This document shows positions 1 to 64,000 of a stretch of DNA of 64,000 bases, piece after piece. Under the pieces are notes generated by a model. It did not search any database, was not told where the DNA came from, and was given only the letters and a program-made list of their open reading frames with translations. Made by a program: the position numbers and the translations under genes. This stretch comes from Parabacteroides acidifaciens. Its GTDB lineage: Bacteria > Bacteroidota > Bacteroidia > Bacteroidales > Tannerellaceae. Where the stretch lies: contig NZ_QREV01000020.1 of the NCBI RefSeq assembly GCF_003363715.1, positions 1 through 64,000 of the forward strand. The letters run 5' to 3'. The number at the start of each line of letters is the position of its first letter. The stretch's first letter is position 1.

Positions 1-430
1 AAAATGAGGTGCCGAGCCCATATCGAAAAGCATACAATTTGATTGCTGAAAACCGGAAACAACAGCAAAGTGATAAAACTTAACTCCCGGAGAATCGAAT
101 ATTTGCAGACAAAGGCGGACTGCGTTCCAAATATCCCAAGGAAATTTTAGGGGCTTGTTGCCATGAGGTGCGCAGAAAATAGTCTTGAAGTAACGCTTCA
201 TCGCTCTGAAGGTTGACTTCGTGCTATATGAAGTCCGACTTCAGAGCAACAATGTTCCGGGTCAGAGCGATAAAGTCCCTCTTCATGGCGATAAGGAGCC
301 TGATCATAGGAAAAAGCCCCTTTTTGACGGCTGAAAAGTGGATTGACATTTATTTTATTCGGGGTGTCTTTTGAGACTAAAAAACACGTTTTATACAATA
401 AGCCCTCTGCCGTAGGCTCTCTTTTGCCGT
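1..430 (-). repeat. Dispersed element, copy I (partial at window edge, inverted)
   Basis: The reverse complement of this stretch aligns almost end to end with 45056-45480 and, in its flanks, with 591-1122 and 23118-23637. Shared landmarks are the entry sequence AGAGAGCCT..CGGCAG..GCTTATTGTA (on the plus strand near 385-425), the phrase TCGATTCTCCGGGAGTTAAG (reverse complement near 80-100) and ATTTCCTTGGGATATTTGG. The core (about 183-296) is of type B: consecutive 21-nt units of the form CGCCATGAAGAGGGACTTT, then the same motif inverted. No convincing protein is encoded; small open frames here have no start context and read as heptad-like peptides. The element continues beyond position 1. Confidence 0.75.
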
Positions 431-590
431 TTCGTTTCAACGAACGTTTTTAGAGCTTAGGGGGCAAAGCCTCTTCCTCTGTGGGCTTGAGTCCCTTTAA
501 TAGGATTACTTGTAGATATTTGAAAGGGGGGTCAAACCCACAGAGGAATCCGGCAAAGCCGGGTGCTTATCAATCCGTTGATTGAAATCA
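431..590. other. Spacer between two outward-facing element copies, with a long imperfect hairpin
   Basis: This 160-nt stretch lies between copies I and II, which both begin with ACGGCAAAAGAGAGCCT and point away from each other. It holds an inverted repeat: CCTCTGTGGG at 476-485 pairs perfectly with CCCACAGAGG at 537-546. Further pairing (TTGA with TCAA, CCCTTT with AAAGGG) continues inward to about 498 and 523. A short CGGCAAAGCCG hairpin follows near 550. I see no gene. Confidence 0.55.
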
Positions 591-1122
591 ACGGCAAAAG
601 AGAGCCTGCGGCAGGGGGGCTTATTGTATAAAACGGATTTTTCAGCTTCAAAAGACATCCGAAACAAAACAAATGTTAATCTGCTTTTTTGACCTCAAAA
701 AGGGACTTTTTCGCCTTTTTTGAGTGTTTTCCGCCATTACCACCGTCCTCTTTGCCACCACGACCGTGCTAATGTGTAGTGCACTCGGCACCTCGCGAAG
801 ATTGGGACGGTCGTAATGGAGATTTGGACGGTCGTAATTGGAAAGAGGACCGTTTTCATGGCAAAAAAGCACCTAAATTTCCTTGGGATATTTGGGACGC
901 CGTCCGTTTTGTTTTCAAATATTCGATTCTCCGGGAGTTAAGCTTTATCACTTTGCCGGCGTTTCTAGTTTTCGGCAATCAAATTGCACGCTTTTCGAAA
1001 CGGACTGCGCACCTCGCTCTTCTTATTGTCAGAAAGGGAAGCTTAAACCGCAAAAAAAGTCAATCCAAAATCGATCAAGATTTCAGACGAAATAGAAAAA
1101 CGGCAAAAAAGGGGGTTATTGT
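591..1122 (+). repeat. Dispersed element, copy II (type A core)
   Basis: This is a direct-orientation copy of the same family as 23118-23637 and 45056-45580. It begins AAAAGAGAGCCTGCGGCAG followed by GCTTATTGTATAAAACG, and it ends in GAAATAGAAAAACGGC, a G-run and TTATTGTAAT. The core (about 720-866) differs from copy I: it is built of 21-nt units carrying GACGGTCGTAAT, twice directly and once or more inverted, so it can fold into a cruciform. The outer parts of the core (ACCGTCCTCTTTGCC and AAAGAGGACCGT) are also complementary. It is nearly identical to copy III throughout. No coding function is supported. Confidence 0.75.
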
Positions 1123-1166
1123 AATATTCATCAGATTTGCAGGAGGTTCAAAACTTGACAAAAACG

Positions 1167-1190
1167 AATAAACCTGGGAACAGGTTTATT
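1167..1190 (-). terminator. Rho-independent terminator of the GH43-like gene
   Basis: AATAAACCTG (1167-1176), a 4-nt loop and CAGGTTTATT (1181-1190) form a perfect 10-bp stem. Read on the minus strand the stem is followed by CGTTTTTGTC, a short T-run. The stem overlaps the stop codon of the minus-strand gene at 1186. Confidence 0.75.
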
Positions 1191-2304
1191 CCGGTGTCCA
1201 TGTGTCCATCCACCTCAATACAGGCAATCCGTTCTCGAACAGGATCGGAAGCCAGATATAACGGGCATCGGAGGGATGCTTCGGTGTCCAGCGATCGGCC
1301 ATAAAGACAAAGGCGTCTTTTTTACCGGCTATCGGGAAGATAAACGTGCTTTGCGAATGGAAGGTCAGCTCGGCATCTTCTCCCTGGCATGGGTTCGGAT
1401 GCTGTTTCCATGGTCCCCAGATGGAAGGGGCGGAGAACATGCGGGCTTCATTCGGAGCCCAACCCGTACAACCGGAGGTGATCATGAAATAAGTTCCGTC
1501 TTTCTTGAAGATGGCAGGAGCCTCGTTATGCCCGCCCGGAAAAATGCGGATGTATCGTCCGGTATGGCTCTGGTAATCGTCGGTCAGCTCGGCGATCTGC
1601 AGCGTCAGGTTTTCTTCCGACGAATAGATATGGTAGGCTTTCCCGTCGTCATCGACATAAATGGTCATGTCGCGCGACATCTGGCCGCCTTCCATATCCC
1701 GGCGGACGAACAGGCCTTCTTCCACGGCTTTACGCCATTCGGGCGTCCACCATTCCTTAAAATCATCAGCCTTTACTTGCAGGGAACGATATTCTTCCGG
1801 CATATTCTCCGGCCAGAATCCGGCACAAGGACGATAGGAATGGACGAAACGGTAAGGACCTGTCACCTTATCGCTTACGGCGACACCGACACGGGCGGCA
1901 GCATATCCTTTCCCTTTCAGTTCCAGATGGAACCACATGACATATTTATTTGTCTTTTTATTGTAAACTACTTTCGGCCGTTCCAGGATGCAGCCACTTT
2001 CGATGTCGCTGTAAGAACCGACCGGCATGACCGGCATTGCAATACCTTCGTTCTTCCAGTGAACCAGGTCGCGGGAAGAATAGCAGGTCACGCCATCGAG
2101 GGCAACACTGGTCGTATCACTCTTAAACTCGCCGAACCAATAATAAGTACCGTCGGCATAAAGCATGCCTCCACCGTGGGCATTCACATGGATGCCCTTG
2201 TCGTCCGGCCATATTTCACCGGGACGTATCCCGCCTGTTTGTGTTTGTGAGTAACAGCACAAAGAGGTCAGAGCGAGACAACACGTAATTATAATTTCTT
2301 TCAT
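1186..2304 (-). CDS. GH43-family glycoside hydrolase, probable beta-galactan-active exo-enzyme
   Basis: The protein has 372 residues: an N-terminal secretion signal (about 1-20), then a single five-bladed beta-propeller domain. Seen: HVNAHGGG followed by YYWFGEF at 39-60, typical of the GH43 branch that includes exo-beta-1,3-galactanases; ERPKVVYN at 108-115; RDMTIYVDDDGKAY around 211-224; GHNEAPAIF around 258-266; and HSQST at 316-320. In characterised galactanases of this branch a Gln in the last motif stands in for the usual catalytic base. The enzyme should act in the periplasm or at the surface on galactose-rich plant glycans. It is divergent from a tannase-like esterase gene, with which it may share substrates. 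The exact subfamily (24 or 34) and linkage are inference. Confidence 0.8.
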   Translation of the reverse strand: MKEIIITCCLALTSLCCYSQTQTGGIRPGEIWPDDKGIHVNAHGGGMLYADGTYYWFGEFKSDTTSVALDGVTCYSSRDLVHWKNEGIAMPVMPVGSYSDIESGCILERPKVVYNKKTNKYVMWFHLELKGKGYAAARVGVAVSDKVTGPYRFVHSYRPCAGFWPENMPEEYRSLQVKADDFKEWWTPEWRKAVEEGLFVRRDMEGGQMSRDMTIYVDDDGKAYHIYSSEENLTLQIAELTDDYQSHTGRYIRIFPGGHNEAPAIFKKDGTYFMITSGCTGWAPNEARMFSAPSIWGPWKQHPNPCQGEDAELTFHSQSTFIFPIAGKKDAFVFMADRWTPKHPSDARYIWLPILFENGLPVLRWMDTWTPE

Positions 2305-2320
2305 ATCAATTTATTATGTA

Positions 2321-2349
2321 CAAATATAAGGTTTTTTTCTTTATCTTTG
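2321..2349. promoter_or_regulatory. Divergent promoter pair (-7 boxes)
   Basis: On the minus strand TATATTTG (2328-2321) lies 17 nt before the GH43-like start. On the plus strand TATCTTTG (2342-2349) lies 24 nt before the ATG of the tannase-like gene. Both fit the Bacteroidota TAnnTTTG box; clear -33 boxes are not visible. Confidence 0.6.
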
Positions 2350-2373
2350 TGTGAAAAGGAAAAACTACGTATT

Positions 2374-3915
2374 ATGTTGAGAAATACTTATTCAGACCGA
2401 TTGTTTTTAGTGCTCATTCTTGTTGTCCTGTGTATCGTCCCCGGTTCGGCGCAAGTCATTACTTCTATGGAAGATATTACCGGCGGTACATTTAAGGAAC
2501 CCCATTCCCAAAAAGAGATAACCGGACTCCCAGCGTTCCGCCGCATTGCTGTCGTTTCGCATCCTGTGCCCGAATCCAATATCCGGATAGAAGTCTGGCT
2601 GCCTGCCAAGAATTGGAACGGACGCTTCTTGGGAACCGGAAACGGTGGGGGAGCGGGCAGCATCAGTTATGGCGCCCTGGTAAGCGGTTTAAGGAGAGGG
2701 TTTGCCGTCGCCAATACCGATATGGGAACTTCGCCGGGCGCACATCTGCTTTACGACTCTCCTGAAAAATGGAAGGACTTCGGATATCGGGCAACACACG
2801 AGATGACGGTGGTCGCAAAGAAATTCATCCGGGAATATTATGGAAAGGAACCTCTCTATTCTTATTTTCAGGGATGTTCTACCGGAGGGCAACAGGCGTT
2901 GTCCGAGGCGCAGCGTTATCCGGAGGACTATGACGGAATACTGGCCGGAGCGCCTGCCAACAACCGGACGCACCTCCATGCGATGTTTTTGTGGTGCCAT
3001 GCTTTGTGTAACGAAGATCCGTCGCTTATGTTCACCAAGGAGCAGCTACAAAAAATAACGGAAACCGTTATACGCAGGAATGCAGGCAAGGACGGCGGCG
3101 CGTCGACTGATAACTTTCTGACCGACCCGAGAATGGCCGTTGCGGATGTCAACGAGTTCAGCTCTTTCTTATCCGCAAAGCAGGTAGAGATAGTGGGAAA
3201 GATACTCAATGGCCCTGTAAACCCGGTTACCGGTGAGAGAATCTATTGCCCTTTTCCTCCGGGTAGCGAAGACAAACCTTCCGGGCTGGAATATTTTCAG
3301 GGAAAATCAGCCGTGGAGGGATTGCTTTATCCTTTTATCTGGGCTTTCGGGAAGGAGTTCGATTACCGTAAATTCGATTTTGACCGCGACATGGCGAAAG
3401 TCGATTCCATGCTGGCTCCGATATTGAATGCCAATAACCCTGATCTGCTGCCGCTGAAAAAGAGGAACGGCAAAATCATTATGTACACCGGTACATGTGA
3501 TCCGATCGTCCCTTTCCAGGATGCCGTCAATTACTATGAACGGGTGGCCGAAAAGGTCGGCAGTTTGGAAGAGACGCAAGATTTCTTCCGTTACTTTATT
3601 ATTCCCGGCATGAACCACTGCGGCGGAGGCCCCGGAGTAAACGATTTCGGACAATCGTTCCCGACGCCACCTAATCTTGACCGTGAACAAGATGTCCTGA
3701 CTTTACTCATGGATTGGGTTGAAAGGAATGAAGCTCCCGAACGAATGATCGCCACGCGGTATAAAGACGGTACGGTCGAGATGCAGCGGCCTGTGTATCC
3801 ATATCCTGATTTTCCTCGATACAAGGGTGGTGATCCGGCCAAGTCCCGAAATTATGAAAGGGCGACACATCCGAGAGGAATTGTTCCGGTTCCGGCAGGA
3901 AAATATCTGAAATAA
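2374..3915 (+). CDS. Tannase/feruloyl esterase family protein
   Basis: The 513-residue secreted alpha/beta hydrolase belongs to the tannase/feruloyl esterase family, which cleaves ester-linked phenolic acids from plant polysaccharides or gallotannins. The start ATG at 2374 is preferred because an upstream in-frame TTG at 2347 lies within the TATCTTTG promoter box. Residues 1-26 form a signal peptide ending GSAQ. The family signature CS-D-HC is complete: GCSTGG with nucleophile Ser169 and adjacent Cys168, TCDPIVP with Asp376, and MNHCGGG with His415 next to Cys416; the two cysteines normally form a disulfide that ties the triad. Its neighbours, a GH43-like enzyme and a DUF1080 protein, fit a small plant-fibre module without a susC/susD pair. 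Whether it prefers feruloyl or galloyl esters cannot be told. Confidence 0.85.
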   Translation: MLRNTYSDRLFLVLILVVLCIVPGSAQVITSMEDITGGTFKEPHSQKEITGLPAFRRIAVVSHPVPESNIRIEVWLPAKNWNGRFLGTGNGGGAGSISYGALVSGLRRGFAVANTDMGTSPGAHLLYDSPEKWKDFGYRATHEMTVVAKKFIREYYGKEPLYSYFQGCSTGGQQALSEAQRYPEDYDGILAGAPANNRTHLHAMFLWCHALCNEDPSLMFTKEQLQKITETVIRRNAGKDGGASTDNFLTDPRMAVADVNEFSSFLSAKQVEIVGKILNGPVNPVTGERIYCPFPPGSEDKPSGLEYFQGKSAVEGLLYPFIWAFGKEFDYRKFDFDRDMAKVDSMLAPILNANNPDLLPLKKRNGKIIMYTGTCDPIVPFQDAVNYYERVAEKVGSLEETQDFFRYFIIPGMNHCGGGPGVNDFGQSFPTPPNLDREQDVLTLLMDWVERNEAPERMIATRYKDGTVEMQRPVYPYPDFPRYKGGDPAKSRNYERATHPRGIVPVPAGKYLK

Positions 3916-3919
3916 TTTA

Positions 3920-3927
3920 TATCTTTG
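3920..3927 (+). promoter_or_regulatory. -7 promoter box for the DUF1080 gene
   Basis: TATCTTTG lies 43 nt before the ATG at 3971 and just after the stop codon of the preceding gene, so the DUF1080 gene may have its own transcript. Confidence 0.5.
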
Positions 3928-3970
3928 TGTAGTTTTAATATTCTCAAAGTCTAATCAAATAGAATGTATC

Positions 3971-4711
3971 ATGAAAAATTTGTTGAAATCATTTTTAGTT
4001 CTTTTGGCCATTGCGACCGCAGTTCCCTGTTTTGCCCAGAAAGCAAATAATACGTTGACGGAAAAAGAAAAGAAACAGGGCTGGACCTTGTTGTTTAACG
4101 GGAAGGATTTTACGGGTTGGAGACAATGCAACAACACCGGAATGCCTTCCAATTGGGTGATCGAAGATGAGGCAATGAAAGTCTTTACCGCTCCGGGAAA
4201 GAAACCGGGACATGGCAACAATGGCGATATCTTGTATAAAGAGAAGAAGTATAAGAATTTCGAACTTTCTGTAGACTGGAAGACAAGCCCGAAGGGTAAT
4301 TCCGGTATCTTCTATTATGTACGCGAAGTTCCGGGACAGCCGATCTATTACGCCGCTCCCGAAGTGCAGGTGTTGGATAATGTGGATGCAGACGATAACA
4401 AGTTAGCGAACCATTTGGCTGGCTCTCTGTATGATATTTTGCCAGCTGATCCTAAGACTGTAAAACCGACCGGCGAATGGAATACGATCGTGATCCGTGT
4501 GAAAGACGGAAAAGTCACTCATACTCAAAACGGGAAGAAAGTCGTAGAGTACACTTTGTGGACAAAAGAATGGGACGATATGGTTGCCAATAGTAAATTC
4601 AAAGATTTCAAAGGCTTCCAGGAAGGTATCGCTCATGAAGGCTATATCGGTCTGCAGGATCATGGCTATCCTATCTGGTTCCGTAACATCAAGATTCGCG
4701 AATTGAAATAA
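3971..4711 (+). CDS. DUF1080 (3-keto-disaccharide hydrolase-like) secreted protein
   Basis: The 246-residue protein has a signal peptide (1-22, ending CFAQ) and one concanavalin-like beta-sandwich domain of the DUF1080 family. Motifs seen are GWTLLFNGKDFTGW near the start, a central GDILYKEKKYKNFELSVDWK with GNSGIFYY, and the closing GYIGLQDHGYPIWFRNIKIREL. Members of this family have been linked to hydrolysis of 3-keto-sugars or to glycan binding. The length is normal for a single-domain member. A cluster of CATGCCCATG repeats and a terminator follow directly. The enzyme activity here is inferred from family only. Confidence 0.85.
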   Translation: MKNLLKSFLVLLAIATAVPCFAQKANNTLTEKEKKQGWTLLFNGKDFTGWRQCNNTGMPSNWVIEDEAMKVFTAPGKKPGHGNNGDILYKEKKYKNFELSVDWKTSPKGNSGIFYYVREVPGQPIYYAAPEVQVLDNVDADDNKLANHLAGSLYDILPADPKTVKPTGEWNTIVIRVKDGKVTHTQNGKKVVEYTLWTKEWDDMVANSKFKDFKGFQEGIAHEGYIGLQDHGYPIWFRNIKIRELK

Positions 4712-4714
4712 ATC

Positions 4715-4771
4715 CCATGCCCATGGAATTTGGATCGCATGCCCATGAAAATTGAATTGCATGGGCATGAA
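4715..4771. repeat. Cluster of three CATGCCCATG palindrome-like units
   Basis: CCATGCCCATGGAA (4715-4728), CATGCCCATGAA (4738-4749) and the inverted CATGGGCATGAA (4760-4771) follow each other with 9-10 nt spacers. The same three-unit arrangement, in a different order, occurs at 41345-41403 inside an open reading frame, so this is a dispersed repeat of about 57 bp. Confidence 0.7.
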
Positions 4772-4773
4772 AT

Positions 4774-4812
4774 AAAAAGAGGATAATCCGTCACCGGGTT
4801 ATCCTCTTTTTT
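4774..4812. terminator. Bidirectional terminator between DUF1080 gene and mdh
   Basis: AAAAAGAGGATAA (4774-4786) pairs perfectly with TTATCCTCTTTTT (4799-4811), with a 12-nt loop. The stem has a T-run on either strand, so it can stop both converging genes. Confidence 0.85.
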
Positions 4813-4838
4813 ATAAAGAATTAAATCTATAATCTGAT

Positions 4839-5780
4839 TTATAGAGCACCCACTTCTTTCAAAGCTTCGTTTGTTTTGTGAACAGCTGCTGCGCTCTTTG
4901 CGAAGAGTTCTTTTTCTTCTGCTGTCAGTTCCAGTTCAACGATCTTTTCGATACCGTTCTTACCCAGGATAACAGGAACGCCGATGCAAAGATCAGATTC
5001 TCCGTATTCGCCTTCCAGATAAACAGAGCAAGGAACCATCTTCTTCTGGTTGTGGATGATAGACTCAACAACGAATGCTCCTGCTGCGCCCGGTGCATAC
5101 CATGCGGAAGTACCTAACAGTTTTGTCAGTGTAGCACCGCCAACCATAGTAGAAGCAACCACTTCCTGCAGTTTTTCAGCGCTCAACAGTTTGCTTACAG
5201 GAATACCTTTGTAAGTAGCCAGACGAGCCAACGGAATCATAGTCGTGTCACCGTGGCCACCGATTACCATGCCTTCAACTTCGTTAGCATTGCAACCTAA
5301 AGCCTGAGACAGGAAATATTTGAAACGGGAGCTATCCAATGCACCGCCCATACCGATGATACGGTTTTTCGGCAGACCTAAAGATTTCAATGACAGGTAA
5401 GTCATTGTATCCATCGGGTTGGAGATTACTACCAAGATTGCGTTCGGAGAATATTTCAGGATGTTCTGCGCTACGCTCTTAACGATACCAGCGTTAACGC
5501 CGATCAGTTCTTCGCGAGTCATACCCGGTTTACGGGGAATACCTGAAGTGATGACAACAACGTCAGAGTTAGCTGTTTTTTCGTAGTCGTTTGTGCAACC
5601 TGTAACTGTGGTATCGAAACCAAGCAGCTGTGCAGTCTGCATCATATCCATTGCTTTACCTTCGGAAACACCTTCCTTAACGTCAAGCATTACAACTTCG
5701 TCTGCCACTTCATTGAAGGCAAGAACATTTGCGCAAGTAGCACCTACATTACCGGCGCCAACAACTGTTACTTTAGACAT
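4839..5780 (-). CDS. mdh: Malate dehydrogenase
   Basis: The 313-residue NAD-dependent enzyme of the LDH/MDH superfamily interconverts malate and oxaloacetate in the cytoplasm; in Bacteroidales it serves the reductive branch to fumarate and succinate. Seen: the Rossmann motif VGAGNVG at residues 6-12, an acidic residue in MLDVKEG that favours NAD, the active-site loop RKPGMTREEL around 83-92 with substrate-binding arginines, SNPMDTMTYL, and GGHGDTTMIP with the catalytic His. Arg rather than Gln in the loop argues for malate over lactate as substrate. It is transcribed alone: a TAACTTTG box on the minus strand (5845-5838) lies about 58 nt upstream, and the terminator at 4774-4812 follows. Confidence 0.95.
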   Translation of the reverse strand: MSKVTVVGAGNVGATCANVLAFNEVADEVVMLDVKEGVSEGKAMDMMQTAQLLGFDTTVTGCTNDYEKTANSDVVVITSGIPRKPGMTREELIGVNAGIVKSVAQNILKYSPNAILVVISNPMDTMTYLSLKSLGLPKNRIIGMGGALDSSRFKYFLSQALGCNANEVEGMVIGGHGDTTMIPLARLATYKGIPVSKLLSAEKLQEVVASTMVGGATLTKLLGTSAWYAPGAAGAFVVESIIHNQKKMVPCSVYLEGEYGESDLCIGVPVILGKNGIEKIVELELTAEEKELFAKSAAAVHKTNEALKEVGAL

Positions 5781-5926
5781 AATAATAAGTTTTATATGTT
5801 TTACTTATAATGATACTTCTATCTTTTTTAGCGTGAGCAAAGTTACAACGTATTGCGGAATAAAGAAATATTTCCGTATATATTTTGTGCCTTCCTTTAT
5901 TAAATATAACTAAAGCTCTGCCGCCC

Positions 5927-7111
5927 TTATTCTACATATAATACCAGCCCTTTCAGATATTCACCTTCCGGGTGGTAAATGTTGACGGGATGATCGGCGG
6001 GCTGTGTCAGTTGGTGCAGAATACGGACGCTGCGGCCGGATTGGGCGGCTGCGCTGAACACGGCCAGACGGAAGTTTTCCTTACTTACGACCTGCGAGCA
6101 GGAGAAAGTGAACAGGATGCCTCCCGGCTTGATCTTTTCGAAAGCGATGGCGTTCAGCTTGCGATAGCCTTGCAGGGCGTTGCGCAATACGTTTTTATGT
6201 TTGGCAAAGGCCGGCGGGTCGAGGATAATCAAATCGTAGTTGCTTCCCATCTTTTCCAGATATTTGAACGCGTCTTCCGCATAGGCTTCATGGCGCGGAT
6301 CACCGGGAAAGTTCAGTTCCACATTCTTCTTCGTCAGTGAGATGGCTTTGGCAGAGCTGTCGACCGAATGTACCACTTTCGCACCGCCACGCATGGCATA
6401 GAACGAGAAGCCGCCGGTATAGCAGAACATATTCAAGACGGAACGGCCTTTTGAGTAATGTCCCAGCAACGAACGGTTTTCGCGCTGATCGACGAAGAAT
6501 CCGGTTTTCTGGCCTTTCTGCCAGTCGACACAGAATTTCAGTCCGTTTTCCAGAGCGATGTCCTCCACTTCGCCTCCGTACAAGTAGCCGTCTTCACTAC
6601 CTAAGTTCGCTTTGTAGGGCAGTGTGGCTTCCGATTTGTAATATATATTCTGTAAAGAATCTCCCAGGACGGTTTTCAGCGCTTCGGCAATCTGGTGACG
6701 TGCGTAGTGCATGCCGACAGAGTGTGCCTGCATGACGGCTGTATGGGCATACATGTCGACGACCAGTCCCGGCAGGTTGTCTCCCTCGCCGTGTATCAGA
6801 CGGAACGTATTGTTGTTCTCCACTCCGGCAAGCCCCAGCGTTTGGCGCAGGGTGTATGCAATGCGGATGCGTTCTTCCCAGAAAGCAGCGTCGATCGCAA
6901 CCTGTTTGAATGATAAAATACGCACGGCGATACTGCCTATCTGATAATGTCCGATACCTAAGAAACGTCCGTTTGTCCCATATACTTCTACCAAGTCACC
7001 TTCTTCCGGCTCGCCTTCGATTGTCTGGATGGCTCCGGAGAATACCCAGGGATGGAAACGTAACAACGATTCTTCTTTCTTCGGTTTGAGAAATACTTTG
7101 CACTCCTTCAT
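5927..7111 (-). CDS. Class I SAM-dependent rRNA cytosine methyltransferase (RlmI-like)
   Basis: The 394-residue protein matches the RlmI/COG1092 architecture. It has an N-terminal PUA RNA-binding domain (FLKPKKEESLLRFHPWVFSGAI, split here by rough position 7-28), a middle domain with HGEGDNLPGLVVD, and a Rossmann methyltransferase domain with VLNMFCYTGGFSFYA around 236-250. The catalytic loop LDPPAF and a downstream FSCS cysteine motif are present. The family methylates C5 of a cytosine in 23S rRNA (C1962 in E. coli). It is the third gene of a minus-strand operon: its ATG directly follows the stop codon of the exonuclease gene with no spacer, suggesting translational coupling. The target base in this organism is inferred from the family. 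Confidence 0.88.
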   Translation of the reverse strand: MKECKVFLKPKKEESLLRFHPWVFSGAIQTIEGEPEEGDLVEVYGTNGRFLGIGHYQIGSIAVRILSFKQVAIDAAFWEERIRIAYTLRQTLGLAGVENNNTFRLIHGEGDNLPGLVVDMYAHTAVMQAHSVGMHYARHQIAEALKTVLGDSLQNIYYKSEATLPYKANLGSEDGYLYGGEVEDIALENGLKFCVDWQKGQKTGFFVDQRENRSLLGHYSKGRSVLNMFCYTGGFSFYAMRGGAKVVHSVDSSAKAISLTKKNVELNFPGDPRHEAYAEDAFKYLEKMGSNYDLIILDPPAFAKHKNVLRNALQGYRKLNAIAFEKIKPGGILFTFSCSQVVSKENFRLAVFSAAAQSGRSVRILHQLTQPADHPVNIYHPEGEYLKGLVLYVE

Positions 7112-7693
7112 TTATATCTGTTTCAATTGGTTGTATATTTTCAGGCAGGCCCATGCGTCGAGGGCTGCATATTTTTGTTGCGGTTCGGTCAGCACATCGG
7201 CTTCCCAGTTGCTCAAGCGCTGTCCTTTTGATATTTTTTTATTGAACAGGATGGCGTATATCTTTTGCAGGCTGGCGTCTTCAATGCCGAACTGGCCTAC
7301 ATAGTTCTGCAAATCCAGGAAATTGGCCGGCTCTATGTCTGTGCGTCTCCGCATCGCTCCGAAGTCGTCACGCAGGGAAAGTCCGATTTTCAAGACTCTC
7401 TCGTTCGCCAGGAATTTTTCTAACGCTTCCGGTATATCGATCCGGTTCAGGCGGAACAGGAAACAGGCTTCGTCCGTCGATATCTGCATGAGCGATATTT
7501 TGTAGCGTTGTCCTTTCTTAAAGCTGGGACGGGTTTCGGTATCGAATCCGACTGCCGGAAACTCAGACAGGTAGCTGACCGCCTTTTCCGTATCTCTCAA
7601 TGTGTCGATAACGATGATTCGTCCGGTAAACTCCTCTAAGGGAAGCTGGGATATTGCTTCTTTCGTTATTGAATGTGTATATTGTTGTGTCAT
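7112..7693 (-). CDS. RNase D-like 3'-5' exonuclease domain protein
   Basis: The 193-residue protein is a single DEDD 3'-5' exonuclease domain (the family of RNase D and WRN). Motif Exo I is seen as VGFDTETRP (about 48-56), Exo II in LKIGLSLRDDFGAM with the aspartates, and Exo III as YAALDAWACLKIY near the end, where Tyr/Asp fit the DEDDy form. It lacks the HRDC domains of full RNase D, so substrate (RNA or DNA) is open. It lies between a DUF5063 gene, which it overlaps by 4 nt (ATGA), and the rRNA methyltransferase gene; this suggests a role in RNA processing, but that is inference. Confidence 0.85.
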   Translation of the reverse strand: MTQQYTHSITKEAISQLPLEEFTGRIIVIDTLRDTEKAVSYLSEFPAVGFDTETRPSFKKGQRYKISLMQISTDEACFLFRLNRIDIPEALEKFLANERVLKIGLSLRDDFGAMRRRTDIEPANFLDLQNYVGQFGIEDASLQKIYAILFNKKISKGQRLSNWEADVLTEPQQKYAALDAWACLKIYNQLKQI

Positions 7694-8238
7694 TCTTCTT
7701 CTTCGTTGGTTTCTAAAGGCTCTTCCTCGCTGTATCGCACGGCATGAAGGGCTTTTAATGCATTTAATAATTGTTGTCCCCAGAATTCGCGGAAGTTGTT
7801 ACGGCACAGGGAAATTGCTTCGAGCATCACCGCTTCGTTTCCCTGGCGGAACAGGGAGATGAAGTTGCCCGTGTCTTGGTAAACATCCGCCAGGTTTTCC
7901 GAGATAAAGGCGGCTATCGGTGTATCGCTGTATTGCATATCCGGATGGAAAGTTTCCAGATAAGAATCCTTTTCTCCCAATAATCCTGCAATCCGGTTGC
8001 GGACAGATTCATACATGTCTTCCGTAACAGTCAGTTCCGGGTCTGCATCTTCGTCCTCTTCCGCCTCGGGCAGGAGCGTGGCTTTCAGATAGAGTAGCGG
8101 CAATAGCTTGACCGCTTTGTCCAAAAAGTCAAAAAGACCGCTTCCGCCGGCATTCTCGACGAATGTGCAGAATTCCAGTGCAACTGTTACAAATTCCAGT
8201 GTGTTGCGTTCGTATATCGGGTTGTTTTCTTTTTCCAT
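7690..8238 (-). CDS. DUF5063 domain-containing protein
   Basis: This acidic, soluble, mostly helical protein of 182 residues has no recognised catalytic motif. I place the start at the ATG 8236-8238 (MEKENNPIYERN); a longer frame upstream would begin with an unlikely leader and overlap the minus-strand box TACTTTTG at 8285-8278. The sequence runs NTLEFVTVALEFCTFVENA, an acidic linker rich in Glu/Asp and a C-terminal FREFWGQQLLNALKALH segment, matching the DUF5063 family found widely in Bacteroidota. It is the first gene of an operon with a 3'-5' exonuclease and an RlmI-like methyltransferase. Function unknown. Confidence 0.75.
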   Translation of the reverse strand: MEKENNPIYERNTLEFVTVALEFCTFVENAGGSGLFDFLDKAVKLLPLLYLKATLLPEAEEDEDADPELTVTEDMYESVRNRIAGLLGEKDSYLETFHPDMQYSDTPIAAFISENLADVYQDTGNFISLFRQGNEAVMLEAISLCRNNFREFWGQQLLNALKALHAVRYSEEEPLETNEEEE

Positions 8239-8417
8239 GCTGATTATCTTAATCGATACCTTTGCGTTTATAACCTGCAAAAGTAACAAATATATTTCGA
8301 TAATCGGAATTATGGGAGTTATTTCCTTAAGGTTATAGAAAATACAAATCTCTTTTGTCTGCTAAGCCGGAGTAAATACTTTAAGGCCTGTTGGCCGGTA
8401 AACTGAGAGATTAATTG

Positions 8418-8425
8418 TATATTTG
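8418..8425 (+). promoter_or_regulatory. -7 promoter box of the AAA/PD-(D/E)XK gene
   Basis: TATATTTG lies 16 nt before the ATG at 8442. An in-frame TTG at 8415 lies in the box and is therefore not the start. Confidence 0.55.
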
Positions 8426-8441
8426 CAAAAACGTTCGATTT

Positions 8442-10007
8442 ATGGAAACTGGAGTCAGAAAGCTGCCGATAGGCATACAAAGTTTTGAGAATATTCGCAG
8501 GCGTGATTTCGTCTATGTCGACAAGACTGCCTTTGTCTATGAAATGGCAACGATGGGGATCCCTTATTTCCTGAGCCGTCCGCGTCGTTTCGGGAAAAGT
8601 CTGTTGCTGTCTACCTTTGAAGCCTATTTTGAAGGGAAGAAAGAGCTGTTCAAGGGATTGGCTATCGAGCGGCTGGAATCGGAATGGTTGCAATATCCGG
8701 TTTTGCACCTGGATTTGAATGCTGAAAAATATACAAGTCCGGAACGACTGGAATATATCCTGAGCAACAACCTGACGCAATGGGAAGAACTATATGGGAA
8801 AGGGGAGGATGAAAAGACGCTTCCGGCTCGTTTTATGGGGGTGATCCGCCGGGCTAACGAGAAGACGGGGATGCAAGTCGTCGTGTTGGTGGACGAATAT
8901 GATAAACCCTTGTTGCAGGCGTTGAACAATGAAGAACTTTTGGGCGCGTACAGGGATACGCTGAAAAGTTTCTACGGAGTTTTGAAAAGTGCAGACCGGT
9001 ATTTGCGTTTTGTTTTCCTGACGGGAGTGACAAAGTTTGCGCACGTCAGCGTCTTCAGCGATCTGAACCAGTTGTCGGATATCAGCATGGTGCCACGGTT
9101 TTCACAGATTTGCGGCATCACGTTTGAAGAATTGAAAAATAATTTCGAACCCGAAATAAAGGCTTTAGCCGAAACGAACAGCTTGTCGTATGAAGGGGCG
9201 CTGGACAGATTGGAGCGTATGTATGACGGCTATCATTTCAGCGAGAATACGGTAGGTATATTTAATCCTTTCAGCGTTTTAAATGCCTTGCAATATAGCC
9301 GATTCGACAGTTATTGGTTTCAGACGGGGACACCGACTTTTCTTGTTGATGTATTGAAAAAGAGCGAGTATGACCTGCGAACATTGATTGACGGAGTGGA
9401 AGCGCCGTCATCAGTTTTTACTGAATACAGGGTTGAGGTAATGAACCCGGTTCCGTTGCTTTACCAGAGTGGTTACTTGACGCTTAAGGAGTTTGATGAT
9501 CGGTTCCGGTTGTATCGTTTGGGCTTTCCCAATGAAGAAGTGAAATATGGTTTTCTGAGTTTTATTGCTCCTTTTTATACAGCTGTTACGGATGATGAAA
9601 AAGGTTTTTACGTGGGGAAGTTTGTTCAGGAATTGGAAACTTGTAATGTCGATGCTTTCATGAACCGTCTGCAAGCCTTCTTTGCTGATTTTCCTTACGA
9701 GTTGAATGCGAAGACCGAACGTCATTATCAGGTTGTTTTTTATATAGTATTCAAGCTGATGGGGCAGTTCTGCGATGTGGAAGTGAGAAGCGCAAAAGGA
9801 CGTGCTGATGCTGTTGTGAAGACGGCTGATTATATTTATGTGTTTGAGTTTAAGCTGGATGGAACTGTAGAAGAAGCTCTCCGGCAAATTGATGAAAAAG
9901 GCTATCTGATACCCTATCAATCTGAAGGAAGGCAGTTGGTGAAGGTCGGAGCTTCTTTCAGTAAGGAGGAACGCAATATTGCGGATTGGAAAATACAAAT
10001 GTCGTAG
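8442..10007 (+). CDS. AAA-ATPase-like / PD-(D/E)XK nuclease-like protein
   Basis: The 521-residue protein belongs to the large Bacteroidota family with an N-terminal AAA-ATPase-like domain and a C-terminal PD-(D/E)XK nuclease domain. Seen: IGIQSFENIRRRDFVYVDKT at the start, a P-loop-like SRPRRFGKSLLLST (45-58), a Walker B-like VVVLVDEYDKP with Asp151, and a C-terminal nuclease signature Asp456 (RADAVV), Glu469-x-Lys471 (FEFKLDG). All key residues are present, so the copy looks intact. Members occur in many near-copies per genome and their job is unproven; a role in DNA or nucleic-acid restriction has been suggested by the fold. It sits alone between unrelated housekeeping operons with its own promoter. 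Confidence 0.85.
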   Translation: METGVRKLPIGIQSFENIRRRDFVYVDKTAFVYEMATMGIPYFLSRPRRFGKSLLLSTFEAYFEGKKELFKGLAIERLESEWLQYPVLHLDLNAEKYTSPERLEYILSNNLTQWEELYGKGEDEKTLPARFMGVIRRANEKTGMQVVVLVDEYDKPLLQALNNEELLGAYRDTLKSFYGVLKSADRYLRFVFLTGVTKFAHVSVFSDLNQLSDISMVPRFSQICGITFEELKNNFEPEIKALAETNSLSYEGALDRLERMYDGYHFSENTVGIFNPFSVLNALQYSRFDSYWFQTGTPTFLVDVLKKSEYDLRTLIDGVEAPSSVFTEYRVEVMNPVPLLYQSGYLTLKEFDDRFRLYRLGFPNEEVKYGFLSFIAPFYTAVTDDEKGFYVGKFVQELETCNVDAFMNRLQAFFADFPYELNAKTERHYQVVFYIVFKLMGQFCDVEVRSAKGRADAVVKTADYIYVFEFKLDGTVEEALRQIDEKGYLIPYQSEGRQLVKVGASFSKEERNIADWKIQMS

Positions 10008-10027
10008 GGAACTTTAAATTTTCTGTG

Positions 10028-10035
10028 TACATTTG
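10028..10035 (+). promoter_or_regulatory. -7 promoter box of ftsK
   Basis: TACATTTG lies 21 nt before the ATG at 10057. It contains an in-frame TTG (10033) that could be mistaken for the ftsK start. Confidence 0.6.
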
Positions 10036-10056
10036 CACGTTGTAAAATTATACGTA

Positions 10057-12546
10057 ATGGCAAAGAAGACAACTGCAAAACAAAATACGAATAACGGCGA
10101 GAGTAAATTCAAAAGGGTTAAAAACTTTTTTACCAATGAACGCACCCGTTTCATAACCGGATTGGTTATTTCTATTATTACAATATATGTCGGTCTGGCA
10201 TTGATCTCATTCTTTTTTACCGGAGGGGCGGATCAGAGCAAGATAGAGAACGTGCCGTTGGCAGACCTGGTCACAAACCGGGGATCGGTGGATAACTGGA
10301 CGGGCGTGCGCGGGGCTTTCCTGGCGGACTTGCTGATGAACCGGTGGTTTGGAATCTCTTCGTTTCTGATCTTGTTTTTCTTGGGATCGGTAGGGGCAAA
10401 GTTGATGAACCTGAATAAAGTATCCTTGCTGAAACGTTTCTTGTTCAGTGCCGCGATGCTGATCTGGGGATCGGTGTTCTTTGCTTTTGTCTTTATCAGT
10501 GGATACGAAGACACTTTCATCTATTTAGGAGGCCAGCACGGCTATTACTTGTCGGAGATGATGATGAATAATATCGGCATACCGGGTACGATCCTGTTGC
10601 TTGTCGGCATATTCCTGATCATTGCGATCTTCACCAGTAAGCGTACGATTCCGTTCCTGCAAAATGTCTTTTCTTTTGGATGGCTAAAGAACAGCTTGAA
10701 ACGGAAGAAGAAAGAAACACCGGAAACGGAAGACGAACCTGAAAACGAAACGTTGCCGGAAGAACAGCCGGTGAGAGAACCGGTAATCACGCCTCGCAGA
10801 CCGGTGAATGAAACGACTGTTGAGCCGGATGAATACGTCTTCGATACGGAAGCTGAAATCAGGAAAGCGGCAGAAGAGAAGCATGAAGCGGAAGAAGAAA
10901 ACGAATTTGAATATACAATAGCAAAAGAGGAAGAGGACGCTCCGAAAACCGCAGAAGGTGAGAAGAATGTCGACTTTGAAGTGGAGATACCCGACGGCGA
11001 AGAAGAAATGTGCGACCAGGCGGAGTTAGGCAAATATGATCCGCGCTTGGATTTGTCTCGTTATGTGTTTCCTCCGCTCGATTTGCTGAAATTCTACGAC
11101 TCCGGCAATGTGGAAGTCAACCGTGAGGAACTCGACGCCAACCAGCAGATGATTAAGCAGACGTTGGAAGATTTCGGCATCCGTATCGCTTCTATCAAGG
11201 CCACGGTCGGACCGACAGTGACGCTCTACGAGATCGTGCCGGAAGCCGGCGTGCGTATTTCCAAGATCAAAAACCTCGAAGACGATATCGCGCTGAGCCT
11301 TTCCGCCTTGCAGATTCGTATAATCGCTCCGATGCCGGGTAAAGGAACGATCGGTATTGAAGTGCCGAACAACAAGCCGCAGACCGTCTCGATGCAGTCT
11401 GTTGTCGCTTCCCGCAAATTCCAGGAGTGCACATACGACCTGCCTGTGGCGATCGGAAGGACGATTATCAATGAGGTCTTTATGTTCGACCTTTGCAAAA
11501 CGCCCCACTTGTTGGTGGCAGGTGCGACCGGACAGGGTAAATCTGTCGGTCTGAATGCAATCATCACTTCTTTATTATATAGGAAGCATCCGGCCGAACT
11601 GAAGTTCGTGATGATCGACCCGAAACGGGTGGAATTCAGTATCTATTCGAAGATCGAACGGCATTACTTAGCCAAGTTGCCGAATGCCGACAAACCGATT
11701 GTGACGGAGCCGGAAGATGCGGTGGCAACCTTGAACTCGTTGGTGATCGAGATGGAGAACCGCTATGAGTTGCTGGTGAGCGCTTCGGCACGTAACATCA
11801 AGGAATATAATGAGAAGTTTATTTCCCGCCGCCTGAATCCGGAAAAGGGACATCGTTTCCTTCCGTATATCGTGGCGATAGTCGACGAGTTTGCCGACCT
11901 GATCGCTACTTCCGGTCGCGAAATCGAAATGCCTATTTCCCGTATTGCGGCTAAAGCCCGTGCCGTCGGTATCCACATGATCTTAGCAACGCAACGTCCG
12001 GATACGAAGGTGATCACCGGTACGATCAAGAGTAACTTCCCGAGTCGTATCGCCTTTAAGGTGATGTCGCAGGTCGACTCCCGTACGATTTTGGATGCAC
12101 AAGGTGCAAACCGCCTGATCGGTAAAGGCGATATGTTGATCCTGATTACCGGAAGCAGTGAGCCGACGCGTGTGCAGTGTGCATTTGTCGATACGCCGGA
12201 GGTGGAAGATATCGTGGAACATATCGGAGAGCAGGTGGCTTATCCGACTGCTTACCTGTTGCCGGAATATGTTGGAGAAGGAGGCGATTCTTCGATTGCC
12301 GGAACGGTGGATTTGTCTGACCGCGATCCGCTCTTTGACGAGGCGGCCCGCCTGATCGTGATCCAGCAACAAGGTTCGACTTCGCTTATCCAGCGTAAGT
12401 TTGCAATCGGCTACAACCGTGCCGGCCGTCTGATGGACCAGCTGGAAGCAGCCGGCATTGTCGGTCCCTTTGAAGGAAGCAAGGCACGCCAGGTATTGAT
12501 TCCGGATGAATACAGCCTGGAACAGTTGTTGAATTCGTTAAAGTGA
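10057..12546 (+). CDS. ftsK: DNA translocase FtsK/SpoIIIE family
   Basis: The 829-residue inner-membrane DNA pump acts at the division septum in chromosome segregation and dimer resolution. Four transmembrane helices fill the first ~200 residues (for example FITGLVISIITIYVGLALIS and GTILLLVGIFLIIAIFT). A Glu/Pro-rich acidic linker follows (about 215-325), then the RecA-like motor with Walker A GATGQGKS at 489-496 and Walker B VDEFADL from 609. A C-terminal winged-helix gamma domain (QQGSTSLIQRKFAIGYNRAGRLMDQLE, here in part) would read KOPS-like DNA signals. It begins the ftsK-lolA-trxB cluster; 9 nt separate it from the next gene. Confidence 0.95.
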   Translation: MAKKTTAKQNTNNGESKFKRVKNFFTNERTRFITGLVISIITIYVGLALISFFFTGGADQSKIENVPLADLVTNRGSVDNWTGVRGAFLADLLMNRWFGISSFLILFFLGSVGAKLMNLNKVSLLKRFLFSAAMLIWGSVFFAFVFISGYEDTFIYLGGQHGYYLSEMMMNNIGIPGTILLLVGIFLIIAIFTSKRTIPFLQNVFSFGWLKNSLKRKKKETPETEDEPENETLPEEQPVREPVITPRRPVNETTVEPDEYVFDTEAEIRKAAEEKHEAEEENEFEYTIAKEEEDAPKTAEGEKNVDFEVEIPDGEEEMCDQAELGKYDPRLDLSRYVFPPLDLLKFYDSGNVEVNREELDANQQMIKQTLEDFGIRIASIKATVGPTVTLYEIVPEAGVRISKIKNLEDDIALSLSALQIRIIAPMPGKGTIGIEVPNNKPQTVSMQSVVASRKFQECTYDLPVAIGRTIINEVFMFDLCKTPHLLVAGATGQGKSVGLNAIITSLLYRKHPAELKFVMIDPKRVEFSIYSKIERHYLAKLPNADKPIVTEPEDAVATLNSLVIEMENRYELLVSASARNIKEYNEKFISRRLNPEKGHRFLPYIVAIVDEFADLIATSGREIEMPISRIAAKARAVGIHMILATQRPDTKVITGTIKSNFPSRIAFKVMSQVDSRTILDAQGANRLIGKGDMLILITGSSEPTRVQCAFVDTPEVEDIVEHIGEQVAYPTAYLLPEYVGEGGDSSIAGTVDLSDRDPLFDEAARLIVIQQQGSTSLIQRKFAIGYNRAGRLMDQLEAAGIVGPFEGSKARQVLIPDEYSLEQLLNSLK

Positions 12547-12555
12547 AAAAGATAA

Positions 12556-13215
12556 ATGAATTATAAATTGAAAATAACTCGACTATCCGTTCTGCTGTTG
12601 TGTCTTTTGCTCGGATTCAACTTGGAGGGCGGGGCGCAGAACGCCACGTCTATCTTGGATAAAGCGGCTTCCGCTTACGAGAATTCGAATGGTTTGAAAG
12701 CCTATTTTACGATGCAGACGCGTTCGGATGTGCAAAAAGTATCGGAGAGCTTTGACGGGACAATCGATATTAAAGGCGATAAATTCGTGTTGAAAACCCC
12801 GGATATGATTACCTGGTTCGACGGGACGACACAATGGTCGTATGTCGAGCGCAATGAAGAAGTGAATGTGTCGACACCGACGGGAGAGGAGTTGCAGGCG
12901 ACAAATCCTGCGTTGCTGCTCCGTTCCTATAAGAAAGGCTTCTCAGCGACGCTAAAAGGAGAAAGTACCGCTCCCAACGGTAAGGCAGCCTATGACATCG
13001 AATTGACGCCTAAAAAGAAAAGCGATATCATAAGAGTAGAACTCCAGATCGAGAAGTTTTCCGGCCTGCCCGCTTCGATCGCCGTATTCGCCAAGAACGG
13101 ACTCAGCAATACGATCCGAATCGGCAAAATGGAAACGGGAGTAAACCAACCGGATTCTTTTTTTGTTTTTAACGAAAAAGACTATCCTGATGCAGAGATC
13201 GTAGACCTTCGGTAA
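12556..13215 (+). CDS. LolA-like periplasmic lipoprotein carrier
   Basis: This 219-residue secreted protein has a signal peptide (about 1-27, ending GGAQ) and a LolA-type half-barrel: ILDKAASAYENSNGLKAYFTM, then SFDGTIDIKGDKFVLKTPDMITWFDGTTQW. LolA-type proteins ferry lipoproteins across the periplasm to the outer membrane. Sequence identity to E. coli LolA is expected to be low, so the gene symbol is withheld. It lies 9 nt after ftsK and 36 nt before trxB, an order common in Bacteroidales, and is probably cotranscribed with both. Confidence 0.85.
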   Translation: MNYKLKITRLSVLLLCLLLGFNLEGGAQNATSILDKAASAYENSNGLKAYFTMQTRSDVQKVSESFDGTIDIKGDKFVLKTPDMITWFDGTTQWSYVERNEEVNVSTPTGEELQATNPALLLRSYKKGFSATLKGESTAPNGKAAYDIELTPKKKSDIIRVELQIEKFSGLPASIAVFAKNGLSNTIRIGKMETGVNQPDSFFVFNEKDYPDAEIVDLR

Positions 13216-13251
13216 ATTAAGAGTTAAGAATTAAAAATTAAAAAATACGAG

Positions 13252-14205
13252 ATGAATACAAATCAGAATGAAAAGGTTCGCTGCCTGATTATCGGTTCCG
13301 GCCCTGCCGGCTATACGGCGGCTATATATGCTTCACGTGCTAATCTGTCTCCTGTCCTTTACGAAGGCATCCAGCCGGGCGGACAGCTTACCACTACAAC
13401 CGAAGTCGAGAATTTCCCCGGTTATCCGGAAGGTGTGACCGGTACGGAACTGATGGAAGACCTGAAACAACAGGCTGCCCGCTTTGGTGCGGATATCCGT
13501 ATCGGTATTGCAACGGAAACCGATCTGTCGGCCGCACCTTATAAAGTGACGATCGACGGTGAGAAAGTGATCGAGACGGAAACATTGATTATTGCTACCG
13601 GAGCGACCGCCAAATATTTAGGATTGCCGGATGAACAGAAATATGCAGGCATGGGCGTGTCTGCCTGTGCTACTTGTGACGGTTTCTTCTACCGCAAGAA
13701 AGTGGTGGCTGTCGTGGGAGGCGGAGATACGGCCTGCGAAGAAGCTCTTTATCTGGCCAGCCTGGCAAAGCAGGTTTATCTGATTGTCCGCAAGCCGTAT
13801 TTGCGTGCTTCGAAAGTGATGCAGGAACGCGTATTGAACGCTCCGAACATTACGGTCTTATTCGAACATAACACCGTCGGCCTGTTTGGTGAGGATGGCG
13901 TTGAGGGTGCACACCTGGTGAAACGCATGGGCGAACCGGATGAAGAAAAGGTAGACATCGCCATCGACGGTTTCTTCTTAGCTATCGGACATAAGCCGAA
14001 TGCTGAGATCTTCAAGCCCTGGATCGAAACGGACGAAGTGGGCTATATCAAGACAATTCCGGGTACGCCGAAAACAAAAGTCCCGGGCGTATTCGCCGCC
14101 GGTGACGTCGCCGACCCGCATTACCGCCAGGCCATTACGGCTGCCGGCAGTGGTTGCGCCGCTGCAATCGAAGCGGAACGCTATTTGTCGGAGCACGGGA
14201 AATAA
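13252..14205 (+). CDS. trxB: Thioredoxin-disulfide reductase
   Basis: The 317-residue FAD flavoprotein passes electrons from NADPH to thioredoxin in the cytoplasm. Seen: the FAD-binding GSGPAGYTAAIYASRA near 15-30, the redox pair Cys139-Ala-Thr-Cys142 in CATCDG, the NADPH-binding GGGDTACEEALYLA, and the C-terminal FAD motif GVFAAGDVADPHYRQAITAAGSG split across about 280-302. Length and motifs are standard for the low-molecular-weight form. Last gene of the ftsK-lolA-trxB cluster; a palindromic repeat element begins 28 nt after the stop. Confidence 0.95.
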   Translation: MNTNQNEKVRCLIIGSGPAGYTAAIYASRANLSPVLYEGIQPGGQLTTTTEVENFPGYPEGVTGTELMEDLKQQAARFGADIRIGIATETDLSAAPYKVTIDGEKVIETETLIIATGATAKYLGLPDEQKYAGMGVSACATCDGFFYRKKVVAVVGGGDTACEEALYLASLAKQVYLIVRKPYLRASKVMQERVLNAPNITVLFEHNTVGLFGEDGVEGAHLVKRMGEPDEEKVDIAIDGFFLAIGHKPNAEIFKPWIETDEVGYIKTIPGTPKTKVPGVFAAGDVADPHYRQAITAAGSGCAAAIEAERYLSEHGK

Positions 14206-14232
14206 ATGATGATTTAGCGATGCAAATATAAC

Positions 14233-14519
14233 GGCCTCGTAGGGGCGGTTCGCGAACCGCCCAAATAGCGACGTTGTCTTAGGGCTGTAAGCCCGGCAGA
14301 TCTCAGCCCAAGGCGTGAGCCTTGGGTTAAGGAAAACGTCTCCCTTCTCCTCTTAGCCCTGTAAGGGCGGCACCGGTAACATCCAGTGTCACAATGTATC
14401 GCCCTTACAGGGCTCGAAGACAGAAGGTGGTCCTCTTTAAACCCAAGGCGTGAGCCTTGGGCTATGATCTGTCGCCCTTACAGGGCTTTGGGCGGTTCGC
14501 GAACCGCCCCTACGAGGCC
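14233..14519. repeat. Nested palindromic repeat element with 30-bp terminal inverted repeats
   Basis: The 376-nt gap between trxB and the GDPD gene is filled by one element. Its ends (14233-14262 and 14490-14519) are perfect 30-bp inverted repeats, and each end contains the 20-bp palindrome GGGCGGTTCGCGAACCGCCC. Inside are two identical hairpins CCCAAGGC-GTGA-GCCTTGGG (14307-14326, 14442-14461), three short hairpins GCCCT-nnn-AGGGC (14356-14368, 14401-14413, 14474-14486) and GGGCT-GTA-AGCCC (14282-14294). No gene is present. Such G+C-rich nested palindromes resemble REP/BIME-type elements. Confidence 0.8.
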
Positions 14520-14581
14520 TCCGCAACGCACCGTTAAATCAGCATTTACCGAATTTGCAAACTAACTAAAAATACCATGTT

Positions 14582-15358
14582 ATGAAACAATTAAGATTCT
14601 CTCTCCTTTTTCTTTTCTGTGTACTGATTACAGTGCCGGCAGCCGCTAAAGGCAAAACGAAAGTGATTGCTCATCGTGGCTATTGGAAGACGGAAGGGTC
14701 TGCTCAAAACTCGATTCGTTCTCTGGAACGGGCGAATGAAATAAAAGTATATGGGTCCGAGTTCGATGTGCATCTGACAGCGGACAATGTCCCGGTTGTT
14801 TTCCATGATAGCAAGATTCAGGGTAAACATATCCAGACGACTCCCTATGCGGAACTAAAAGACCTGAAGCTCCCGAACGGTGAAACGCTTCCCACATTGG
14901 AACAGTATCTGAACAGAGCGAAGAAGCTGAAAAAGGCTAAACTGATTTTTGAACTGAAATCCCATGCGACTCCCGAACGCGATCGCGAAGCTGCAAAGAT
15001 AGCCGTCGACATGGTGAACAGCAAGAAGTTGGGAAAGCGTACCGAATATATCGCTTTTAGTCTTGAAGCAGCTAAAGAGTTACACCGCTTGTCTCCTAAA
15101 ACCCCTGTCTATTATCTGAACGGCGACTTGTCTCCGAAGCAATTGAAAGAACTCGGATTTGCCGGCCTGGATTATAACTATAAGGTGATGCAAAAACATC
15201 CCGAATGGTTTAAGGAAGCGAAAGACCTGAAATTGAAAATCAATGTTTGGACTGTCGACGATCCGGAGGTGATGAAGGAAATGATCGAGAGCGGCGCGGA
15301 CTTTCTGACAACAGACTATCCCGAAGAAGCGCAAAAAGCCGTACTTTTGTACCGCTGA
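14582..15358 (+). CDS. Glycerophosphodiester phosphodiesterase family protein
   Basis: The 258-residue secreted TIM-barrel enzyme has a signal peptide at about 1-22 (VPAAAKG). The GDPD catalytic signature is present: IAHRGYW (His and Arg, about 29-35), FDVHLTADNVPVVFHDSKI with the metal-binding acid and second His, and LIFELKSH with the third acidic residue. It ends in NVWTVDDPEVM and DFLTTDYPEEA, the usual family close. It should hydrolyse glycerophosphodiesters to glycerol-3-phosphate in the periplasm. Only 13 nt separate it from the GHL10 gene, so they may share an mRNA. Confidence 0.9.
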   Translation: MKQLRFSLLFLFCVLITVPAAAKGKTKVIAHRGYWKTEGSAQNSIRSLERANEIKVYGSEFDVHLTADNVPVVFHDSKIQGKHIQTTPYAELKDLKLPNGETLPTLEQYLNRAKKLKKAKLIFELKSHATPERDREAAKIAVDMVNSKKLGKRTEYIAFSLEAAKELHRLSPKTPVYYLNGDLSPKQLKELGFAGLDYNYKVMQKHPEWFKEAKDLKLKINVWTVDDPEVMKEMIESGADFLTTDYPEEAQKAVLLYR

Positions 15359-15371
15359 ATAAATATGTGAA

Positions 15372-16850
15372 ATGAGAAAGTATTGCCTGCCGTTATTCCT
15401 TTTGTTGCTCCTACAAGCCGTTTATGCCGTCGATCCTCCCAAGCGGGAGATCAGGGGCGTTTGGTTGACAACCGTCTATGGCTTGGACTGGCCGCAGAAA
15501 CCCGCTACGACGGAAGCCGGGCGTAAAGCGCAGCAACGTGAAGTGTGCGACATCCTGGACCGTTTGCAGGATGCGAACTTCAATACCGTTTTCCTGCAGG
15601 CCCGTTTGCGCGGCGATGTCATCTGGCGTTCGCAGATAGAGCCGGCCAGCAAGACTTTCTCCGGAAAATACGGCGTGATGCCGGGCTACGATCCTTTGGC
15701 TTTTGTGATCGACGAATGCCATAAACGGGGAATGGAATGCCACGCCTGGTTCGTCACTTTCCCCTTAGGAACGGATAAAAGCGTGAAAGAACAAGGCAAA
15801 CTCTCTGTTGTCAAACGGCATCCGAATCTTTGTAAACGGCATAATGGCGAATGGTATCTGGACCCCGGCGTGCCCGGAACTTCCGACTATATCCTCTCTT
15901 TAGTCAAGGAGTTGGTGAACGGCTACGATATCGACGGCATCCATTTCGATTATATCCGCTATCCCGAGCAGGCTAAATCTTTCCCCGATAAAGCCTTGTA
16001 CAACAAATACGGCAAGAAAAGGCCATTGGCGGAATGGCGGCGGGAGAATATCAATAAGATGGTCTTCCGCATTTACGACTATGTGAAATCTGTTAAACCC
16101 TGGGTGCAGGTGAGCAGTTCCCCGCTTGGCAAATATAACCGTATCGAGCGTGTCCCGAATGCCGGCTGGACAGCCTACGAAAGCGTGTTCCAAGACCCGA
16201 AGATGTGGATGCAGCAAGGAAAACAGGACATGATTGTCCCGATGATGTATTACCTGCACGATAACTTTTTCCCCTTTGTAGACAATTGGGTGGACAATTG
16301 CAACGGCCGCCTGGTTGTGCCCGGTCTGGGCGCTTACCGGATGCTCAAGGCGGAGGCGGACTGGACAGTCAACGACGTAACGGACCAGATCGATTACAGC
16401 CGCTATTACGGCGGTGCCGGTTGCACATTCTTCCGCTGTGCGAATGTCCTGGATAACACTAAAGGCCTGTACGACGAGCTGAAAGACAATTACTATAAAT
16501 ACCCGGCGCAACTTCCTCCCCTCGCATGGCTGAACGACGAGATCCCGCCCGCCCCGGAAGAGATTCTGGCAGAGCGTGAGGGCGACGAACTGAAACTTTC
16601 CTGGCAGAAGCCCGATTCGGTGAAAGATGTCCTGACCTATACCGTCTATTATTCGTTGACCGACTCGATCGATCCGGCGTCGGCAAAAAACATACTGCTG
16701 ACCGGCATCCGGGATACTTTCCTTTACCTGCCTGTCGACACGACATCGGAGCGCGGATATACTTTTTCCGTCTCCGCCTCTTCCCGCTACCACATCGAAA
16801 GCAAGCTCTCCAGGGAAACTTACTATTACCTTTCCAAATTTCCTAAATAA
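15372..16850 (+). CDS. Glycosyl hydrolase-like 10 (GHL10, DUF187) family protein
   Basis: The 492-residue exported protein has a signal peptide (1-19) and a TIM-barrel GHL10 domain. Seen: REIRGVWLTTVYGLDWP near 26-42, NTVFLQARLRGDVIW, a GMECHAWFVTFPLG strand, DIDGIHFDYIRYP with the candidate catalytic acid, and VQVSSSPLGKYNR. A C-terminal fibronectin-like domain (about 395-480) begins PPAPEEILAEREGDELKLSW. The family is thought to cleave bacterial or host glycans, with peptidoglycan-related activity shown for some relatives; the substrate here is unknown. It probably sits in a two-gene unit with the GDPD gene. Confidence 0.85.
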   Translation: MRKYCLPLFLLLLLQAVYAVDPPKREIRGVWLTTVYGLDWPQKPATTEAGRKAQQREVCDILDRLQDANFNTVFLQARLRGDVIWRSQIEPASKTFSGKYGVMPGYDPLAFVIDECHKRGMECHAWFVTFPLGTDKSVKEQGKLSVVKRHPNLCKRHNGEWYLDPGVPGTSDYILSLVKELVNGYDIDGIHFDYIRYPEQAKSFPDKALYNKYGKKRPLAEWRRENINKMVFRIYDYVKSVKPWVQVSSSPLGKYNRIERVPNAGWTAYESVFQDPKMWMQQGKQDMIVPMMYYLHDNFFPFVDNWVDNCNGRLVVPGLGAYRMLKAEADWTVNDVTDQIDYSRYYGGAGCTFFRCANVLDNTKGLYDELKDNYYKYPAQLPPLAWLNDEIPPAPEEILAEREGDELKLSWQKPDSVKDVLTYTVYYSLTDSIDPASAKNILLTGIRDTFLYLPVDTTSERGYTFSVSASSRYHIESKLSRETYYYLSKFPK

Positions 16851-16859
16851 TATTAACCG

Positions 16860-16892
16860 TTTGGAAGAAACTCCCGGAATGCTTTATCTTTG
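16860..16892 (+). promoter_or_regulatory. Promoter of the putative metal-uptake operon
   Basis: TTTG (16860-16863) and TATCTTTG (16885-16892) are separated by 21 nt, close to the Bacteroidota spacing, and lie 6 nt before the ATG at 16899. The very short leader suggests a nearly leaderless mRNA or a slightly later start site. Confidence 0.6.
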
Positions 16893-16898
16893 CGCAGG

Positions 16899-17303
16899 AT
16901 GAAAAAGACTGTGACATATCTGTTTATCGTTTTTCTGGCTGCACTTGTGTTTTATGGTGGCGCCGGCGTAAACCTGATTACCTACTGTTGCGAGGATTGC
17001 CGGACAGCCATACATGAGCACGAGCATTGTACGGAAATGGCAAAACATGTTTCATCCTGTTGTCACGCGGACGGAGAAGACAATTGCTGCGATGTGGAGC
17101 ATATCAGCTTTGACTGGACTGTTTTCCAAGGTGCGTTGCTTAATTTGCAGCCTGTCGCAATCGACCTGGTTTCGTTGACGGCCTCAAATATTTCGCTTGT
17201 TCCCGCTCTTATCATGGATAAGGCTGTTGATGTGGTACGAGATGCTCCTCCCGGAATTACTCCTGATATATATCTTTCTTTATTGACTGTCCTTTTAGTT
17301 TAG
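16899..17303 (+). CDS. Small Cys/His-rich membrane-associated protein, putative metal handling
   Basis: I do not recognise a named family. The 134-residue protein starts at ATG 16899 (an upstream TTG lies in the promoter). An N-terminal hydrophobic segment (5-24) is followed by a metal-ligand-rich stretch at about 29-70: YCCEDC, HEHEHC, SSCCHADG and DNCCDVEH. The C-terminal half is hydrophobic. It heads a group with a TonB-dependent receptor and an exported HMA-domain protein, so a role in sensing or binding copper, zinc or a related metal in the envelope is likely. The metal is not determined by the sequence. Confidence 0.65.
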   Translation: MKKTVTYLFIVFLAALVFYGGAGVNLITYCCEDCRTAIHEHEHCTEMAKHVSSCCHADGEDNCCDVEHISFDWTVFQGALLNLQPVAIDLVSLTASNISLVPALIMDKAVDVVRDAPPGITPDIYLSLLTVLLV

Positions 17304-17385
17304 GCAACTGTTTGTTATTCTCCGCTGATGGAAAAATCCATGGGCGCAAACGTCTGTTTTATTTTGGATAACAAATAAGGAATTT

Positions 17386-19596
17386 ATGTCTAAACAACTC
17401 TATACTATATTACTATTGTTTTTTATTGCCGTCTCGGCTTCTGCCGGAAAGCCGGTGAAAGGTCATGTCTACGATGAACAGAATGAACCTGTGATCGGAG
17501 CTAATATCTATTGGGAAGGGACCCAGTTTGGAACAACTTCCGATGCGGACGGCTATTTTGAGCTCGAGAAGAATGATGATTCGAAGAATCTGGTTGTCAG
17601 TTATATCGGCTATACGACGTCGGTTGTTCCGGTGACTTCCGATGGCAAACCTTTGCGCGTCGTGCTTGTCGGTGAAGTAGCCCTGCAGGAAGTCGTTATC
17701 AGCGAGCGTAAGATGGGAACGATCGCTTCCCGTACCAGCGTGTTGCAGACGCAGAAGATCACCTATGACGAGATTTGCCGTGCCGCCTGCTGTAACCTGG
17801 CCGAAAGCTTCGAGACGAATCCGTCTGTCGATGTCTCTTATGCGGACGCGGCGACGGGCGCCCGCCAGATCAAGCTGTTGGGGCTTGCCGGAACATATGT
17901 GCAGATGCTGACGGAAAATTATCCGAACTTCCGGGGTGCCGCCTCCTTATACGGATTGGATTATGTGCCCGGCGCCTGGATGGAAAGCATCCAGGTATCG
18001 AAAGGGACATCGTCCGTCAAGAATGGCTATGAGGCGCTGGCCGGCCAGATCAATGTGGAGTTTAAGAAGCCTCCGACGGCCGACATCTTCTCCGTGAATC
18101 TCTTTGGCAGCGACGCCGGCCGGTATGAAGGAAACGCGGATGCCTCCTGGCATATCAACGATAAAGTCTCGACCGGCTTGTTGGTGCACTATTCGAATGA
18201 CAAGATGCAGCACGACGGGAATGACGACGGTTTCCTGGATACGCCCCTGAAAGAACAGGTGAACCTGATGAACCGCTGGTATCACAAGTTGGACCATTAT
18301 GTGGCCCAGTACGGCGTCCGTTATCTGCATGAGAACCGTACCGGCGGTCAAGCGACAAAGCATCATGATTTTGCCGATCCCTATCGGGTCCGCCTGCAAA
18401 CGAACCGGGCGGAACTGTTCACGAAACAGGCCTATATCATCGATAAGGAAAAGGTGGAAAGCGTAGCCCTGATCCTTTCCGGCTCCTATCATGAGCAGAA
18501 ATCCATGTACGACCGCATCCCCTATAATGTGTATCAAAACAATGTCTATGCCAGCCTGCTCTACGAAAAAGAGTTCTCGCCGGCGCATAGCCTGAGCACA
18601 GGTCTGAGCATGAACTACGACGGTTTTGATGAAAACCTGACGCAAGACGGCATCCGGACGCCTTTCGACCGGACGGAAATCGTTCCCGGCGCCTATGCGC
18701 AATATACATATAACCTGAATGACAAACTCATCGTGCTGGCAGGACTGCGTGCGGACTATAGTTCGTTGTACGACTTTTTTGTCACGCCCCGCCTGCATGT
18801 CAAATACAATCCCTTCGACTGGTTCCATGTGCGTGCCTCGGCAGGAAAAGGATTCCGGACGGCAAACGTGCTGGCTGAAAATAACTTCCTGCTGTCCAGT
18901 AGCCGTAAAATGAATATCGCTCCGGATCTGGACCAGGAAGAGGCTTGGAATACAGGTGTGAACCTTTCGTTTTATATCCCGCTTTTCGGAAAGGAATTGA
19001 CGTTGAATGGCGAATGGTATTATACGGATTTCCGGAAACAAGTCGTTGTGGACATGGACAGCGACCCGCATGCCGTGAGTTTCTATAACCTGGACGGCCG
19101 TTCCTATTCGAATAGCTTCCAGGTCGAAGCCACTTATCCGTTCTTTCGCGGCTTTACACTGACCGCCGCCTATCGTTATACCGATGCAAAAACGGATTAC
19201 CGGAATGCGGACGGCATAACCCGGCGTCTGAAAAAGCCCCTGGTCAGCGACTATAAAGGCCTGCTGACCGCTTCTTACCAGACGCCCCTGAAGAAATGGC
19301 AGTTCGACCTGACCGGACAGTTCAACGGAGGCGGACGGATGCCGGCTCCGGATGCCGTAAACCCGTTGTGGGAGCCGGACTTTAAAGCCTATACAGTCGT
19401 GAATGCCCAGATCACGAAGTATTTCCGCCGCTGGTCTGTCTATGTCGGAGCCGAGAACTTATTCGACTATAAACAGCCGCATCCCATCATCGACGCCGGG
19501 AATCCGCGCGGAGATAACTTCGACGGATCGATGGTCTGGGGACCGGTCCACGGCCGGAAGATTTATGCCGGACTGCGTTTTAATATCAGCAGATAA
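17386..19596 (+). CDS. TonB-dependent outer-membrane receptor, putative metal uptake
   Basis: The 736-residue receptor has a signal peptide (1-20), a carboxypeptidase-regulatory-like beta-sandwich (KGHVYDEQNEPVIGANIYWEG, in part, about 25-110), a plug domain (ASLYGLDYVPGAWMESIQVSKG region, 180-215) and a 22-strand-type barrel ending in AGLRFNISR with a terminal aromatic-rich strand. It lacks a SusD partner, so it is not a classical glycan receptor. The flanking Cys/His-rich protein and HMA protein suggest a metal or metallophore ligand. The 82-nt gap upstream holds an 8-bp inverted repeat (TTTGTTAT 17311-17318, ATAACAAA 17368-17375), a possible regulatory structure. Confidence 0.85.
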   Translation: MSKQLYTILLLFFIAVSASAGKPVKGHVYDEQNEPVIGANIYWEGTQFGTTSDADGYFELEKNDDSKNLVVSYIGYTTSVVPVTSDGKPLRVVLVGEVALQEVVISERKMGTIASRTSVLQTQKITYDEICRAACCNLAESFETNPSVDVSYADAATGARQIKLLGLAGTYVQMLTENYPNFRGAASLYGLDYVPGAWMESIQVSKGTSSVKNGYEALAGQINVEFKKPPTADIFSVNLFGSDAGRYEGNADASWHINDKVSTGLLVHYSNDKMQHDGNDDGFLDTPLKEQVNLMNRWYHKLDHYVAQYGVRYLHENRTGGQATKHHDFADPYRVRLQTNRAELFTKQAYIIDKEKVESVALILSGSYHEQKSMYDRIPYNVYQNNVYASLLYEKEFSPAHSLSTGLSMNYDGFDENLTQDGIRTPFDRTEIVPGAYAQYTYNLNDKLIVLAGLRADYSSLYDFFVTPRLHVKYNPFDWFHVRASAGKGFRTANVLAENNFLLSSSRKMNIAPDLDQEEAWNTGVNLSFYIPLFGKELTLNGEWYYTDFRKQVVVDMDSDPHAVSFYNLDGRSYSNSFQVEATYPFFRGFTLTAAYRYTDAKTDYRNADGITRRLKKPLVSDYKGLLTASYQTPLKKWQFDLTGQFNGGGRMPAPDAVNPLWEPDFKAYTVVNAQITKYFRRWSVYVGAENLFDYKQPHPIIDAGNPRGDNFDGSMVWGPVHGRKIYAGLRFNISR

Positions 19597-19620
19597 TGTG
19601 TCAATTAAATTATTTATATC

Positions 19621-19953
19621 ATGAAACAATTAGTAGTAGCTTTGATTTGTGCCGTATTTACTTTTTCCACGGCCTATGCACAGGATGCAAAGAAGAAAAA
19701 GGAATCCGTGACTTTCTTTGTAGAAGGCATGGATTGTGCAAATTGCGTTAAGAAGATCGAGAAGAATATCGCCTTTGAAAAAGGAGTGACCGATCTGAAA
19801 TGTGATCTGAACACCCGCACGGCAGTTGTTACCTACCGTGCAGATAAAACCTCCAAGACCAAGTTGGCTTCAGCCTTTAAGAAGATTGGCATGGAGGCGA
19901 CTCCGGTCGATAACGGCGCCGGTTGCCCGGTTGATCCGAAGAAAAAGAAATAG
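19621..19953 (+). CDS. Exported heavy-metal-associated (HMA) domain protein
   Basis: The 110-residue protein has a signal peptide (1-20, ending AYAQ), a Lys-rich linker, and one ferredoxin-like HMA domain with the metal motif GMDCANC (about 37-43). A further Cys occurs in the C-terminal GAGCPVD before a Lys tail. HMA domains bind Cu(I) or Zn(II); location in the periplasm is implied by the signal peptide. It follows the TonB receptor after 24 nt and is probably a periplasmic metal chaperone for that system. Confidence 0.85.
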   Translation: MKQLVVALICAVFTFSTAYAQDAKKKKESVTFFVEGMDCANCVKKIEKNIAFEKGVTDLKCDLNTRTAVVTYRADKTSKTKLASAFKKIGMEATPVDNGAGCPVDPKKKK

Positions 19954-19996
19954 AGGATGATTTGTCTCTCCTTATTCAATATTCGCGAGAATACTG

Positions 19997-20004
19997 TATC
20001 TTTG
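19997..20004 (+). promoter_or_regulatory. -7 promoter box of the ECF sigma operon
   Basis: TATCTTTG lies 106 nt before the ATG at 20111 and just after an imperfect palindrome TATTCGCGAGAATA (about 19980-19993) that could be an operator. The long 5' leader contains no obvious hairpin with a T-run. Confidence 0.5.
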
Positions 20005-20110
20005 GAACGTTTTTGATGGAAAAATATTTATTCCGGAATGCAGCGTTTCGGACGGTTCTAACATCATATTAAATGTACAGCCTTGAAAAGGGCGTGAAGG
20101 CACACATTAA

Positions 20111-20638
20111 ATGACGGAGAAACAACTGATAGAGGGTTGTAAGAGTGGGGAAAGGCTGGCTCAGAAGGAGCTGTATGAAACATATTCCCGCAAAATGATG
20201 GGCGTTTGTCTGCGTTACGTAAGCGACAGGGAGACTGCCCGTGATTTGTTGCAGGACGGTTTCGTAAAAGTCTTCACCAGTATGGATTCCTATTCGGGGA
20301 TCGGGTCATTTGAAGGGTGGATGCGAAAGATCTTTGTCAATTGTGCGTTGGAGTATTTGCGTAAATCGGATGTTTTGCGCGAGGCGACCGACTTGGATAA
20401 CACGGCGGAACTCGTTCATCCGGACAGTTCCGCAATATCCGATATGTCGGCGGTCGAGCTGATGAAACTGGTGCATGAACTGCCCGCCGGCTTTCGTACG
20501 GTGTTCAACCTGTTCGCGATAGAAGGCTATTCGCATAAGGAGATCAGCGAGATGATGAACATCACCGAGAGCACTTCCCGTTCGCAGTTTACGCGTGCCA
20601 AGCAGCTGTTACAACGCAGAATTAACGAATTGTATTGA
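20111..20638 (+). CDS. RNA polymerase ECF-type sigma-70 factor
   Basis: The 175-residue protein has sigma region 2 (EKQLIEGCKSGERLAQKELYE start, YVSDRETARDLLQDGFVKVF core) and region 4 (LPAGFRTVFNLFAIEGYSHKEISEMMNIT, in part) with the DNA-reading helix TESTSRSQFTRAKQLL. Region 3 is absent, as in ECF factors. The next gene, 12 nt downstream, encodes a protein with an anti-sigma-like cytoplasmic N-terminus and one membrane segment, so the pair should work as sigma and cognate regulator. The inducing signal is not visible. Confidence 0.92.
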   Translation: MTEKQLIEGCKSGERLAQKELYETYSRKMMGVCLRYVSDRETARDLLQDGFVKVFTSMDSYSGIGSFEGWMRKIFVNCALEYLRKSDVLREATDLDNTAELVHPDSSAISDMSAVELMKLVHELPAGFRTVFNLFAIEGYSHKEISEMMNITESTSRSQFTRAKQLLQRRINELY

Positions 20639-20650
20639 GAAAAAAAGGAA

Positions 20651-21886
20651 ATGAAAGATAAGGAAAGAGACATATTTGACGATTTGCTGCGTGAGAAGTT
20701 ATACGACTTCGAAGCAGACACGTTGCCGGGTGACTGGGAGGCCATTGCCGACCGCCTGCCTGCCGCAAAGACTGTCCCTTTCCGGCGGACTTTGCGCTAT
20801 TGGGCTGCCGCTGCCGTTATCTCCTTATTGGTCGTCACCGGAGGCGTTTATGTCGTGAACCGCGACAAAGAACCGATGCCCGTTGCCGAAACAATCCGGG
20901 AAAAGACAGACGCAGTGGAGACGCAGTTGGCGGAACAAACCCAGCCGGCCGCTCCAGTTGCTGTGGCCGAACCTTCCCGAAATAGCACGGATAAGCCTGT
21001 TGTTGCTCAAACGTCCTTGTCCCCGCGCTTGACGCGGGGCCGCATCGGTACAGACCTTATCAATCAGCCGCTCATAGAGCCGGTTCCAGTGCGATCCCGC
21101 GTCAAGCACGGGAACGAGGTGCCTTTGACACAGCTCTCTGTGCCGGAGGAATCTGAAATACGTCCGGTTGAGACGCGTGCCCTGATTGCCGACGCAACAC
21201 CCGTGAAGGAAGCCGGTAAAGCTCCGGTGAGAAGATGGGGCTTCGGAATGGGCGGAGGAAGCGTGACCGCCGGGACATCCAATTCTCTGAACACCTTTGC
21301 GCTGAAGAACACGGCGCTGATCGACAGAGAGCTGATCCAGCTGAACTCACCTTATTTCAACGAGCAGTCTCCAAAAATAAACATTCATCATAAAACACCT
21401 GTAACAGTCGGGATGGGCGTCAGTTACTATCTGAACGACCGTTTCTCCCTGCAATCCGGTTTGAACTATACATTCCTTTCTTCCGAGTGGGAAACGAATG
21501 CCGTTTATTATGGCGAGACAAAGCAGAAGTTGCATTTTATCGGAATACCCCTTTCCTTGTCCTATAAGATTGCGGAATGGAAACGCATACAGTTTTATGC
21601 AGCCGCCGGCGGAATGACGGAGATCAATGTGGCCGGTAAGCTGACTTCCAAGATATTTGTCGGGAATGATGAAATCCGTCATGAGAAAAGACATATCCGG
21701 ATGAAAGAATGGATGTGGTCTGTAAACGGCCGTGTCGGAGCCAGTTATCCCTTGCTTCGCTTCCTGAGTGTATATGCGGAAGCAGGCGCCGGCTATTATT
21801 TTGACAATGGAAGCGACATCGAAACGATCCGCTCCGAGAAACCGTTTAATGTCAACCTGCAGGCGGGTTTCCGTTTGGGCTTTTGA
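20651..21886 (+). CDS. Sigma-linked membrane protein with outer-membrane beta-barrel domain (candidate anti-sigma)
   Basis: The 411-residue protein begins with a cytoplasmic-looking, charged segment DDLLREKLYDFEADTLPGDW typical of Bacteroidota proteins encoded beside ECF sigma genes. One transmembrane helix follows (about 48-66, WAAAAVISLLVVTGGVYVV). A long Pro/Glu/Ala linker (70-200) leads to a C-terminal beta-barrel domain of the OMP_b-brl type (VGMGVSYYLNDRFSLQSGLNYTF, in part) ending AGFRLGF. It overlaps no gene and is cotranscribed with the sigma factor. Odd feature: the linker contains an inserted pair of inverted hairpin repeats at 21021-21112, kept in frame. An inner-membrane helix joined to an outer-membrane barrel would make a trans-periplasmic protein; alternatively the barrel may be atypical. 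Confidence 0.75.
   Translation: MKDKERDIFDDLLREKLYDFEADTLPGDWEAIADRLPAAKTVPFRRTLRYWAAAAVISLLVVTGGVYVVNRDKEPMPVAETIREKTDAVETQLAEQTQPAAPVAVAEPSRNSTDKPVVAQTSLSPRLTRGRIGTDLINQPLIEPVPVRSRVKHGNEVPLTQLSVPEESEIRPVETRALIADATPVKEAGKAPVRRWGFGMGGGSVTAGTSNSLNTFALKNTALIDRELIQLNSPYFNEQSPKINIHHKTPVTVGMGVSYYLNDRFSLQSGLNYTFLSSEWETNAVYYGETKQKLHFIGIPLSLSYKIAEWKRIQFYAAAGGMTEINVAGKLTSKIFVGNDEIRHEKRHIRMKEWMWSVNGRVGASYPLLRFLSVYAEAGAGYYFDNGSDIETIRSEKPFNVNLQAGFRLGF
21021..21112. repeat. Pair of inverted REP-like hairpins inside a coding sequence
   Basis: CCCCGCG-CTTGA-CGCGGGG (21021-21039) is a perfect 7-bp hairpin. CCCGCGTCAAGCACGGG (21096-21112) is nearly its reverse complement and is itself a hairpin. The two units with the 56 nt between them look like a BIME-type element; they encode about residues 124-154 of the host protein without breaking the frame. 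Confidence 0.65.
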
Positions 21887-21937
21887 ACAGTAAACAAATA
21901 AATAATAAACAATATAAAATTAAAAGAACAGTAAAAA

Positions 21938-22720
21938 ATGAAGAAACTTAAAGTTTTAGGATTGGCAGCAATCGCTGCGGGAATGGTAACGTTAACCTCT
22001 TGTTTGGATAGTGGAGGAAATAAACAAACATTACAAAGCTATGCTATTGTGGATTATTCCTCTACGATGAGAAAGCTTATATATCCTTTGGGATATTATC
22101 CGTTGTATATACCAGCTGTTGCAAATGATGTAAACTATAATCCAGGCGATTGTGTGATTGCAAATTATACGGTGGATTTTGACTCTCCGGATAATGCAAA
22201 TGCTTCAACGAATGGTTTCTATGTAGCGTCGGGTGCTGCTTCCTCCGCACTACCTAAATATAATTTCTCTTTCTCTGAATCAGATTCAACAGCATTGGAA
22301 GGTGAAGTTCTTTTATCCGGTGCTGAAAGTGTATTAATGATGTCTGCTAATTATCAGAGAATTATTGCAGAGCCTATTTTTGAATCTATATTGACAGATC
22401 AGAAAAATGATTATAGATTGATGTTTGATTATGATCAGGAGCCAGCGACAGTGAATAGTACAGAAAGGGTGTACACTTTGTATTTGCGTTGTCAGAAACT
22501 GACAGATGGAAAGGCGCCTACTCTTAGTAATGCTAAAGATGCGGCCATTTTTGATGCAGGTCAGTTTTATTCTACTCTGAAGAGTAGGGAAAGTGCAGCT
22601 GGTAAAAAAGTTGCAAGTTATCAAGTTAAATATGCAAAGTCCTTCAATTCAGACTCCACAAAAGTCATGACTTGGGGCGTTTCTAATATCTCTCAGTTCT
22701 CGATAGCAGAGTCTGAATAA
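21938..22720 (+). CDS. NigD-like lipoprotein
   Basis: The 260-residue exported lipoprotein has a lipobox TLTSC (Cys22). It resembles the NigD-like family of Bacteroidales surface lipoproteins: an N-terminal small beta domain, a central GDCVIANYTVDFDSPDN stretch and a C-terminal half with YTLYLRCQKL and VKYAKSFNSDSTKVMTWGVS. It lies 51 nt after the sigma-linked barrel gene and may belong to that operon. The gene at 25875 encodes a paralogue with the same plan (ECILFDYSIDYG, YSLYLRAIK, FRVNYASAFGKDS). Function unknown. A strong terminator follows. Confidence 0.7.
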   Translation: MKKLKVLGLAAIAAGMVTLTSCLDSGGNKQTLQSYAIVDYSSTMRKLIYPLGYYPLYIPAVANDVNYNPGDCVIANYTVDFDSPDNANASTNGFYVASGAASSALPKYNFSFSESDSTALEGEVLLSGAESVLMMSANYQRIIAEPIFESILTDQKNDYRLMFDYDQEPATVNSTERVYTLYLRCQKLTDGKAPTLSNAKDAAIFDAGQFYSTLKSRESAAGKKVASYQVKYAKSFNSDSTKVMTWGVSNISQFSIAESE

Positions 22721-22766
22721 GTATTTCTGAAATTTTAGGAATTCTTATTCCTTAAGATAAATACAG

Positions 22767-22818
22767 GCATCGGATGGAAAACGGATAAATATCCGGATTC
22801 TGTTCGATGCTTTTTTTT
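22767..22818 (+). terminator. Terminator of the sigma/NigD-like operon
   Basis: GCATCG (22767-22772) pairs with CGATGC (22805-22810); inside it CGGAT-AAAT-ATCCG (22782-22795) adds a second stem. Eight T residues (22811-22818) follow. Confidence 0.8.
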
Positions 22819-22929
22819 GAGCGTTTTCTGCCATTACTTTGCCTTACATTCACCGGCGAAAAGAGAGAAGTAAACCGGGTTGAAAAACGCAGGATCAACT
22901 TAAAACCGACAATTTATTTTGGCGACAAA

Positions 22930-23078
22930 ATGAAGGTAAAAATGGCGTTGCAAGGAATTGCAGGCACGATTTCGTTCGATTTGATTTTACGGTGGATGCG
23001 AAGCTCTGGTTCCTGATTTTGTGCTGTCTTGCAGGCGGGCTTTTGTATACTTCAGTTTGTTCTACCCTTTTAGTATAG
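22930..23078 (+). pseudogene. Possible frameshifted remnant of a small membrane protein
   Basis: The first frame reads MKVKMALQGIAGTISFD from an ATG at 22930. About 22975-22990 a second frame takes over and reads FDFTVDAKLWFLILCCLAGG, then LLYTSVCSTLLV before a TAG at 23076-23078. The repeated FD at the junction suggests a one-base change broke a short membrane-protein gene. I do not recognise the family. Otherwise 22819-23117 holds nothing I can name. Confidence 0.3.
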
Positions 23079-23117
23079 TGAAGCTGTATCAATTATTATG
23101 GTGCGCAGATGCCATAG

Positions 23118-23637
23118 ATTTAAAAGAGGCTTATTGTATAAAACGCATTTTTTAGGCTAAAAAAAGCTCCGAAACAAAACAAATGTTAATCCGCTTTTCA
23201 GACGTCAAAAAGGGACTTTTCCCTCTTTTTTGAGCGTTTTCCGTAATTATGACCGTCCTCTTTGCCATTACGACCGTGCTAATAGGCAGTGCACTCGGCA
23301 CCTCGCGAAGATTATGACGGTCGTAATGGAGATTATGACGGTCGTAATTGAAAAGAGGACCGTTTTCATGGCAAAAAAGCACCTGAATTTCCTTGGGATA
23401 TTTGGAACGCCGTCCGTTTTGTTTTCAAATATTCGATTCTCCGGGAGTTAAGGTTTATCACTTTGTCGGTGTTTTTGGTTTTTGCCAATCAAATTGCACA
23501 CTTTTCAGGATGACCTCGGCAGCTCATTCCGTCCGATGTCAGCCGGAATGGGTAAAACCATGAAAAGAGTCAATCCGAAATCGATCAAGATTTCGAATGA
23601 AATAGAAAAACGGTCGGAGAAGGGGGATATTGTATAT
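23118..23637 (+). repeat. Dispersed element, copy III (type A core)
   Basis: Nearly the same sequence as 591-1122: it starts AAAAGAGGCTTATTGTATAA and ends GAAATAGAAAAACGG, a G-run and ATATTGTATAT. The core (23230-23372) has two adjacent 21-nt units GATTATGACGGTCGTAAT and an inverted ATTACGACCGT, flanked by complementary ATGACCGTCCTCTTT and AAAGAGGACCGT. Its right end runs directly into the 66-bp direct repeat at 23638. The short open frames here encode heptad-like peptides and are not credible genes. Confidence 0.75.
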
Positions 23638-23703
23638 TTTAACATATTTGAAACCACTCCCGGAACATCCGTATATACACGGATTTAATCTTTCCCGACT
23701 GTA
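23638..23703 (+). repeat. 66-bp direct repeat flanking the Abi island, left copy
   Basis: 63 of 66 positions match 25734-25799. It starts TTTAACATATTTGAAACC and includes ACTCCCGGAACATCCGTATA. The two copies enclose 2,030 bp with the Abi gene and gene fragments. Confidence 0.85.
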
Positions 23704-23817
23704 CTGTGTGCGCAACTTCGGCAGTCAGTCCGGCACTGAAATTCTCCGGTGGCTGCACCGCAACGAATTGATAGACGATGGCGGCTCACGGGATTTCAAT
23801 GTTCTGTACCCGTAATT
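23704..23817 (+). pseudogene. C-terminal gene fragment at the island's left edge
   Basis: One frame is open from within the direct repeat to a TAA at 23815-23817 and reads FGSQSGTEILRWLHRNELID, then DGGSRDFNVLYP. It looks like the tail of a real protein, directly followed by a terminator-like hairpin, but no start or promoter fits. The parent family is not recognised. Confidence 0.3.
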
Positions 23818-23820
23818 ATA

Positions 23821-23853
23821 GTAAAGTGTTCGGGGATTACCCGGACACTTTAC
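23821..23853 (+). terminator. Hairpin after the gene fragment
   Basis: GTAAAGTGTTCGGG and CCCGGACACTTTAC pair around a 5-nt loop with one non-Watson-Crick position. No T-run follows on the plus strand, so it is either a weak terminator or another structured element. Confidence 0.5.
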
Positions 23854-23873
23854 AAAATTATGCCGGAATATAT

Positions 23874-23904
23874 TTTGTGGTTTAAGAGAAAAGTTCTATA
23901 TTTG
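23874..23904 (+). promoter_or_regulatory. Strong promoter of the first Abi locus
   Basis: TTTG (23874-23877), 19 nt, then TATATTTG (23897-23904) is a textbook Bacteroidota promoter. It would start a transcript at about 23910, 60 nt before the Abi start codon. The second Abi gene has the same arrangement with the same 19-nt spacing. Confidence 0.8.
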
Positions 23905-23909
23905 CAACC

Positions 23910-23961
23910 AATAGAACCTGCCAAGCCTCTTAACAATGCTCAAATAGGCAGGTCGTTTTTT
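23910..23961 (+). ncRNA. Putative Abi-associated stem-loop RNA 1
   Basis: ACCTGCC (23916-23922) and GGCAGGT (23947-23953) form a perfect 7-bp stem around a 24-nt loop that contains GCTCA near its 3' side. CG and six T residues (23956-23961) follow, so transcription may often end here, giving a roughly 50-nt RNA; read-through would reach the Abi ATG 18 nt after the stem. The gene at 34656-35552 has a leader with the same plan (8-bp stem, 26-nt loop, GCTCA, U-tract, 19 nt to ATG). Whether it is a free RNA partner or an attenuator cannot be told from sequence. Confidence 0.55.
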
Positions 23962-23971
23962 ATATATACCT

Positions 23972-24871
23972 ATGAAACAGCCATTTACCAAAGTTTTCTA
24001 TACTTCCCAACAACATATTACTCTTTTAAAGAGCAGAGGTTTAGTAATAACGGACGAGCGAAAAGCGGCAGATTATTTGTACAATATCGGCTACTTCCGT
24101 TTGAGTGCTTATTTTTACCCGTTATTGAAGTTGCCAAAAGAGCAACACCAATACAAGTCGGGTGCGACTTTTATCCAAGCATTGGATATGTACCGTTTTG
24201 ACCGCAAATTGCGGTTGCTTCTATTCAATGAAATCGAAAAAATAGAAATAGCTATCCGCAGTTGCATGACCAATGCCGCCAGCGAGTATTTCAATGACCT
24301 GTTTTGGATTACCAACCCTGCCTATTTCTACAATATGCAGAATTTCCAGTACACACAAGATACGATAGATGCCGAACTGAAAAAATCGAAAGAAGATTTC
24401 ATCCTGCATTTCCAGTCAGCCTATACCGATAGTTATCCGCCTGCATGGATGATTGCCGAGATATTGCCGTTAGGTATGCTTTGCCGCATCTATACCAATT
24501 TGAAGGACAATGTGATCAAGAAACGGATTGCGCAACATTTCGGTTTGCAAGTTCCGGTATTCAGTTCATGGATCGTGATTTTGGCTGGTTTGCGTAATAT
24601 GTGTTGCCACCATTGTCGTACATGGAATAGGGAACTGGCGGTTATCACGACCGAACCCCGCCGGACACAATTCGGCTGGATAAATTCTTCACGGACGGAC
24701 AAGCGTAGGATGTACTACCGCATTTGCATGATACGTTATTTCCTTTTTACGGTATCACCCGGCAATACATTCGAGGATAAGCTAAAGGCACTGTTAGCCG
24801 CCTATCCGAATATTGATACCCGTGCGATGGGCTTTCCCGTTGGTTGGGAAAACGAGGATATTTGGAAATAG
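23972..24871 (+). CDS. Abi-family (Abi_2, AbiD/AbiF-like) HEPN protein 1
   Basis: The 299-residue protein is a member of the Abi_2 family of abortive-infection proteins, which carry a HEPN ribonuclease fold. Seen: an N-terminal LLKSRGLVITDERKAADYL, then YFRLSAYFYPLLK, the conserved DRKLRLLLFNEIEKIEIAIR helix (in part), and the HEPN motif R208-N-M-C-C-H213 followed by HCRTWNR. The C-terminus IDTRAMGFPVGWENEDIWK is almost identical to the second Abi protein, while the rest is clearly diverged. The expected role is RNA cleavage that shuts down infected cells, normally held in check by a partner. It has its own promoter and stem-loop leader and sits inside an island bounded by direct repeats. Homologues of the AbiF type have been reported, as I recall, to act with a small RNA antitoxin. 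Confidence 0.88.
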   Translation: MKQPFTKVFYTSQQHITLLKSRGLVITDERKAADYLYNIGYFRLSAYFYPLLKLPKEQHQYKSGATFIQALDMYRFDRKLRLLLFNEIEKIEIAIRSCMTNAASEYFNDLFWITNPAYFYNMQNFQYTQDTIDAELKKSKEDFILHFQSAYTDSYPPAWMIAEILPLGMLCRIYTNLKDNVIKKRIAQHFGLQVPVFSSWIVILAGLRNMCCHHCRTWNRELAVITTEPRRTQFGWINSSRTDKRRMYYRICMIRYFLFTVSPGNTFEDKLKALLAAYPNIDTRAMGFPVGWENEDIWK

Positions 24872-24910
24872 GCATCAGTGATGCCTATTTATGAGACAGT
24901 GTCACATAAA

Positions 24911-25051
24911 TTACACCCTTCCGTACACCGTCCTTACCTTCTCGCCGTCCAGCAGCTTGCATGGCCGTACCACCCATGCCGCACCGTCCGCCATCATACC
25001 CGGCAACGCCTTTTCGCCACCGCCCTCAATTTCCGGCAGCGTAACAGCCAC
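24911..25051 (-). pseudogene. Fragment of an unrecognised gene (C-terminal end)
   Basis: Read on the minus strand, GTG at 25051 opens 46 codons: VAVTLPEIEGGGEKALPG, then MMADGAAWVVRPCKLLDG and EKVRTVYGRV, ending TAA at 24913-24911. The coding character is good, but an in-frame stop lies just upstream and the IS-like end at 25063 follows at once. It is therefore probably the tail of a gene cut by that element. High G+C compared with its surroundings suggests a mobile-element origin. Confidence 0.35.
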
Positions 25052-25062
25052 TATTTACGGCT

Positions 25063-25105
25063 CACCCGATAATCATTGGGGATAAATAAATTCATTATTT
25101 GGCAA
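25063..25105 (+). repeat. Solo transposon/MITE end (CACCCGATAATCATTGGGG..)
   Basis: These 43 nt are identical to 45016-45058, the left end of the MITE-like element. The first 22 nt are the terminal inverted repeat CACCCGATAATCATTGGGGA (last two bases TA). No matching right end is seen nearby, so this is a relic or a deletion scar. Confidence 0.75.
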
Positions 25106-25733
25106 GATTGAATCATCATTTATGGTTCACATTTTCTTACATTCGAAACTTCTTGGCGTTTGTCGAGGTCCGTGGATACTAAAATAATATATTTATTTTC
25201 AAATTATACTGTCATACTATCATTTGTTCATTTGAATATCATGAATATCAATGCGTATATCAAATGATAGCAGGCATGATGGCAGGATTTTCAACTATCA
25301 TACTGTCATAAAAGCTATTATCCTTTTTCATGTTCTATGTTGCTGAATTTCAATTTGGTAACCACTCGTGCTTTTTGAGACTCGGGTCTTAGTACAGCCA
25401 AGACCCGGGTCTCAAGACCTTCCGGATGCGGATGTAAATGGTGTTAAAACGGGCATTTTCGACAAAATACATAACGACTTTATGTTAAAGACAAAGGCAT
25501 ATCTGACTAAAAAGAAGTAAGCCTTACTCAAAAATGTCCTGTGTTAACACTTCTGGTACCTTGTTTTTTCGATGAAACAACACAAAATGATAGTTAAACG
25601 GAATATTCATGATGGTTAAATGATAGTTGTAATTAGAACTATCATAGCTATGTATCATGATATTCAATTCCTATATGGAAAACATGAGAGTATGACAGTT
25701 CTTTTTCAAAAAACTTTATATAAAAGTTCAGTA
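25106..25733. other. A+T-rich non-coding stretch with ATGATAG/ATGACAG boxes and a long hairpin
   Basis: No gene is supported here. Motif boxes recur in both orientations: ACTGTCATACTATCATTTG (25208-25226), CAAATGATAG (25261-25270), ACTATCATACTGTCATA (25294-25310), AATGATAGTT near 25587 and 25619, GAACTATCATAG near 25637 and TATGACAGTT (25691-25700). GAGACTCGGGTCTT (25377-25390) and AAGACCCGGGTCTC (25400-25413) form a 14-bp stem with one mismatch. The pattern resembles iterons or multiple binding sites of a plasmid or integrated element. Confidence 0.5.
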
Positions 25734-25799
25734 TTTAACATATTTGAAACCACTCCCGGAACATCCGTATATACATGGATTTAATCTTTCCCAATTGTA
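25734..25799 (+). repeat. 66-bp direct repeat flanking the Abi island, right copy
   Basis: 63 of 66 positions match 23638-23703. It lies just upstream of the TACCTTTG promoter box (25818-25825) of the NigD-like paralogue, so the duplicated segment may once have been that gene's upstream region. Confidence 0.85.
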
Positions 25800-25874
25800 T
25801 GAGTAAGAAAATAATGCTACCTTTGTGCCTTCCCTCTGTGTGTGGAGGAAGATAACTTCGATTTCAAATTGTAT

Positions 25875-26642
25875 ATGGAAATGAGAAAGACTGTATTATA
25901 TGGCGTGATAGCCCTTTGCCTGGTTGTGTTGAGCTCTTGTTTGGGAGACCCGGCGACGCAATTGACGATGGCGAATCAGACCGGGGTTGTGGCAACGAAT
26001 GTGGGGACCGTGGGTAAGGTTATTTTCGTCAAAGGCGGGGATGTGATCTCTTCGGAAAACTTCCAGAATGCGAATGTGGAAGATGGAGAATGTATCCTGT
26101 TCGATTATTCGATCGATTACGGGCTGGCTGAAAATGCAGACGGCGGGGCGAATAAAGGCTATATGACTGCAACCATTTATGAGAATACACTTTCGGAAGT
26201 GAGCCAGTGGCAGCTGTTCAATACCTTGACAGACACCTCGAACGTCGAGAATGGTGAATTACTGCTTTCCACCCTTCAGCCCCGTTCTTCCTATATCAAG
26301 GGAAATCTGTTTCTTTTTACGGAAATGAGCGGTCATAAGACGGCGCAGGAAGATAGTTTCGCCTTGTCTTATAATCCGGATCAGGTATTGAATGGCGATC
26401 AGGTCTATAGCTTGTATCTGCGCGCTATCAAGACGGCTGAAGGCGGCGAGGAGGATAACGGGCAATCGATGATTATCCCCTGTGCTTTCAATATTCAGGA
26501 CTTTGTGAAGAAAGTGACAGGAGAAAATAATACCGATGAGGTGAAGTTCCGGGTTAATTATGCATCCGCATTCGGGAAAGACTCTGCTTCAATCGTCTGG
26601 AAATCATCCGATGTGTTTACGATAAACCCTTCAGGGAAATAA
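25875..26642 (+). CDS. NigD-like lipoprotein (paralogue)
   Basis: The 255-residue lipoprotein has a signal peptide and a lipobox LSSC. The start could be ATG 25875 or ATG 25881; both lie 50-56 nt after the TACCTTTG box at 25818-25825. A GTG further up at 25842 is less likely because the leader would precede the signal peptide. It shares the layout of the lipoprotein at 21938-22720: ECILFDYSIDYG, a middle region with SFALSYNPDQV, YSLYLRAIKTAEG, and a closing VKFRVNYASAFGKDSASIVW. The accessory block 22721-25874 appears to have landed between these two related genes. Function unknown. Confidence 0.7.
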   Translation: MEMRKTVLYGVIALCLVVLSSCLGDPATQLTMANQTGVVATNVGTVGKVIFVKGGDVISSENFQNANVEDGECILFDYSIDYGLAENADGGANKGYMTATIYENTLSEVSQWQLFNTLTDTSNVENGELLLSTLQPRSSYIKGNLFLFTEMSGHKTAQEDSFALSYNPDQVLNGDQVYSLYLRAIKTAEGGEEDNGQSMIIPCAFNIQDFVKKVTGENNTDEVKFRVNYASAFGKDSASIVWKSSDVFTINPSGK

Positions 26643-26675
26643 CTTAATGACAAATAGCAAACGAACGTATTGAAG

Positions 26676-27242
26676 ATGTATAAAGAGATATTTAAATTGG
26701 TAGTGGCCATCATCTCCCAGCCGGGAAAAGCTTGGGATATTCTGACGAAAAAGGAAGAAAAGGACGATGAGTTTTTATCCCGGTTTGTGTATCCCCTGAT
26801 CGGAATCGTTACGGTGGCGGCTTTTCTTGGGGTGTTGTTCACCCGGAAAGAGTTCGACATCGAGCTGGCTCTGAAATCGTCAATCCGGACGCTGGTTGCC
26901 GCCTTCGGTGGTTTTTACCTGGCGTCGTATTTTCTGAACGAGCTTTGGCAAGGTTTTTTCAAACGCGAGAAAGACATGAAGCTGTGCCAGCGTTTCGTCG
27001 GCTATTCGTCTTCGCTGATGTTCGCGCTGAATATCGTGTTGATGTTGCTTCCGGAGTTTTTCTTTTTGCGGATATTTGTCTTATACACGTTCTATATCGT
27101 GTGGGAGGGTGCCGGCCCTTATATGCAGGTGGAAGAAAAAGACCGCCTGAAATTTGTCGGGGCTGCGACCAGTTTGATTTTGCTGACGCCCTGGCTGATC
27201 GAAGTCGTCCTGTCGATGCTGATGCCCGGTTTGCGTTTTTGA
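26676..27242 (+). CDS. Yip1-domain family integral membrane protein
   Basis: The 188-residue protein has five probable transmembrane segments, among them VYPLIGIVTVAAFLGVLF, LVAAFGGFYLASYFL and FVGAATSLILLTPWLIEVVL. The start of the protein (IFKLVVAIISQPGKAWDIL) and the overall pattern fit the Yip1/YIP1-like family common next to housekeeping genes in Bacteroidales. ATG 26676 is preferred over an upstream TTG. It lies 12 nt before smpB, suggesting cotranscription with smpB and metH. Function unknown. Confidence 0.75.
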   Translation: MYKEIFKLVVAIISQPGKAWDILTKKEEKDDEFLSRFVYPLIGIVTVAAFLGVLFTRKEFDIELALKSSIRTLVAAFGGFYLASYFLNELWQGFFKREKDMKLCQRFVGYSSSLMFALNIVLMLLPEFFFLRIFVLYTFYIVWEGAGPYMQVEEKDRLKFVGAATSLILLTPWLIEVVLSMLMPGLRF

Positions 27243-27254
27243 TAAATAAATGAG

Positions 27255-27716
27255 ATGAAAGAGAAGATTAGTAATAATATACAGATAAAGAATAAGCGGG
27301 CAACTTTCGATTATGAGTTGCTCGATACGTTTACGGCGGGCATTGTGCTGACCGGGACGGAGATCAAATCGATCCGCCTGGGCAAGGCGAGCCTGGTCGA
27401 TACGTTCTGTATCATTGAGAAAGGCGAGCTGTGGGTGAAAAATATGTATGTGGCGGAATATTTCTACGGGACTTATAACAACCATTCGGCCCGCCGCGAC
27501 CGTAAGCTGCTGCTGACGAAAAAGGAGTTGCGCAAGATCGAGGGGGCAGCCCGCAACAATGGCTTCACGATCATTCCGACCCGCCTTTTTATTAACGACA
27601 AAGGGCTGGCCAAAGTCGTGGTCGCAATCGCCAAAGGAAAGAAAGAATATGATAAACGCGACTCCATCAAAGAACGGGATGATCGCCGCGAGATGGACCG
27701 TGCATTCAAACGATAA
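27255..27716 (+). CDS. smpB: SsrA-binding protein SmpB
   Basis: The 153-residue RNA-binding OB-fold protein delivers tmRNA to stalled ribosomes in trans-translation. Seen: [20 protein letters not shown], then [18 protein letters not shown], the H-x-x-R-R-x-R-K-L-L motif ([12 protein letters not shown]) and the basic C-terminal tail [18 protein letters not shown], which enters the ribosomal A site and mRNA channel. Length is normal. It lies 9 nt upstream of metH. Confidence 0.95.
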
Positions 27717-27725
27717 AGACATTTA

Positions 27726-30700
27726 ATGGATAAAGAGATATTTTTGAATCTCCTGAAAGAACGTATTCTGATTCTGGACGGAGGAATGGGAACGATGGTC
27801 CAGGGGTTTAAACTGACTGAGAAGGACTATCGCGGCGAGCAGTTTGCCGGTTGGCCCGGTGACCTGAAAGGCAATAACGACCTGTTGTGCATCACCCGCC
27901 CGGATGTGATCAAGTCCATTCACCGCCAATACCTGGATGCCGGTGCGGACATCTTTGCTACCAACACATTCAATGCGAATGCCATCTCGATGGGAGACTA
28001 CGGCATGGAGCAGCAGGTGCGCAATATAAACCTCGCTGCCGGACGGTTGGCGCGCGAAGTGGCCGATGGCTTTATGGCGGAACATCCCGGACGTACGATA
28101 TTCGTCGCCGGCTCTGTCGGTCCGACCAACAAGACGGCTTCCATGAGTCCGGACGTGAGTGATCCCGCCTTCAGGGCTGTCACCTATATGGATTTGTATA
28201 ACGCCTATAAAGAGCAGGTGGAGGCTTTGGTGGACGGCGGTGTGGACATCGTCTTGTTCGAGACGACGTTCGACACGCTCAATGTGAAAGCCGGCCTGGA
28301 AGCTGCCGAGACTGTTTTGAAGGAGAAAGGTAAAGACTTGCCGATCATGCTTTCCCTGACGCTTTCGGCGCAGGGCGGCCGCACTTTCTCGGGGCAGACT
28401 TTGCTGGCGTTCTTGGCTTCCGTACAACATACCAATATTGTCAGTGTCGGCCTGAACTGTTCGTTCGGGGCTGCCGACATGAAGCCTTACTTAGCTGAAC
28501 TGGCGAAACACGCGCCTTATTATATCAGCGCCTATCCGAACGCCGGGCTGCCGAACAGTTTCGGTTCGTACGACGAGACGCCGGAAAAGATGGCTGCCCA
28601 CGTGAAGCCCTTTATCGACGAAGGATTGGTCAATATCTTAGGAGGCTGTTGCGGAACGACGCCGGCCCATATCGCCCAATATCCCGAACTGGTCAAAGGC
28701 GCGAAGCCGCATATGCCGGCCCCGAAGCCCGACTGTCTTTGGCTGTCAGGACTGGAACTGCTGGAGGTAAAGCCGGAAAACAATTTCGTCAATATCGGCG
28801 AACGCTGTAATGTGGCCGGTTCGCGTAAGTTCCTGCGCCTGATCAAGGAAGAGAACTACGAAGAAGCCTTGATGATCGCCCGCAAGCAGGTGGAAGACGG
28901 TGCGCAGGTGATCGACATCAACATGGACGACGGGATGCTCGACGCTGTGAAGGAGATGACCACGTTCCTGAACCTGATCGCTTCCGAACCCGATATTTCC
29001 CGCGTGCCGGTCATGATCGACTCTTCCAAATGGGAGGTGATCGAAAAAGGCCTGATGTGCGTACAAGGCAAAAGCATTGTAAACTCGATCTCCCTCAAAG
29101 AAGGCGAGGAGGCTTTCCTGCAACATGCCGCGCGTATCAAACAGTTGGGAGCGGCAACGGTCGTGATGGCTTTCGACGAGAAAGGACAGGCCGATACGTT
29201 TGAACGGAAGATAGAGGTATGCGAACGCGCCTACCGTCTCCTCCGGGAAAAAGTCGATTTCGATCCGAACGGGATTATTTTCGATCCGAATGTGTTGGCC
29301 ATCGCGACCGGCATGGAGGAACACAACGGCTACGGGCTCGATTTTATCCGTGCCGTCGAGTGGATCAAGCAAAACCTGCCGGGAGCGAAGGTGAGCGGCG
29401 GGGTCAGCAACCTTTCTTTCTCTTTCCGTGGAAATAATTATGTGCGCGAAGCGATGCATTCCGTATTCCTCTATCATGCCATCCGCAAAGGCATGGATAT
29501 GGGAATCGTCAACCCGTCGTCGTCCGTGCTCTATGAAGATATCGAACCCGCTTTCCGTACGCTGCTCGAAGATGTTATTCTGGCACGCCGTCCGGAAGCG
29601 GCGGAAGAACTGATACAATGGACAATTGACAATGGACAATTGACAATTAATAAGAAGAATGATGCAGATAATTGTCAATTGTCAATTGTCAATTGTTCAT
29701 TAGAAGAGCGTTTGGAAAACGCTCTGATACGCGGTATCGGCGACCATCTGGAAGAGGATTTGCAGGAAGCCCTGAAGGTTTATCCGCGTGCGGTGGACAT
29801 TATCGACGGCCCGCTGATGAGCGGCATGAACAAGGTCGGCGAGTTGTTTGGCGCCGGGAAGATGTTCCTTCCGCAGGTGGTCAAGACGGCACGCACGATG
29901 AAAAAGGCGGTGGCGGTCCTGCAACCGGCTATCGAGGCGGAGAAGGTCGCTTCCAGCTCGTCGAAAGCCGGAAAAGTGCTGTTCGCTACTGTCAAGGGCG
30001 ATGTGCACGACATCGGAAAGAACATCGTCTCGATCGTGTTAGCTTGTAATAACTACGAGGTCATCGACCTGGGCGTGATGGTGCCGGCGGACGTGATCGT
30101 GAAAAAAGCAATCGAGGAGAAGCCTGATTTGGTCTGCCTCTCCGGCCTGATCACGCCTTCGCTGGAAGAGATGGTGCACGTGACGGACGAGATGCAGAAA
30201 GCCGGGCTCACTATTCCCGTGATGGTTGGCGGAGCTACGACTTCCAAGCTGCATACGGCTGTTAAGATCGCTCCTCATTACGATTATCCGGTGATCCATG
30301 TGCTCGACGCTTCGCAGAATCCGTTGATTGCCGCCAAGCTCTTGAACCCCGATACGCGCGATGCTTATATCGAAGGCCTGAACAAGGAATATGAAGAGCT
30401 GCGCGCCTCGTTGGAAAAGAAAAAAGAAGTATTCGTATCGCTTGCCGAAGCGCGGGCCAATCCGCAGCCGGTCGACTGGACGCACTATAATCCGGTGGTT
30501 CCCCGTCAGATGGGCATCCACGTGATCCCCCATGTTCCTTTGGATAAAGTGGCTGGCTATATCAACTGGGTCTTTTTCTTCAGTGCCTGGAAGCTGAGCG
30601 GGCGTTTTGCCTCTGTCGCCAGCCTGCATGAGTGCGATGCCTGTCGTGCCAATTGGCTGTCCGGTGTTCCCGAAGAGGAGCGCGGGAAGGCGGCGGAAGC

Positions 30701-31433
30701 TATGCAGCTCTATCTGGATGCGGCGAAACTGCTCGACCGTCTTATCGAGATGAATGCCGACTATTGCAAAGCCATTTACGGCTTTTTCCCGGCAAACAGC
30801 GACGGCGACAATCTCCGTGTCGGTGAGGTCACGATCCCTGTCTTGCGCCAGCAGACAAAGAAGGAGGAAGGCGTTTATAAATCGCTTGCCGACTATGTGA
30901 TGCCTCTTTCCGAAGGGCGTACGGATTATGTCGGCGCGTTTGTCGTGACAGCCGGTGCCGGCGCCGAATCTCTGAAAAACAAGTTCGAGGAAGAAGGCGA
31001 CACCTACAATTCGATGTTGCTCCAGACGTTGACCGACCGTTTGGCCGAGGCGACGGCGGAATATCTGCACGAAAAGGTCCGCCAGGAATATTGGGGATAT
31101 TCTCCGGACGAATCGTATTCCTTGCCCGACCTGTTCAAAGTGAAATACCAGGGAATCCGTCCGGCTGTCGGTTATCCGTCCTTGCCGGACCAACTGCTCA
31201 ACTATACGTTGGACAACCTGCTCGACATGTCGCAGATCGGCGTCAGGCTGACGGAAAACGGCGCGATGTACCCGACGGCAACTGTCAGCGGTCTTTATAT
31301 CGCACATCCTGAATCCCAGTATTTTATGATCGGAAATATCGACGGAGAGCAGATGAAGGATTATGCCCGCCGCCGGAATCTATCGGAAGCGGAGGCAAAG
31401 AAGATTTTGAATAAGAATATTTCCTGTTCTTAA
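27726..31433 (+). CDS. metH: Cobalamin-dependent methionine synthase
   Basis: The 1,235-residue enzyme moves the methyl group of methyltetrahydrofolate via cobalamin to homocysteine. The order is complete: homocysteine domain (about 1-325) with zinc cysteines 245, 308 and 309; pterin domain (about 350-620) with VNIGERCNVAGSRKFLRL (in part); B12 cap and cobalamin domain with D759-V-H761-D-I-G, His761 being the cobalt ligand; and the C-terminal reactivation domain with RPAVGYPSLPD, which binds S-adenosylmethionine. Odd feature: residues about 633-658, in the linker between pterin and cap domains, are encoded by a 28-bp inverted repeat of ACAATTG units, kept in frame. It follows smpB; no cobalamin or SAM riboswitch is visible in the short gap. 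Confidence 0.96.
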   Translation: MDKEIFLNLLKERILILDGGMGTMVQGFKLTEKDYRGEQFAGWPGDLKGNNDLLCITRPDVIKSIHRQYLDAGADIFATNTFNANAISMGDYGMEQQVRNINLAAGRLAREVADGFMAEHPGRTIFVAGSVGPTNKTASMSPDVSDPAFRAVTYMDLYNAYKEQVEALVDGGVDIVLFETTFDTLNVKAGLEAAETVLKEKGKDLPIMLSLTLSAQGGRTFSGQTLLAFLASVQHTNIVSVGLNCSFGAADMKPYLAELAKHAPYYISAYPNAGLPNSFGSYDETPEKMAAHVKPFIDEGLVNILGGCCGTTPAHIAQYPELVKGAKPHMPAPKPDCLWLSGLELLEVKPENNFVNIGERCNVAGSRKFLRLIKEENYEEALMIARKQVEDGAQVIDINMDDGMLDAVKEMTTFLNLIASEPDISRVPVMIDSSKWEVIEKGLMCVQGKSIVNSISLKEGEEAFLQHAARIKQLGAATVVMAFDEKGQADTFERKIEVCERAYRLLREKVDFDPNGIIFDPNVLAIATGMEEHNGYGLDFIRAVEWIKQNLPGAKVSGGVSNLSFSFRGNNYVREAMHSVFLYHAIRKGMDMGIVNPSSSVLYEDIEPAFRTLLEDVILARRPEAAEELIQWTIDNGQLTINKKNDADNCQLSIVNCSLEERLENALIRGIGDHLEEDLQEALKVYPRAVDIIDGPLMSGMNKVGELFGAGKMFLPQVVKTARTMKKAVAVLQPAIEAEKVASSSSKAGKVLFATVKGDVHDIGKNIVSIVLACNNYEVIDLGVMVPADVIVKKAIEEKPDLVCLSGLITPSLEEMVHVTDEMQKAGLTIPVMVGGATTSKLHTAVKIAPHYDYPVIHVLDASQNPLIAAKLLNPDTRDAYIEGLNKEYEELRASLEKKKEVFVSLAEARANPQPVDWTHYNPVVPRQMGIHVIPHVPLDKVAGYINWVFFFSAWKLSGRFASVASLHECDACRANWLSGVPEEERGKAAEAMQLYLDAAKLLDRLIEMNADYCKAIYGFFPANSDGDNLRVGEVTIPVLRQQTKKEEGVYKSLADYVMPLSEGRTDYVGAFVVTAGAGAESLKNKFEEEGDTYNSMLLQTLTDRLAEATAEYLHEKVRQEYWGYSPDESYSLPDLFKVKYQGIRPAVGYPSLPDQLLNYTLDNLLDMSQIGVRLTENGAMYPTATVSGLYIAHPESQYFMIGNIDGEQMKDYARRRNLSEAEAKKILNKNISCS
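29622..29696. repeat. Inverted repeat of ACAATTG units inserted in metH
   Basis: The left arm (29622-29649) and right arm (29669-29696) are 28-bp inverted repeats with one mismatch, separated by 19 nt; each arm consists of ACAATTG/ACAATGG units. Similar ATTGACAATTG runs are common between genes of Bacteroidales. Here it is translated as about 26 residues in an interdomain linker. Confidence 0.85.
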
Positions 31434-31515
31434 TCTCTTTATGCCCTAATATTCATTATTTACCGGAAAACGCATACAGCGTTATGGAAAAAACTCTATC
31501 TTTGAAAAACAATAG

Positions 31516-33549
31516 ATGGAGCGGTGCTGTATGAAAGAGAGGCATATATACGTAAAAGGGGTGTTGATCGTTTTTTGTCTGTTCCTGACGGATCTATACG
31601 GATCTTGCAGGACTGATGGGAAAACGGATGATGCGGGTGAGAGGCTCAAGGCTTTGTATGAATTGTCCCGGCAAAACTGGGAGACCCCGATGGAAGTGCC
31701 CTATCTGAAATCATTGGTAGAGCTTGCCGGAGAAGTCGATTCAATGGGATATTATTACAGCGCCCTTTCCTCATTGGGGCGTTATTATTGTAATATCAAC
31801 CGGTTGGATAGCCTGACCTATTGGGGCAATATGGTCGATTCCGTGACAAAAGCACGCCGGGAAACCCCTCTGGCAAAATTCGATTTTCTGAATTATTACT
31901 GCCGGTATTATCTGATTAACGGAGAATATGAATTGGCGATGAATGAGGCTGTGATGCTTCAGATGTTGTCCAAGGAAAAGAATAATATGACGGGCTTGAT
32001 ATCCAGTAATGAATATTTGGGCCTGGTTTATTTGCTGATCGGACGGGACAGCGATGCGGTGACTGCTTTCGAGGAAGCGTTGGACCTGTTGAAAACAAAA
32101 AGCAAGCCGGATTATGAACTTCAGATTATCCCCTATCTGCTGATCGCCTATTTGCATCTTGACGAGTTGGATCATGTGAAGTCGACTCTTGCCCGTTTCG
32201 AAGAATCGTTGCAGAAAATTGAAAGCTATAAGTCTGATATTAGGGAAAATTATCCGATTAAGGCCAAAAAGTGCTTGCTGTATGCCAATTATCTTAATTT
32301 GTATGTGGCGGAAAAGAATCTTCCGAAAGCGCGTGAAACCGTAAGCCTTTTGCCTTCTTATATGGATGAAAGCATGGGGCCGGATGTTACGTCCGTATAT
32401 GATTTGGCGATGGCCCGCTATTATTTCTTTATCAAAGATTATCCGCAGGCGCTCCGGGAGATCGATAAAGTGCTTGCTGTCGATTATTCGTCCGAACCGC
32501 TGAAGCTGAAAGTCGATATCCTGAAAGCCGCCGGAAGGACGGATGAGGCGTTGAAACAGTATGCCGAATTGCTGTCGCTGGTCGAGCAAACGAATGTGAC
32601 GGCTTTCACCCGCCAATTGAACCAGCTTCGTATGCTGCACGACCTGAACGACAAGAAAATGCAGGAACAGAAACTGCTTTATCAGAAACGGCAACTTTCC
32701 GAGAAGCAGCTACAGCTTACGGCCTCTATTCTTGTGTCCTGCATACTGTTGGTATTGCTGTATGTCTTATTCCGCTATTCCAATCGTACTCGTAAATTAA
32801 AGAACGATCTCCAAGTCGAGCGCGAGACGTTGATCGAAACCACCGAAAGCCTGCGTGTGGCTAAAGAACAGGCGGAGGAATCCAACCGCCTGAAAACGTC
32901 GTTTGTCGCCAATATAAGCCATGAGATACGGACGCCGCTGAACGCGATTGTCGGGTTTGCCGATCTGCTGCAAGATGCCGATGAGGCCGAGCGGAACGAG
33001 TATCTCAAAATAATCAAGAACAACACCGATATGTTGCTCGGGCTTGTGAATGACGTGTTAGACCTGTCGCGGCTCGAATCGGATTCTTTCAGTGTCATAC
33101 TGGAAGATTGCGACCTGTCCGAATGTTGCCAGAATGCACAGGAGAGAATCAGGCATCGGGTGCAGCCGGGTGTCAAGTTGGGCTTTACCGCTTCGGATGA
33201 TCATTTCATCCTGAAAACCGATGATTTGCGCTTACAACAATTGCTAAACAACCTGTTGTCGAACGCCGTTAAATTTACCGGGCAGGGAGAAATCAACCTC
33301 GACTATCGTGTCGACCGGGAGAATCGGCAGGTTGTCTTTACCGTCACCGATACGGGATGCGGCATTCCGTTGGATAAGCAGGAAGTCATTTTCGACCGCT
33401 TCGCAAAGGTGAATGAATTTATCCCCGGGGCAGGCTTGGGATTGCCTATTGCCCGGACGATCGCTATCCGCCTGGGCGGGACGCTGACAGTCGATCCCGA
33501 TTACGACAAAGGGGCGCGTTTCATCTTCGTCCATCCGTTTGGAGAGTAG
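31516..33549 (+). CDS. Sensor histidine kinase with N-terminal helical-repeat sensor
   Basis: The 677-residue membrane kinase has no receiver domain. A signal/anchor segment (about 9-30, ending YGSC, possibly a lipobox) leads to a TPR-like helical sensor region (about 35-390), one transmembrane helix at about 400-421 (LTASILVSCILLVLLYVLF) and a coiled stretch. HisKA follows with His469 in NISHEIRTPLNAIVGF, then the ATPase domain with NLLSNAVKFT, DTGCGIP and GLGLPIA. The ATG at 31516 lies 11 nt after TATCTTTG (31497-31504); ATG 31531 is an alternative. No response regulator gene is adjacent, so its partner is elsewhere. The TPR part suggests a cytoplasmic- or periplasm-facing protein-binding sensor of the kind common in Bacteroidales. 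Confidence 0.9.
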   Translation: MERCCMKERHIYVKGVLIVFCLFLTDLYGSCRTDGKTDDAGERLKALYELSRQNWETPMEVPYLKSLVELAGEVDSMGYYYSALSSLGRYYCNINRLDSLTYWGNMVDSVTKARRETPLAKFDFLNYYCRYYLINGEYELAMNEAVMLQMLSKEKNNMTGLISSNEYLGLVYLLIGRDSDAVTAFEEALDLLKTKSKPDYELQIIPYLLIAYLHLDELDHVKSTLARFEESLQKIESYKSDIRENYPIKAKKCLLYANYLNLYVAEKNLPKARETVSLLPSYMDESMGPDVTSVYDLAMARYYFFIKDYPQALREIDKVLAVDYSSEPLKLKVDILKAAGRTDEALKQYAELLSLVEQTNVTAFTRQLNQLRMLHDLNDKKMQEQKLLYQKRQLSEKQLQLTASILVSCILLVLLYVLFRYSNRTRKLKNDLQVERETLIETTESLRVAKEQAEESNRLKTSFVANISHEIRTPLNAIVGFADLLQDADEAERNEYLKIIKNNTDMLLGLVNDVLDLSRLESDSFSVILEDCDLSECCQNAQERIRHRVQPGVKLGFTASDDHFILKTDDLRLQQLLNNLLSNAVKFTGQGEINLDYRVDRENRQVVFTVTDTGCGIPLDKQEVIFDRFAKVNEFIPGAGLGLPIARTIAIRLGGTLTVDPDYDKGARFIFVHPFGE

Positions 33550-33569
33550 ATGGGGATTGCTTATCTTTG
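33538..33569 (+). promoter_or_regulatory. Promoter of the DUF3810 gene inside the kinase 3' end
   Basis: TTTG (33538-33541), 20 nt and TATCTTTG (33562-33569) lie 8 nt before the ATG at 33578 and overlap the end of the kinase gene. This decides the start against an upstream in-frame ATG at 33539. Confidence 0.65.
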
Positions 33570-33577
33570 TTGTTAGG

Positions 33578-34639
33578 ATGAAAGGAACGGAATGGATTAA
33601 AAAGATACGGATCCGCTGGATTATATTGGCTGCCGGGCTTGTTCTGGTCTGGTGTGTGCAGGCTTCGCCCGCTGCCGGCGAATGGTATGCGCGAAATGTT
33701 TATCCGTCCGTTTCGTCTTTGTTGTCTCGTTTTTCTTCTTTTTTCCCCTTCTCTGTGGGCGATTGCCTGATCTATGGGAGTATCATCGGCTTGTGCCTGT
33801 ATCCGTTTTATGCCCGTTGGAGAAAGCGTCGATGGGCAGTGATCGCCGGACGGATGGCGGAGTATCTTTTCTGGATCTACCTTTGGTTTTATCTGGCCTG
33901 GGGATTGAACTATTTCAGGAAGGACTTTTTTACTCGGACCGAGATTCCGTATGCCGCTTATTCCGTCGACACTTTCCGCTCATTTCTGTCTGCCTATACC
34001 GATTCGCTGAATGCCTCTTTTGTCCCGGTCGAAGCGATCGACAAGGCGGTCGTTGCAGCGGAGACAAAGAAAGGATATCGGGAGATCGACGGGCGTTTCG
34101 GCCTGGTCCGGCCTGCCGGTTATCTGCGTCCCAAACCGATGCTGATTCCTTCGCTGATGAGCGGCGTAGGCGTGTTGGGTTATATGGGGCCGTTCTTTAC
34201 CGAATACAATCTGAACCCGAAGCTGCTTCCGGTGCAGTATCCGTTTACGTATGCCCACGAGATGGCGCATGTGTTAGGCATATCCAGCGAGGCGGAAGCG
34301 AACTTGTACGGCTTTCTGGTCTGTGCGCGTTCCGAAGTGCCGGAGATCCGTTTTTCCGCTTATTTCGCATTGCTGCCTTATGTGCTGGGCAATGCCTACG
34401 GATTGTTGCCGGAAGAAGAGTTTAACGCCTGGAAAGCAACCATTTCCCCGGAAGTGAAAGACCTCTACAACCGTAAGACGGCCTATTGGCAGTCTTTATA
34501 CAGTCCTTTGATCGGCGAAGTCCAATCCACCGCCTACAACTGGTTCCTGAAAGGCAACAACATCCCCTCCGGCCGCAAGAACTATTCGGAGGTGGTGGCA
34601 TTGCTGATGGCACTGTATAATAATGAGCATAGGGATTGA
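33578..34639 (+). CDS. DUF3810 family membrane protein with HExxH motif
   Basis: The 353-residue protein has three N-terminal transmembrane helices (about 9-25, 45-70, 85-105) followed by a large domain of the DUF3810 family. It carries a zinc-metallopeptidase-like motif YAHEMAHVLGISSEAEANLYG: H-E-x-x-H with a downstream E-A-E that could supply the third ligand. Conserved family text includes LVRPAGYLRPKPMLIPSLMS and GYMGPFFTEYNLNPKL. The family is widespread in Bacteroidota and Firmicutes and is probably a membrane-bound protease, but no substrate is known. It has its own promoter. Confidence 0.8.
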   Translation: MKGTEWIKKIRIRWIILAAGLVLVWCVQASPAAGEWYARNVYPSVSSLLSRFSSFFPFSVGDCLIYGSIIGLCLYPFYARWRKRRWAVIAGRMAEYLFWIYLWFYLAWGLNYFRKDFFTRTEIPYAAYSVDTFRSFLSAYTDSLNASFVPVEAIDKAVVAAETKKGYREIDGRFGLVRPAGYLRPKPMLIPSLMSGVGVLGYMGPFFTEYNLNPKLLPVQYPFTYAHEMAHVLGISSEAEANLYGFLVCARSEVPEIRFSAYFALLPYVLGNAYGLLPEEEFNAWKATISPEVKDLYNRKTAYWQSLYSPLIGEVQSTAYNWFLKGNNIPSGRKNYSEVVALLMALYNNEHRD

Positions 34640-34655
34640 CTGTATCCAGTGATGT

Positions 34656-35552
34656 CTATTTCCAAATATCTTCGTTTTCCCAACCAGCCGGAAAGCCCAT
34701 CGCACGGGTATCTATCGAAGGGTAACGGGTAAGCAAGTCCTTGAACCTTTCTACAAACGAGTGGTTGGGATTGATTATATCCAACAGATAAACGATCATG
34801 CTCAATATGAAATAGACCTGCCGTGTGCCGTTCGCCGGAAGTGTGATGAATGATTTGCGTGGTGAACGTGGCATTAACGGGCGGATGCTAAGTGTCCGAT
34901 TCCATAAGCGGCAATGATGGGCGCAAATGTTACGGATATAAACGATACTGTGCAACCAGGAAGCAAAAACGGTGTCGGGCAACCCGAAATAATCCGCAAT
35001 GCTCCGCTTGGTCTTTCCGGGAAGCAGGTTATTGTATAGAATAGACAGTGTACCGAAAGAAGTTATCTCCATCGTTATCCAACTTGGCGGAAAAGGATCG
35101 GAATACTTGGATTTGAAAGCCGTCACAAATTCCTCGTCGCTGCGCTGGTATTCTTCATCTATTTTTGATAATATCTTGGCATGACGTACCGGATTGTTAA
35201 AATGGGAAGCATCGGCAAACCAATATCCATCCCATTGTGAAGAGAGTATATAGGCGGTCTGTGTGCGCACAGCTACCTCTATTTTTTCCAGCTCCGTAAT
35301 AATCAGCTTGCGAAGCTCACTATCGAACTTGTAGATGTTGTAGGCGGCATCGAATGTGCTGCCGGGCTTGAACAAATGATTTTGCTTGTCTGCCAGCAAA
35401 GGATACCAGTAGCCGCTCAAACGGTAATAACTGATATTGCGTAGCAGGTGTAAGGCTTTGGCTTCGTCCGTGAAAACAAGTCCACGCTGTTTGAGCAAAG
35501 CAATCTGATCCGCAAAAGATATGAGTTGTTTGGGGTAAGAGATTTTAGTCAT
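34656..35552 (-). CDS. Abi-family (Abi_2, AbiD/AbiF-like) HEPN protein 2
   Basis: The 298-residue paralogue of the protein at 23972-24871 shares its layout: LLKQRGLVFTDEAKALHLL, SYYRLSGYWYPLL, a DSELRKLIITELEKIEVAVR helix, and the HEPN motif R207-N-I-C-A-H212 with HCRLWNR. Both catalytic residues are present. Its last 19 residues differ from the first Abi protein at one position, and the DNA of the last 56 nt is about 95% identical although the rest is diverged. It sits alone on the minus strand between the DUF3810 gene and ileS, with no mobile-element remains nearby. Its promoter and stem-loop leader copy the plan of the first locus. The expected role is RNase-based abortive infection or a toxin, by family. 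Confidence 0.88.
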   Translation of the reverse strand: MTKISYPKQLISFADQIALLKQRGLVFTDEAKALHLLRNISYYRLSGYWYPLLADKQNHLFKPGSTFDAAYNIYKFDSELRKLIITELEKIEVAVRTQTAYILSSQWDGYWFADASHFNNPVRHAKILSKIDEEYQRSDEEFVTAFKSKYSDPFPPSWITMEITSFGTLSILYNNLLPGKTKRSIADYFGLPDTVFASWLHSIVYIRNICAHHCRLWNRTLSIRPLMPRSPRKSFITLPANGTRQVYFILSMIVYLLDIINPNHSFVERFKDLLTRYPSIDTRAMGFPAGWENEDIWK

Positions 35553-35560
35553 AGAGGTAT

Positions 35561-35617
35561 AAAAATAAAAGGCTTACCCTGAGCGCGCTGATCTGACGGG
35601 AAGCGGGGTAAGCATGT
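35561..35617 (-). ncRNA. Putative Abi-associated stem-loop RNA 2
   Basis: On the minus strand GCTTACCC (35613-35606) pairs perfectly with GGGTAAGC (35579-35572) around a 26-nt loop ending GCTCA. C and TTTTATTTTT (35570-35561) follow, then the Abi ATG, 19 nt after the stem. A transcript of about 55 nt would result if termination is efficient. It matches putative RNA 1 in stem length, loop length, the GCTCA motif and the distance to the start codon, but not in stem sequence, so pairing seems to be what is conserved. Confidence 0.55.
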
Positions 35618-35622
35618 TGCTG

Positions 35623-35653
35623 CAAAGATAAAACTATTCTCTTGAAATACAAA
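35623..35653 (-). promoter_or_regulatory. Strong promoter of the second Abi locus
   Basis: On the minus strand TTTG (35653-35650), 19 nt and TATCTTTG (35630-35623) form a full Bacteroidota promoter, 10 nt before the stem of the putative RNA. Confidence 0.8.
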
Positions 35654-35743
35654 ACTGTCGTCCTATTTATTTTGATTTGCTCCATCTTTCTTCCTTGCGG
35701 GTCTGCTATGGGGGAAACGGATTTTATAGCCGGTGATTTCTTA

Positions 35744-35774
35744 TTGCCTAATTCGGATTTAATCGCTACCTTTG
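35744..35774 (+). promoter_or_regulatory. Promoter of ileS
   Basis: TTG (35744-35746), 20 nt and TACCTTTG (35767-35774) lie 37 nt before the ileS ATG. The short leader leaves no room for a T-box. Confidence 0.6.
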
Positions 35775-35811
35775 CGGCAATTTTTGAGAAGATAGATAAA
35801 TATAACGCGAT

Positions 35812-38800
35812 ATGAGTAAGAAATTTGCCGAATACTCGAAGTTTGACTTGTCGAACGTCAATAAAGAGGTGCTGAAGAAATGGCAGGATGGCGACATCTT
35901 CCATAAGAGTCTTGAAATACGTGAAGGACATCCCTCGTTTGTGTTTTATGAAGGACCTCCTTCTGCAAACGGTATGCCCGGTATTCACCACGTGATTGCC
36001 CGTTCGATCAAAGATATTTTCTGTCGTTACAAGACGATGAAAGGATATCTCGTGAACCGCAAAGCCGGATGGGACACACATGGACTGCCGGTAGAGTTAG
36101 GTGTCGAAAAGTCAATGGGTATAACCAAGGAAGATATCGGCAAAAAGATTTCTGTGGCTGAATATAATGCAGCCTGCCGCCGCGACGTGATGAAGTTCAC
36201 GAAGGAGTGGGAGGACTTGACACAGAAAATGGGTTATTGGGTGGATATGGAAAATCCGTATATCACCTATGATAACCGGTATATCGAAACATTGTGGTAC
36301 CTGCTGAAGGAGCTCTATAAGAAAGGGTTGCTCTATAAAGGTTACACCATACAGCCTTATTCGCCGGCTGCCGGGACAGGCCTTAGCTCGCACGAGCTGA
36401 ACCAGCCGGGTTGCTATCGCGACGTGAAGGACACGACTTGTACGGCGCAGTTCCGCATCCTTGACCCGAAACCGGAGATGGCGGAGTTCGGCGATCCGTT
36501 CTTCTTAGCATGGACGACCACTCCCTGGACATTGCCTTCCAACACGGCGCTTTGCGTGGGGCCGAATATCACGTATGTGGCTGTTCAGACTTTCAATCCG
36601 TATACAGGTATGCCGATGACAGTTGTGCTGGCGAAAGATTTGCTGGATGCACATTTCAATCCGAAGGCTGCCGGTTTGGCATTGTCCGATTACAAGCCGG
36701 GCGATAAATTGATTCCGTTTAAAGTTGTAGGCGAGTGGAAAGGTCCGGAATTAGCCGGTATGCACTACGAGCAGCTGATCCCTTGGGTGAATCCGGGAGA
36801 AGGCGCTTTCCGTGTCATCACAGGTGACTATGTGACGGTTGAAGATGGTACGGGTATCGTTCATATCGCCCCGACTTTCGGTGCGGATGACGACCGTGTG
36901 GGAAAAGCAAACGGCGTGCCTCCTTTGATGCTGACCGATAAGGACGGCAACCAGCGTCCGATGGTCGATATGACCGGTAAGTTCTATCTGCTGGAAGACC
37001 TCGATCCGGAGTTCGTACAGACGCGTATGAATGCGGCCGACTATGATCCCTGGCAGGGCAAGTTCGTGAAGAACGCTTACGATCCGGCGAAAGGTGAAAA
37101 AGACGAGACATTAGATATTGAAATATGCATGATGCTGAAGGTGCAGAACCGTGTGTTCCGCATCGAAAAACATGTGCACAACTATCCGCACTGCTGGCGG
37201 ACGGACAAGCCGGTTCTTTACTATCCGTTGGATAGCTGGTTTATCCGCACGACGGCTTGTCGCGAACGGATGATCGAGCTGAACAATACGATCAACTGGA
37301 AGCCGCAGAGCACCGGCACGGGACGTTTCGGCAAATGGCTGGAAAACCTGCAGGACTGGAACCTGAGCCGTAGCCGCTACTGGGGAACTCCGCTGCCTAT
37401 TTGGCGGACGGAAGATGGGGCGGAGGAAATCTGCATCGGTTCGGTTGAAGAACTGTACAATGAAATAGAGAAATCCGTAAAGGCCGGCTTGATGGAGGCT
37501 AATCCGTATAAGGAGCTGAAGTTCAAACCGGGTGAATATACGAAGGAGAACTATGAGAAGATCGACTTGCACCGTCCGTATGTGGACGATGTGATCCTGG
37601 TTTCCGCAAGCGGCAAACCGATGAAGCGCGAGACGGATCTGATCGACGTCTGGTTCGATTCCGGTGCGATGCCGTATGCACAAATCCATTACCCGTTCGA
37701 GAACAAGGATCTGTTTGACGACCGCAAGGTCTATCCGGCCGACTTCATTGCGGAAGGGGTGGACCAGACACGCGGATGGTTCTTCACGCTGCATGCTATC
37801 GCAACGATGGTGTTCGACAGTGTTTCGTATAAAGCAGTTGTCTCCAACGGTCTGGTGCTGGATAAGAACGGCAACAAGATGTCCAAGCGCTTGGGCAACG
37901 CCGTCGATCCGTTCAGTACGATCGAGCAGCATGGTTCCGACCCGCTGCGCTGGTACATGATTACGAATGCATCTCCGTGGGATAACATCAAGTTTGATAT
38001 CGACGGTATCGAAGAGGTTCGCCGTAAGTTCTTCGGCACATTATATAATACTTATTCGTTCTTCGCTCTGTATGCGAACGTCGACGGCTTCGACTATTCA
38101 GAGCCGGATGTGGACTGGAAAGAGCGTCCGGAGATCGACCGCTGGATTCTGTCGTTGCTCAATTCGTTAGTGAAAGATGTGGACGGATTCTTAGATGCGT
38201 ACGAACCGACGCGTGCTGGACGCGCAATCTCCGACTTCGTCAACGACAACCTGAGTAACTGGTATGTGCGTCTGAACCGCCGCCGTTTCTGGGGCGGAGG
38301 CATGACGACCGATAAGCTGTCTGCTTATCAGACGCTGTACACCTGTCTGGAAACTGTTGCCAAGCTGATGGCGCCGATCGCGCCGTTCTATGCCGATCAG
38401 CTGTTCTGCGACCTGATCGCCGCTACCGGACGTGAGACGGTTGCATCTGTTCACCTGTCCGAGTTCCCGGTTTGCAACGAAGCGCTGATCGACAAGGATC
38501 TGGAAGAACGTATGCAGATGGCACAGGACGTTTCGTCTATGGTGCTGGCTCTGCGCCGCAAGGTGAACATCAAGGTGCGCCAGCCGCTGCAGACCATTAT
38601 GGTGCCGGTTGTGGATGCGCATCAGCAGGAAAGCCTCGAGGCGGTGAAAGCCCTGATCTTGAATGAAGTCAATGTGAAAGAACTGAAGTTTGTCGATAAC
38701 GCTGCCGGTATTCTGGTGAAGAAGATCAAACCCGATTTCAAGAAGTTGGGCCCGCGTTATGGCAAGATCATGAAAGCGTTGGCTGCTGCTATCCAGGCAA

Positions 38801-39237
38801 TGAGCCAGGACGAGATCAATGCTTTCGAAAAGGCCGGAACGTTCACGCTAACTGTCGAAGGACAGGAGGCTGTGGTCGAGCGTGCAGACGTGGAAATCAT
38901 CTCCGAAGACATACCGGGCTGGCTGGTTGCCAACGAAGGACGCCTGACGGTCGCACTGGATATCACCGTGACGGAAGAGCTCCGCAAGGAAGGTCTGGCG
39001 CGCGAGTTGGTGAACCGCATCCAGAATTTGCGTAAGAGCAATGGCTTCGACATCACGGATAAGATTTCGGTAACGGTTCTTTCCAACGATGTGACAGATG
39101 AGGCGATCCAGGATTTCAACTCGTATATCGCCAACCAGGTATTGGCTGTGTCAGTGGAGATTACGGATGTGATCAGCGATGCTACGGAACTTGATTTCGA
39201 AGATTTCAAGTTGTCTGTGCGCATTGAAAAAGTATGA
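35812..39237 (+). CDS. ileS: Isoleucyl-tRNA synthetase
   Basis: The 1,141-residue class Ia synthetase charges tRNA-Ile. The HIGH-type motif is GIHH at residues 57-60, and the KMSKR loop is at 689-693. The CP1 editing domain lies between them (for example WTTTPWTLPSNTALCV, and GTGIVHIAPTFGADD). The C-terminal anticodon-binding part follows the FNPFSTIEQ-like DPFSTIEQHGSDPLRW segment. The length and the lack of a C-terminal zinc module fit the eukaryote-like (mupirocin-tolerant) type common in Bacteroidota; that subtype call is inference. It is followed by a separate promoter for the DksA-like gene. Confidence 0.96.
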   Translation: MSKKFAEYSKFDLSNVNKEVLKKWQDGDIFHKSLEIREGHPSFVFYEGPPSANGMPGIHHVIARSIKDIFCRYKTMKGYLVNRKAGWDTHGLPVELGVEKSMGITKEDIGKKISVAEYNAACRRDVMKFTKEWEDLTQKMGYWVDMENPYITYDNRYIETLWYLLKELYKKGLLYKGYTIQPYSPAAGTGLSSHELNQPGCYRDVKDTTCTAQFRILDPKPEMAEFGDPFFLAWTTTPWTLPSNTALCVGPNITYVAVQTFNPYTGMPMTVVLAKDLLDAHFNPKAAGLALSDYKPGDKLIPFKVVGEWKGPELAGMHYEQLIPWVNPGEGAFRVITGDYVTVEDGTGIVHIAPTFGADDDRVGKANGVPPLMLTDKDGNQRPMVDMTGKFYLLEDLDPEFVQTRMNAADYDPWQGKFVKNAYDPAKGEKDETLDIEICMMLKVQNRVFRIEKHVHNYPHCWRTDKPVLYYPLDSWFIRTTACRERMIELNNTINWKPQSTGTGRFGKWLENLQDWNLSRSRYWGTPLPIWRTEDGAEEICIGSVEELYNEIEKSVKAGLMEANPYKELKFKPGEYTKENYEKIDLHRPYVDDVILVSASGKPMKRETDLIDVWFDSGAMPYAQIHYPFENKDLFDDRKVYPADFIAEGVDQTRGWFFTLHAIATMVFDSVSYKAVVSNGLVLDKNGNKMSKRLGNAVDPFSTIEQHGSDPLRWYMITNASPWDNIKFDIDGIEEVRRKFFGTLYNTYSFFALYANVDGFDYSEPDVDWKERPEIDRWILSLLNSLVKDVDGFLDAYEPTRAGRAISDFVNDNLSNWYVRLNRRRFWGGGMTTDKLSAYQTLYTCLETVAKLMAPIAPFYADQLFCDLIAATGRETVASVHLSEFPVCNEALIDKDLEERMQMAQDVSSMVLALRRKVNIKVRQPLQTIMVPVVDAHQQESLEAVKALILNEVNVKELKFVDNAAGILVKKIKPDFKKLGPRYGKIMKALAAAIQAMSQDEINAFEKAGTFTLTVEGQEAVVERADVEIISEDIPGWLVANEGRLTVALDITVTEELRKEGLARELVNRIQNLRKSNGFDITDKISVTVLSNDVTDEAIQDFNSYIANQVLAVSVEITDVISDATELDFEDFKLSVRIEKV

Positions 39238-39285
39238 TTTTTAATAAAAAAAGAAAGAGCTCCTTGCCGCATATAAATAATGTTG

Positions 39286-39293
39286 TATATTTG
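39286..39293 (+). promoter_or_regulatory. -7 promoter box of the DksA-like/lspA operon
   Basis: TATATTTG lies 57 nt before the ATG at 39351, in the 113-nt gap after ileS. Confidence 0.55.
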
Positions 39294-39350
39294 GACTGCG
39301 ACAGGGAGCGCTGATATATATTCTATTGTAGAACCTAAAATTAATGAACC

Positions 39351-39731
39351 ATGGCAGAAAAGACAAGATATTCGGATGCCGAACTCGAGGAGTTCCGCTC
39401 CATAATATTGGAAAAGCTGGATAAGGCAAAGAAAGATTATGAGTTGTTGAGGTCCGGTGTCACGAATTCTGACGGTAATGATGTCGCCGATACATCTCCT
39501 ACATTCAAGGTGTTGGAAGAGGGAGCTGCGACTTTGTCGAAAGAGGAAGCTGGCCGTTTGGCACAGCGTCAGATGAAGTTTATCCAGAACTTGCAGGCTG
39601 CATTGATCCGGATTGAGAATAAAACGTACGGTATTTGCCGCGAAACCGGTAAATTGATCCCGAAAGAAAGATTACGTGCAGTGCCTCACGCTACTTTGAG
39701 TATCGAAGCTAAACAGGGAGGTGCTAAGTAA
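39351..39731 (+). CDS. TraR/DksA-family protein with degenerate zinc finger
   Basis: The 126-residue protein has a long N-terminal coiled-coil (about 5-80) and the C-terminal segment YGICRETGKLIPKERLRAVPHAT characteristic of DksA/TraR proteins. In classical DksA four cysteines hold zinc; here only the Cys in GICRE remains, and the usual last pair is absent (ATLSIEAK). This is the zinc-less form common in Bacteroidota. DksA proteins bind the RNA polymerase secondary channel and mediate responses to ppGpp. The coding sequence ends directly at the ATG of lspA, so the two are coupled. Confidence 0.88.
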   Translation: MAEKTRYSDAELEEFRSIILEKLDKAKKDYELLRSGVTNSDGNDVADTSPTFKVLEEGAATLSKEEAGRLAQRQMKFIQNLQAALIRIENKTYGICRETGKLIPKERLRAVPHATLSIEAKQGGAK

Positions 39732-40346
39732 ATGAGATATTCCAAAGGTTGGGGAGCAGTGTTAATCATAATGCTGCTCCTTATTCTTGACCAGGCTCTT
39801 AAAATATGGATTAAGACTCACATGCAGTTGCATGAGAGTATCGAGATCACTCCTTGGTTCTATCTGTACTTTACGGAGAATCCGGGGATGGCGTTCGGGA
39901 TAGAGGTAATCGGGAAGCTGTTTCTGTCGGTATTCCGTATCGTGGCGGTCGGCTTTATCGGATATTACCTGTATAAGTTGGTGAAACAGCGTTACACGTT
40001 CGGTTTTATCGCTTGTATCTCGCTGATCTTCGCGGGTGCGATCGGGAATATTATCGACTCCGTTTTTTATGGCGTGGTGTTCGATCATAGCTTCGGTCAG
40101 GTGGCGACCTTTATGCCGGAAGGCGGAGGTTATGCCGGCTGGTTGCACGGAAAGGTGGTCGATATGTTTTATTTCCCTTTGATACAGACGGTTCTGCCTG
40201 ATTGGGTGCCGGTCTGGGGTGGAGAAGAGTTCGTCTTTTTCCGTCCGATCTTTAACCTGGCCGACTCGGCTATTTGTGTAGGCGTTTTCCTGCTTTTGCT
40301 GTTCTATCGCCACACGTTGTCGACAAGTCTTTCAAAAGAAAAATAA
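39732..40346 (+). CDS. lspA: Lipoprotein signal peptidase II
   Basis: The 204-residue inner-membrane aspartyl peptidase cleaves prolipoproteins before the lipid-modified Cys. Four hydrophobic helices are seen, as well as the conserved ENPGMAFG motif, the first catalytic Asp in GAIGNIIDSVFYG and the second in FNLADSAICVG. It is somewhat longer than the E. coli enzyme (164) owing to a loop around 115-150, usual in Bacteroidales. The gene is tightly linked to the DksA-like gene and is followed after 13 nt by a lipoprotein gene, a plausible client. Confidence 0.95.
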   Translation: MRYSKGWGAVLIIMLLLILDQALKIWIKTHMQLHESIEITPWFYLYFTENPGMAFGIEVIGKLFLSVFRIVAVGFIGYYLYKLVKQRYTFGFIACISLIFAGAIGNIIDSVFYGVVFDHSFGQVATFMPEGGGYAGWLHGKVVDMFYFPLIQTVLPDWVPVWGGEEFVFFRPIFNLADSAICVGVFLLLLFYRHTLSTSLSKEK

Positions 40347-40359
40347 CAGAAGAAAATAA

Positions 40360-41163
40360 ATGCGGAACAGACTGCATAGATATAGTGTCGTTTTGTTGTT
40401 GGGCATCCTGGCGGTCGCTTGCAGCAAAGTGCCCGATGGTCTTCTTTCGGAAAAGAAAATGCAGGCTGTACAGGTGGATATGCAGTTGGCGGAAGCCATG
40501 ATCAACCTGAACAGCAAGGAATTTCCCGATAACGCTCATAAGGAGGCCTTGTTTCAGTCTATCTTCCGCAAACATGGCATCACCCAGGCCGAATATGACA
40601 GCTCGTTGGTCTGGTACGGCCGGAACCTGGATATCTATATGAAGGTGTACGACCGTGTGCTGAATGAACTGAATAGCCGGCAGAAAGCATTGGGCGATGT
40701 GCAGGCTTCGGCGGCTCCCGTCTCCAAGCAGGACTCGGTGGATATCTGGCCGCGCCGCACTTCCCTTCGGTTGGAGCCGGATGCTTTGTTCAACGGCGTG
40801 ACATTCGATGTCAAACCGGAAACGAATTATTCGTCCGGAAGCTCGTTTGTGTTGGGGATGAATGTCTGGGGCCTCAATAAGGATATGGCTTATAAGCCGG
40901 AAGTGCGTATCAGTGCCGACCAGGGCGATACGATCGTGACCGTAAACGACAAGATCCTTCGCGACGGCTATCACGAGACGATATTGAAAACGGTTCCGAC
41001 CAAGCGCATCAAGCGGGTGTATGGCTATATCTTTATGAATAACGCAGACTCCTCTTATTATAAAGTCTATTTAGATAGCTTGAACCTGATGAAGTATAAT
41101 TACGGCCGTTTGACCGATATGCCTAAAGATTCGGTGGCCGTGCAGGATTCCATTCCAAAATAA
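40360..41163 (+). CDS. DUF4296 domain lipoprotein
   Basis: The 267-residue lipoprotein has a lipobox VACS (Cys21). Its first half, with VPDGLLSEKKMQAVQVDMQL and FRKHGITQAEYDSSLVWYG (both in part), matches DUF4296, a helical domain found in Bacteroidota lipoproteins directly downstream of lspA. The second half is a beta-rich region of unknown type. It is probably cotranscribed with lspA and the small gene that follows 9 nt later. Function unknown. Confidence 0.8.
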   Translation: MRNRLHRYSVVLLLGILAVACSKVPDGLLSEKKMQAVQVDMQLAEAMINLNSKEFPDNAHKEALFQSIFRKHGITQAEYDSSLVWYGRNLDIYMKVYDRVLNELNSRQKALGDVQASAAPVSKQDSVDIWPRRTSLRLEPDALFNGVTFDVKPETNYSSGSSFVLGMNVWGLNKDMAYKPEVRISADQGDTIVTVNDKILRDGYHETILKTVPTKRIKRVYGYIFMNNADSSYYKVYLDSLNLMKYNYGRLTDMPKDSVAVQDSIPK

Positions 41164-41172
41164 ACAGGAGCT

Positions 41173-41556
41173 ATGCGTCGGGTTGCTTCACATTATATCT
41201 ACTGGAAACAATTTTACCGGATGCACTATGTCGAACTGGACGACAAGGGTGTCCTGACAGGTGTTTTCCCGTTGGAAGAAGAAATTGCAGGAACGGAGTT
41301 TTATGACGGCATCCTTTTTCCGGTCGTGGAATCCGGGGAGAAATTTCATGCCCATGAAACTAAAATTCCATGCCCATGGAACAATAATTTCATGGGCATG
41401 GAACCCGGCTTCGATGTTTGCCGGGAGTTAGGGCTTCCGCAAGCGGCCGGGATCGGTGAGCCTGCCTGCCTGTTGTTATTGAACGGCATTTCCTTGCCGG
41501 CGGCGAAACTCGGCACAGATGACGGCTGTCGCAATGGCTACATTAAGAGACTCTGA
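41173..41556 (+). CDS. Small conserved-looking protein interrupted by an in-frame repeat cluster
   Basis: The 127-residue protein starts MRRVASHYIYWKQFYRMHYV and continues with LEEEIAGTEFYDGILFPV; I do not recognise a family name, although it follows the lspA/DUF4296 genes as part of one run. Residues about 58-77 (FHAHETKIPCPWNNNFMGME) are entirely encoded by the three-unit CATGCCCATG repeat cluster at 41345-41403, so the native protein was probably about 105 residues. Its 3' end overlaps the opposing RNA methyltransferase gene by 81 nt (41476-41556), which is unusual; either the real stop was lost or the overlap is tolerated. Confidence 0.6.
   Translation: MRRVASHYIYWKQFYRMHYVELDDKGVLTGVFPLEEEIAGTEFYDGILFPVVESGEKFHAHETKIPCPWNNNFMGMEPGFDVCRELGLPQAAGIGEPACLLLLNGISLPAAKLGTDDGCRNGYIKRL
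41345..41403. repeat. CATGCCCATG repeat cluster inside a coding sequence
   Basis: TTCATGCCCATGAA (41345-41358), CCATGCCCATGGAA (41368-41381) and the inverted TTCATGGGCATGGAA (about 41389-41403) are the same unit type as at 4715-4771. Here they are translated within a small gene. Confidence 0.75.
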
Positions 41557-42246
41557 TGTCTCTCTTTCCGGCGGAAAGCTCGGAATGTATAGTTTCTGAT
41601 CGATCAATTCTTCTATCTCCGGACGTATTCCGTTTCCTTCGTTGCCCATGACGATAATTCCGTTTGCGGACAATTCTTTTGTGTACATATTTTCTCCGTC
41701 AAGGAATGTGCCGAACAGCGGGATCTGTTTCTCCGCCTGTGCTTTCAAGTAGACTGCCAAATCGGTGTAATGGACTTTTACGTGAGCCAATGCTCCCATT
41801 GTCGCCTGGACTGTTTTCGGGCTGAACACATCCGCCGTGTCGAGGCTGCAAACGATATGTTCGATACCGAACCAGTCGGCAAGCCGGATGATGGTTCCGA
41901 GATTTCCCGGGTCTTGTATGCCGTCGAGCGCCAGCACGAGTGAAGACGCCGGATCGGCTTCGGCGAGCGACCAGGCGGGGCGCTTGAATACGGCAAGTAC
42001 ATCCTGCGGGCTTTTCAGGAAACTGGCTTTGCGGATGTCTTCGTCGTCCGCTTCTAACAGCTCTTTCGTCGGTATGTCTCCCTGCGTCGCCATCCAGGAC
42101 GGTTTGGCGAGAATCAGTTCGCACTCGAAAGCGTGCAGCATGTCTGCAACCAGTTTATTCCCTTCGGCAACGAATGCATTCAGTTCGTTCCGATATTTCT
42201 TCATTTCTAACGAATGGATGTATTTTAGTTTCCCTTTGCTCAGCAT
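41476..42246 (-). CDS. TrmH/SpoU-family RNA 2'-O-methyltransferase
   Basis: The 256-residue protein has an N-terminal RNA-binding region (MLSKGKLKYIHSLEMKKYRNE) and a trefoil-knot SPOUT domain. The three motifs are LALDGIQDPGNLGTIIRLADW (in part, motif 1), IIVMGNEGNGI (motif 2) and IPSFPPERETSESLNVAIATAV (split; motif 3). The family methylates ribose 2'-O in rRNA or tRNA; which base is modified here is not clear, and RlmB/TsnR-like enzymes are equal candidates. It is divergent from the BamA/TamA-like gene and has its own CAAATGTA (minus-strand TACATTTG) box at 42265-42272. Confidence 0.88.
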   Translation of the reverse strand: MLSKGKLKYIHSLEMKKYRNELNAFVAEGNKLVADMLHAFECELILAKPSWMATQGDIPTKELLEADDEDIRKASFLKSPQDVLAVFKRPAWSLAEADPASSLVLALDGIQDPGNLGTIIRLADWFGIEHIVCSLDTADVFSPKTVQATMGALAHVKVHYTDLAVYLKAQAEKQIPLFGTFLDGENMYTKELSANGIIVMGNEGNGIRPEIEELIDQKLYIPSFPPERETSESLNVAIATAVICAEFRRRQGNAVQ

Positions 42247-42264
42247 CTTTACTCTTTTTATGCG

Positions 42265-42303
42265 GCAAATGTACGGGAATTTCTTTAAATTCAGTTACAT
42301 TTG
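42265..42303. promoter_or_regulatory. Divergent -7 boxes between RNA methyltransferase and BamA/TamA-like genes
   Basis: TACATTTG occurs on the minus strand at 42272-42265 (19 nt before the methyltransferase start) and on the plus strand at 42296-42303 (18 nt before the ATG at 42321). The identical boxes sit 23 nt apart in opposite directions. Confidence 0.65.
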
Positions 42304-42320
42304 CGTGCGTAAAAGCTTGA

Positions 42321-44669
42321 ATGATGAAGGGAATCCAAATACTATATTTCATTTGTTTCATATTGCTCTTAGCCTCCTGTAGCTCGACTAAATTTGTCGG
42401 CGAAGGAGAATACCTGCTGGACAAAATCGAAATCGTATCGGATAATAAGACCTATAAGAATAACGAACTGAAACCCTATTTGCGACAGCAACCTAACTTC
42501 AAGGCGTTCGGATTGATGAAATGGCAGTTGTTCGTGTACGACTGGTCCGGGCGGAACGAGAAAAGATGGATCAACAAGCAGCTTCGCCGGATGGGAGAGG
42601 CGCCGGTTATCCTGGATACGACGCTGGTCACACAGTCGGTCGACGAGTTGGAACGTTTCTTTATCAATAAAGGGTATGTGAATGCGGATGTTTCGGCATC
42701 TATCGATACTTCAAAGCACAAGAAAGCGGTCGTGACGTATAATATCGTATCCAATACGCCTTATCGCATACATGACTATTCGATGGAACTGAGCGACCCG
42801 AAGATCGACAGCATTGCCCGGCTTAAGCCGCCCCACCGTTCGGTATTCGCCTCGGCTTTCCGTACCTATTCGGACGACTACACCTCTTTGATAAAAGACA
42901 GCGCCCTTTTTGACCGCGATGTGCTCGACAAGGAGCGGCAGCGTATCACGACCTTGCTTCGCCGGCGCGGATATTATGCCTTCAACCGTGATTATCTGTC
43001 CTATATCGCCGACAGTTCTTTCAACCGGAATATCGTGGACCTGGATATGCTGCTCAAGCCCTATCGGTTGCAAAAGCCGGACAGGAGCGTAGTCGATACG
43101 TTGCACCGACAGTACTTTATCAAGGATGTTTCGATCGTGACGGATTATAATCCCTTGACGTTAGAAGCGGATAATGAAATGCCGTATGATACGGTCAAAG
43201 CAGGCAATATCAATATCCTGTATGGCAAAAACGGAAGAAGTATCCGTCCGGGAGTCTTGCGCAAGAGCAACTATATCACGCCGGGACGCCTGTATAACGA
43301 GCGGACAATCGAGCAGACTTATTCCTCTTTTGCCACTTTGCGGGCTTTGCGCAATGTGAACATCCGCTTTTCAGAGGTAGAAGAAAACGACACCATGAAG
43401 CTGAGCTGTACCATTCTGACTTCGCCTGCCAAACTCCAAGGATTCGGGGTCGATGTTGAAGGGACGAACTCGGCGGGGGATTTTGGTTTTGCCTCCAGCT
43501 TGAATTATCAGCACCGTAATCTGTTCAAAGGCTCGGAAGTGTTTTCGGCCAAAGTCCGCGGCGCTTATGAGGCATTGTCCGGCAATCAGTCGGAAGGTAA
43601 TAATTTCTGGGAATTCGGAACCGAGGCTTCTATCTTGTTTCCCCGTTTTCTTTTCCCTTTCCTGAAAGAAGATTTCCGTCGTAAGATACGTGCGACTACC
43701 GAGTTGAAAATGAGTTACAGCATTCAAACCCGGCCGGAGTTCAAGCGGGCCATTGTTTCGGCCGGATGGAATTACATCTGGCAGGAGCGGAGCAATATGC
43801 AGGCACGCCATGTGTTCAAATTGTTGGATATCGATTATGTGCATCTTCCGAAGATCAGCCAGTCGTTTAGGGATTCGCTGCCCGAATCGACCTTGCTCTA
43901 CAATTTCACGGACCAGTTTATTTTGGGGACCGGATATACATATTCCTTTAACAACTATAATCCCCAGAACCGTTTGCGTAACACGCATTCCATGCGGCTG
44001 TCGTTCGAGATGGCGGGAAACCTGTTATATGCACTTTCTGCAATGACCAGAGCGGACAAAGATGATGAAGGGCGGTATAAGCTGTTTGGTATCAATTATG
44101 CCCAGTTTGTGAAAGGTGATGTGGACTTCAGTAAAAGTATTGTCTTGGACAGCCGTAATAAGTTGGCTTTCCATGTCGGTGTCGGCGTCGGTTATCCCTA
44201 TGGCAATTCGAAGATGCTGCCGTTCGAGCGCAGTTATTTTTCCGGCGGCGCGAACAGTGTCCGCGGATGGTCTGTCCGTTCGCTTGGTCCGGGCAGCATG
44301 CCGGCCGACTCGGTTAAGTCGTTCGCCCAGCAGGTCGGTGACATTCGTCTGGACCTGAACTTAGAGTATCGCACCAAGCTGTTCTGGAAATTCGAGATGG
44401 CCGCCTTCCTCGACGCCGGTAATATCTGGACCTTCCATAAGGATGAGAGCCGCCCGAACGGCAACTTCGACTTCTCCCGTTTCTACAGGGAGATCGCCGC
44501 TTCCTACGGATTAGGTCTCCGCCTCGATTTCGATTTCTTCCTGATCCGTTTCGACACCGGTATGAAAGCCTACAACCCGCAAGAAACCGGCAAAAAGAAA
44601 TGGGCCATCCTGCACCCCAACTTCCACGACAACTTCGCTTGGCATTTCGCGGTGGGGTATCCGTTCTGA
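42321..44669 (+). CDS. BamA/TamA-like (Omp85) outer-membrane protein
   Basis: The 782-residue protein has a lipoprotein-type signal (LLASCSS), POTRA-like repeats in the first ~330 residues (for example LDTTLVTQSVDELERFFINKG, in part, and YNIVSNTPYRIHDYSME), and an Omp85 barrel with FSGGANSVRGWSVRSLGPG (the conserved RGW-like loop motif) and a C-terminal strand ending HFAVGYPF. Length and lipoprotein anchor fit the Bacteroidota surface-antigen/TamA-like proteins rather than the essential BamA (no five POTRA set). It should help insert or export outer-membrane proteins. The exact role is open. Confidence 0.88.
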   Translation: MMKGIQILYFICFILLLASCSSTKFVGEGEYLLDKIEIVSDNKTYKNNELKPYLRQQPNFKAFGLMKWQLFVYDWSGRNEKRWINKQLRRMGEAPVILDTTLVTQSVDELERFFINKGYVNADVSASIDTSKHKKAVVTYNIVSNTPYRIHDYSMELSDPKIDSIARLKPPHRSVFASAFRTYSDDYTSLIKDSALFDRDVLDKERQRITTLLRRRGYYAFNRDYLSYIADSSFNRNIVDLDMLLKPYRLQKPDRSVVDTLHRQYFIKDVSIVTDYNPLTLEADNEMPYDTVKAGNINILYGKNGRSIRPGVLRKSNYITPGRLYNERTIEQTYSSFATLRALRNVNIRFSEVEENDTMKLSCTILTSPAKLQGFGVDVEGTNSAGDFGFASSLNYQHRNLFKGSEVFSAKVRGAYEALSGNQSEGNNFWEFGTEASILFPRFLFPFLKEDFRRKIRATTELKMSYSIQTRPEFKRAIVSAGWNYIWQERSNMQARHVFKLLDIDYVHLPKISQSFRDSLPESTLLYNFTDQFILGTGYTYSFNNYNPQNRLRNTHSMRLSFEMAGNLLYALSAMTRADKDDEGRYKLFGINYAQFVKGDVDFSKSIVLDSRNKLAFHVGVGVGYPYGNSKMLPFERSYFSGGANSVRGWSVRSLGPGSMPADSVKSFAQQVGDIRLDLNLEYRTKLFWKFEMAAFLDAGNIWTFHKDESRPNGNFDFSRFYREIAASYGLGLRLDFDFFLIRFDTGMKAYNPQETGKKKWAILHPNFHDNFAWHFAVGYPF

Positions 44670-44789
44670 TGGGTGGTGGATATATCCATTCTTGTGATTA
44701 TTTGAGAATATTCGTGAATTGGAACCTGTTTTTTTATCAGTAGGAACAGCCGATTTATAACAACTAAGGCGAAAAAGGGAATAAAAGCC

Positions 44790-44820
44790 TTTGCATATTC
44801 AAATAATAATACTACCTTTG
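44790..44820 (+). promoter_or_regulatory. Promoter of tRNA-Arg
   Basis: TTTG (44790-44793), 19 nt and TACCTTTG (44813-44820) match the Bacteroidota promoter exactly; the tRNA starts 16 nt later. The 120 nt before it (44670-44789) hold nothing else I can name. Confidence 0.8.
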
Positions 44821-44836
44821 CACCGCAAATAAGGAT

Positions 44837-44910
<74 letters not shown>

Positions 44911-44917
44911 CTTAGCA

Positions 44918-44958
44918 AAATCGCAAATAACTGTAATATAGTTGTTTGCGATTTTTTT
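44918..44958 (+). terminator. Terminator of tRNA-Arg
   Basis: AAATCGCAAATAACT (44918-44932) pairs with AGTTGTTTGCGATTT (44940-44954) with one G.U and runs into T residues to 44958. Just after it TTGCACAAC occurs twice (44971-44979, 44982-44990), a possible integrase-type core region beside a tRNA. Confidence 0.8.
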
Positions 44959-45015
44959 GATTTATATGAGTTGCACAACATTTGCACAACTTGATCTTTT
45001 GGAGTATTCTTGGTC

Positions 45016-45628
45016 CACCCGATAATCATTGGGGATAAATAAATTCATTATTTGGCAAAAGAGAGCCTGCGGCAGAGGGGGCTTATTGTAAAAAACGTAT
45101 TTTCCCGGTTCGAAAGACATCCGAAATAAAACCAATGTTAATCCGCTTTTTAGACCTCAAAAAGGGACTTTTTCCTCTTTTCCTGCACCTTATCGCCATG
45201 AAGAGGGACTTTGTCGCTCTGATCCGGCACTTTGTTGCCCTGAAGTCGGACTTCATATAGTACGAAGTCAACCTTCAGAGCGATGAAGTGCCGGGTCAAG
45301 GCTATTTTCTGCGCACCTCACGGCAACCAGTCTCCAAAATTTCCTTGAGATATTTGGAGCGTCGTCCGTTTTATTTTGAAATATTCGATTCTCCGGGAGT
45401 TAAGGTTTATCACTTTGCCGATATTTTCTGTTTTCGGTAATCAAATTGTACTCTTTTTCAGACAATCTGCGCACCTCACTCCATCTGTTGTCAGTAAAGA
45501 AGATTAAAACCGTGAAAAGAGTCAATCCAAAATGGATCAAGATTTCGGACGAAATAGAAAAACGCCCAAAAAGAGGGTTATTGTATAATTTGCCTCATCC
45601 TTGTGGCTATCCCCAATGATTTTGGGTG
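45016..45628 (+). mobile_element. MITE-like element carrying dispersed-element copy IV (type B core)
   Basis: The left end CACCCGATAATCATTGGGGA (TA follows; 45016-45037) and the right end, the reverse complement of CACCC-AAAATCATTGGGGATA (45608-45628), are terminal inverted repeats with one indel. Between them lies a full copy of the 0.55-kb dispersed element (about 45056-45580), with a core at 45178-45300 made of five consecutive 21-nt units (ATCGCCATGAAGAGGGACTT.., GTCGCTCTGATCCGGCACTT.., GTTGCCCTGAAGTCGGACTT.. and two inverted-type units). No transposase is encoded, so it would be moved in trans. A clear target-site duplication is not visible. Confidence 0.7.
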
Positions 45629-45635
45629 AGCCAGT

Positions 45636-45674
45636 ATCTGTCTAAAAGTCGACAAAATACGATTTTAGACAGAT
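45636..45674. promoter_or_regulatory. Perfect 12-bp inverted repeat upstream of the RhaM-like gene
   Basis: ATCTGTCTAAAA (45636-45647) and TTTTAGACAGAT (45663-45674) are perfect inverted repeats with a 15-nt centre. It lies 30 nt before the TAACTTTG box (45704-45711), so it may be an operator; it may equally be the end of another repeat, as it directly abuts the MITE. Confidence 0.5.
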
Positions 45675-45703
45675 AATATATCTGGGCTATAAGAATGATT
45701 GTG

Positions 45704-45711
45704 TAACTTTG
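45704..45711 (+). promoter_or_regulatory. -7 promoter box of the RhaM-like gene
   Basis: TAACTTTG lies 29 nt before the ATG at 45741. Confidence 0.5.
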
Positions 45712-45740
45712 TTAATCAAATTGGCACTAATAAATAAGAA

Positions 45741-46130
45741 ATGGAAGAAACAAAATGCGGTTACAGGGTTAAAGAATATAGCGGGCCTGTGAAAAGATAT
45801 TGCCAGACGTTGGAGTTGAAGGATAATCCGGAGTTGATCGACGAATATGTCCAGTGGCATAGTGAGGCGAAGTCCTGGCCGGAGATAAGAGATGGCATTC
45901 GGGCTGTCGGTATCCTGGAAATGGAAATTTATCTGTTGGGTTCCCGCTTGTTTATGATTGTTGAGACTCCACTCGATTTTGATTGGGATTCGGCTATGGC
46001 AAAGTTAAACACATTGCCGCGTCAGGCCGAATGGGAGAGTTTTGTCGCCCGTTTCCAAAAAACATTGCCGAATGCCTCTTCGGCGGAAAAATGGACGTTG
46101 ATGGAACGGATTTTTTATTTATATCCATAA
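45741..46130 (+). CDS. L-rhamnose mutarotase family protein
   Basis: The 129-residue protein of the RhaM/DUF718 dimeric alpha-beta barrel family interconverts alpha and beta forms of a 6-deoxy-sugar. Seen: RYCQTLELKDNPELIDEYV with the candidate catalytic His40 (QWH), WPEIRDGIRAVGILEMEIYL (in part) and RLFMIVETPLDFDW, all at the family's expected positions. No rhamnose or fucose catabolic genes are in the window, so it stands alone; the sugar could be rhamnose or fucose. It is convergent with dinB, with only 22 nt between them. Confidence 0.82.
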   Translation: MEETKCGYRVKEYSGPVKRYCQTLELKDNPELIDEYVQWHSEAKSWPEIRDGIRAVGILEMEIYLLGSRLFMIVETPLDFDWDSAMAKLNTLPRQAEWESFVARFQKTLPNASSAEKWTLMERIFYLYP

Positions 46131-46152
46131 AGGGACTTTGGACATGGCATAG

Positions 46153-47237
<1,085 letters not shown>

Positions 47238-47238
<1 letters not shown>

Positions 47239-48821
47239 TAAAATCCGTTCATCGGAATTAAGACTGTCGGAATTAATAATATGAATCCGACTACCACTAA
47301 AAGCAGAATAAACTTCCAAGCCCACCGGAACCATTTGTCATAGGGGATGCGGCTTACTCCCAGCACGGCAATCAGTACTCCCGAAGTAGGGGTGATCAGA
47401 TTGGTAAATCCGTCTCCGAACTGGAAAGCCATGACAGTTGCCTGCTTGGATAATCTGATCAGATCGGAGAAAGGAGCCATTATAGGCATGGTCAGTGCTG
47501 CTTTGGCACTTCCCGACGGAATGACCAGGTTGATCAATGTCTGAATAACATACATCATGCCGACAGTTGCCACCTGTCCGAGTCCTTCCATCCCTTTTGC
47601 CAAGCTGTAAAGGATCGTATCGATGACAAGACCGTCTTTCAAGATAACAATAATACCTCCTGCCAGACCTACTACCAATGCAGCACTCATAATATCTTTG
47701 CATCCGTCCAGAAAAAGCTTGACCAGCTCATTCGGTGTCCGGTTGTTAGCAATGCCGGCTGCCAGCCCGAGTGCAAAGAACAGTGTTGCAATCTCCATGA
47801 TATACCAGCCATATCCCATAACCCCGGTTATCAGATAAAAGATTGTGAAGAACAATAGGTTCAGAATATATAAATGAACTGTTTTGCGTAAGGCAAATAC
47901 GGAAGACAGGATGAAAGCGACTGTTAAGACAGGCAGGAGAGGAAGCCCTTTGATCAGACTGTTCCCGATCTGCAAAGTCGTAGTCGGGTATAAAGCGGCA
48001 AAGACGATCTGTACGGCAGTCAATATTCCAAAGCATATCCAGGCTGCTCGCGGTGTATGATAGACTACATCCAATGAATTGTTGCTGTGCAGATCTCTCC
48101 AATATTTATCCTCTTCGTACACCGGTGAGGACTGCGGGTCTTTTTTAACTTTAGCGGCATATCGGAGTATCCAGGTGAAACCGATAGCATTGATGACTAT
48201 CCAACAGAATATCCGGTATTCGATTCCCGAGAAAAGGGGAATACCGGCCAGCCCTTGTGCGATACCGATTGTGAATGGGTTTAGTATGGCACCGGCAAAT
48301 CCTAACCCGGCAGCGACAAAGACCATGCAGACTCCGGTAATAGAATCATATCCCATCGAAATTGCCATCGGAACAAGAACCAGGCAAAACGCAATCGTTT
48401 CTTCGCTCATGCCAAATACAGCTCCGAAAATGCTGAACAATAACATGATGGATGTCAATAAGAAGTTTTCGACTCCAATCTTGCGCAATAACCGGTTATT
48501 CTCCATCTTCCGGGTGCGGCGCAGGAAACTGACTGTACCGATATCGAAAGCCTTGCTGTCGTTGACAATCCAGAAAGCCCCTCCGATGATCAGGATAAAG
48601 ACGATGATGTCCGCCCTCTCGACAAATCCTTTATAGAAGGCAGAGAACACTTGCCAGGTTTGCGGGATATGTTTTACTGCTTCGTAAACAACCGTTTTCT
48701 CTCCGGCTGCATTGATGCTTTCCTTGTATTGCCCGCCTGGAATCACCCAAGTGAGGACTGCACAGAACAGGATGATGTAGAATATAATAACGTATGTATG
48801 CGGAATTTGTCTCTTTTTCAT
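47238..48821 (-). CDS. YfcC/AbgT-like family membrane carrier (putative amino-acid or C4-dicarboxylate transporter)
   Basis: The 527-residue inner-membrane protein with about 12 transmembrane helices starts MKKRQIPHTYVIIFYIILFC at ATG 48821-48819. The start of the family is typical (PHTYVIIFYI, ending VIPGGQY), as are the inner hairpin motif GMSEETIAFC, NPFTIGIAQGLAGIP, and the second hairpin NLVIPSGSAKAALTMPIMAP (with LITPTSGVLIAVLG later). The YfcC group is related to arginine/ornithine and C4-dicarboxylate carriers; the substrate cannot be read. It overlaps rmuC by 4 nt (ATGA) and dinB by 1 nt, so three unrelated functions share one mRNA. Confidence 0.88.
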
Positions 48822-50092
48822 AAGCTGTTTTCGTCTTCTTCGTCTGTTAATGATCCGATCTCGGGAAGGACGGAACGTGCTTCCCTGTCGCTGAGCGTAT
48901 CCACGTCTTTCAGCTTGCGTTGGATTGCACGGGTACGGGTCCCCAATACTTCTTCTATTTGTCCGCTGGCTGTTTGCAGGTTCTTTTGTGCTTTTTCCAG
49001 CATACCACCGACTTTCTCGAATTCTTTCTTGACAGCTCCCAGGATTGTCCATACTTCACCGGAATGTTTCTGGATGGCAAGGGTACGGAATCCCATTTGC
49101 AGGCTGTTCAGGATGGCGGCAAGCGTCGTCGGGCCGGTTACCACCACTTTGTAGTTTCGTTGCAGTTCTTCCAGCAGGGAGGAACGGCGCACGACTTCCG
49201 CATAGATTCCTTCGAACGGAAGGAACATGATTCCGAAATCGGTTGTTGCCGGAGGTGCCAGGTATTTGTCGGAAATATCTTTTGCCATCTTCTTGATGGT
49301 TGTTTCCAGTAATTTTCCCGCTGCTTCTATGGCTTGGGTGTCGGCCTGGTCATAGGCATCCAAAAGTTGTTCGTAAACGTCTTTCGGGAATTTGGCATCT
49401 ATCGGCAGATACACATATTCGCGTACATCGTCGCGTCCCGGCAACTTGACGGCAAACTCGACAACGGCATCCGAACCTTTACGGGTATGCACATTGGCTT
49501 CGTATTGTTCCGGCGCCAATAGTTGTTCGAGGAGCATGCTAAGCTGAATCTCTCCGATGTTGCCGCGCGTCTTTACATTGCTGAGGACACGTTTTAAGCC
49601 GCCGACATCCTGTGCCAGCGTTTGCATTTCTCCAAGTCCCTTCTGCACGCTTTCCAGCTGTTCGGTGACAAGGCGGAAAGATTGACCGATCCGGTCGTTC
49701 AGCGTCTTTTGCAGTTTCTCATCTACTGTGACACGGATTTCTTCCAGTCTTTTTTCCGTGTTGGCGACCAATAAACGCTGCTGTTCGTCCAGGTTGGCAA
49801 ATTTTTCCCGTTGCAGGTTGTTAAAGGAAGCAATACCCCGTTCGAAAGTTTCTCTGAATTCACTCATGGAATGTGTGAGTTCTTCTCGGTTATCACGGGC
49901 GACAATACGGCTTTCTTCACGGTTAAGGCGAAAGTCTTCCCGAAAGTTTTTTTCGATGCGCTCGAAAGAACGTTGCATTTCGTCCAACAACCGTTTTAGT
50001 TCGTCTGCAGTGTCCGAATGCTCTTTCCGGAGGCGGAAGATAAGTTGTAAGGCAATGATAATGACAAGTAAGCAAATAATCAACCCATTCAT
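48818..50092 (-). CDS. rmuC: DNA recombination protein RmuC
   Basis: The 424-residue protein has an N-terminal membrane anchor (MNGLIICLLVIIIALQLIF), a long coiled-coil (about 20-150) and the RmuC nuclease-like core: LSNVKTRGNIGEIQLSMLLE, VEFAVKLPGRDDVREYVYLP, IDAKFPKDVYEQLLDAYDQA and PFEGIYAEVVRRSSLLEELQ, each as contiguous text. It limits inversions and other recombination between repeats. First gene of the operon with yfcC and dinB, a DNA-maintenance pairing at the two ends. Confidence 0.94.
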   Translation of the reverse strand: MNGLIICLLVIIIALQLIFRLRKEHSDTADELKRLLDEMQRSFERIEKNFREDFRLNREESRIVARDNREELTHSMSEFRETFERGIASFNNLQREKFANLDEQQRLLVANTEKRLEEIRVTVDEKLQKTLNDRIGQSFRLVTEQLESVQKGLGEMQTLAQDVGGLKRVLSNVKTRGNIGEIQLSMLLEQLLAPEQYEANVHTRKGSDAVVEFAVKLPGRDDVREYVYLPIDAKFPKDVYEQLLDAYDQADTQAIEAAGKLLETTIKKMAKDISDKYLAPPATTDFGIMFLPFEGIYAEVVRRSSLLEELQRNYKVVVTGPTTLAAILNSLQMGFRTLAIQKHSGEVWTILGAVKKEFEKVGGMLEKAQKNLQTASGQIEEVLGTRTRAIQRKLKDVDTLSDREARSVLPEIGSLTDEEDENSL

Positions 50093-50180
50093 GTTTTTCT
50101 ATTTTGGCTCAAAGATAGAAAAAGAGTTATCGTGTATAGTAATTAAAAAGAGTTAAAAAAAGAAACATTCTTCTGAAACC

Positions 50181-50213
50181 TTTGTTTAAGTTATACAAAG
50201 CAGCTTATATTTG
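50181..50213 (+). promoter_or_regulatory. Promoter of tpx
   Basis: TTTG (50181-50184), 21 nt and TATATTTG (50206-50213) lie 39 nt before the ATG at 50253. Confidence 0.6.
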
Positions 50214-50252
50214 TAAGCCGCTTTTGATGTAGCACATAAAATACAATAAAAG

Positions 50253-50756
50253 ATGGCAAAAATAACATTTAAAGGTAATGCCGTAAATACAAACGGTTCA
50301 TTGCCCGCAGTTGGAGCAGAGGCTCCTGATTTTAAAGGTGTGAAAAGTGATTTATCAGAATTGCATCTGAAAGAGTTAAAAGGTAAGAAAGTTGTAATTA
50401 ACGTATTTCCGAGTTTAGACACAGCTGTGTGTGCCGCTTCGGTAAGACGTTTCAATAAAGAAGCCGCTTCTCTTCCGAATACTGTGGTGCTTGCCGTTTC
50501 AAAGGATTTACCTTTTGCACAAGGACGTTTCTGTACCACGGAAGGTATTGATAAAGTGATTCCGCTTTCTGCATTCCGTTGTTCTTGTTTTGAAGATAGG
50601 TACGGGATGCTGATGGTTGACGGTCCGCTGAAAGGTTTATTAGCCCGTGGCGTGATAGTAGTCGACGAAGCAGGTAAGATTGTTTATGAGGAACTGGTTT
50701 CCGAAATAACGAACGAACCGAATTACGAAGCCGCAATTGCTTCGCTAAAAAACTAA
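50253..50756 (+). CDS. tpx: Thiol peroxidase
   Basis: The 167-residue atypical 2-Cys peroxiredoxin reduces hydroperoxides with thioredoxin, linking it to trxB elsewhere in the window. The peroxidatic Cys60 stands in PSLDTAVCAASVRRFN and the resolving Cys94 in GRFCTTEG; both match the family positions. Length is normal. A clear terminator follows at 50806-50843. As an oxidative-stress gene it may be under OxyR control, but I see no defined operator. Confidence 0.96.
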   Translation: MAKITFKGNAVNTNGSLPAVGAEAPDFKGVKSDLSELHLKELKGKKVVINVFPSLDTAVCAASVRRFNKEAASLPNTVVLAVSKDLPFAQGRFCTTEGIDKVIPLSAFRCSCFEDRYGMLMVDGPLKGLLARGVIVVDEAGKIVYEELVSEITNEPNYEAAIASLKN

Positions 50757-50805
50757 TTAAGTAGATTATTGTTTTTCATTGGTTAAAGTTAAGGGTTAGT
50801 GTAGG

Positions 50806-50843
50806 AGGTCGTCGGATGTGAATCCCGCGACCTTCGTTTTTTT
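50806..50843 (+). terminator. Terminator of tpx
   Basis: AGGTCG (50806-50811) pairs with CGACCT (50828-50833), with an inner GGAT/ATCC stem, and seven T residues (50837-50843) follow. Confidence 0.8.
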
Positions 50844-50889
50844 AGGACAGTTTGCCATCTCGGATTTTCTTTGTATACTTGCACCGATT

Positions 50890-52107
50890 ATGAATAACTG
50901 GAAAAAAGTATTCGCTATTATATGGACCGGGCAGTTTTTCTCTATCCTGACCAGCTCGATCGTCAATTTTGCAATTGTCTTATGGCTTAGTTTTGAAACA
51001 AAGTCGGCTGAAGTCTTGGCTTTAGCCACTATTGCGGCTATGCTTCCTCAATCTATATTGGGGCTGTTTACTGGCATTTTTGTGGACCGTTGGAAAAGGA
51101 AATTGGTGATGATTCTGGCCGATAGTTTTATTGCGTTTTGTACGATGCTCCTGGCAGTGTTGTTCTATCTGGATATTGCAAAGCTCGGTCATGTTTATCT
51201 TTTGCTGGCATTGCGGTCGGTCGGTTCGGCTTTCCATATGCCGGCCATGCAAGCCTCCGTCCCTTTGCTGGCTCCCAAATCCGAACTGATCCGGATTGCC
51301 GGTATCAATCAGATCATCCAGTCTGTCTGTAATATTGCCGGACCGGCTTTAGCGGCTCTTTTCATCTCTTTTATGAAGATGACGAATATCCTGATGATGG
51401 ATGTGATCGGGGCGGCATTAGCCTGTACGTCGCTATTGTTCGTGACGATCCCTGATCCTGAAAATGCGGAGAGGACCCAAAAGGTCCGGTTGCTGAAAGA
51501 GGCGAAGGAGGCTTTCACGGAGGTACGCCGTCAAAACGGCTTGTCGTGGTTGTTCGCCCTTTCTATCTTGGGTACATTCTTCATTATGCCGGTGAGCGTG
51601 TTGTATCCGCTGATGACACTTAACCATTATTCGGGGAATGCCTACCAGATCAGCCTTGTTGAGGTTGCCTGGGGGATCGGGGCATTGATGGGAGGTACTT
51701 TCCTGGGGATGAAGAAGTTTCATTTGAATGAGATTTCTCTGATTAACTGGATGTATATCCTGTTGGGGGTTACGTTTCTTTTATCTGGAATTCTGCCTGT
51801 TTCAGGATATCCGCTGTTTGTCATACTAACGGCAGTAGGAGGGGTTTCCGGTTCTCTTTATATGGCTTCTTTTACAACAGTGGTCCAGACCCGTATCGAT
51901 CCGGCAGTGATGGGACGTGTATTCTCTTTTTATATGAGTGTAAATATGCTCCCTTCCATGATCGGGTTGTTGAGTACCGGCTTTCTTGCCGATACGATCG
52001 GTATCGGCAATACGTTTATGATCGGCGGGGTTTTAGTCGGGCTGATTGGAGTTGTGTCGTTCTTTGTGCCTTCGATCGACGATTTGAGACGTAGTTTCCG
52101 GAAATAA
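50890..52107 (+). CDS. MFS transporter, macrolide-efflux-like
   Basis: The 405-residue inner-membrane carrier has 12 predicted helices. It begins MNNWKKVFAIIWTGQFFSIL; the ATG at 50890 lies 8 nt after TATACTTG (50874-50881). The cytoplasmic motif between helices 2 and 3, GIFVDRWKRKLVMILAD, is the MFS motif A; the first helices with SSIVNFAIVLWL resemble the MFS_3/MefA-like efflux group. Substrate unknown; drug or metabolite export is the family norm. Convergent with the response regulator gene, 4 nt apart. Confidence 0.85.
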   Translation: MNNWKKVFAIIWTGQFFSILTSSIVNFAIVLWLSFETKSAEVLALATIAAMLPQSILGLFTGIFVDRWKRKLVMILADSFIAFCTMLLAVLFYLDIAKLGHVYLLLALRSVGSAFHMPAMQASVPLLAPKSELIRIAGINQIIQSVCNIAGPALAALFISFMKMTNILMMDVIGAALACTSLLFVTIPDPENAERTQKVRLLKEAKEAFTEVRRQNGLSWLFALSILGTFFIMPVSVLYPLMTLNHYSGNAYQISLVEVAWGIGALMGGTFLGMKKFHLNEISLINWMYILLGVTFLLSGILPVSGYPLFVILTAVGGVSGSLYMASFTTVVQTRIDPAVMGRVFSFYMSVNMLPSMIGLLSTGFLADTIGIGNTFMIGGVLVGLIGVVSFFVPSIDDLRRSFRK

Positions 52108-52111
52108 TCTC

Positions 52112-52804
52112 TTAAAGCTGTTCGTTGATCAGCTTGTACCCGATACCTCTCACATTCAGAATCTTGATGTGAGGGTCTTTCTCCAATTTGTGGCGCAGTT
52201 TGGTGATAAAGACATGCAGGCTGCGCGCATTGTAAAAACTGTCGTCTCCCCACAGGTTTAGCAGGATGTCTTTGCTGTAAATCGGCTGGTTTTCGCTTTT
52301 GCATAAACGTTTCAGTATCTCGGATTCTTTAAAGGACAGTGTATCGCTTTCACCGGCTATCAGCAGTGTCTGGGTTTTAGGATAGAAGGTGTACAGGCCG
52401 ATTTCATAAAACTCGGCTTTTTCTTCTTCCGTCTTGCTTTTGATAAGGAGCGCTTTGGCCCGTACCACTAACTCGCGCAGGCTGAAAGGCTTGCGTACGT
52501 AATCGTTTGCACCCAACTCGAAGCCTGAGACAATATCGTCGGTGGAGGAACGGGCGCTGAGAAAGAGCACCGGGACCTCTTTGTCTTCTTTTCGTATCCG
52601 CCGGATCATTTCAAATCCGTCTATTTCCGGCATCATGACATCGGCTATGATCAGGTCGGGATGTTGTTTGTAGAAACAGTCGATCCCTTGCAGGCCGTTA
52701 CAGGCTGTTATAACCAGATATCCCTCTTCCTCTAACGCATCCTTGATGATCATGGAGAGGGTTACTTCGTCTTCTACTACTAATATTGACTTTTTATCTT
52801 TCAT
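52112..52804 (-). CDS. OmpR-family response regulator
   Basis: The 230-residue two-domain regulator has a receiver (1-120) with the acidic pocket in VVEDE, the phosphorylated Asp55 in IIADVMMPEIDG and Lys in VRKPFSLREL, and a winged-helix DNA-binding domain (about 135-230) with LSFKESEILKRLCKSENQPI and ARSLHVFITKLRHKLE. ATG 52804-52802 (MKDKKSILVV) is the natural start. It overlaps the kinase gene by 11 nt and is its cognate partner. It may bind the palindrome at 54333-54378. Confidence 0.92.
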   Translation of the reverse strand: MKDKKSILVVEDEVTLSMIIKDALEEEGYLVITACNGLQGIDCFYKQHPDLIIADVMMPEIDGFEMIRRIRKEDKEVPVLFLSARSSTDDIVSGFELGANDYVRKPFSLRELVVRAKALLIKSKTEEEKAEFYEIGLYTFYPKTQTLLIAGESDTLSFKESEILKRLCKSENQPIYSKDILLNLWGDDSFYNARSLHVFITKLRHKLEKDPHIKILNVRGIGYKLINEQL

Positions 52805-54290
52805 GTGTCTGGGGTAATGTGATGATAAAACTACTTCCTTCGCCGGGATGGCTTTCAACCCGGATTGTCCCGCTGTGCTTTTGTATCATGGTTTTGACGT
52901 AGAACAATCCGATTCCGTATCCTTTAACCGGAGTCCTGTTCTCATTTGGGATCCGGTAGAACTTGTCAAAGATGTGCGACAGATGTTCTTCGGCTATCCC
53001 GATTCCATTGTCTGTTATGCATATTGAGATAGCTCCGTCTGTTTCTTCTGCCGTTATCGATATTTGCGGATCGTCTCCGGAATACTTGATTGCATTATCC
53101 AGTATATTGCTAAGGATGTTGTAAAGGTGGGTGCGGTCTGCTTCGAGGCAGATCGTGTCCGGAGTAAATTTCCGGCAGACGTGAAACGCTTTGGAAGATT
53201 TGATGGTCTGCTGTTCGACAATCTTTCCGGTCAGTTCGTTCAGGTCGATCCGTTCGAATTTGAGTTTAAACTCCTTTTTCCGTTCCAGGCTGAGGGAAAG
53301 GATCTGTTCGACCATGTTTCCGAGGCGTTGCAGTTCCTCATGGCAGACATGCAGATACTTGTTCGTTTTTTCTTTATTGCCGGTTATGTTGTAATGGATC
53401 ATGGCTTCGACTGCCGCATACGTAATGGCGATCGGAGTCTTTAGTTCATGCGTGACATTGTGTGTAAAATCATCTTTCAGTTGTTCCACTGTTTTCTGAT
53501 GGATAAGGAACCAGAGCATATACGCAAAAGAAAGAGTCAGGATCAGAAGGATCAGGAAAGACGAAAACAGGATGCCCGACATCATCCGGACCGTTTCCCA
53601 CTTTGTCGGTTCGGTATATACGAAGTAAGCCCTTTTGTGGTAAGTCGTGTAATCCCATTTATATAGCTCATATTTTGTCCGGTCCAGGTTAGCTGGAACG
53701 GATGAGGATATGATGGAACTGTCCTCCAGGTTCCATATTTCGGTATAATGATGAATGTCCAGTTCGCTCTTTTGCAAATGGGAGGAAAGAATACTGTCGA
53801 ACCTGGCAAGGCTAATCGGTTTGATCGTGTCGATTGTTTCGTGCAGGGCACGTTGCATCTGTAGCCCCAATTCTCCCAGCGAACTGAAATCATCCCCTAC
53901 TTTTACGGCCGTGCTTTTAAGCATTTCCCCCGCTTCTTTGCTGAGTGTCTTCCTGTTGTAGCTGGGATTGTATATGTTTGTGTCGAGCGGTAAAATGCTC
54001 CGTTCGGAGATGATCGAGTCTTTATCCGGAAAGCTGGTGCTGATAGCGACACCGCCTTCCGTATCGGCAATGGCTGAAGTCTCCCGCTGTTTGTGTAATG
54101 CCTTGCTAAGGAAGTCTGCCCGGTCGAACAGTTCGATATGGTCTGCGTTTTTGATAGCCATCCGGATATCTTCCCGGTTCTGGGCCTGCCGGGAGTGATA
54201 GAGGCCGGTTAGCCAGAACAGCTGGTAAATGAAGATTCCGGACAAGGAAAGAATGACCAGTATGACTATATATTTGAACGAAGATTTCAT
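52794..54290 (-). CDS. Sensor histidine kinase of the two-component pair
   Basis: The 498-residue membrane kinase has two transmembrane helices (about 7-27 and 240-262) enclosing a periplasmic sensor of about 210 residues. HisKA follows with His281 in HNVTHELKTPIAITYA, and the ATPase domain with NILDNAIKYSGDDP, DNGIGIAEEHL, KGYGIGLFYVK and GEGSSFIITLP. No HAMP domain is obvious. The 11-nt overlap with the regulator gene marks one operon. The divergent gene encodes an outer-membrane barrel protein, a likely target and perhaps the source of the signal. Confidence 0.93.
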   Translation of the reverse strand: MKSSFKYIVILVILSLSGIFIYQLFWLTGLYHSRQAQNREDIRMAIKNADHIELFDRADFLSKALHKQRETSAIADTEGGVAISTSFPDKDSIISERSILPLDTNIYNPSYNRKTLSKEAGEMLKSTAVKVGDDFSSLGELGLQMQRALHETIDTIKPISLARFDSILSSHLQKSELDIHHYTEIWNLEDSSIISSSVPANLDRTKYELYKWDYTTYHKRAYFVYTEPTKWETVRMMSGILFSSFLILLILTLSFAYMLWFLIHQKTVEQLKDDFTHNVTHELKTPIAITYAAVEAMIHYNITGNKEKTNKYLHVCHEELQRLGNMVEQILSLSLERKKEFKLKFERIDLNELTGKIVEQQTIKSSKAFHVCRKFTPDTICLEADRTHLYNILSNILDNAIKYSGDDPQISITAEETDGAISICITDNGIGIAEEHLSHIFDKFYRIPNENRTPVKGYGIGLFYVKTMIQKHSGTIRVESHPGEGSSFIITLPQTHER

Positions 54291-54332
54291 ATAAACAAAT
54301 GTAGAGAAAGTTTATCTGATCCGGCTCATTTG

Positions 54333-54378
54333 GTAAGACTAAATAACATTCGGGCCGGACGATGTTATATAGTCTTAC
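54333..54378. promoter_or_regulatory. 46-nt interrupted palindrome between kinase and barrel genes
   Basis: GTAAGACTA-ATAACAT at 54333-54349 (one base between parts) is mirrored by ATGTTAT-TAGTCTTAC at 54362-54378. The centre is TCGGGCCGGACG-like. It sits in the 151-nt gap between the divergent histidine kinase and outer-membrane protein genes and is a candidate operator for the response regulator. Confidence 0.6.
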
Positions 54379-54441
54379 GAAAGAAAGGCAAAGTTTGGAA
54401 CTCTCGTTTCCGAATACAACCTTTACAAAAAAAAGAATACG

Positions 54442-56586
54442 ATGAAACACTTCTATTATTATTTGTGGATCGCTTTCCTGGCAGGCCAGGCACCTGTATG
54501 GGGACAGAACGCAACGGAAAAGAAACATATCCTCGTGAATGACAGTATAACCGTAGACCTGCCGGAGGTGTTCGTGAAAGCCGAGCGGCCATTAGTAAAG
54601 GTGTCGGAAGGTAAATTGCAGTACGACATTCCGAACCTGGTAAAAGACAAGCCGGTCGATAACGCCTTTGATGTGATAGGCGAGCTGCCCGGCATACAAA
54701 AAGAAGGGGATAAGGTGTCGATTATCGGAACCCCTTCGACCTCGATCCTGATCAACGGACGGAAAAGTTCGATGACTGCGGAGCAATTAGCCGATTTATT
54801 GAAATCAACCTCTTCATCCAAAGTAAAGCAAATCGATGTGATGTATAGCACACCTCCCCGGTTTGGCGTGAAAGGAGCATCCATCAATGTTGTAATAGAA
54901 AATGACAAATCATTAAAAGACGTGCTGAAGGGAGAAATCTCTTTGACGGGCAAGCAAGGCTATTTCTTTTCTCCGTCCGGCCAGGCAAACCTTTCGTATA
55001 TCGGAAAGAACTATTCGGCGGATATCTCTTATTCGGCTTCTTATAATCACGGACGCCAGGAAGAGGAAATGACTGCCCAACCGACTGTAAACGGCCGGCC
55101 GTACGATATCAGGCAGGATGACTGGTATAATTTTGTAAGCCTTTCCCACAATATACGGGGCGCTTTCGATTTCGATTTGAAGAACAAAGACCGGCTGTCA
55201 CTTTCCTATACCGGCCGTTTTTACGATCCGGATAAAATATCGAGAAGAGGCGCGTTAACCGAGTTTGTCGGTATCCAGCGGGTAGAGACGGAGTTGGAAT
55301 TGTCCGGAGCTTCCAATCTGCATAATGCCCGGATGGATTATGTCAGCCACAAAGGGTTCAGTGCCGGGATGGATTATACTTTTTATAAGAATGACGACAA
55401 GCAACACTTGGTGAATGACTTTGAAAAAGAGGAAGAACAGACAATCTCGACTCTGTCTTCCCAGCAGGTACAACGTGCTGATCTTTATCTGAATGACAGC
55501 CGTAAGTTGGAAAAAGGATGGATGTTGAATTACGGAGTGGAGGCTTCTCTTTCCGATACCCGTAACGAGTCCGGCCAGTCGATCAATGATGAAGAAGCTC
55601 CTGAAGGAACTTTCCGCCTTAAACAAAAAGACTATTCCGTGGGGGCTTTTGCCGGTTTTACGAAACAGTTCGGGAAAAAGATTTCATTGGATGCATCCGT
55701 CTCCTTGCAATATTATAGGGCATCCGTCGATTCGGCGGGCAAGAAAAAGACATTATGGAACAGGGTCAGCCTTTTCCCTCAATTGAACTTTACTTACAAA
55801 GTAGCCCCGTCCGGTATGCTGATGTTTTCCTTTTCGAGTGATAAATCCTACCCTTCTTATTGGATGACTACTCCCAATACCTATTATATGAATATTTATA
55901 GTTCTATTATCGGAAACCCGGATTTGAAGCCGCAACTCTCTTATTCGATGCAACTGAATTATATCCTGAAGAGCAAGTATGTATTCGGCCTGTTTGCCAA
56001 TATCCAGCCCGATAAAATACAGCAGATGACCTACCAGCGCCACGATGAGTTGCGCTCCGTATTCCAGACGGTGAATATGGATATCTACAATATGTACGGT
56101 GCGGTAGCCGTCATCCCTTTCAGGCCTTTTGATTTTATGAGTTCCAGGCTGACATTGATGGGTTGTGCCATCCATAACAAAGGGACACTTTATGATGTCT
56201 CTTTCGACCGTAAAAAACTGTTTGGCCGTGCCGAACTGAACAATACGTTCTATCTGACCAAAGACCGTAACTTGTCGTTGGATCTGCGGGGCTATTGTAT
56301 CTCTCCGGTTATCCAGGGATTGTATGATGTCGACTTTATCTATAACGTCTCGGCCGGCCTGACCTGGACATTCGCGAAAAAGAAGATGCGCCTGACGGTC
56401 CGGGGCAATGATTTGTTCGAGGGCGGCAATCCCGTCACCCACGTGGATGAACAGGGACAGAAAAGCCGGATGAAACTCTGGCAGGACAGCCGGAATGTGA
56501 CATTTACATTGCGCTATAGTTTCGGTGGCTACAAAGAGAAAAAAGCAAAAGAGGTGGATACTTCGCGTTTTGGAACGGGAATCTGA
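54442..56586 (+). CDS. Outer-membrane beta-barrel family protein (OMP_b-brl_3, TonB-receptor-like)
   Basis: The 714-residue exported protein has a signal peptide (1-22, VWGQ) and no N-terminal carboxypeptidase-regulatory domain. A plug-like domain follows (about 60-160: DNAFDVIGELPGIQKEGDKV, INGRKSSMTAEQLADLLKS), then a long barrel ending VTFTLRYSFGGYKEKK with a short tail. This matches the OMP_b-brl_3 family of Bacteroidota. Ligand unknown. It is divergent from a two-component system, and the palindrome at 54333-54378 lies between them, so regulation by that system is likely. Confidence 0.85.
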   Translation: MKHFYYYLWIAFLAGQAPVWGQNATEKKHILVNDSITVDLPEVFVKAERPLVKVSEGKLQYDIPNLVKDKPVDNAFDVIGELPGIQKEGDKVSIIGTPSTSILINGRKSSMTAEQLADLLKSTSSSKVKQIDVMYSTPPRFGVKGASINVVIENDKSLKDVLKGEISLTGKQGYFFSPSGQANLSYIGKNYSADISYSASYNHGRQEEEMTAQPTVNGRPYDIRQDDWYNFVSLSHNIRGAFDFDLKNKDRLSLSYTGRFYDPDKISRRGALTEFVGIQRVETELELSGASNLHNARMDYVSHKGFSAGMDYTFYKNDDKQHLVNDFEKEEEQTISTLSSQQVQRADLYLNDSRKLEKGWMLNYGVEASLSDTRNESGQSINDEEAPEGTFRLKQKDYSVGAFAGFTKQFGKKISLDASVSLQYYRASVDSAGKKKTLWNRVSLFPQLNFTYKVAPSGMLMFSFSSDKSYPSYWMTTPNTYYMNIYSSIIGNPDLKPQLSYSMQLNYILKSKYVFGLFANIQPDKIQQMTYQRHDELRSVFQTVNMDIYNMYGAVAVIPFRPFDFMSSRLTLMGCAIHNKGTLYDVSFDRKKLFGRAELNNTFYLTKDRNLSLDLRGYCISPVIQGLYDVDFIYNVSAGLTWTFAKKKMRLTVRGNDLFEGGNPVTHVDEQGQKSRMKLWQDSRNVTFTLRYSFGGYKEKKAKEVDTSRFGTGI

Positions 56587-56720
56587 TATATTGGAATTGC
56601 AAGCTGGTCGTGATTTTCAGTTTTCTCTTTTATCTCTCCGGGAATCATGGACTTGAAGAAGAGTTTTGATAAATAGCTGACTATCCCGTAGTTTTCGTTC
56701 TTTAGTACGGAAAACTTTCA

Positions 56721-56728
56721 TACCTTTG
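56721..56728 (+). promoter_or_regulatory. -7 promoter box upstream of cas3
   Basis: TACCTTTG lies 93 nt before the cas3 ATG, in a 235-nt gap (56587-56821) that holds no gene. A good -33 box is not visible. The leader has no clear hairpin. Confidence 0.5.
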
Positions 56729-56821
56729 TTATTACTGAATATAAAACAAAAGTAGGGAGGTATAGTATAAACTTTTCCTTAACCGTTTGTTTCAGAGGAC
56801 TAAAATCCCTTCACGTATATA

Positions 56822-59044
<2,223 letters not shown>

Positions 59045-59082
59045 TGGAAATATGATATAATTGTAATTTTAATAGGTGAAAT

Positions 59083-59135
59083 AAGGTTGATAGTATTCCA
59101 TAAAACTTGTACTTTTATGGAATACTATCAACCTT
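59083..59135. other. Perfect 23-bp stem-loop between cas3 and the array end
   Basis: AAGGTTGATAGTATTCCATA.. (59083-59105) and its exact reverse complement (59113-59135) enclose a 7-nt loop. It has no T-run on either side. It lies after the cas3 stop and beyond the leader-distal end of the array, so it may end or protect both transcripts. The sequence overlapping its left edge (59075-59093) resembles part of the array leader (61168-61186). Confidence 0.8.
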
Positions 59136-59149
59136 GATGGCAGAATAAT

Positions 59150-61089
59150 GGAGCATCGCTTGTATCCCTGGCGGATACGACTATACATAGCTTGCTATTT
59201 GCATTGCGCAAATAGTTTCAACCCACGCACCCCGGCGGGATACGACCAAAGCGGTACACGATACGCGAATTCGCTTTCTTTAGTTTCAATCCACGTACCC
59301 CGGCAGGATACGACCGGAGTACGACGGGGTGACCGGATCGATGAGATGTTTCAACCCACGTACCCCAGCGGGATACGACCGTTGCCGGGTAGATGGCAAG
59401 GAACAGCAAGCAAGTTTCAATCCACGCACCCATAAAGGATGCGACAAACCGAGGTACGAGGTAAAAGCGTTCTCCTCTGTTTCAACCCACACACCTATAA
59501 AGGATGCGACTGTCGTTAGCGTAATCTACGCCCATCCACAAGTTGTTTCAACCCACGTACCCCGGCGAGATACGACTTTGTGAATTGCAGTGGAGCGTAC
59601 CGACTCGTTGTTTCAACCCACGTACCCATAAAGGATGCGACCGTGTCACCGTACAGGCTATCCAGCATTTTAAGGTTTCAACCCACGCACCTATAAAAGA
59701 TGCGACTTTTACGCTATGCATCCAGAGGCTACGCAGTTAGTTTCAACCCACGCACCCCGGCGGGATACGACTTGCCCTGCTCGCCCTGTCGTGCAGGACT
59801 ATAAAAGTTTCAATCCACGTACCCCGGCGGGATACGACCGCCAAGATTGTGGGCGCGATTGTTATCAAGTATGTTTCAACCCACGTACCCCGGCGAGATA
59901 CGACTGGCCTTTACCACCTTCAACCCGCGTACGTTCGAGTTTCAACCCACGTACCCCGGCGAGATACGACAGACGTTTTCTCATGAATACTCCTTAAATG
60001 GTTGGTTTCAACCCACGTACCCCGGCGAGATACGACCTTGCCCGGTTTCCGTAAAGAAAGCATTTACAGTTTCAACCCACGTACCCCGGCGAGATACGAC
60101 AAACGTATGTACACCATCGGCCAGCTTCATATTGTTTCAACCCACGTACCCCGGCGAGATACGACCTTTTTTGCCAGTAAATCCCATTACCAAGAGAGTG
60201 TTTCAACCCACGTACCCCGGCGAGATACGACTCACATAATTGGTATTCAGGTATCCCCCAACTATGTTTCAACCCACGTACCCCAGCGGGATACGACATC
60301 AAAAAATAAGCAAGGTAGCAAAATGGAATGTTTCAACCCACGTACCCCAGCGGGATACGACATCTGAAGATTCCAGTTCTTGGGCTGGTGAATAGTTTCA
60401 ACCCACGTACCCCAGCGGGATACGACAATCCTCTTTTGCAACCTTTAGTGTTCCAGGTAGGTTTCAACCCACGTACCCCAGCGGGATACGACCCGTGTCG
60501 ATCAGGCCATTGCGGATGTTGAATCGGTGTTTCAACCCACGTACCCCAGCGGGATACGACAACAGGCTATCCGATGAATACAATACTGAATTTGTTTCAA
60601 CCCACGTACCCCAGCGGGATACGACTCAAGCAGACCAAGCGAAAGTTGCAGCTAAGTTTATGTTTCAACCCACGTACCCCAGCGGGATACGACATCTGTA
60701 AATAGAGCTTCGTATGTCTCTTTTAAAGTTTCAACCCACGTACCCCAGCGGGATACGACTTGGAATAGACAATGGAACGACTGGTACAATAGGTTTCAAC
60801 CCACGTACCCCAGCGGGATACGACTTTTTAAAGATAAAGAGTAAGAGCGATGGAAGAAGTTTCAACCCACGTACCCCAGCGGGATACGACTTGAATCAAT
60901 GACACATTTCTTCAATCATATAGGAGTTTCAACCCACGTACCCCAGCGGGATACGACGAAGACAGTACAATATGATCCTGAAAAAATGAAGGTTTCAACC
61001 CACGTACCCCAGCGGGATACGACTTTCAATTCATCGACATCTTTAATTTTTTCTAAGGTTTCAACCCACGTACCCCAGCGGGATACGAC
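59150..61089 (-). CRISPR. Type I-C CRISPR array: 29 repeats plus one degenerate terminal repeat
   Basis: Twenty-nine 32-bp repeats run from 59215-59246 to 61058-61089 with spacers of about 31-36 bp; a diverged repeat at 59150-59181, one 33-bp spacer away, ends the array. On the plus strand repeats begin GTTTCAACCCACGTACCCC and end GATACGAC or GATGCGAC. The crRNA-sense strand is the minus strand (repeat ends TTGAAAC), so the leader is at the high end beside cas2. Variants by position: the first ten are a mixture (CGGCGGG, CGGCAGG, CAGCGGG, CGGCGAG, CATAAAGG, TATAAAGG, TATAAAAG centres); repeats 11-16 (59873-60231) all have CGGCGAG; repeats 17-29 (60266-61089) all have CAGCGGG. The hairpin is kept in most variants. 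Confidence 0.98.
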
Positions 61090-61261
61090 CGCATTGCAAA
61101 TAATGCAAACATTTACAGCTTGTTAGTGATGTCTTTATGCGATAATAAACTTTTTAGATTCTTTATTGGTGAAATAGGGCTAATAGATATGTGCAAGAGA
61201 TTAATAATCAATGAATGCGAAAGTTCCTGCTTTCCCGTTAATACTTAATGTTCGCGAATAG
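61090..61261 (-). promoter_or_regulatory. CRISPR leader
   Basis: This 172-nt A+T-rich stretch lies between the leader-proximal repeat and the cas2 stop codon. It is where the array promoter and the spacer-integration signals should be. It includes GGTGAAATAGGGCTAATAG (61168-61186), of which 16 of 19 bases recur at 59075-59093 beyond the other end of the array. No gene is present. Confidence 0.75.
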
Positions 61262-61552
61262 CTATATAATAAGTTCGTCTTCTACATTATATGATGTGAC
61301 GACACCTATATATTCAACCCTTTTAGAATAATTATTCCCTAAGAAATAGAAGCGGATGCTATCTTTTTTATGATCTATAATATCCAATAACTTTAACCTT
61401 AACTCGGTAAACTGAGCAGGCGAGACAGAACACTCAAAGACCGAGTTCTGAACGCGTTGACCATAGTTCAGACATTGGCGTGCTACCTGCCGTAACCTGC
61501 GCTGCCCGTCGGAAGTCATTGTCTCAACATCATACGTAACAAGGACATACAT
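61262..61552 (-). CDS. cas2: CRISPR-associated endonuclease Cas2
   Basis: The 96-residue ferredoxin-like protein begins MYVLVTYDVETM with the conserved Asp8, continues with RRLRQVARQCLNYGQRVQNS (in part) and VFECSVS, and ends with the beta-strand pair typical of Cas2. It forms the spacer-acquisition complex with Cas1. It lies 4 nt after cas1 and directly upstream of the leader. Confidence 0.96.
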   Translation of the reverse strand: MYVLVTYDVETMTSDGQRRLRQVARQCLNYGQRVQNSVFECSVSPAQFTELRLKLLDIIDHKKDSIRFYFLGNNYSKRVEYIGVVTSYNVEDELII

Positions 61553-61556
61553 ACAA

Positions 61557-62591
61557 TTATTTCATTAAGAAGACCGGATAATTATCTAAATCATTTCTCA
61601 AAAAGCGGGCCAAAAGCATTGCCTGAATATATGGGATAAGCCCTATCGGTACAGATTCATTTAGATAGGGGTGGATTATTGTCTCTCTTTTTCTCTTTTG
61701 CCAGGCAAGCAGAACCTCTTTTCTAACATCTTCGTCCATTACAATTCCGTTATCTCCGTGTTCAACAAAACCTTTCCCGGAAATTTGTTTGCGATTGATT
61801 AAGGACAGTACTAATCTGTCTGCCAGATAAGCTCGCAACTCTTCCATCATATCTAACGCTAAACTTGCTCTTCCCGGTCGATCGGTATGTAAAAAGCCTA
61901 CATACGGATCAAGTCCTACCGTTTCTAAGGCAGATTGTACTTCGTGATTCAGTAAGGTGTAAACAAATGACAGCAGGGCATTAACCTTATCTTTGGGTGG
62001 CCTTCTGTTTCTCCCGCTAAAAGGAAAATCCTCACATTGCGATATGATCATTTGGTTGAATACAGAGAAATAAGTTGTCGCAGCCTCTCCTTCTATACCT
62101 CTTAATGCGTCGGAGGATTCCGCAACTAAAGCCTGATTCTTAGATCTTTTCAGTTTGTCGGACACGGATAAAAAAAGAGAAAGCTGTTCATTGGAAGAAA
62201 TGTGATCTCTTTTGAAACGATCTATAACTGTTCGGGAATTTGCTATCTTTCCAGCAATGAACAGACGGCTGATCTCTAACGATTTATTTGTGTCATCGGC
62301 AATTCTGTATTGTATTCTTCGTAAAAGGACATTCCCTTTTATCGGACCGGATACTCTCCCTTGGAACTGTCCGTTGGCACTTAGAAAACATAATCCTACA
62401 TTCCTTTCGGCACACATCTTTATTAATGCCGGAGAAGCGCCCATATATCCGAATGTGACGATACCTTCTATATTCAGAACCGGAATTCTGAATATATCTT
62501 TATCCTTTACCCTGATTACTACATTTTCTCCATCTTTAGTCAAATAGGCTTCAGGGGTAGTTACATACAGTGTGTTTAATAGTTTTCTCAT
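61557..62591 (-). CDS. cas1: CRISPR-associated endonuclease Cas1 (type I-C)
   Basis: The 344-residue integrase has the N-terminal beta domain (MRKLLNTLYVTTPEAYLTKD) and a helical catalytic domain. Metal ligands are expected in GIEGEAATTYFSVF (Glu), GLDPYVGFLHTDRPGRASLA (His) and ALDMMEELRAYLADRLVL (acidic residue); all three motifs are present and intact. It inserts new spacers at the leader end together with Cas2, helped by Cas4. It lies 3 nt after cas4. Confidence 0.97.
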   Translation of the reverse strand: MRKLLNTLYVTTPEAYLTKDGENVVIRVKDKDIFRIPVLNIEGIVTFGYMGASPALIKMCAERNVGLCFLSANGQFQGRVSGPIKGNVLLRRIQYRIADDTNKSLEISRLFIAGKIANSRTVIDRFKRDHISSNEQLSLFLSVSDKLKRSKNQALVAESSDALRGIEGEAATTYFSVFNQMIISQCEDFPFSGRNRRPPKDKVNALLSFVYTLLNHEVQSALETVGLDPYVGFLHTDRPGRASLALDMMEELRAYLADRLVLSLINRKQISGKGFVEHGDNGIVMDEDVRKEVLLAWQKRKRETIIHPYLNESVPIGLIPYIQAMLLARFLRNDLDNYPVFLMK

Positions 62592-62594
62592 ATT

Positions 62595-63263
62595 TTAATC
62601 ATATAACTGGGACAGGTAAGTCTCAACCTTCGATGTTTTTGTTAGTATCTTAGGCATACACACGTCACATAATGAACATGACTTGCAATGCGCTTTGTAT
62701 ATTGCCGGTGGAAGGATTTTCTGCTCATATAACCGGTGCATTTGAGTACATTTCTCTTCAACCAGTGTCCGTAGTTCTCCGGTAAACGGAATCTCTTCCC
62801 GGTGGCGAGTTTCTCCGTAATACAAAAAGCCTTTTTCTATGCAGACGTTATACATTTCTTCCAGGCAAATGGCTTGTGCGCATAGCTGGACTTCATCTAT
62901 CCGGTCTTTTTTAGGTTTTCCCCGTTTGTATTCGACTGGAATTAATTGCCAGAATCCCGGATATTTAGGATGTTGTATAGCGTTTTGTCCAGAGGTGGAA
63001 GCGACCATTTCCACTACATCTGAGATTCCATAGAGTCCCAATCGTCTTGAAACGAGCGTAACAGACCTTAATGTTACTATGTCTTTGTTACGGTTCATCA
63101 AGGTTGGATCGTCTACCTTTTGATGCATCCAACTTCCTTCAACCGTGAGGTTGTTTTCCGCCCACTGCTGTTCGATATGTATAAGGGCCCATTGACGTTC
63201 ACAGAAAGTTATGTGCTGGATTCCGGAAAGCATCAACAGGTCCTCATCTCCGTATTCTATCAT
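62595..63263 (-). CDS. cas4: CRISPR-associated exonuclease Cas4
   Basis: The 222-residue RecB-like nuclease trims pre-spacers and sets PAM selection. An iron-sulfur cluster is expected from Cys21 (FCERQW) and the C-terminal cysteines 193, 196, 199 and 202 ([11 protein letters not shown]). Nuclease residues are Asp82 (GISDVVE), Glu111 and Lys113 (PVEYKRGK), and the QLCAQA motif (126-131). The start codon overlaps the cas7 stop by 4 nt (ATGA). Confidence 0.95.
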
Positions 63264-64000
63264 ATCATGTCCAGAACTTCTATACCTTCCGGTAGTTTAT
63301 CCTTGTCGATGGTGACAATATAATCGTCGAACGAGCGGGGTGGGCGTTGGTCGTCCTTTAGCTGGACCTTAACTAAACTGAATAAGGTATGGGCTGAAGC
63401 ATTTCCTAATGCTGTACTGTGCTTGAATACGATTAACTTACGGGCATTCATCATGCCTCTGGCAGCAGAATGATCGTGGTCGAACATATTTTTCAGTGAA
63501 TCCCAGAATAAATTCAAGTCCTCTTCATTGAACCCGGTCTGTGCAGCTAAATGTGCGGAAATAAATCCGTTTGCTTTGTATAATCCATAGGGTACAGTGA
63601 ACTTACGGCCCATGGTGCGGTTATCTCCACTCTGTTTTTTAGCTTCGTCATCAGTTGCCACCGCCATGCGGGTTATACTATGCTCGGCGGTAACGATCGG
63701 ATTGATAGAACGGGCAAAGGTAAACTGAATAGGACCACGAACTTGTCCGGCATTTTCACCTGTACTAAGTACGGCTCCAAATGTTCTTATATCATAAAAA
63801 TTTCTGCACATCCATTGTCGGGCAGCCTCTGTTTTATCTCCTTTTTCTTTTATATCTTTAACCCCTTCCTGTTTATGAGCTTCAGTGATCGAATTATTCA
63901 ATATAGCTTTCTCTTTAATGAATATATCATAAGGTTTCTCATACCCTTTTACTATTTGAACAAAGTTACGGACTTTACGCTTCAGGCATACGTCAGAAAC
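63260..64000 (-). CDS. cas7: CRISPR-associated protein Cas7 (Csd2, type I-C), cut by the window end
   Basis: The reading frame stays open to position 64000, and the extra upstream residues read [20 protein letters not shown], text typical of the Csd2 N-terminal third; the start is therefore beyond the window and the TTG at 63901 is internal. About 246 residues are visible of an expected ~290. Motifs seen are [20 protein letters not shown], then FARSINPI and HSITRMAV, and [20 protein letters not shown], all Csd2-like. Cas7 forms the backbone of the type I-C Cascade on the crRNA. cas8c and cas5 are expected upstream, outside the window. Confidence 0.95.

Follow-up and report, generated by a model that had tools for sequence, protein, structure and literature searches.

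A covarying RNA hairpin before a Parabacteroides abiF gene: a putative antitoxin that escapes the Rfam abiF model, with solitary relatives in phages

Known AbiF systems and the two modules of the window

The abiF RNA motif is said to come from Weinberg 2017, and PbAbiF with its noncoding RNA (ncRNA) AbiFr reportedly from Zilberzwige-Tal et al. 2025. In the excerpts of published work on which we draw here and below, AbiFr is the ncRNA of PbAbiF in PDB entry 8vz6 (PMC12737573, PMC12373285, PMC12593503), which holds the Prevotellaceae AbiF bound to its ncRNA (PMC12737573, PMC12373285), and AbiF is regarded as ancestral to Cas13 (PMC12737573, PMC12165695). In the AbiFCd-RCd22 system of C. difficile, most of the RNA terminates ahead of abiF, and the RNA binds the AbiF protein and neutralizes it in cis and in trans; changes that break its stem lose neutralization, whereas changes that keep the stem retain it (PMC12373285).

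The window, i.e. the whole 64,000-nt stretch of Parabacteroides acidifaciens DNA that was analyzed, contains two abiF genes, here called locus 1 and locus 2, and a search of the genome with PF07751 (Abi_2) returned no match beyond their two proteins. Locus 2 is very probably an RNA antitoxin/HEPN ribonuclease toxin module of type III-like organization, in which a single hairpin is both antitoxin and terminator. PbAbiF resembles locus 2 in being an Abi_2/HEPN toxin of equal length and motif with an RNA antitoxin; it differs in that the PbAbiF protein falls within the class-A clade, that of locus 1, while the locus 2 protein lies in the sister clade, which has class-B RNA. AbiFCd-RCd22 shares with our model of locus 2 the order of promoter, RNA, terminator and a toxin gene expressed via read-through, although the abiF motif occurs twice in RCd22 and termination there is left to a hairpin of its own (PMC12373285), and locus 2 has one hairpin with the T tail directly after it.

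The abiF gene of locus 2 (34656..35552, minus strand), identified by profile, alignment and phmmer, encodes a 298-aa Abi_2/HEPN protein with an RNxxxxH motif, which matches PF07751 at E 2.9e-58 and 197.6 bits (cut-off 25.6). The one solved relative found by phmmer is 8vz6, at E 3.3e-77 over residues 3-298 of the locus 2 protein; judged by this resemblance, which is one of sequence, the protein is AbiF. Its HEPN motif reads RNICAH (R207-H212), and the catalytic R and H are retained in all 109 aligned proteins.

The leader of this gene, on the same strand, closely follows the original prediction. A Bacteroidota-type promoter, TTTG-N19-TATCTTTG (35623..35653), an 8-bp stem, a 26-nt loop ending in GCTCA and an ATG placed 19 nt beyond the stem were all confirmed by direct reading and pattern search, the only correction being a promoter-to-stem spacing of 9 nt in place of 10. 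The 5′ arm GCTTACCC (35613-35606) pairs with the 3′ arm GGGTAAGC (35579-35572) across the loop (35605-35580), and the stem is followed by C-TTTTATTTTT before the ATG at 35552; a T-rich, terminator-like tail (35557..35571, minus strand) lies within the leader directly 3′ of the stem. The hairpin (35572..35613, minus strand), which reading, folding, alignment and a covariance model mark as a class-B abiF-type RNA and putative antitoxin, consists of the 8-bp outer stem, a 4-bp inner stem CGCT/AGCG, a 12-nt loop and a 6-nt 3′ bulge CGCTCA. The leader thus has the plan of abiF-type RNAs in the wide sense (outer and inner stem, a loop of 11-12 nt and a 6-nt 3′ bulge, directly before abi), and the locus appears to have the type III layout, with the RNA 5′ of the toxin gene and a terminator between them. 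It holds one copy of the RNA, with no tandem repeat of the motif; such repeats are common, but not universal, in type III toxin-antitoxin systems.

The Rfam model of abiF RNA, RF03085 (gathering threshold 37 bits), returned no match to the locus 2 leader up to E 10 in a 401-base stretch. The leader is therefore not filed under RF03085, and what links it to abiF RNA is its architecture, its position and the sister relation of the two protein clades. As a detector of locus 2, RF03085 was replaced by a class-specific covariance model, R1, built from locus 2 and 21 other leaders; R1 scores the locus 2 leader at 88.6 bits and also catches other classes, mainly C. Single-sequence folding proved too weak to arbitrate the leader structure either way. 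It is only mildly better than shuffles at locus 2 (z -2.15, with 5 of 200 shuffles as good; with other ends, z -1.21 and 30 of 200) and at locus 1 (z -1.22, 21 of 200), and the case rests on comparison across leaders.

Hairpins of this type might have been equally common before random genes, an objection foreseen in the original prediction, and in the DNA searched they are not. The window and 20 other stretches of the genome, 180,142 nt altogether, contain 125 ORFs that begin with ATG and reach 150 aa. Six of these have a similar-sized upstream hairpin, and two of the six have in addition a T-rich tail and a promoter; these are the two abi genes, so that the full set of elements occurs in 2 of 125 ORFs and only at abi genes. 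In 148,935 nt from the loci of 14 relatives, 4 of 118 ORFs qualify, namely three abi genes and one other gene, by a filter strict enough (G-U pairs disallowed, each frame taken from its first ATG) to miss most abi leaders of the relatives.

Locus 1 lies on the plus strand. A pattern search found its promoter, TTTG-N19-TATATTTG, at 23874..23904; its class-A leader (23916..23953) matches RF03085 at 59.8 bits (23917-23953); and its abiF gene (23972..24871) encodes a 299-aa protein that, by profile and alignment, is 43% identical to that of locus 2. The N19 promoter is followed by 11 nt, a 7-bp stem with a 24-nt loop and 18 nt to the ATG at 23972, so the agreement in distances between the loci, described beforehand as almost base for base, holds to within 1-2 nt and is not exact. 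Locus 1, as a member of RF03085, shares its general layout with locus 2: an outer and an inner stem, a loop of 11-12 nt and a bulge of 6 nt on the 3′ side. However, the two leaders belong to different classes, A and B, and their inner stems, loops and bulges differ as well: CGCT/AGCG, a TCCCGTAAGAAC-type loop and the bulge CGCTCA in class B, and AGC/GCT, CTCTYAACRAT and CAAATC in class A. The idea that the differing stem bases of the two loci reflect one conserved structure consequently needs to be divided, since compensation holds within class B and the two loci are not one compensated RNA.

Locus 1 is flanked by two NigD-like genes, and a direct repeat of ~60 nt, noted by eye at about 23636-23697 and 25735-25797, flanks the stretch that carries it, with the NigD-like genes outside. 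Elsewhere in the window, an inverted pair of Acido-Lenti-1 RNAs (RF01687; 14281-14326, minus strand, 55.3 bits, and 14442-14487, plus strand, 46.1 bits; ~115 nt apart) adjoins a pyridine-nucleotide oxidoreductase gene. A Cas1 match (PF01867, E 7e-103) at 61557-62591 on the minus strand points to a probable CRISPR locus near the window's end.

Leader classes and AbiF clades

Abi genes were collected from 31 named loci and from two genome searches, one of the order (393 genomes, 57 with a match) and one of the family (123 genomes, 43 with a match), of which the stronger and longer matches were used; the order was taken as Bacteroidales, going by the named relatives. Once repeats of the window loci, pieces shorter than 180 aa or beginning beyond position 40 of the profile, two rows identical to others and one startless row had been removed, the 132 HMM hits gave 112 distinct abi genes. 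A leader of the same plan was found at 88 of the 112, and comprised 22 of class A (RF03085-like), 25 of class B (locus 2), 21 of class C, 10 of class C2 (a C frame with an A-like loop) and 10 of class D; the class regexes were widened once, after the sequences had been seen, and L024 (A) and L060 (C) were labeled by hand after a regex miss. No leader was recognized by the patterns within 170 nt of the other 24 genes, an upper figure because one of them, L058, carries an R1 match 126 nt upstream. Loss of the catalytic residues in the genes with no recognized leader was ruled out by retention of the motif R and H in all 24. The occurrence of Abi_2 genes without the stem, which the original prediction had counted as evidence against itself, is thus borne out in part, at no more than 24 of the 112.

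In a sample of 20 loci, RF03085 at gathering matched all 3 of class A and none of the remaining 17. That classes B, C and D escape the Rfam model in the tested loci is new here; Weinberg 2017 or Zilberzwige-Tal 2025 may already describe class B or the phage copies discussed below.

The structure of class B is borne out by its alignment (25 genes, 22 distinct leaders), in which all 264 pair cells are standard pairs and 22 cells, in six pairs, are changed on both sides. The numbers of paired cells and doubly changed cells and the covariation score were each reached by 0 of 500 shuffles; less telling were the doubly changed pairs (6 of 500) and further pair types (176 of 500). Pairing falls to 26-54% when the partner is slid by 1-3 columns. 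L011 and L012 have CG in place of GC in the inner stem, and loop, inner stem and bulge otherwise vary little. All 25 class-B leaders carry a TAnnTTTG box 7-10 nt 5′ of the stem, as compared with 1.9% of random 36-nt windows, and in 21 of the 25 a TTG lies 17-23 nt farther upstream.

Such a leader could in principle act as a cis attenuator only, that is, an intrinsic terminator of the 5′ UTR that limits abi expression and yields no RNA acting in trans. The T-rich tail directly after the stem and the ATG at a median of 17-20 nt from the stem in all four classes are consistent with this, as is the finding that the C. difficile leader also acts in cis (PMC12373285). We consider it quite improbable all the same, as conservation of loop, inner stem and bulge is not required for attenuation, and these are the parts that vary little in class B and differ by clade; in addition, RNAs of the same kind occur without abi in viral contigs and some genomes of the order.

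The relationship of RNA to protein was assessed on a tree of 109 rows, made up of 108 of the 112 abi proteins (four below 240 aa omitted) and PbAbiF, by a quick method with SH-aLRT support only and no bootstrap. Leader class changes 14 times on this tree, against a shuffled mean of 67.3, with 0 of 200 shuffles as low, and classes A, B, C and D are each tied to one or few AbiF clades. Class A and PbAbiF form one group (support 100), save for the far Verrucomicrobia row L024, and their clade is sister to that of class B (support 92); class D is likewise one group (support 100). Within the A+B clade, RNA is absent in 2 of 46 genes (PbAbiF not counted), i.e. the near-copies L015 and L016, which lie on a long branch in the class-B group and have a promoter-like box and no RNA; the other 22 genes with no recognized leader fall outside that clade. 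Six protein positions distinguish A from B at 80% or more (19 A rows, 25 B rows).

Because related sequences share labels by descent, the match of class to clade is evidence of co-inheritance, not of specificity. Cognate specificity between the RNAs and proteins of the window's two modules is plausible and would be expected, given that class B is distinct from the Rfam abiF RNA and tied to one AbiF clade. Class C2 is scattered on the tree (8 changes), and the occurrence of A-like loops in C frames within one clade (L050/L018) suggests that frame and bulge, not loop, may carry specificity.

Proximity to the start codon and the tracking of protein clade would also suit a protein-binding site, in DNA or mRNA, through which AbiF represses its own synthesis with no antitoxin involved. 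This we regard as very improbable indeed. The solved relative holds a separate RNA molecule, one per monomer (PMC12737573); in L068 (class A) and L073 (class B), one toxin gene is preceded by a tandem pair of abiF-type RNAs, with a separate promoter box for each; and copies of the RNA without the gene occur.

We infer for the antitoxin module at locus 2 a course of transcription, termination, binding, neutralization and anti-phage action as follows. RNA polymerase would start at the TTTG/TAnnTTTG promoter just 5′ of the hairpin, and most transcripts would end at the T-rich tail to give a short RNA of ~45-60 nt, with occasional read-through past the hairpin providing the toxin mRNA. The short RNA would bind the AbiF dimer and hold its RNase off, and loss of the RNA during infection would free the AbiF RNase.

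Insertion and decay of the module in bacterial genomes

Locus 2 is bordered by two plus-strand genes identified from neighbor annotation, a DUF3810 protein gene at its left edge (33539..34639) and a class I tRNA synthetase gene at its right edge (35812..39237), the latter presumably ileS, going by family and length. DUF3810 and the start of the synthetase gene both fall within the fetched stretch in 13 of 29 relatives of the genus; in none of the 13 does an abi gene lie between them, and there the two adjoin. The gap between BLAST ends is 90-196 nt in 10 of the 13 and 336, 750 and 1001 nt in the others, as compared with 1176 nt here. The locus 2 unit is thus an insertion between DUF3810 and ileS at a site that is empty in relatives. 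A similar broken copy (pieces of 96% and 92% identity) lies in a 10.8-kb stretch of Bacteroides stercorirosoris, in which neither the DUF3810 nor the synthetase neighbor was found. That the leader travels with the gene, as originally proposed from the unrelated surroundings of the two loci, is upheld by its presence at 88 of the 112 genes, by the tracking of clade by class and by insertion of the unit at a site empty in 13 of 13.

The class-B covariance model R1 has matches in 38 of 393 genomes of the order and 23 of 123 of the family. Of the 63 different matches, 32 stand before a long abi match and 13 before a remnant; 17 have no abi match within 1.4 kb, and one is followed by a contig end. 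Among the 32, L152 and L167 are interrupted, and L157 and L176 stand in tandem before a single gene; L144, with no abi match, may by eye hold a remnant missed by the profile. One genome, G292, has two R1-type RNAs and no abi match. Loss of the toxin first is what an antitoxin role predicts, and chance decay could also produce it.

RF03085 matched 20 of the 393 order genomes, 17 of them over gathering, and five genomes are common to the R1 and RF03085 lists; 33 of the 38 order genomes with an R1 match have no RF03085 match, strict filters having been applied in both searches. The stretch 1501-1700 of L168 holds two RNAs no more than ~150 nt apart, one a decayed class-B copy and the other class-A-like, and no abi gene was found with them. 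Genome G326 (L436, L451, L452) has three RF03085 RNAs with promoter-like boxes, two without an abi match in the fetched DNA and one with a short remnant only.

Solitary RNAs in viruses and phages

Exact core patterns run over 2.9 million viral contigs (IMG/VR) occur in at least 190: 57 with the core of class A, 7 of B, 5 of C, at least 120 of C2 and 1 of D. Among the 190 matches listed, abi follows in eight, and 182 have no abi in the fetched DNA, nine of these having less than 400 nt left downstream; class B contributes six of the orphans and class C four. The 182 listed orphans represent 124 distinct core-plus-arms forms, 30 of which lie within 500 nt of a tRNA gene. Of 40 viral records hand-picked from the 190 and searched whole with PF07751, four already known to hold abi matched, and none of the 36 orphan records, which may be fragments, did so; nor did any of five annotated phage genomes, that of Arthrobacter phage Mimi included. 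Mimi itself was rejected as a carrier, its BLAST match lying below RF03085 gathering.

The outer stems of the orphans, which are free of the search pattern, still pair and covary. In 67 distinct C2 orphans among the matches listed, six pairs lie outside the search pattern; 381 of their 402 cells pair, and 83 double changes occur. None of 500 shuffles reached the observed number of paired cells, that of double changes or the covariation score, and 24 of 500 reached the number of doubly changed pairs. Column pair 9-38 of these orphans reads GC in 30, CG in 28, AU in 4 and UA in 3. At least five consecutive outer pairs form in 23 of 45 distinct class-A forms (shuffled mean 7.6, maximum 15); the same test gave 4 for the six class-B orphans, against a shuffle maximum of 4.

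Searched with A-type queries at an E limit of 1, annotated phages yielded 4 and 68 records, figures that include duplicates, near-copies, weak matches and some matches under annotated genes. They comprise Acinetobacter phage Acj61, Synechococcus phages S-CREM1 and S-SZBM1, phages of Aeromonas, Salicola, Arthrobacter, Roseobacter and Sulfurimonas, and 53 mycobacteriophage records, and class-B and class-C queries matched no annotated isolated phage. RF03085 matched at gathering 16 of 17 A/C2 loci in one viral/phage set, LittleE included, and 0 of 3 B/C loci; scores were 58.0 bits for Acj61, 55.7 for S-SZBM1, 50.1 for PZL-Ah8 and 49.9 for LittleE. The abiF sRNA of S-CREM1 is in print, with three phage genomes in Rfam (PMC9964418), and the excerpt that gives this account contains no decoy proposal; we found no other printed phage copy.

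A single recurrent partner gene downstream of the orphans was ruled out. An ORF of at least 60 aa lies within 400 nt in 149 of the 182 listed orphans, and their 125 distinct proteins fall into 100 clusters, the largest of six. PHROGs searches of 10 orphan neighbors identified a terminase beside L193 and, next to L187, a weak match to tail; for the remaining eight there was either no hit or none with a named function. In L191 (2184-2971), an abiF-type RNA has 21 tRNA genes and a permuted tmRNA around it, and in L222 (7820-8128) a permuted tmRNA begins 6 nt past the RNA end. The viral contigs L194, L196, L199, L204, L206, L207 and L213 have an abiF core with a shortened outer stem, which runs into a downstream stretch that is similar by eye and unnamed by Rfam at gathering. 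The plasmid search returned one record, pPP10 of Persicobacter (NZ_AP025302.1; L455 2501-2568), in which abi is replaced, a class-B hairpin lying ~20 nt before a GIY-YIG nuclease gene; PF07751 has no match on this plasmid, and the GIY-YIG gene may represent a further nuclease governed by an RNA of this type.

Solitary viral copies of host immune RNA known as Racrs (RNA anti-CRISPRs) inhibit in tests, and a phage mimic of an antitoxin RNA (Blower 2012) is cited in the same work (PMC10651486). Both are precedents for the phage abiF orphans, although inhibition has been shown for Racrs and the orphans are known from their sequences, and the RNA mimicked here would be an AbiF antitoxin. By this analogy, the orphans may be RNA decoys that occupy host AbiF and so block abortive infection, a proposal that we hold with neither more nor less confidence than its opposite. 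Taken jointly with it, and put at the same even balance, is the suggestion that the decoys escaped their toxins and spread in unrelated phages, partly inside tRNA/tmRNA clusters; the carriers include T4-like Acj61, T7-like Aeromonas phage PZL-Ah8, S-SZBM1, S-CREM1, mycobacteriophages such as LittleE, and viral contigs with A, B, C or C2 cores. The conserved core, the covarying stems, the lack of a partner or recurrent downstream gene and the spread over unrelated phages are the grounds for the decoy proposal; counting against it, core conservation is built into the search, and hairpins that serve processing of tRNA clusters are also possible.

The phage copies could alternatively be remnants of lost abi genes, or processing or termination hairpins of tRNA clusters unrelated to AbiF, a possible explanation that we rate on the doubtful side. 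A tRNA gene lies within 500 nt of the RNA in 54 of the 190 listed contigs (within 15 nt in 41), on the same strand in 53 of the 54; toxin-gene remnants do follow the RNAs in bacterial genomes; and the failure of the class B and C queries to match an isolated phage also favors this explanation. However, 154 of the 190 listed copies (eight of them with abi) have no tRNA gene in the fetched DNA or one more than 500 nt away, and the core is the same one found before abi genes. The pairing and covariation of outer stems independent of the search pattern likewise argue against it, as does the absence of Abi_2 from the whole orphan records and annotated phage genomes described above.

RNA antitoxins of AbiF appear to fall into several clade-bound classes, mostly missed by the Rfam model, and this genome, whose two putative pairs differ in class, offers a test bed for the specificity of RNA-protein recognition. 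If the phage orphans are decoys, they would constitute an RNA-based counter-defense against a Cas13 precursor, carried by isolated, growable phages. The diversity of classes A, B, C and D in bacteria would then reflect an arms race, in which the lock has been changed against phage-borne keys.
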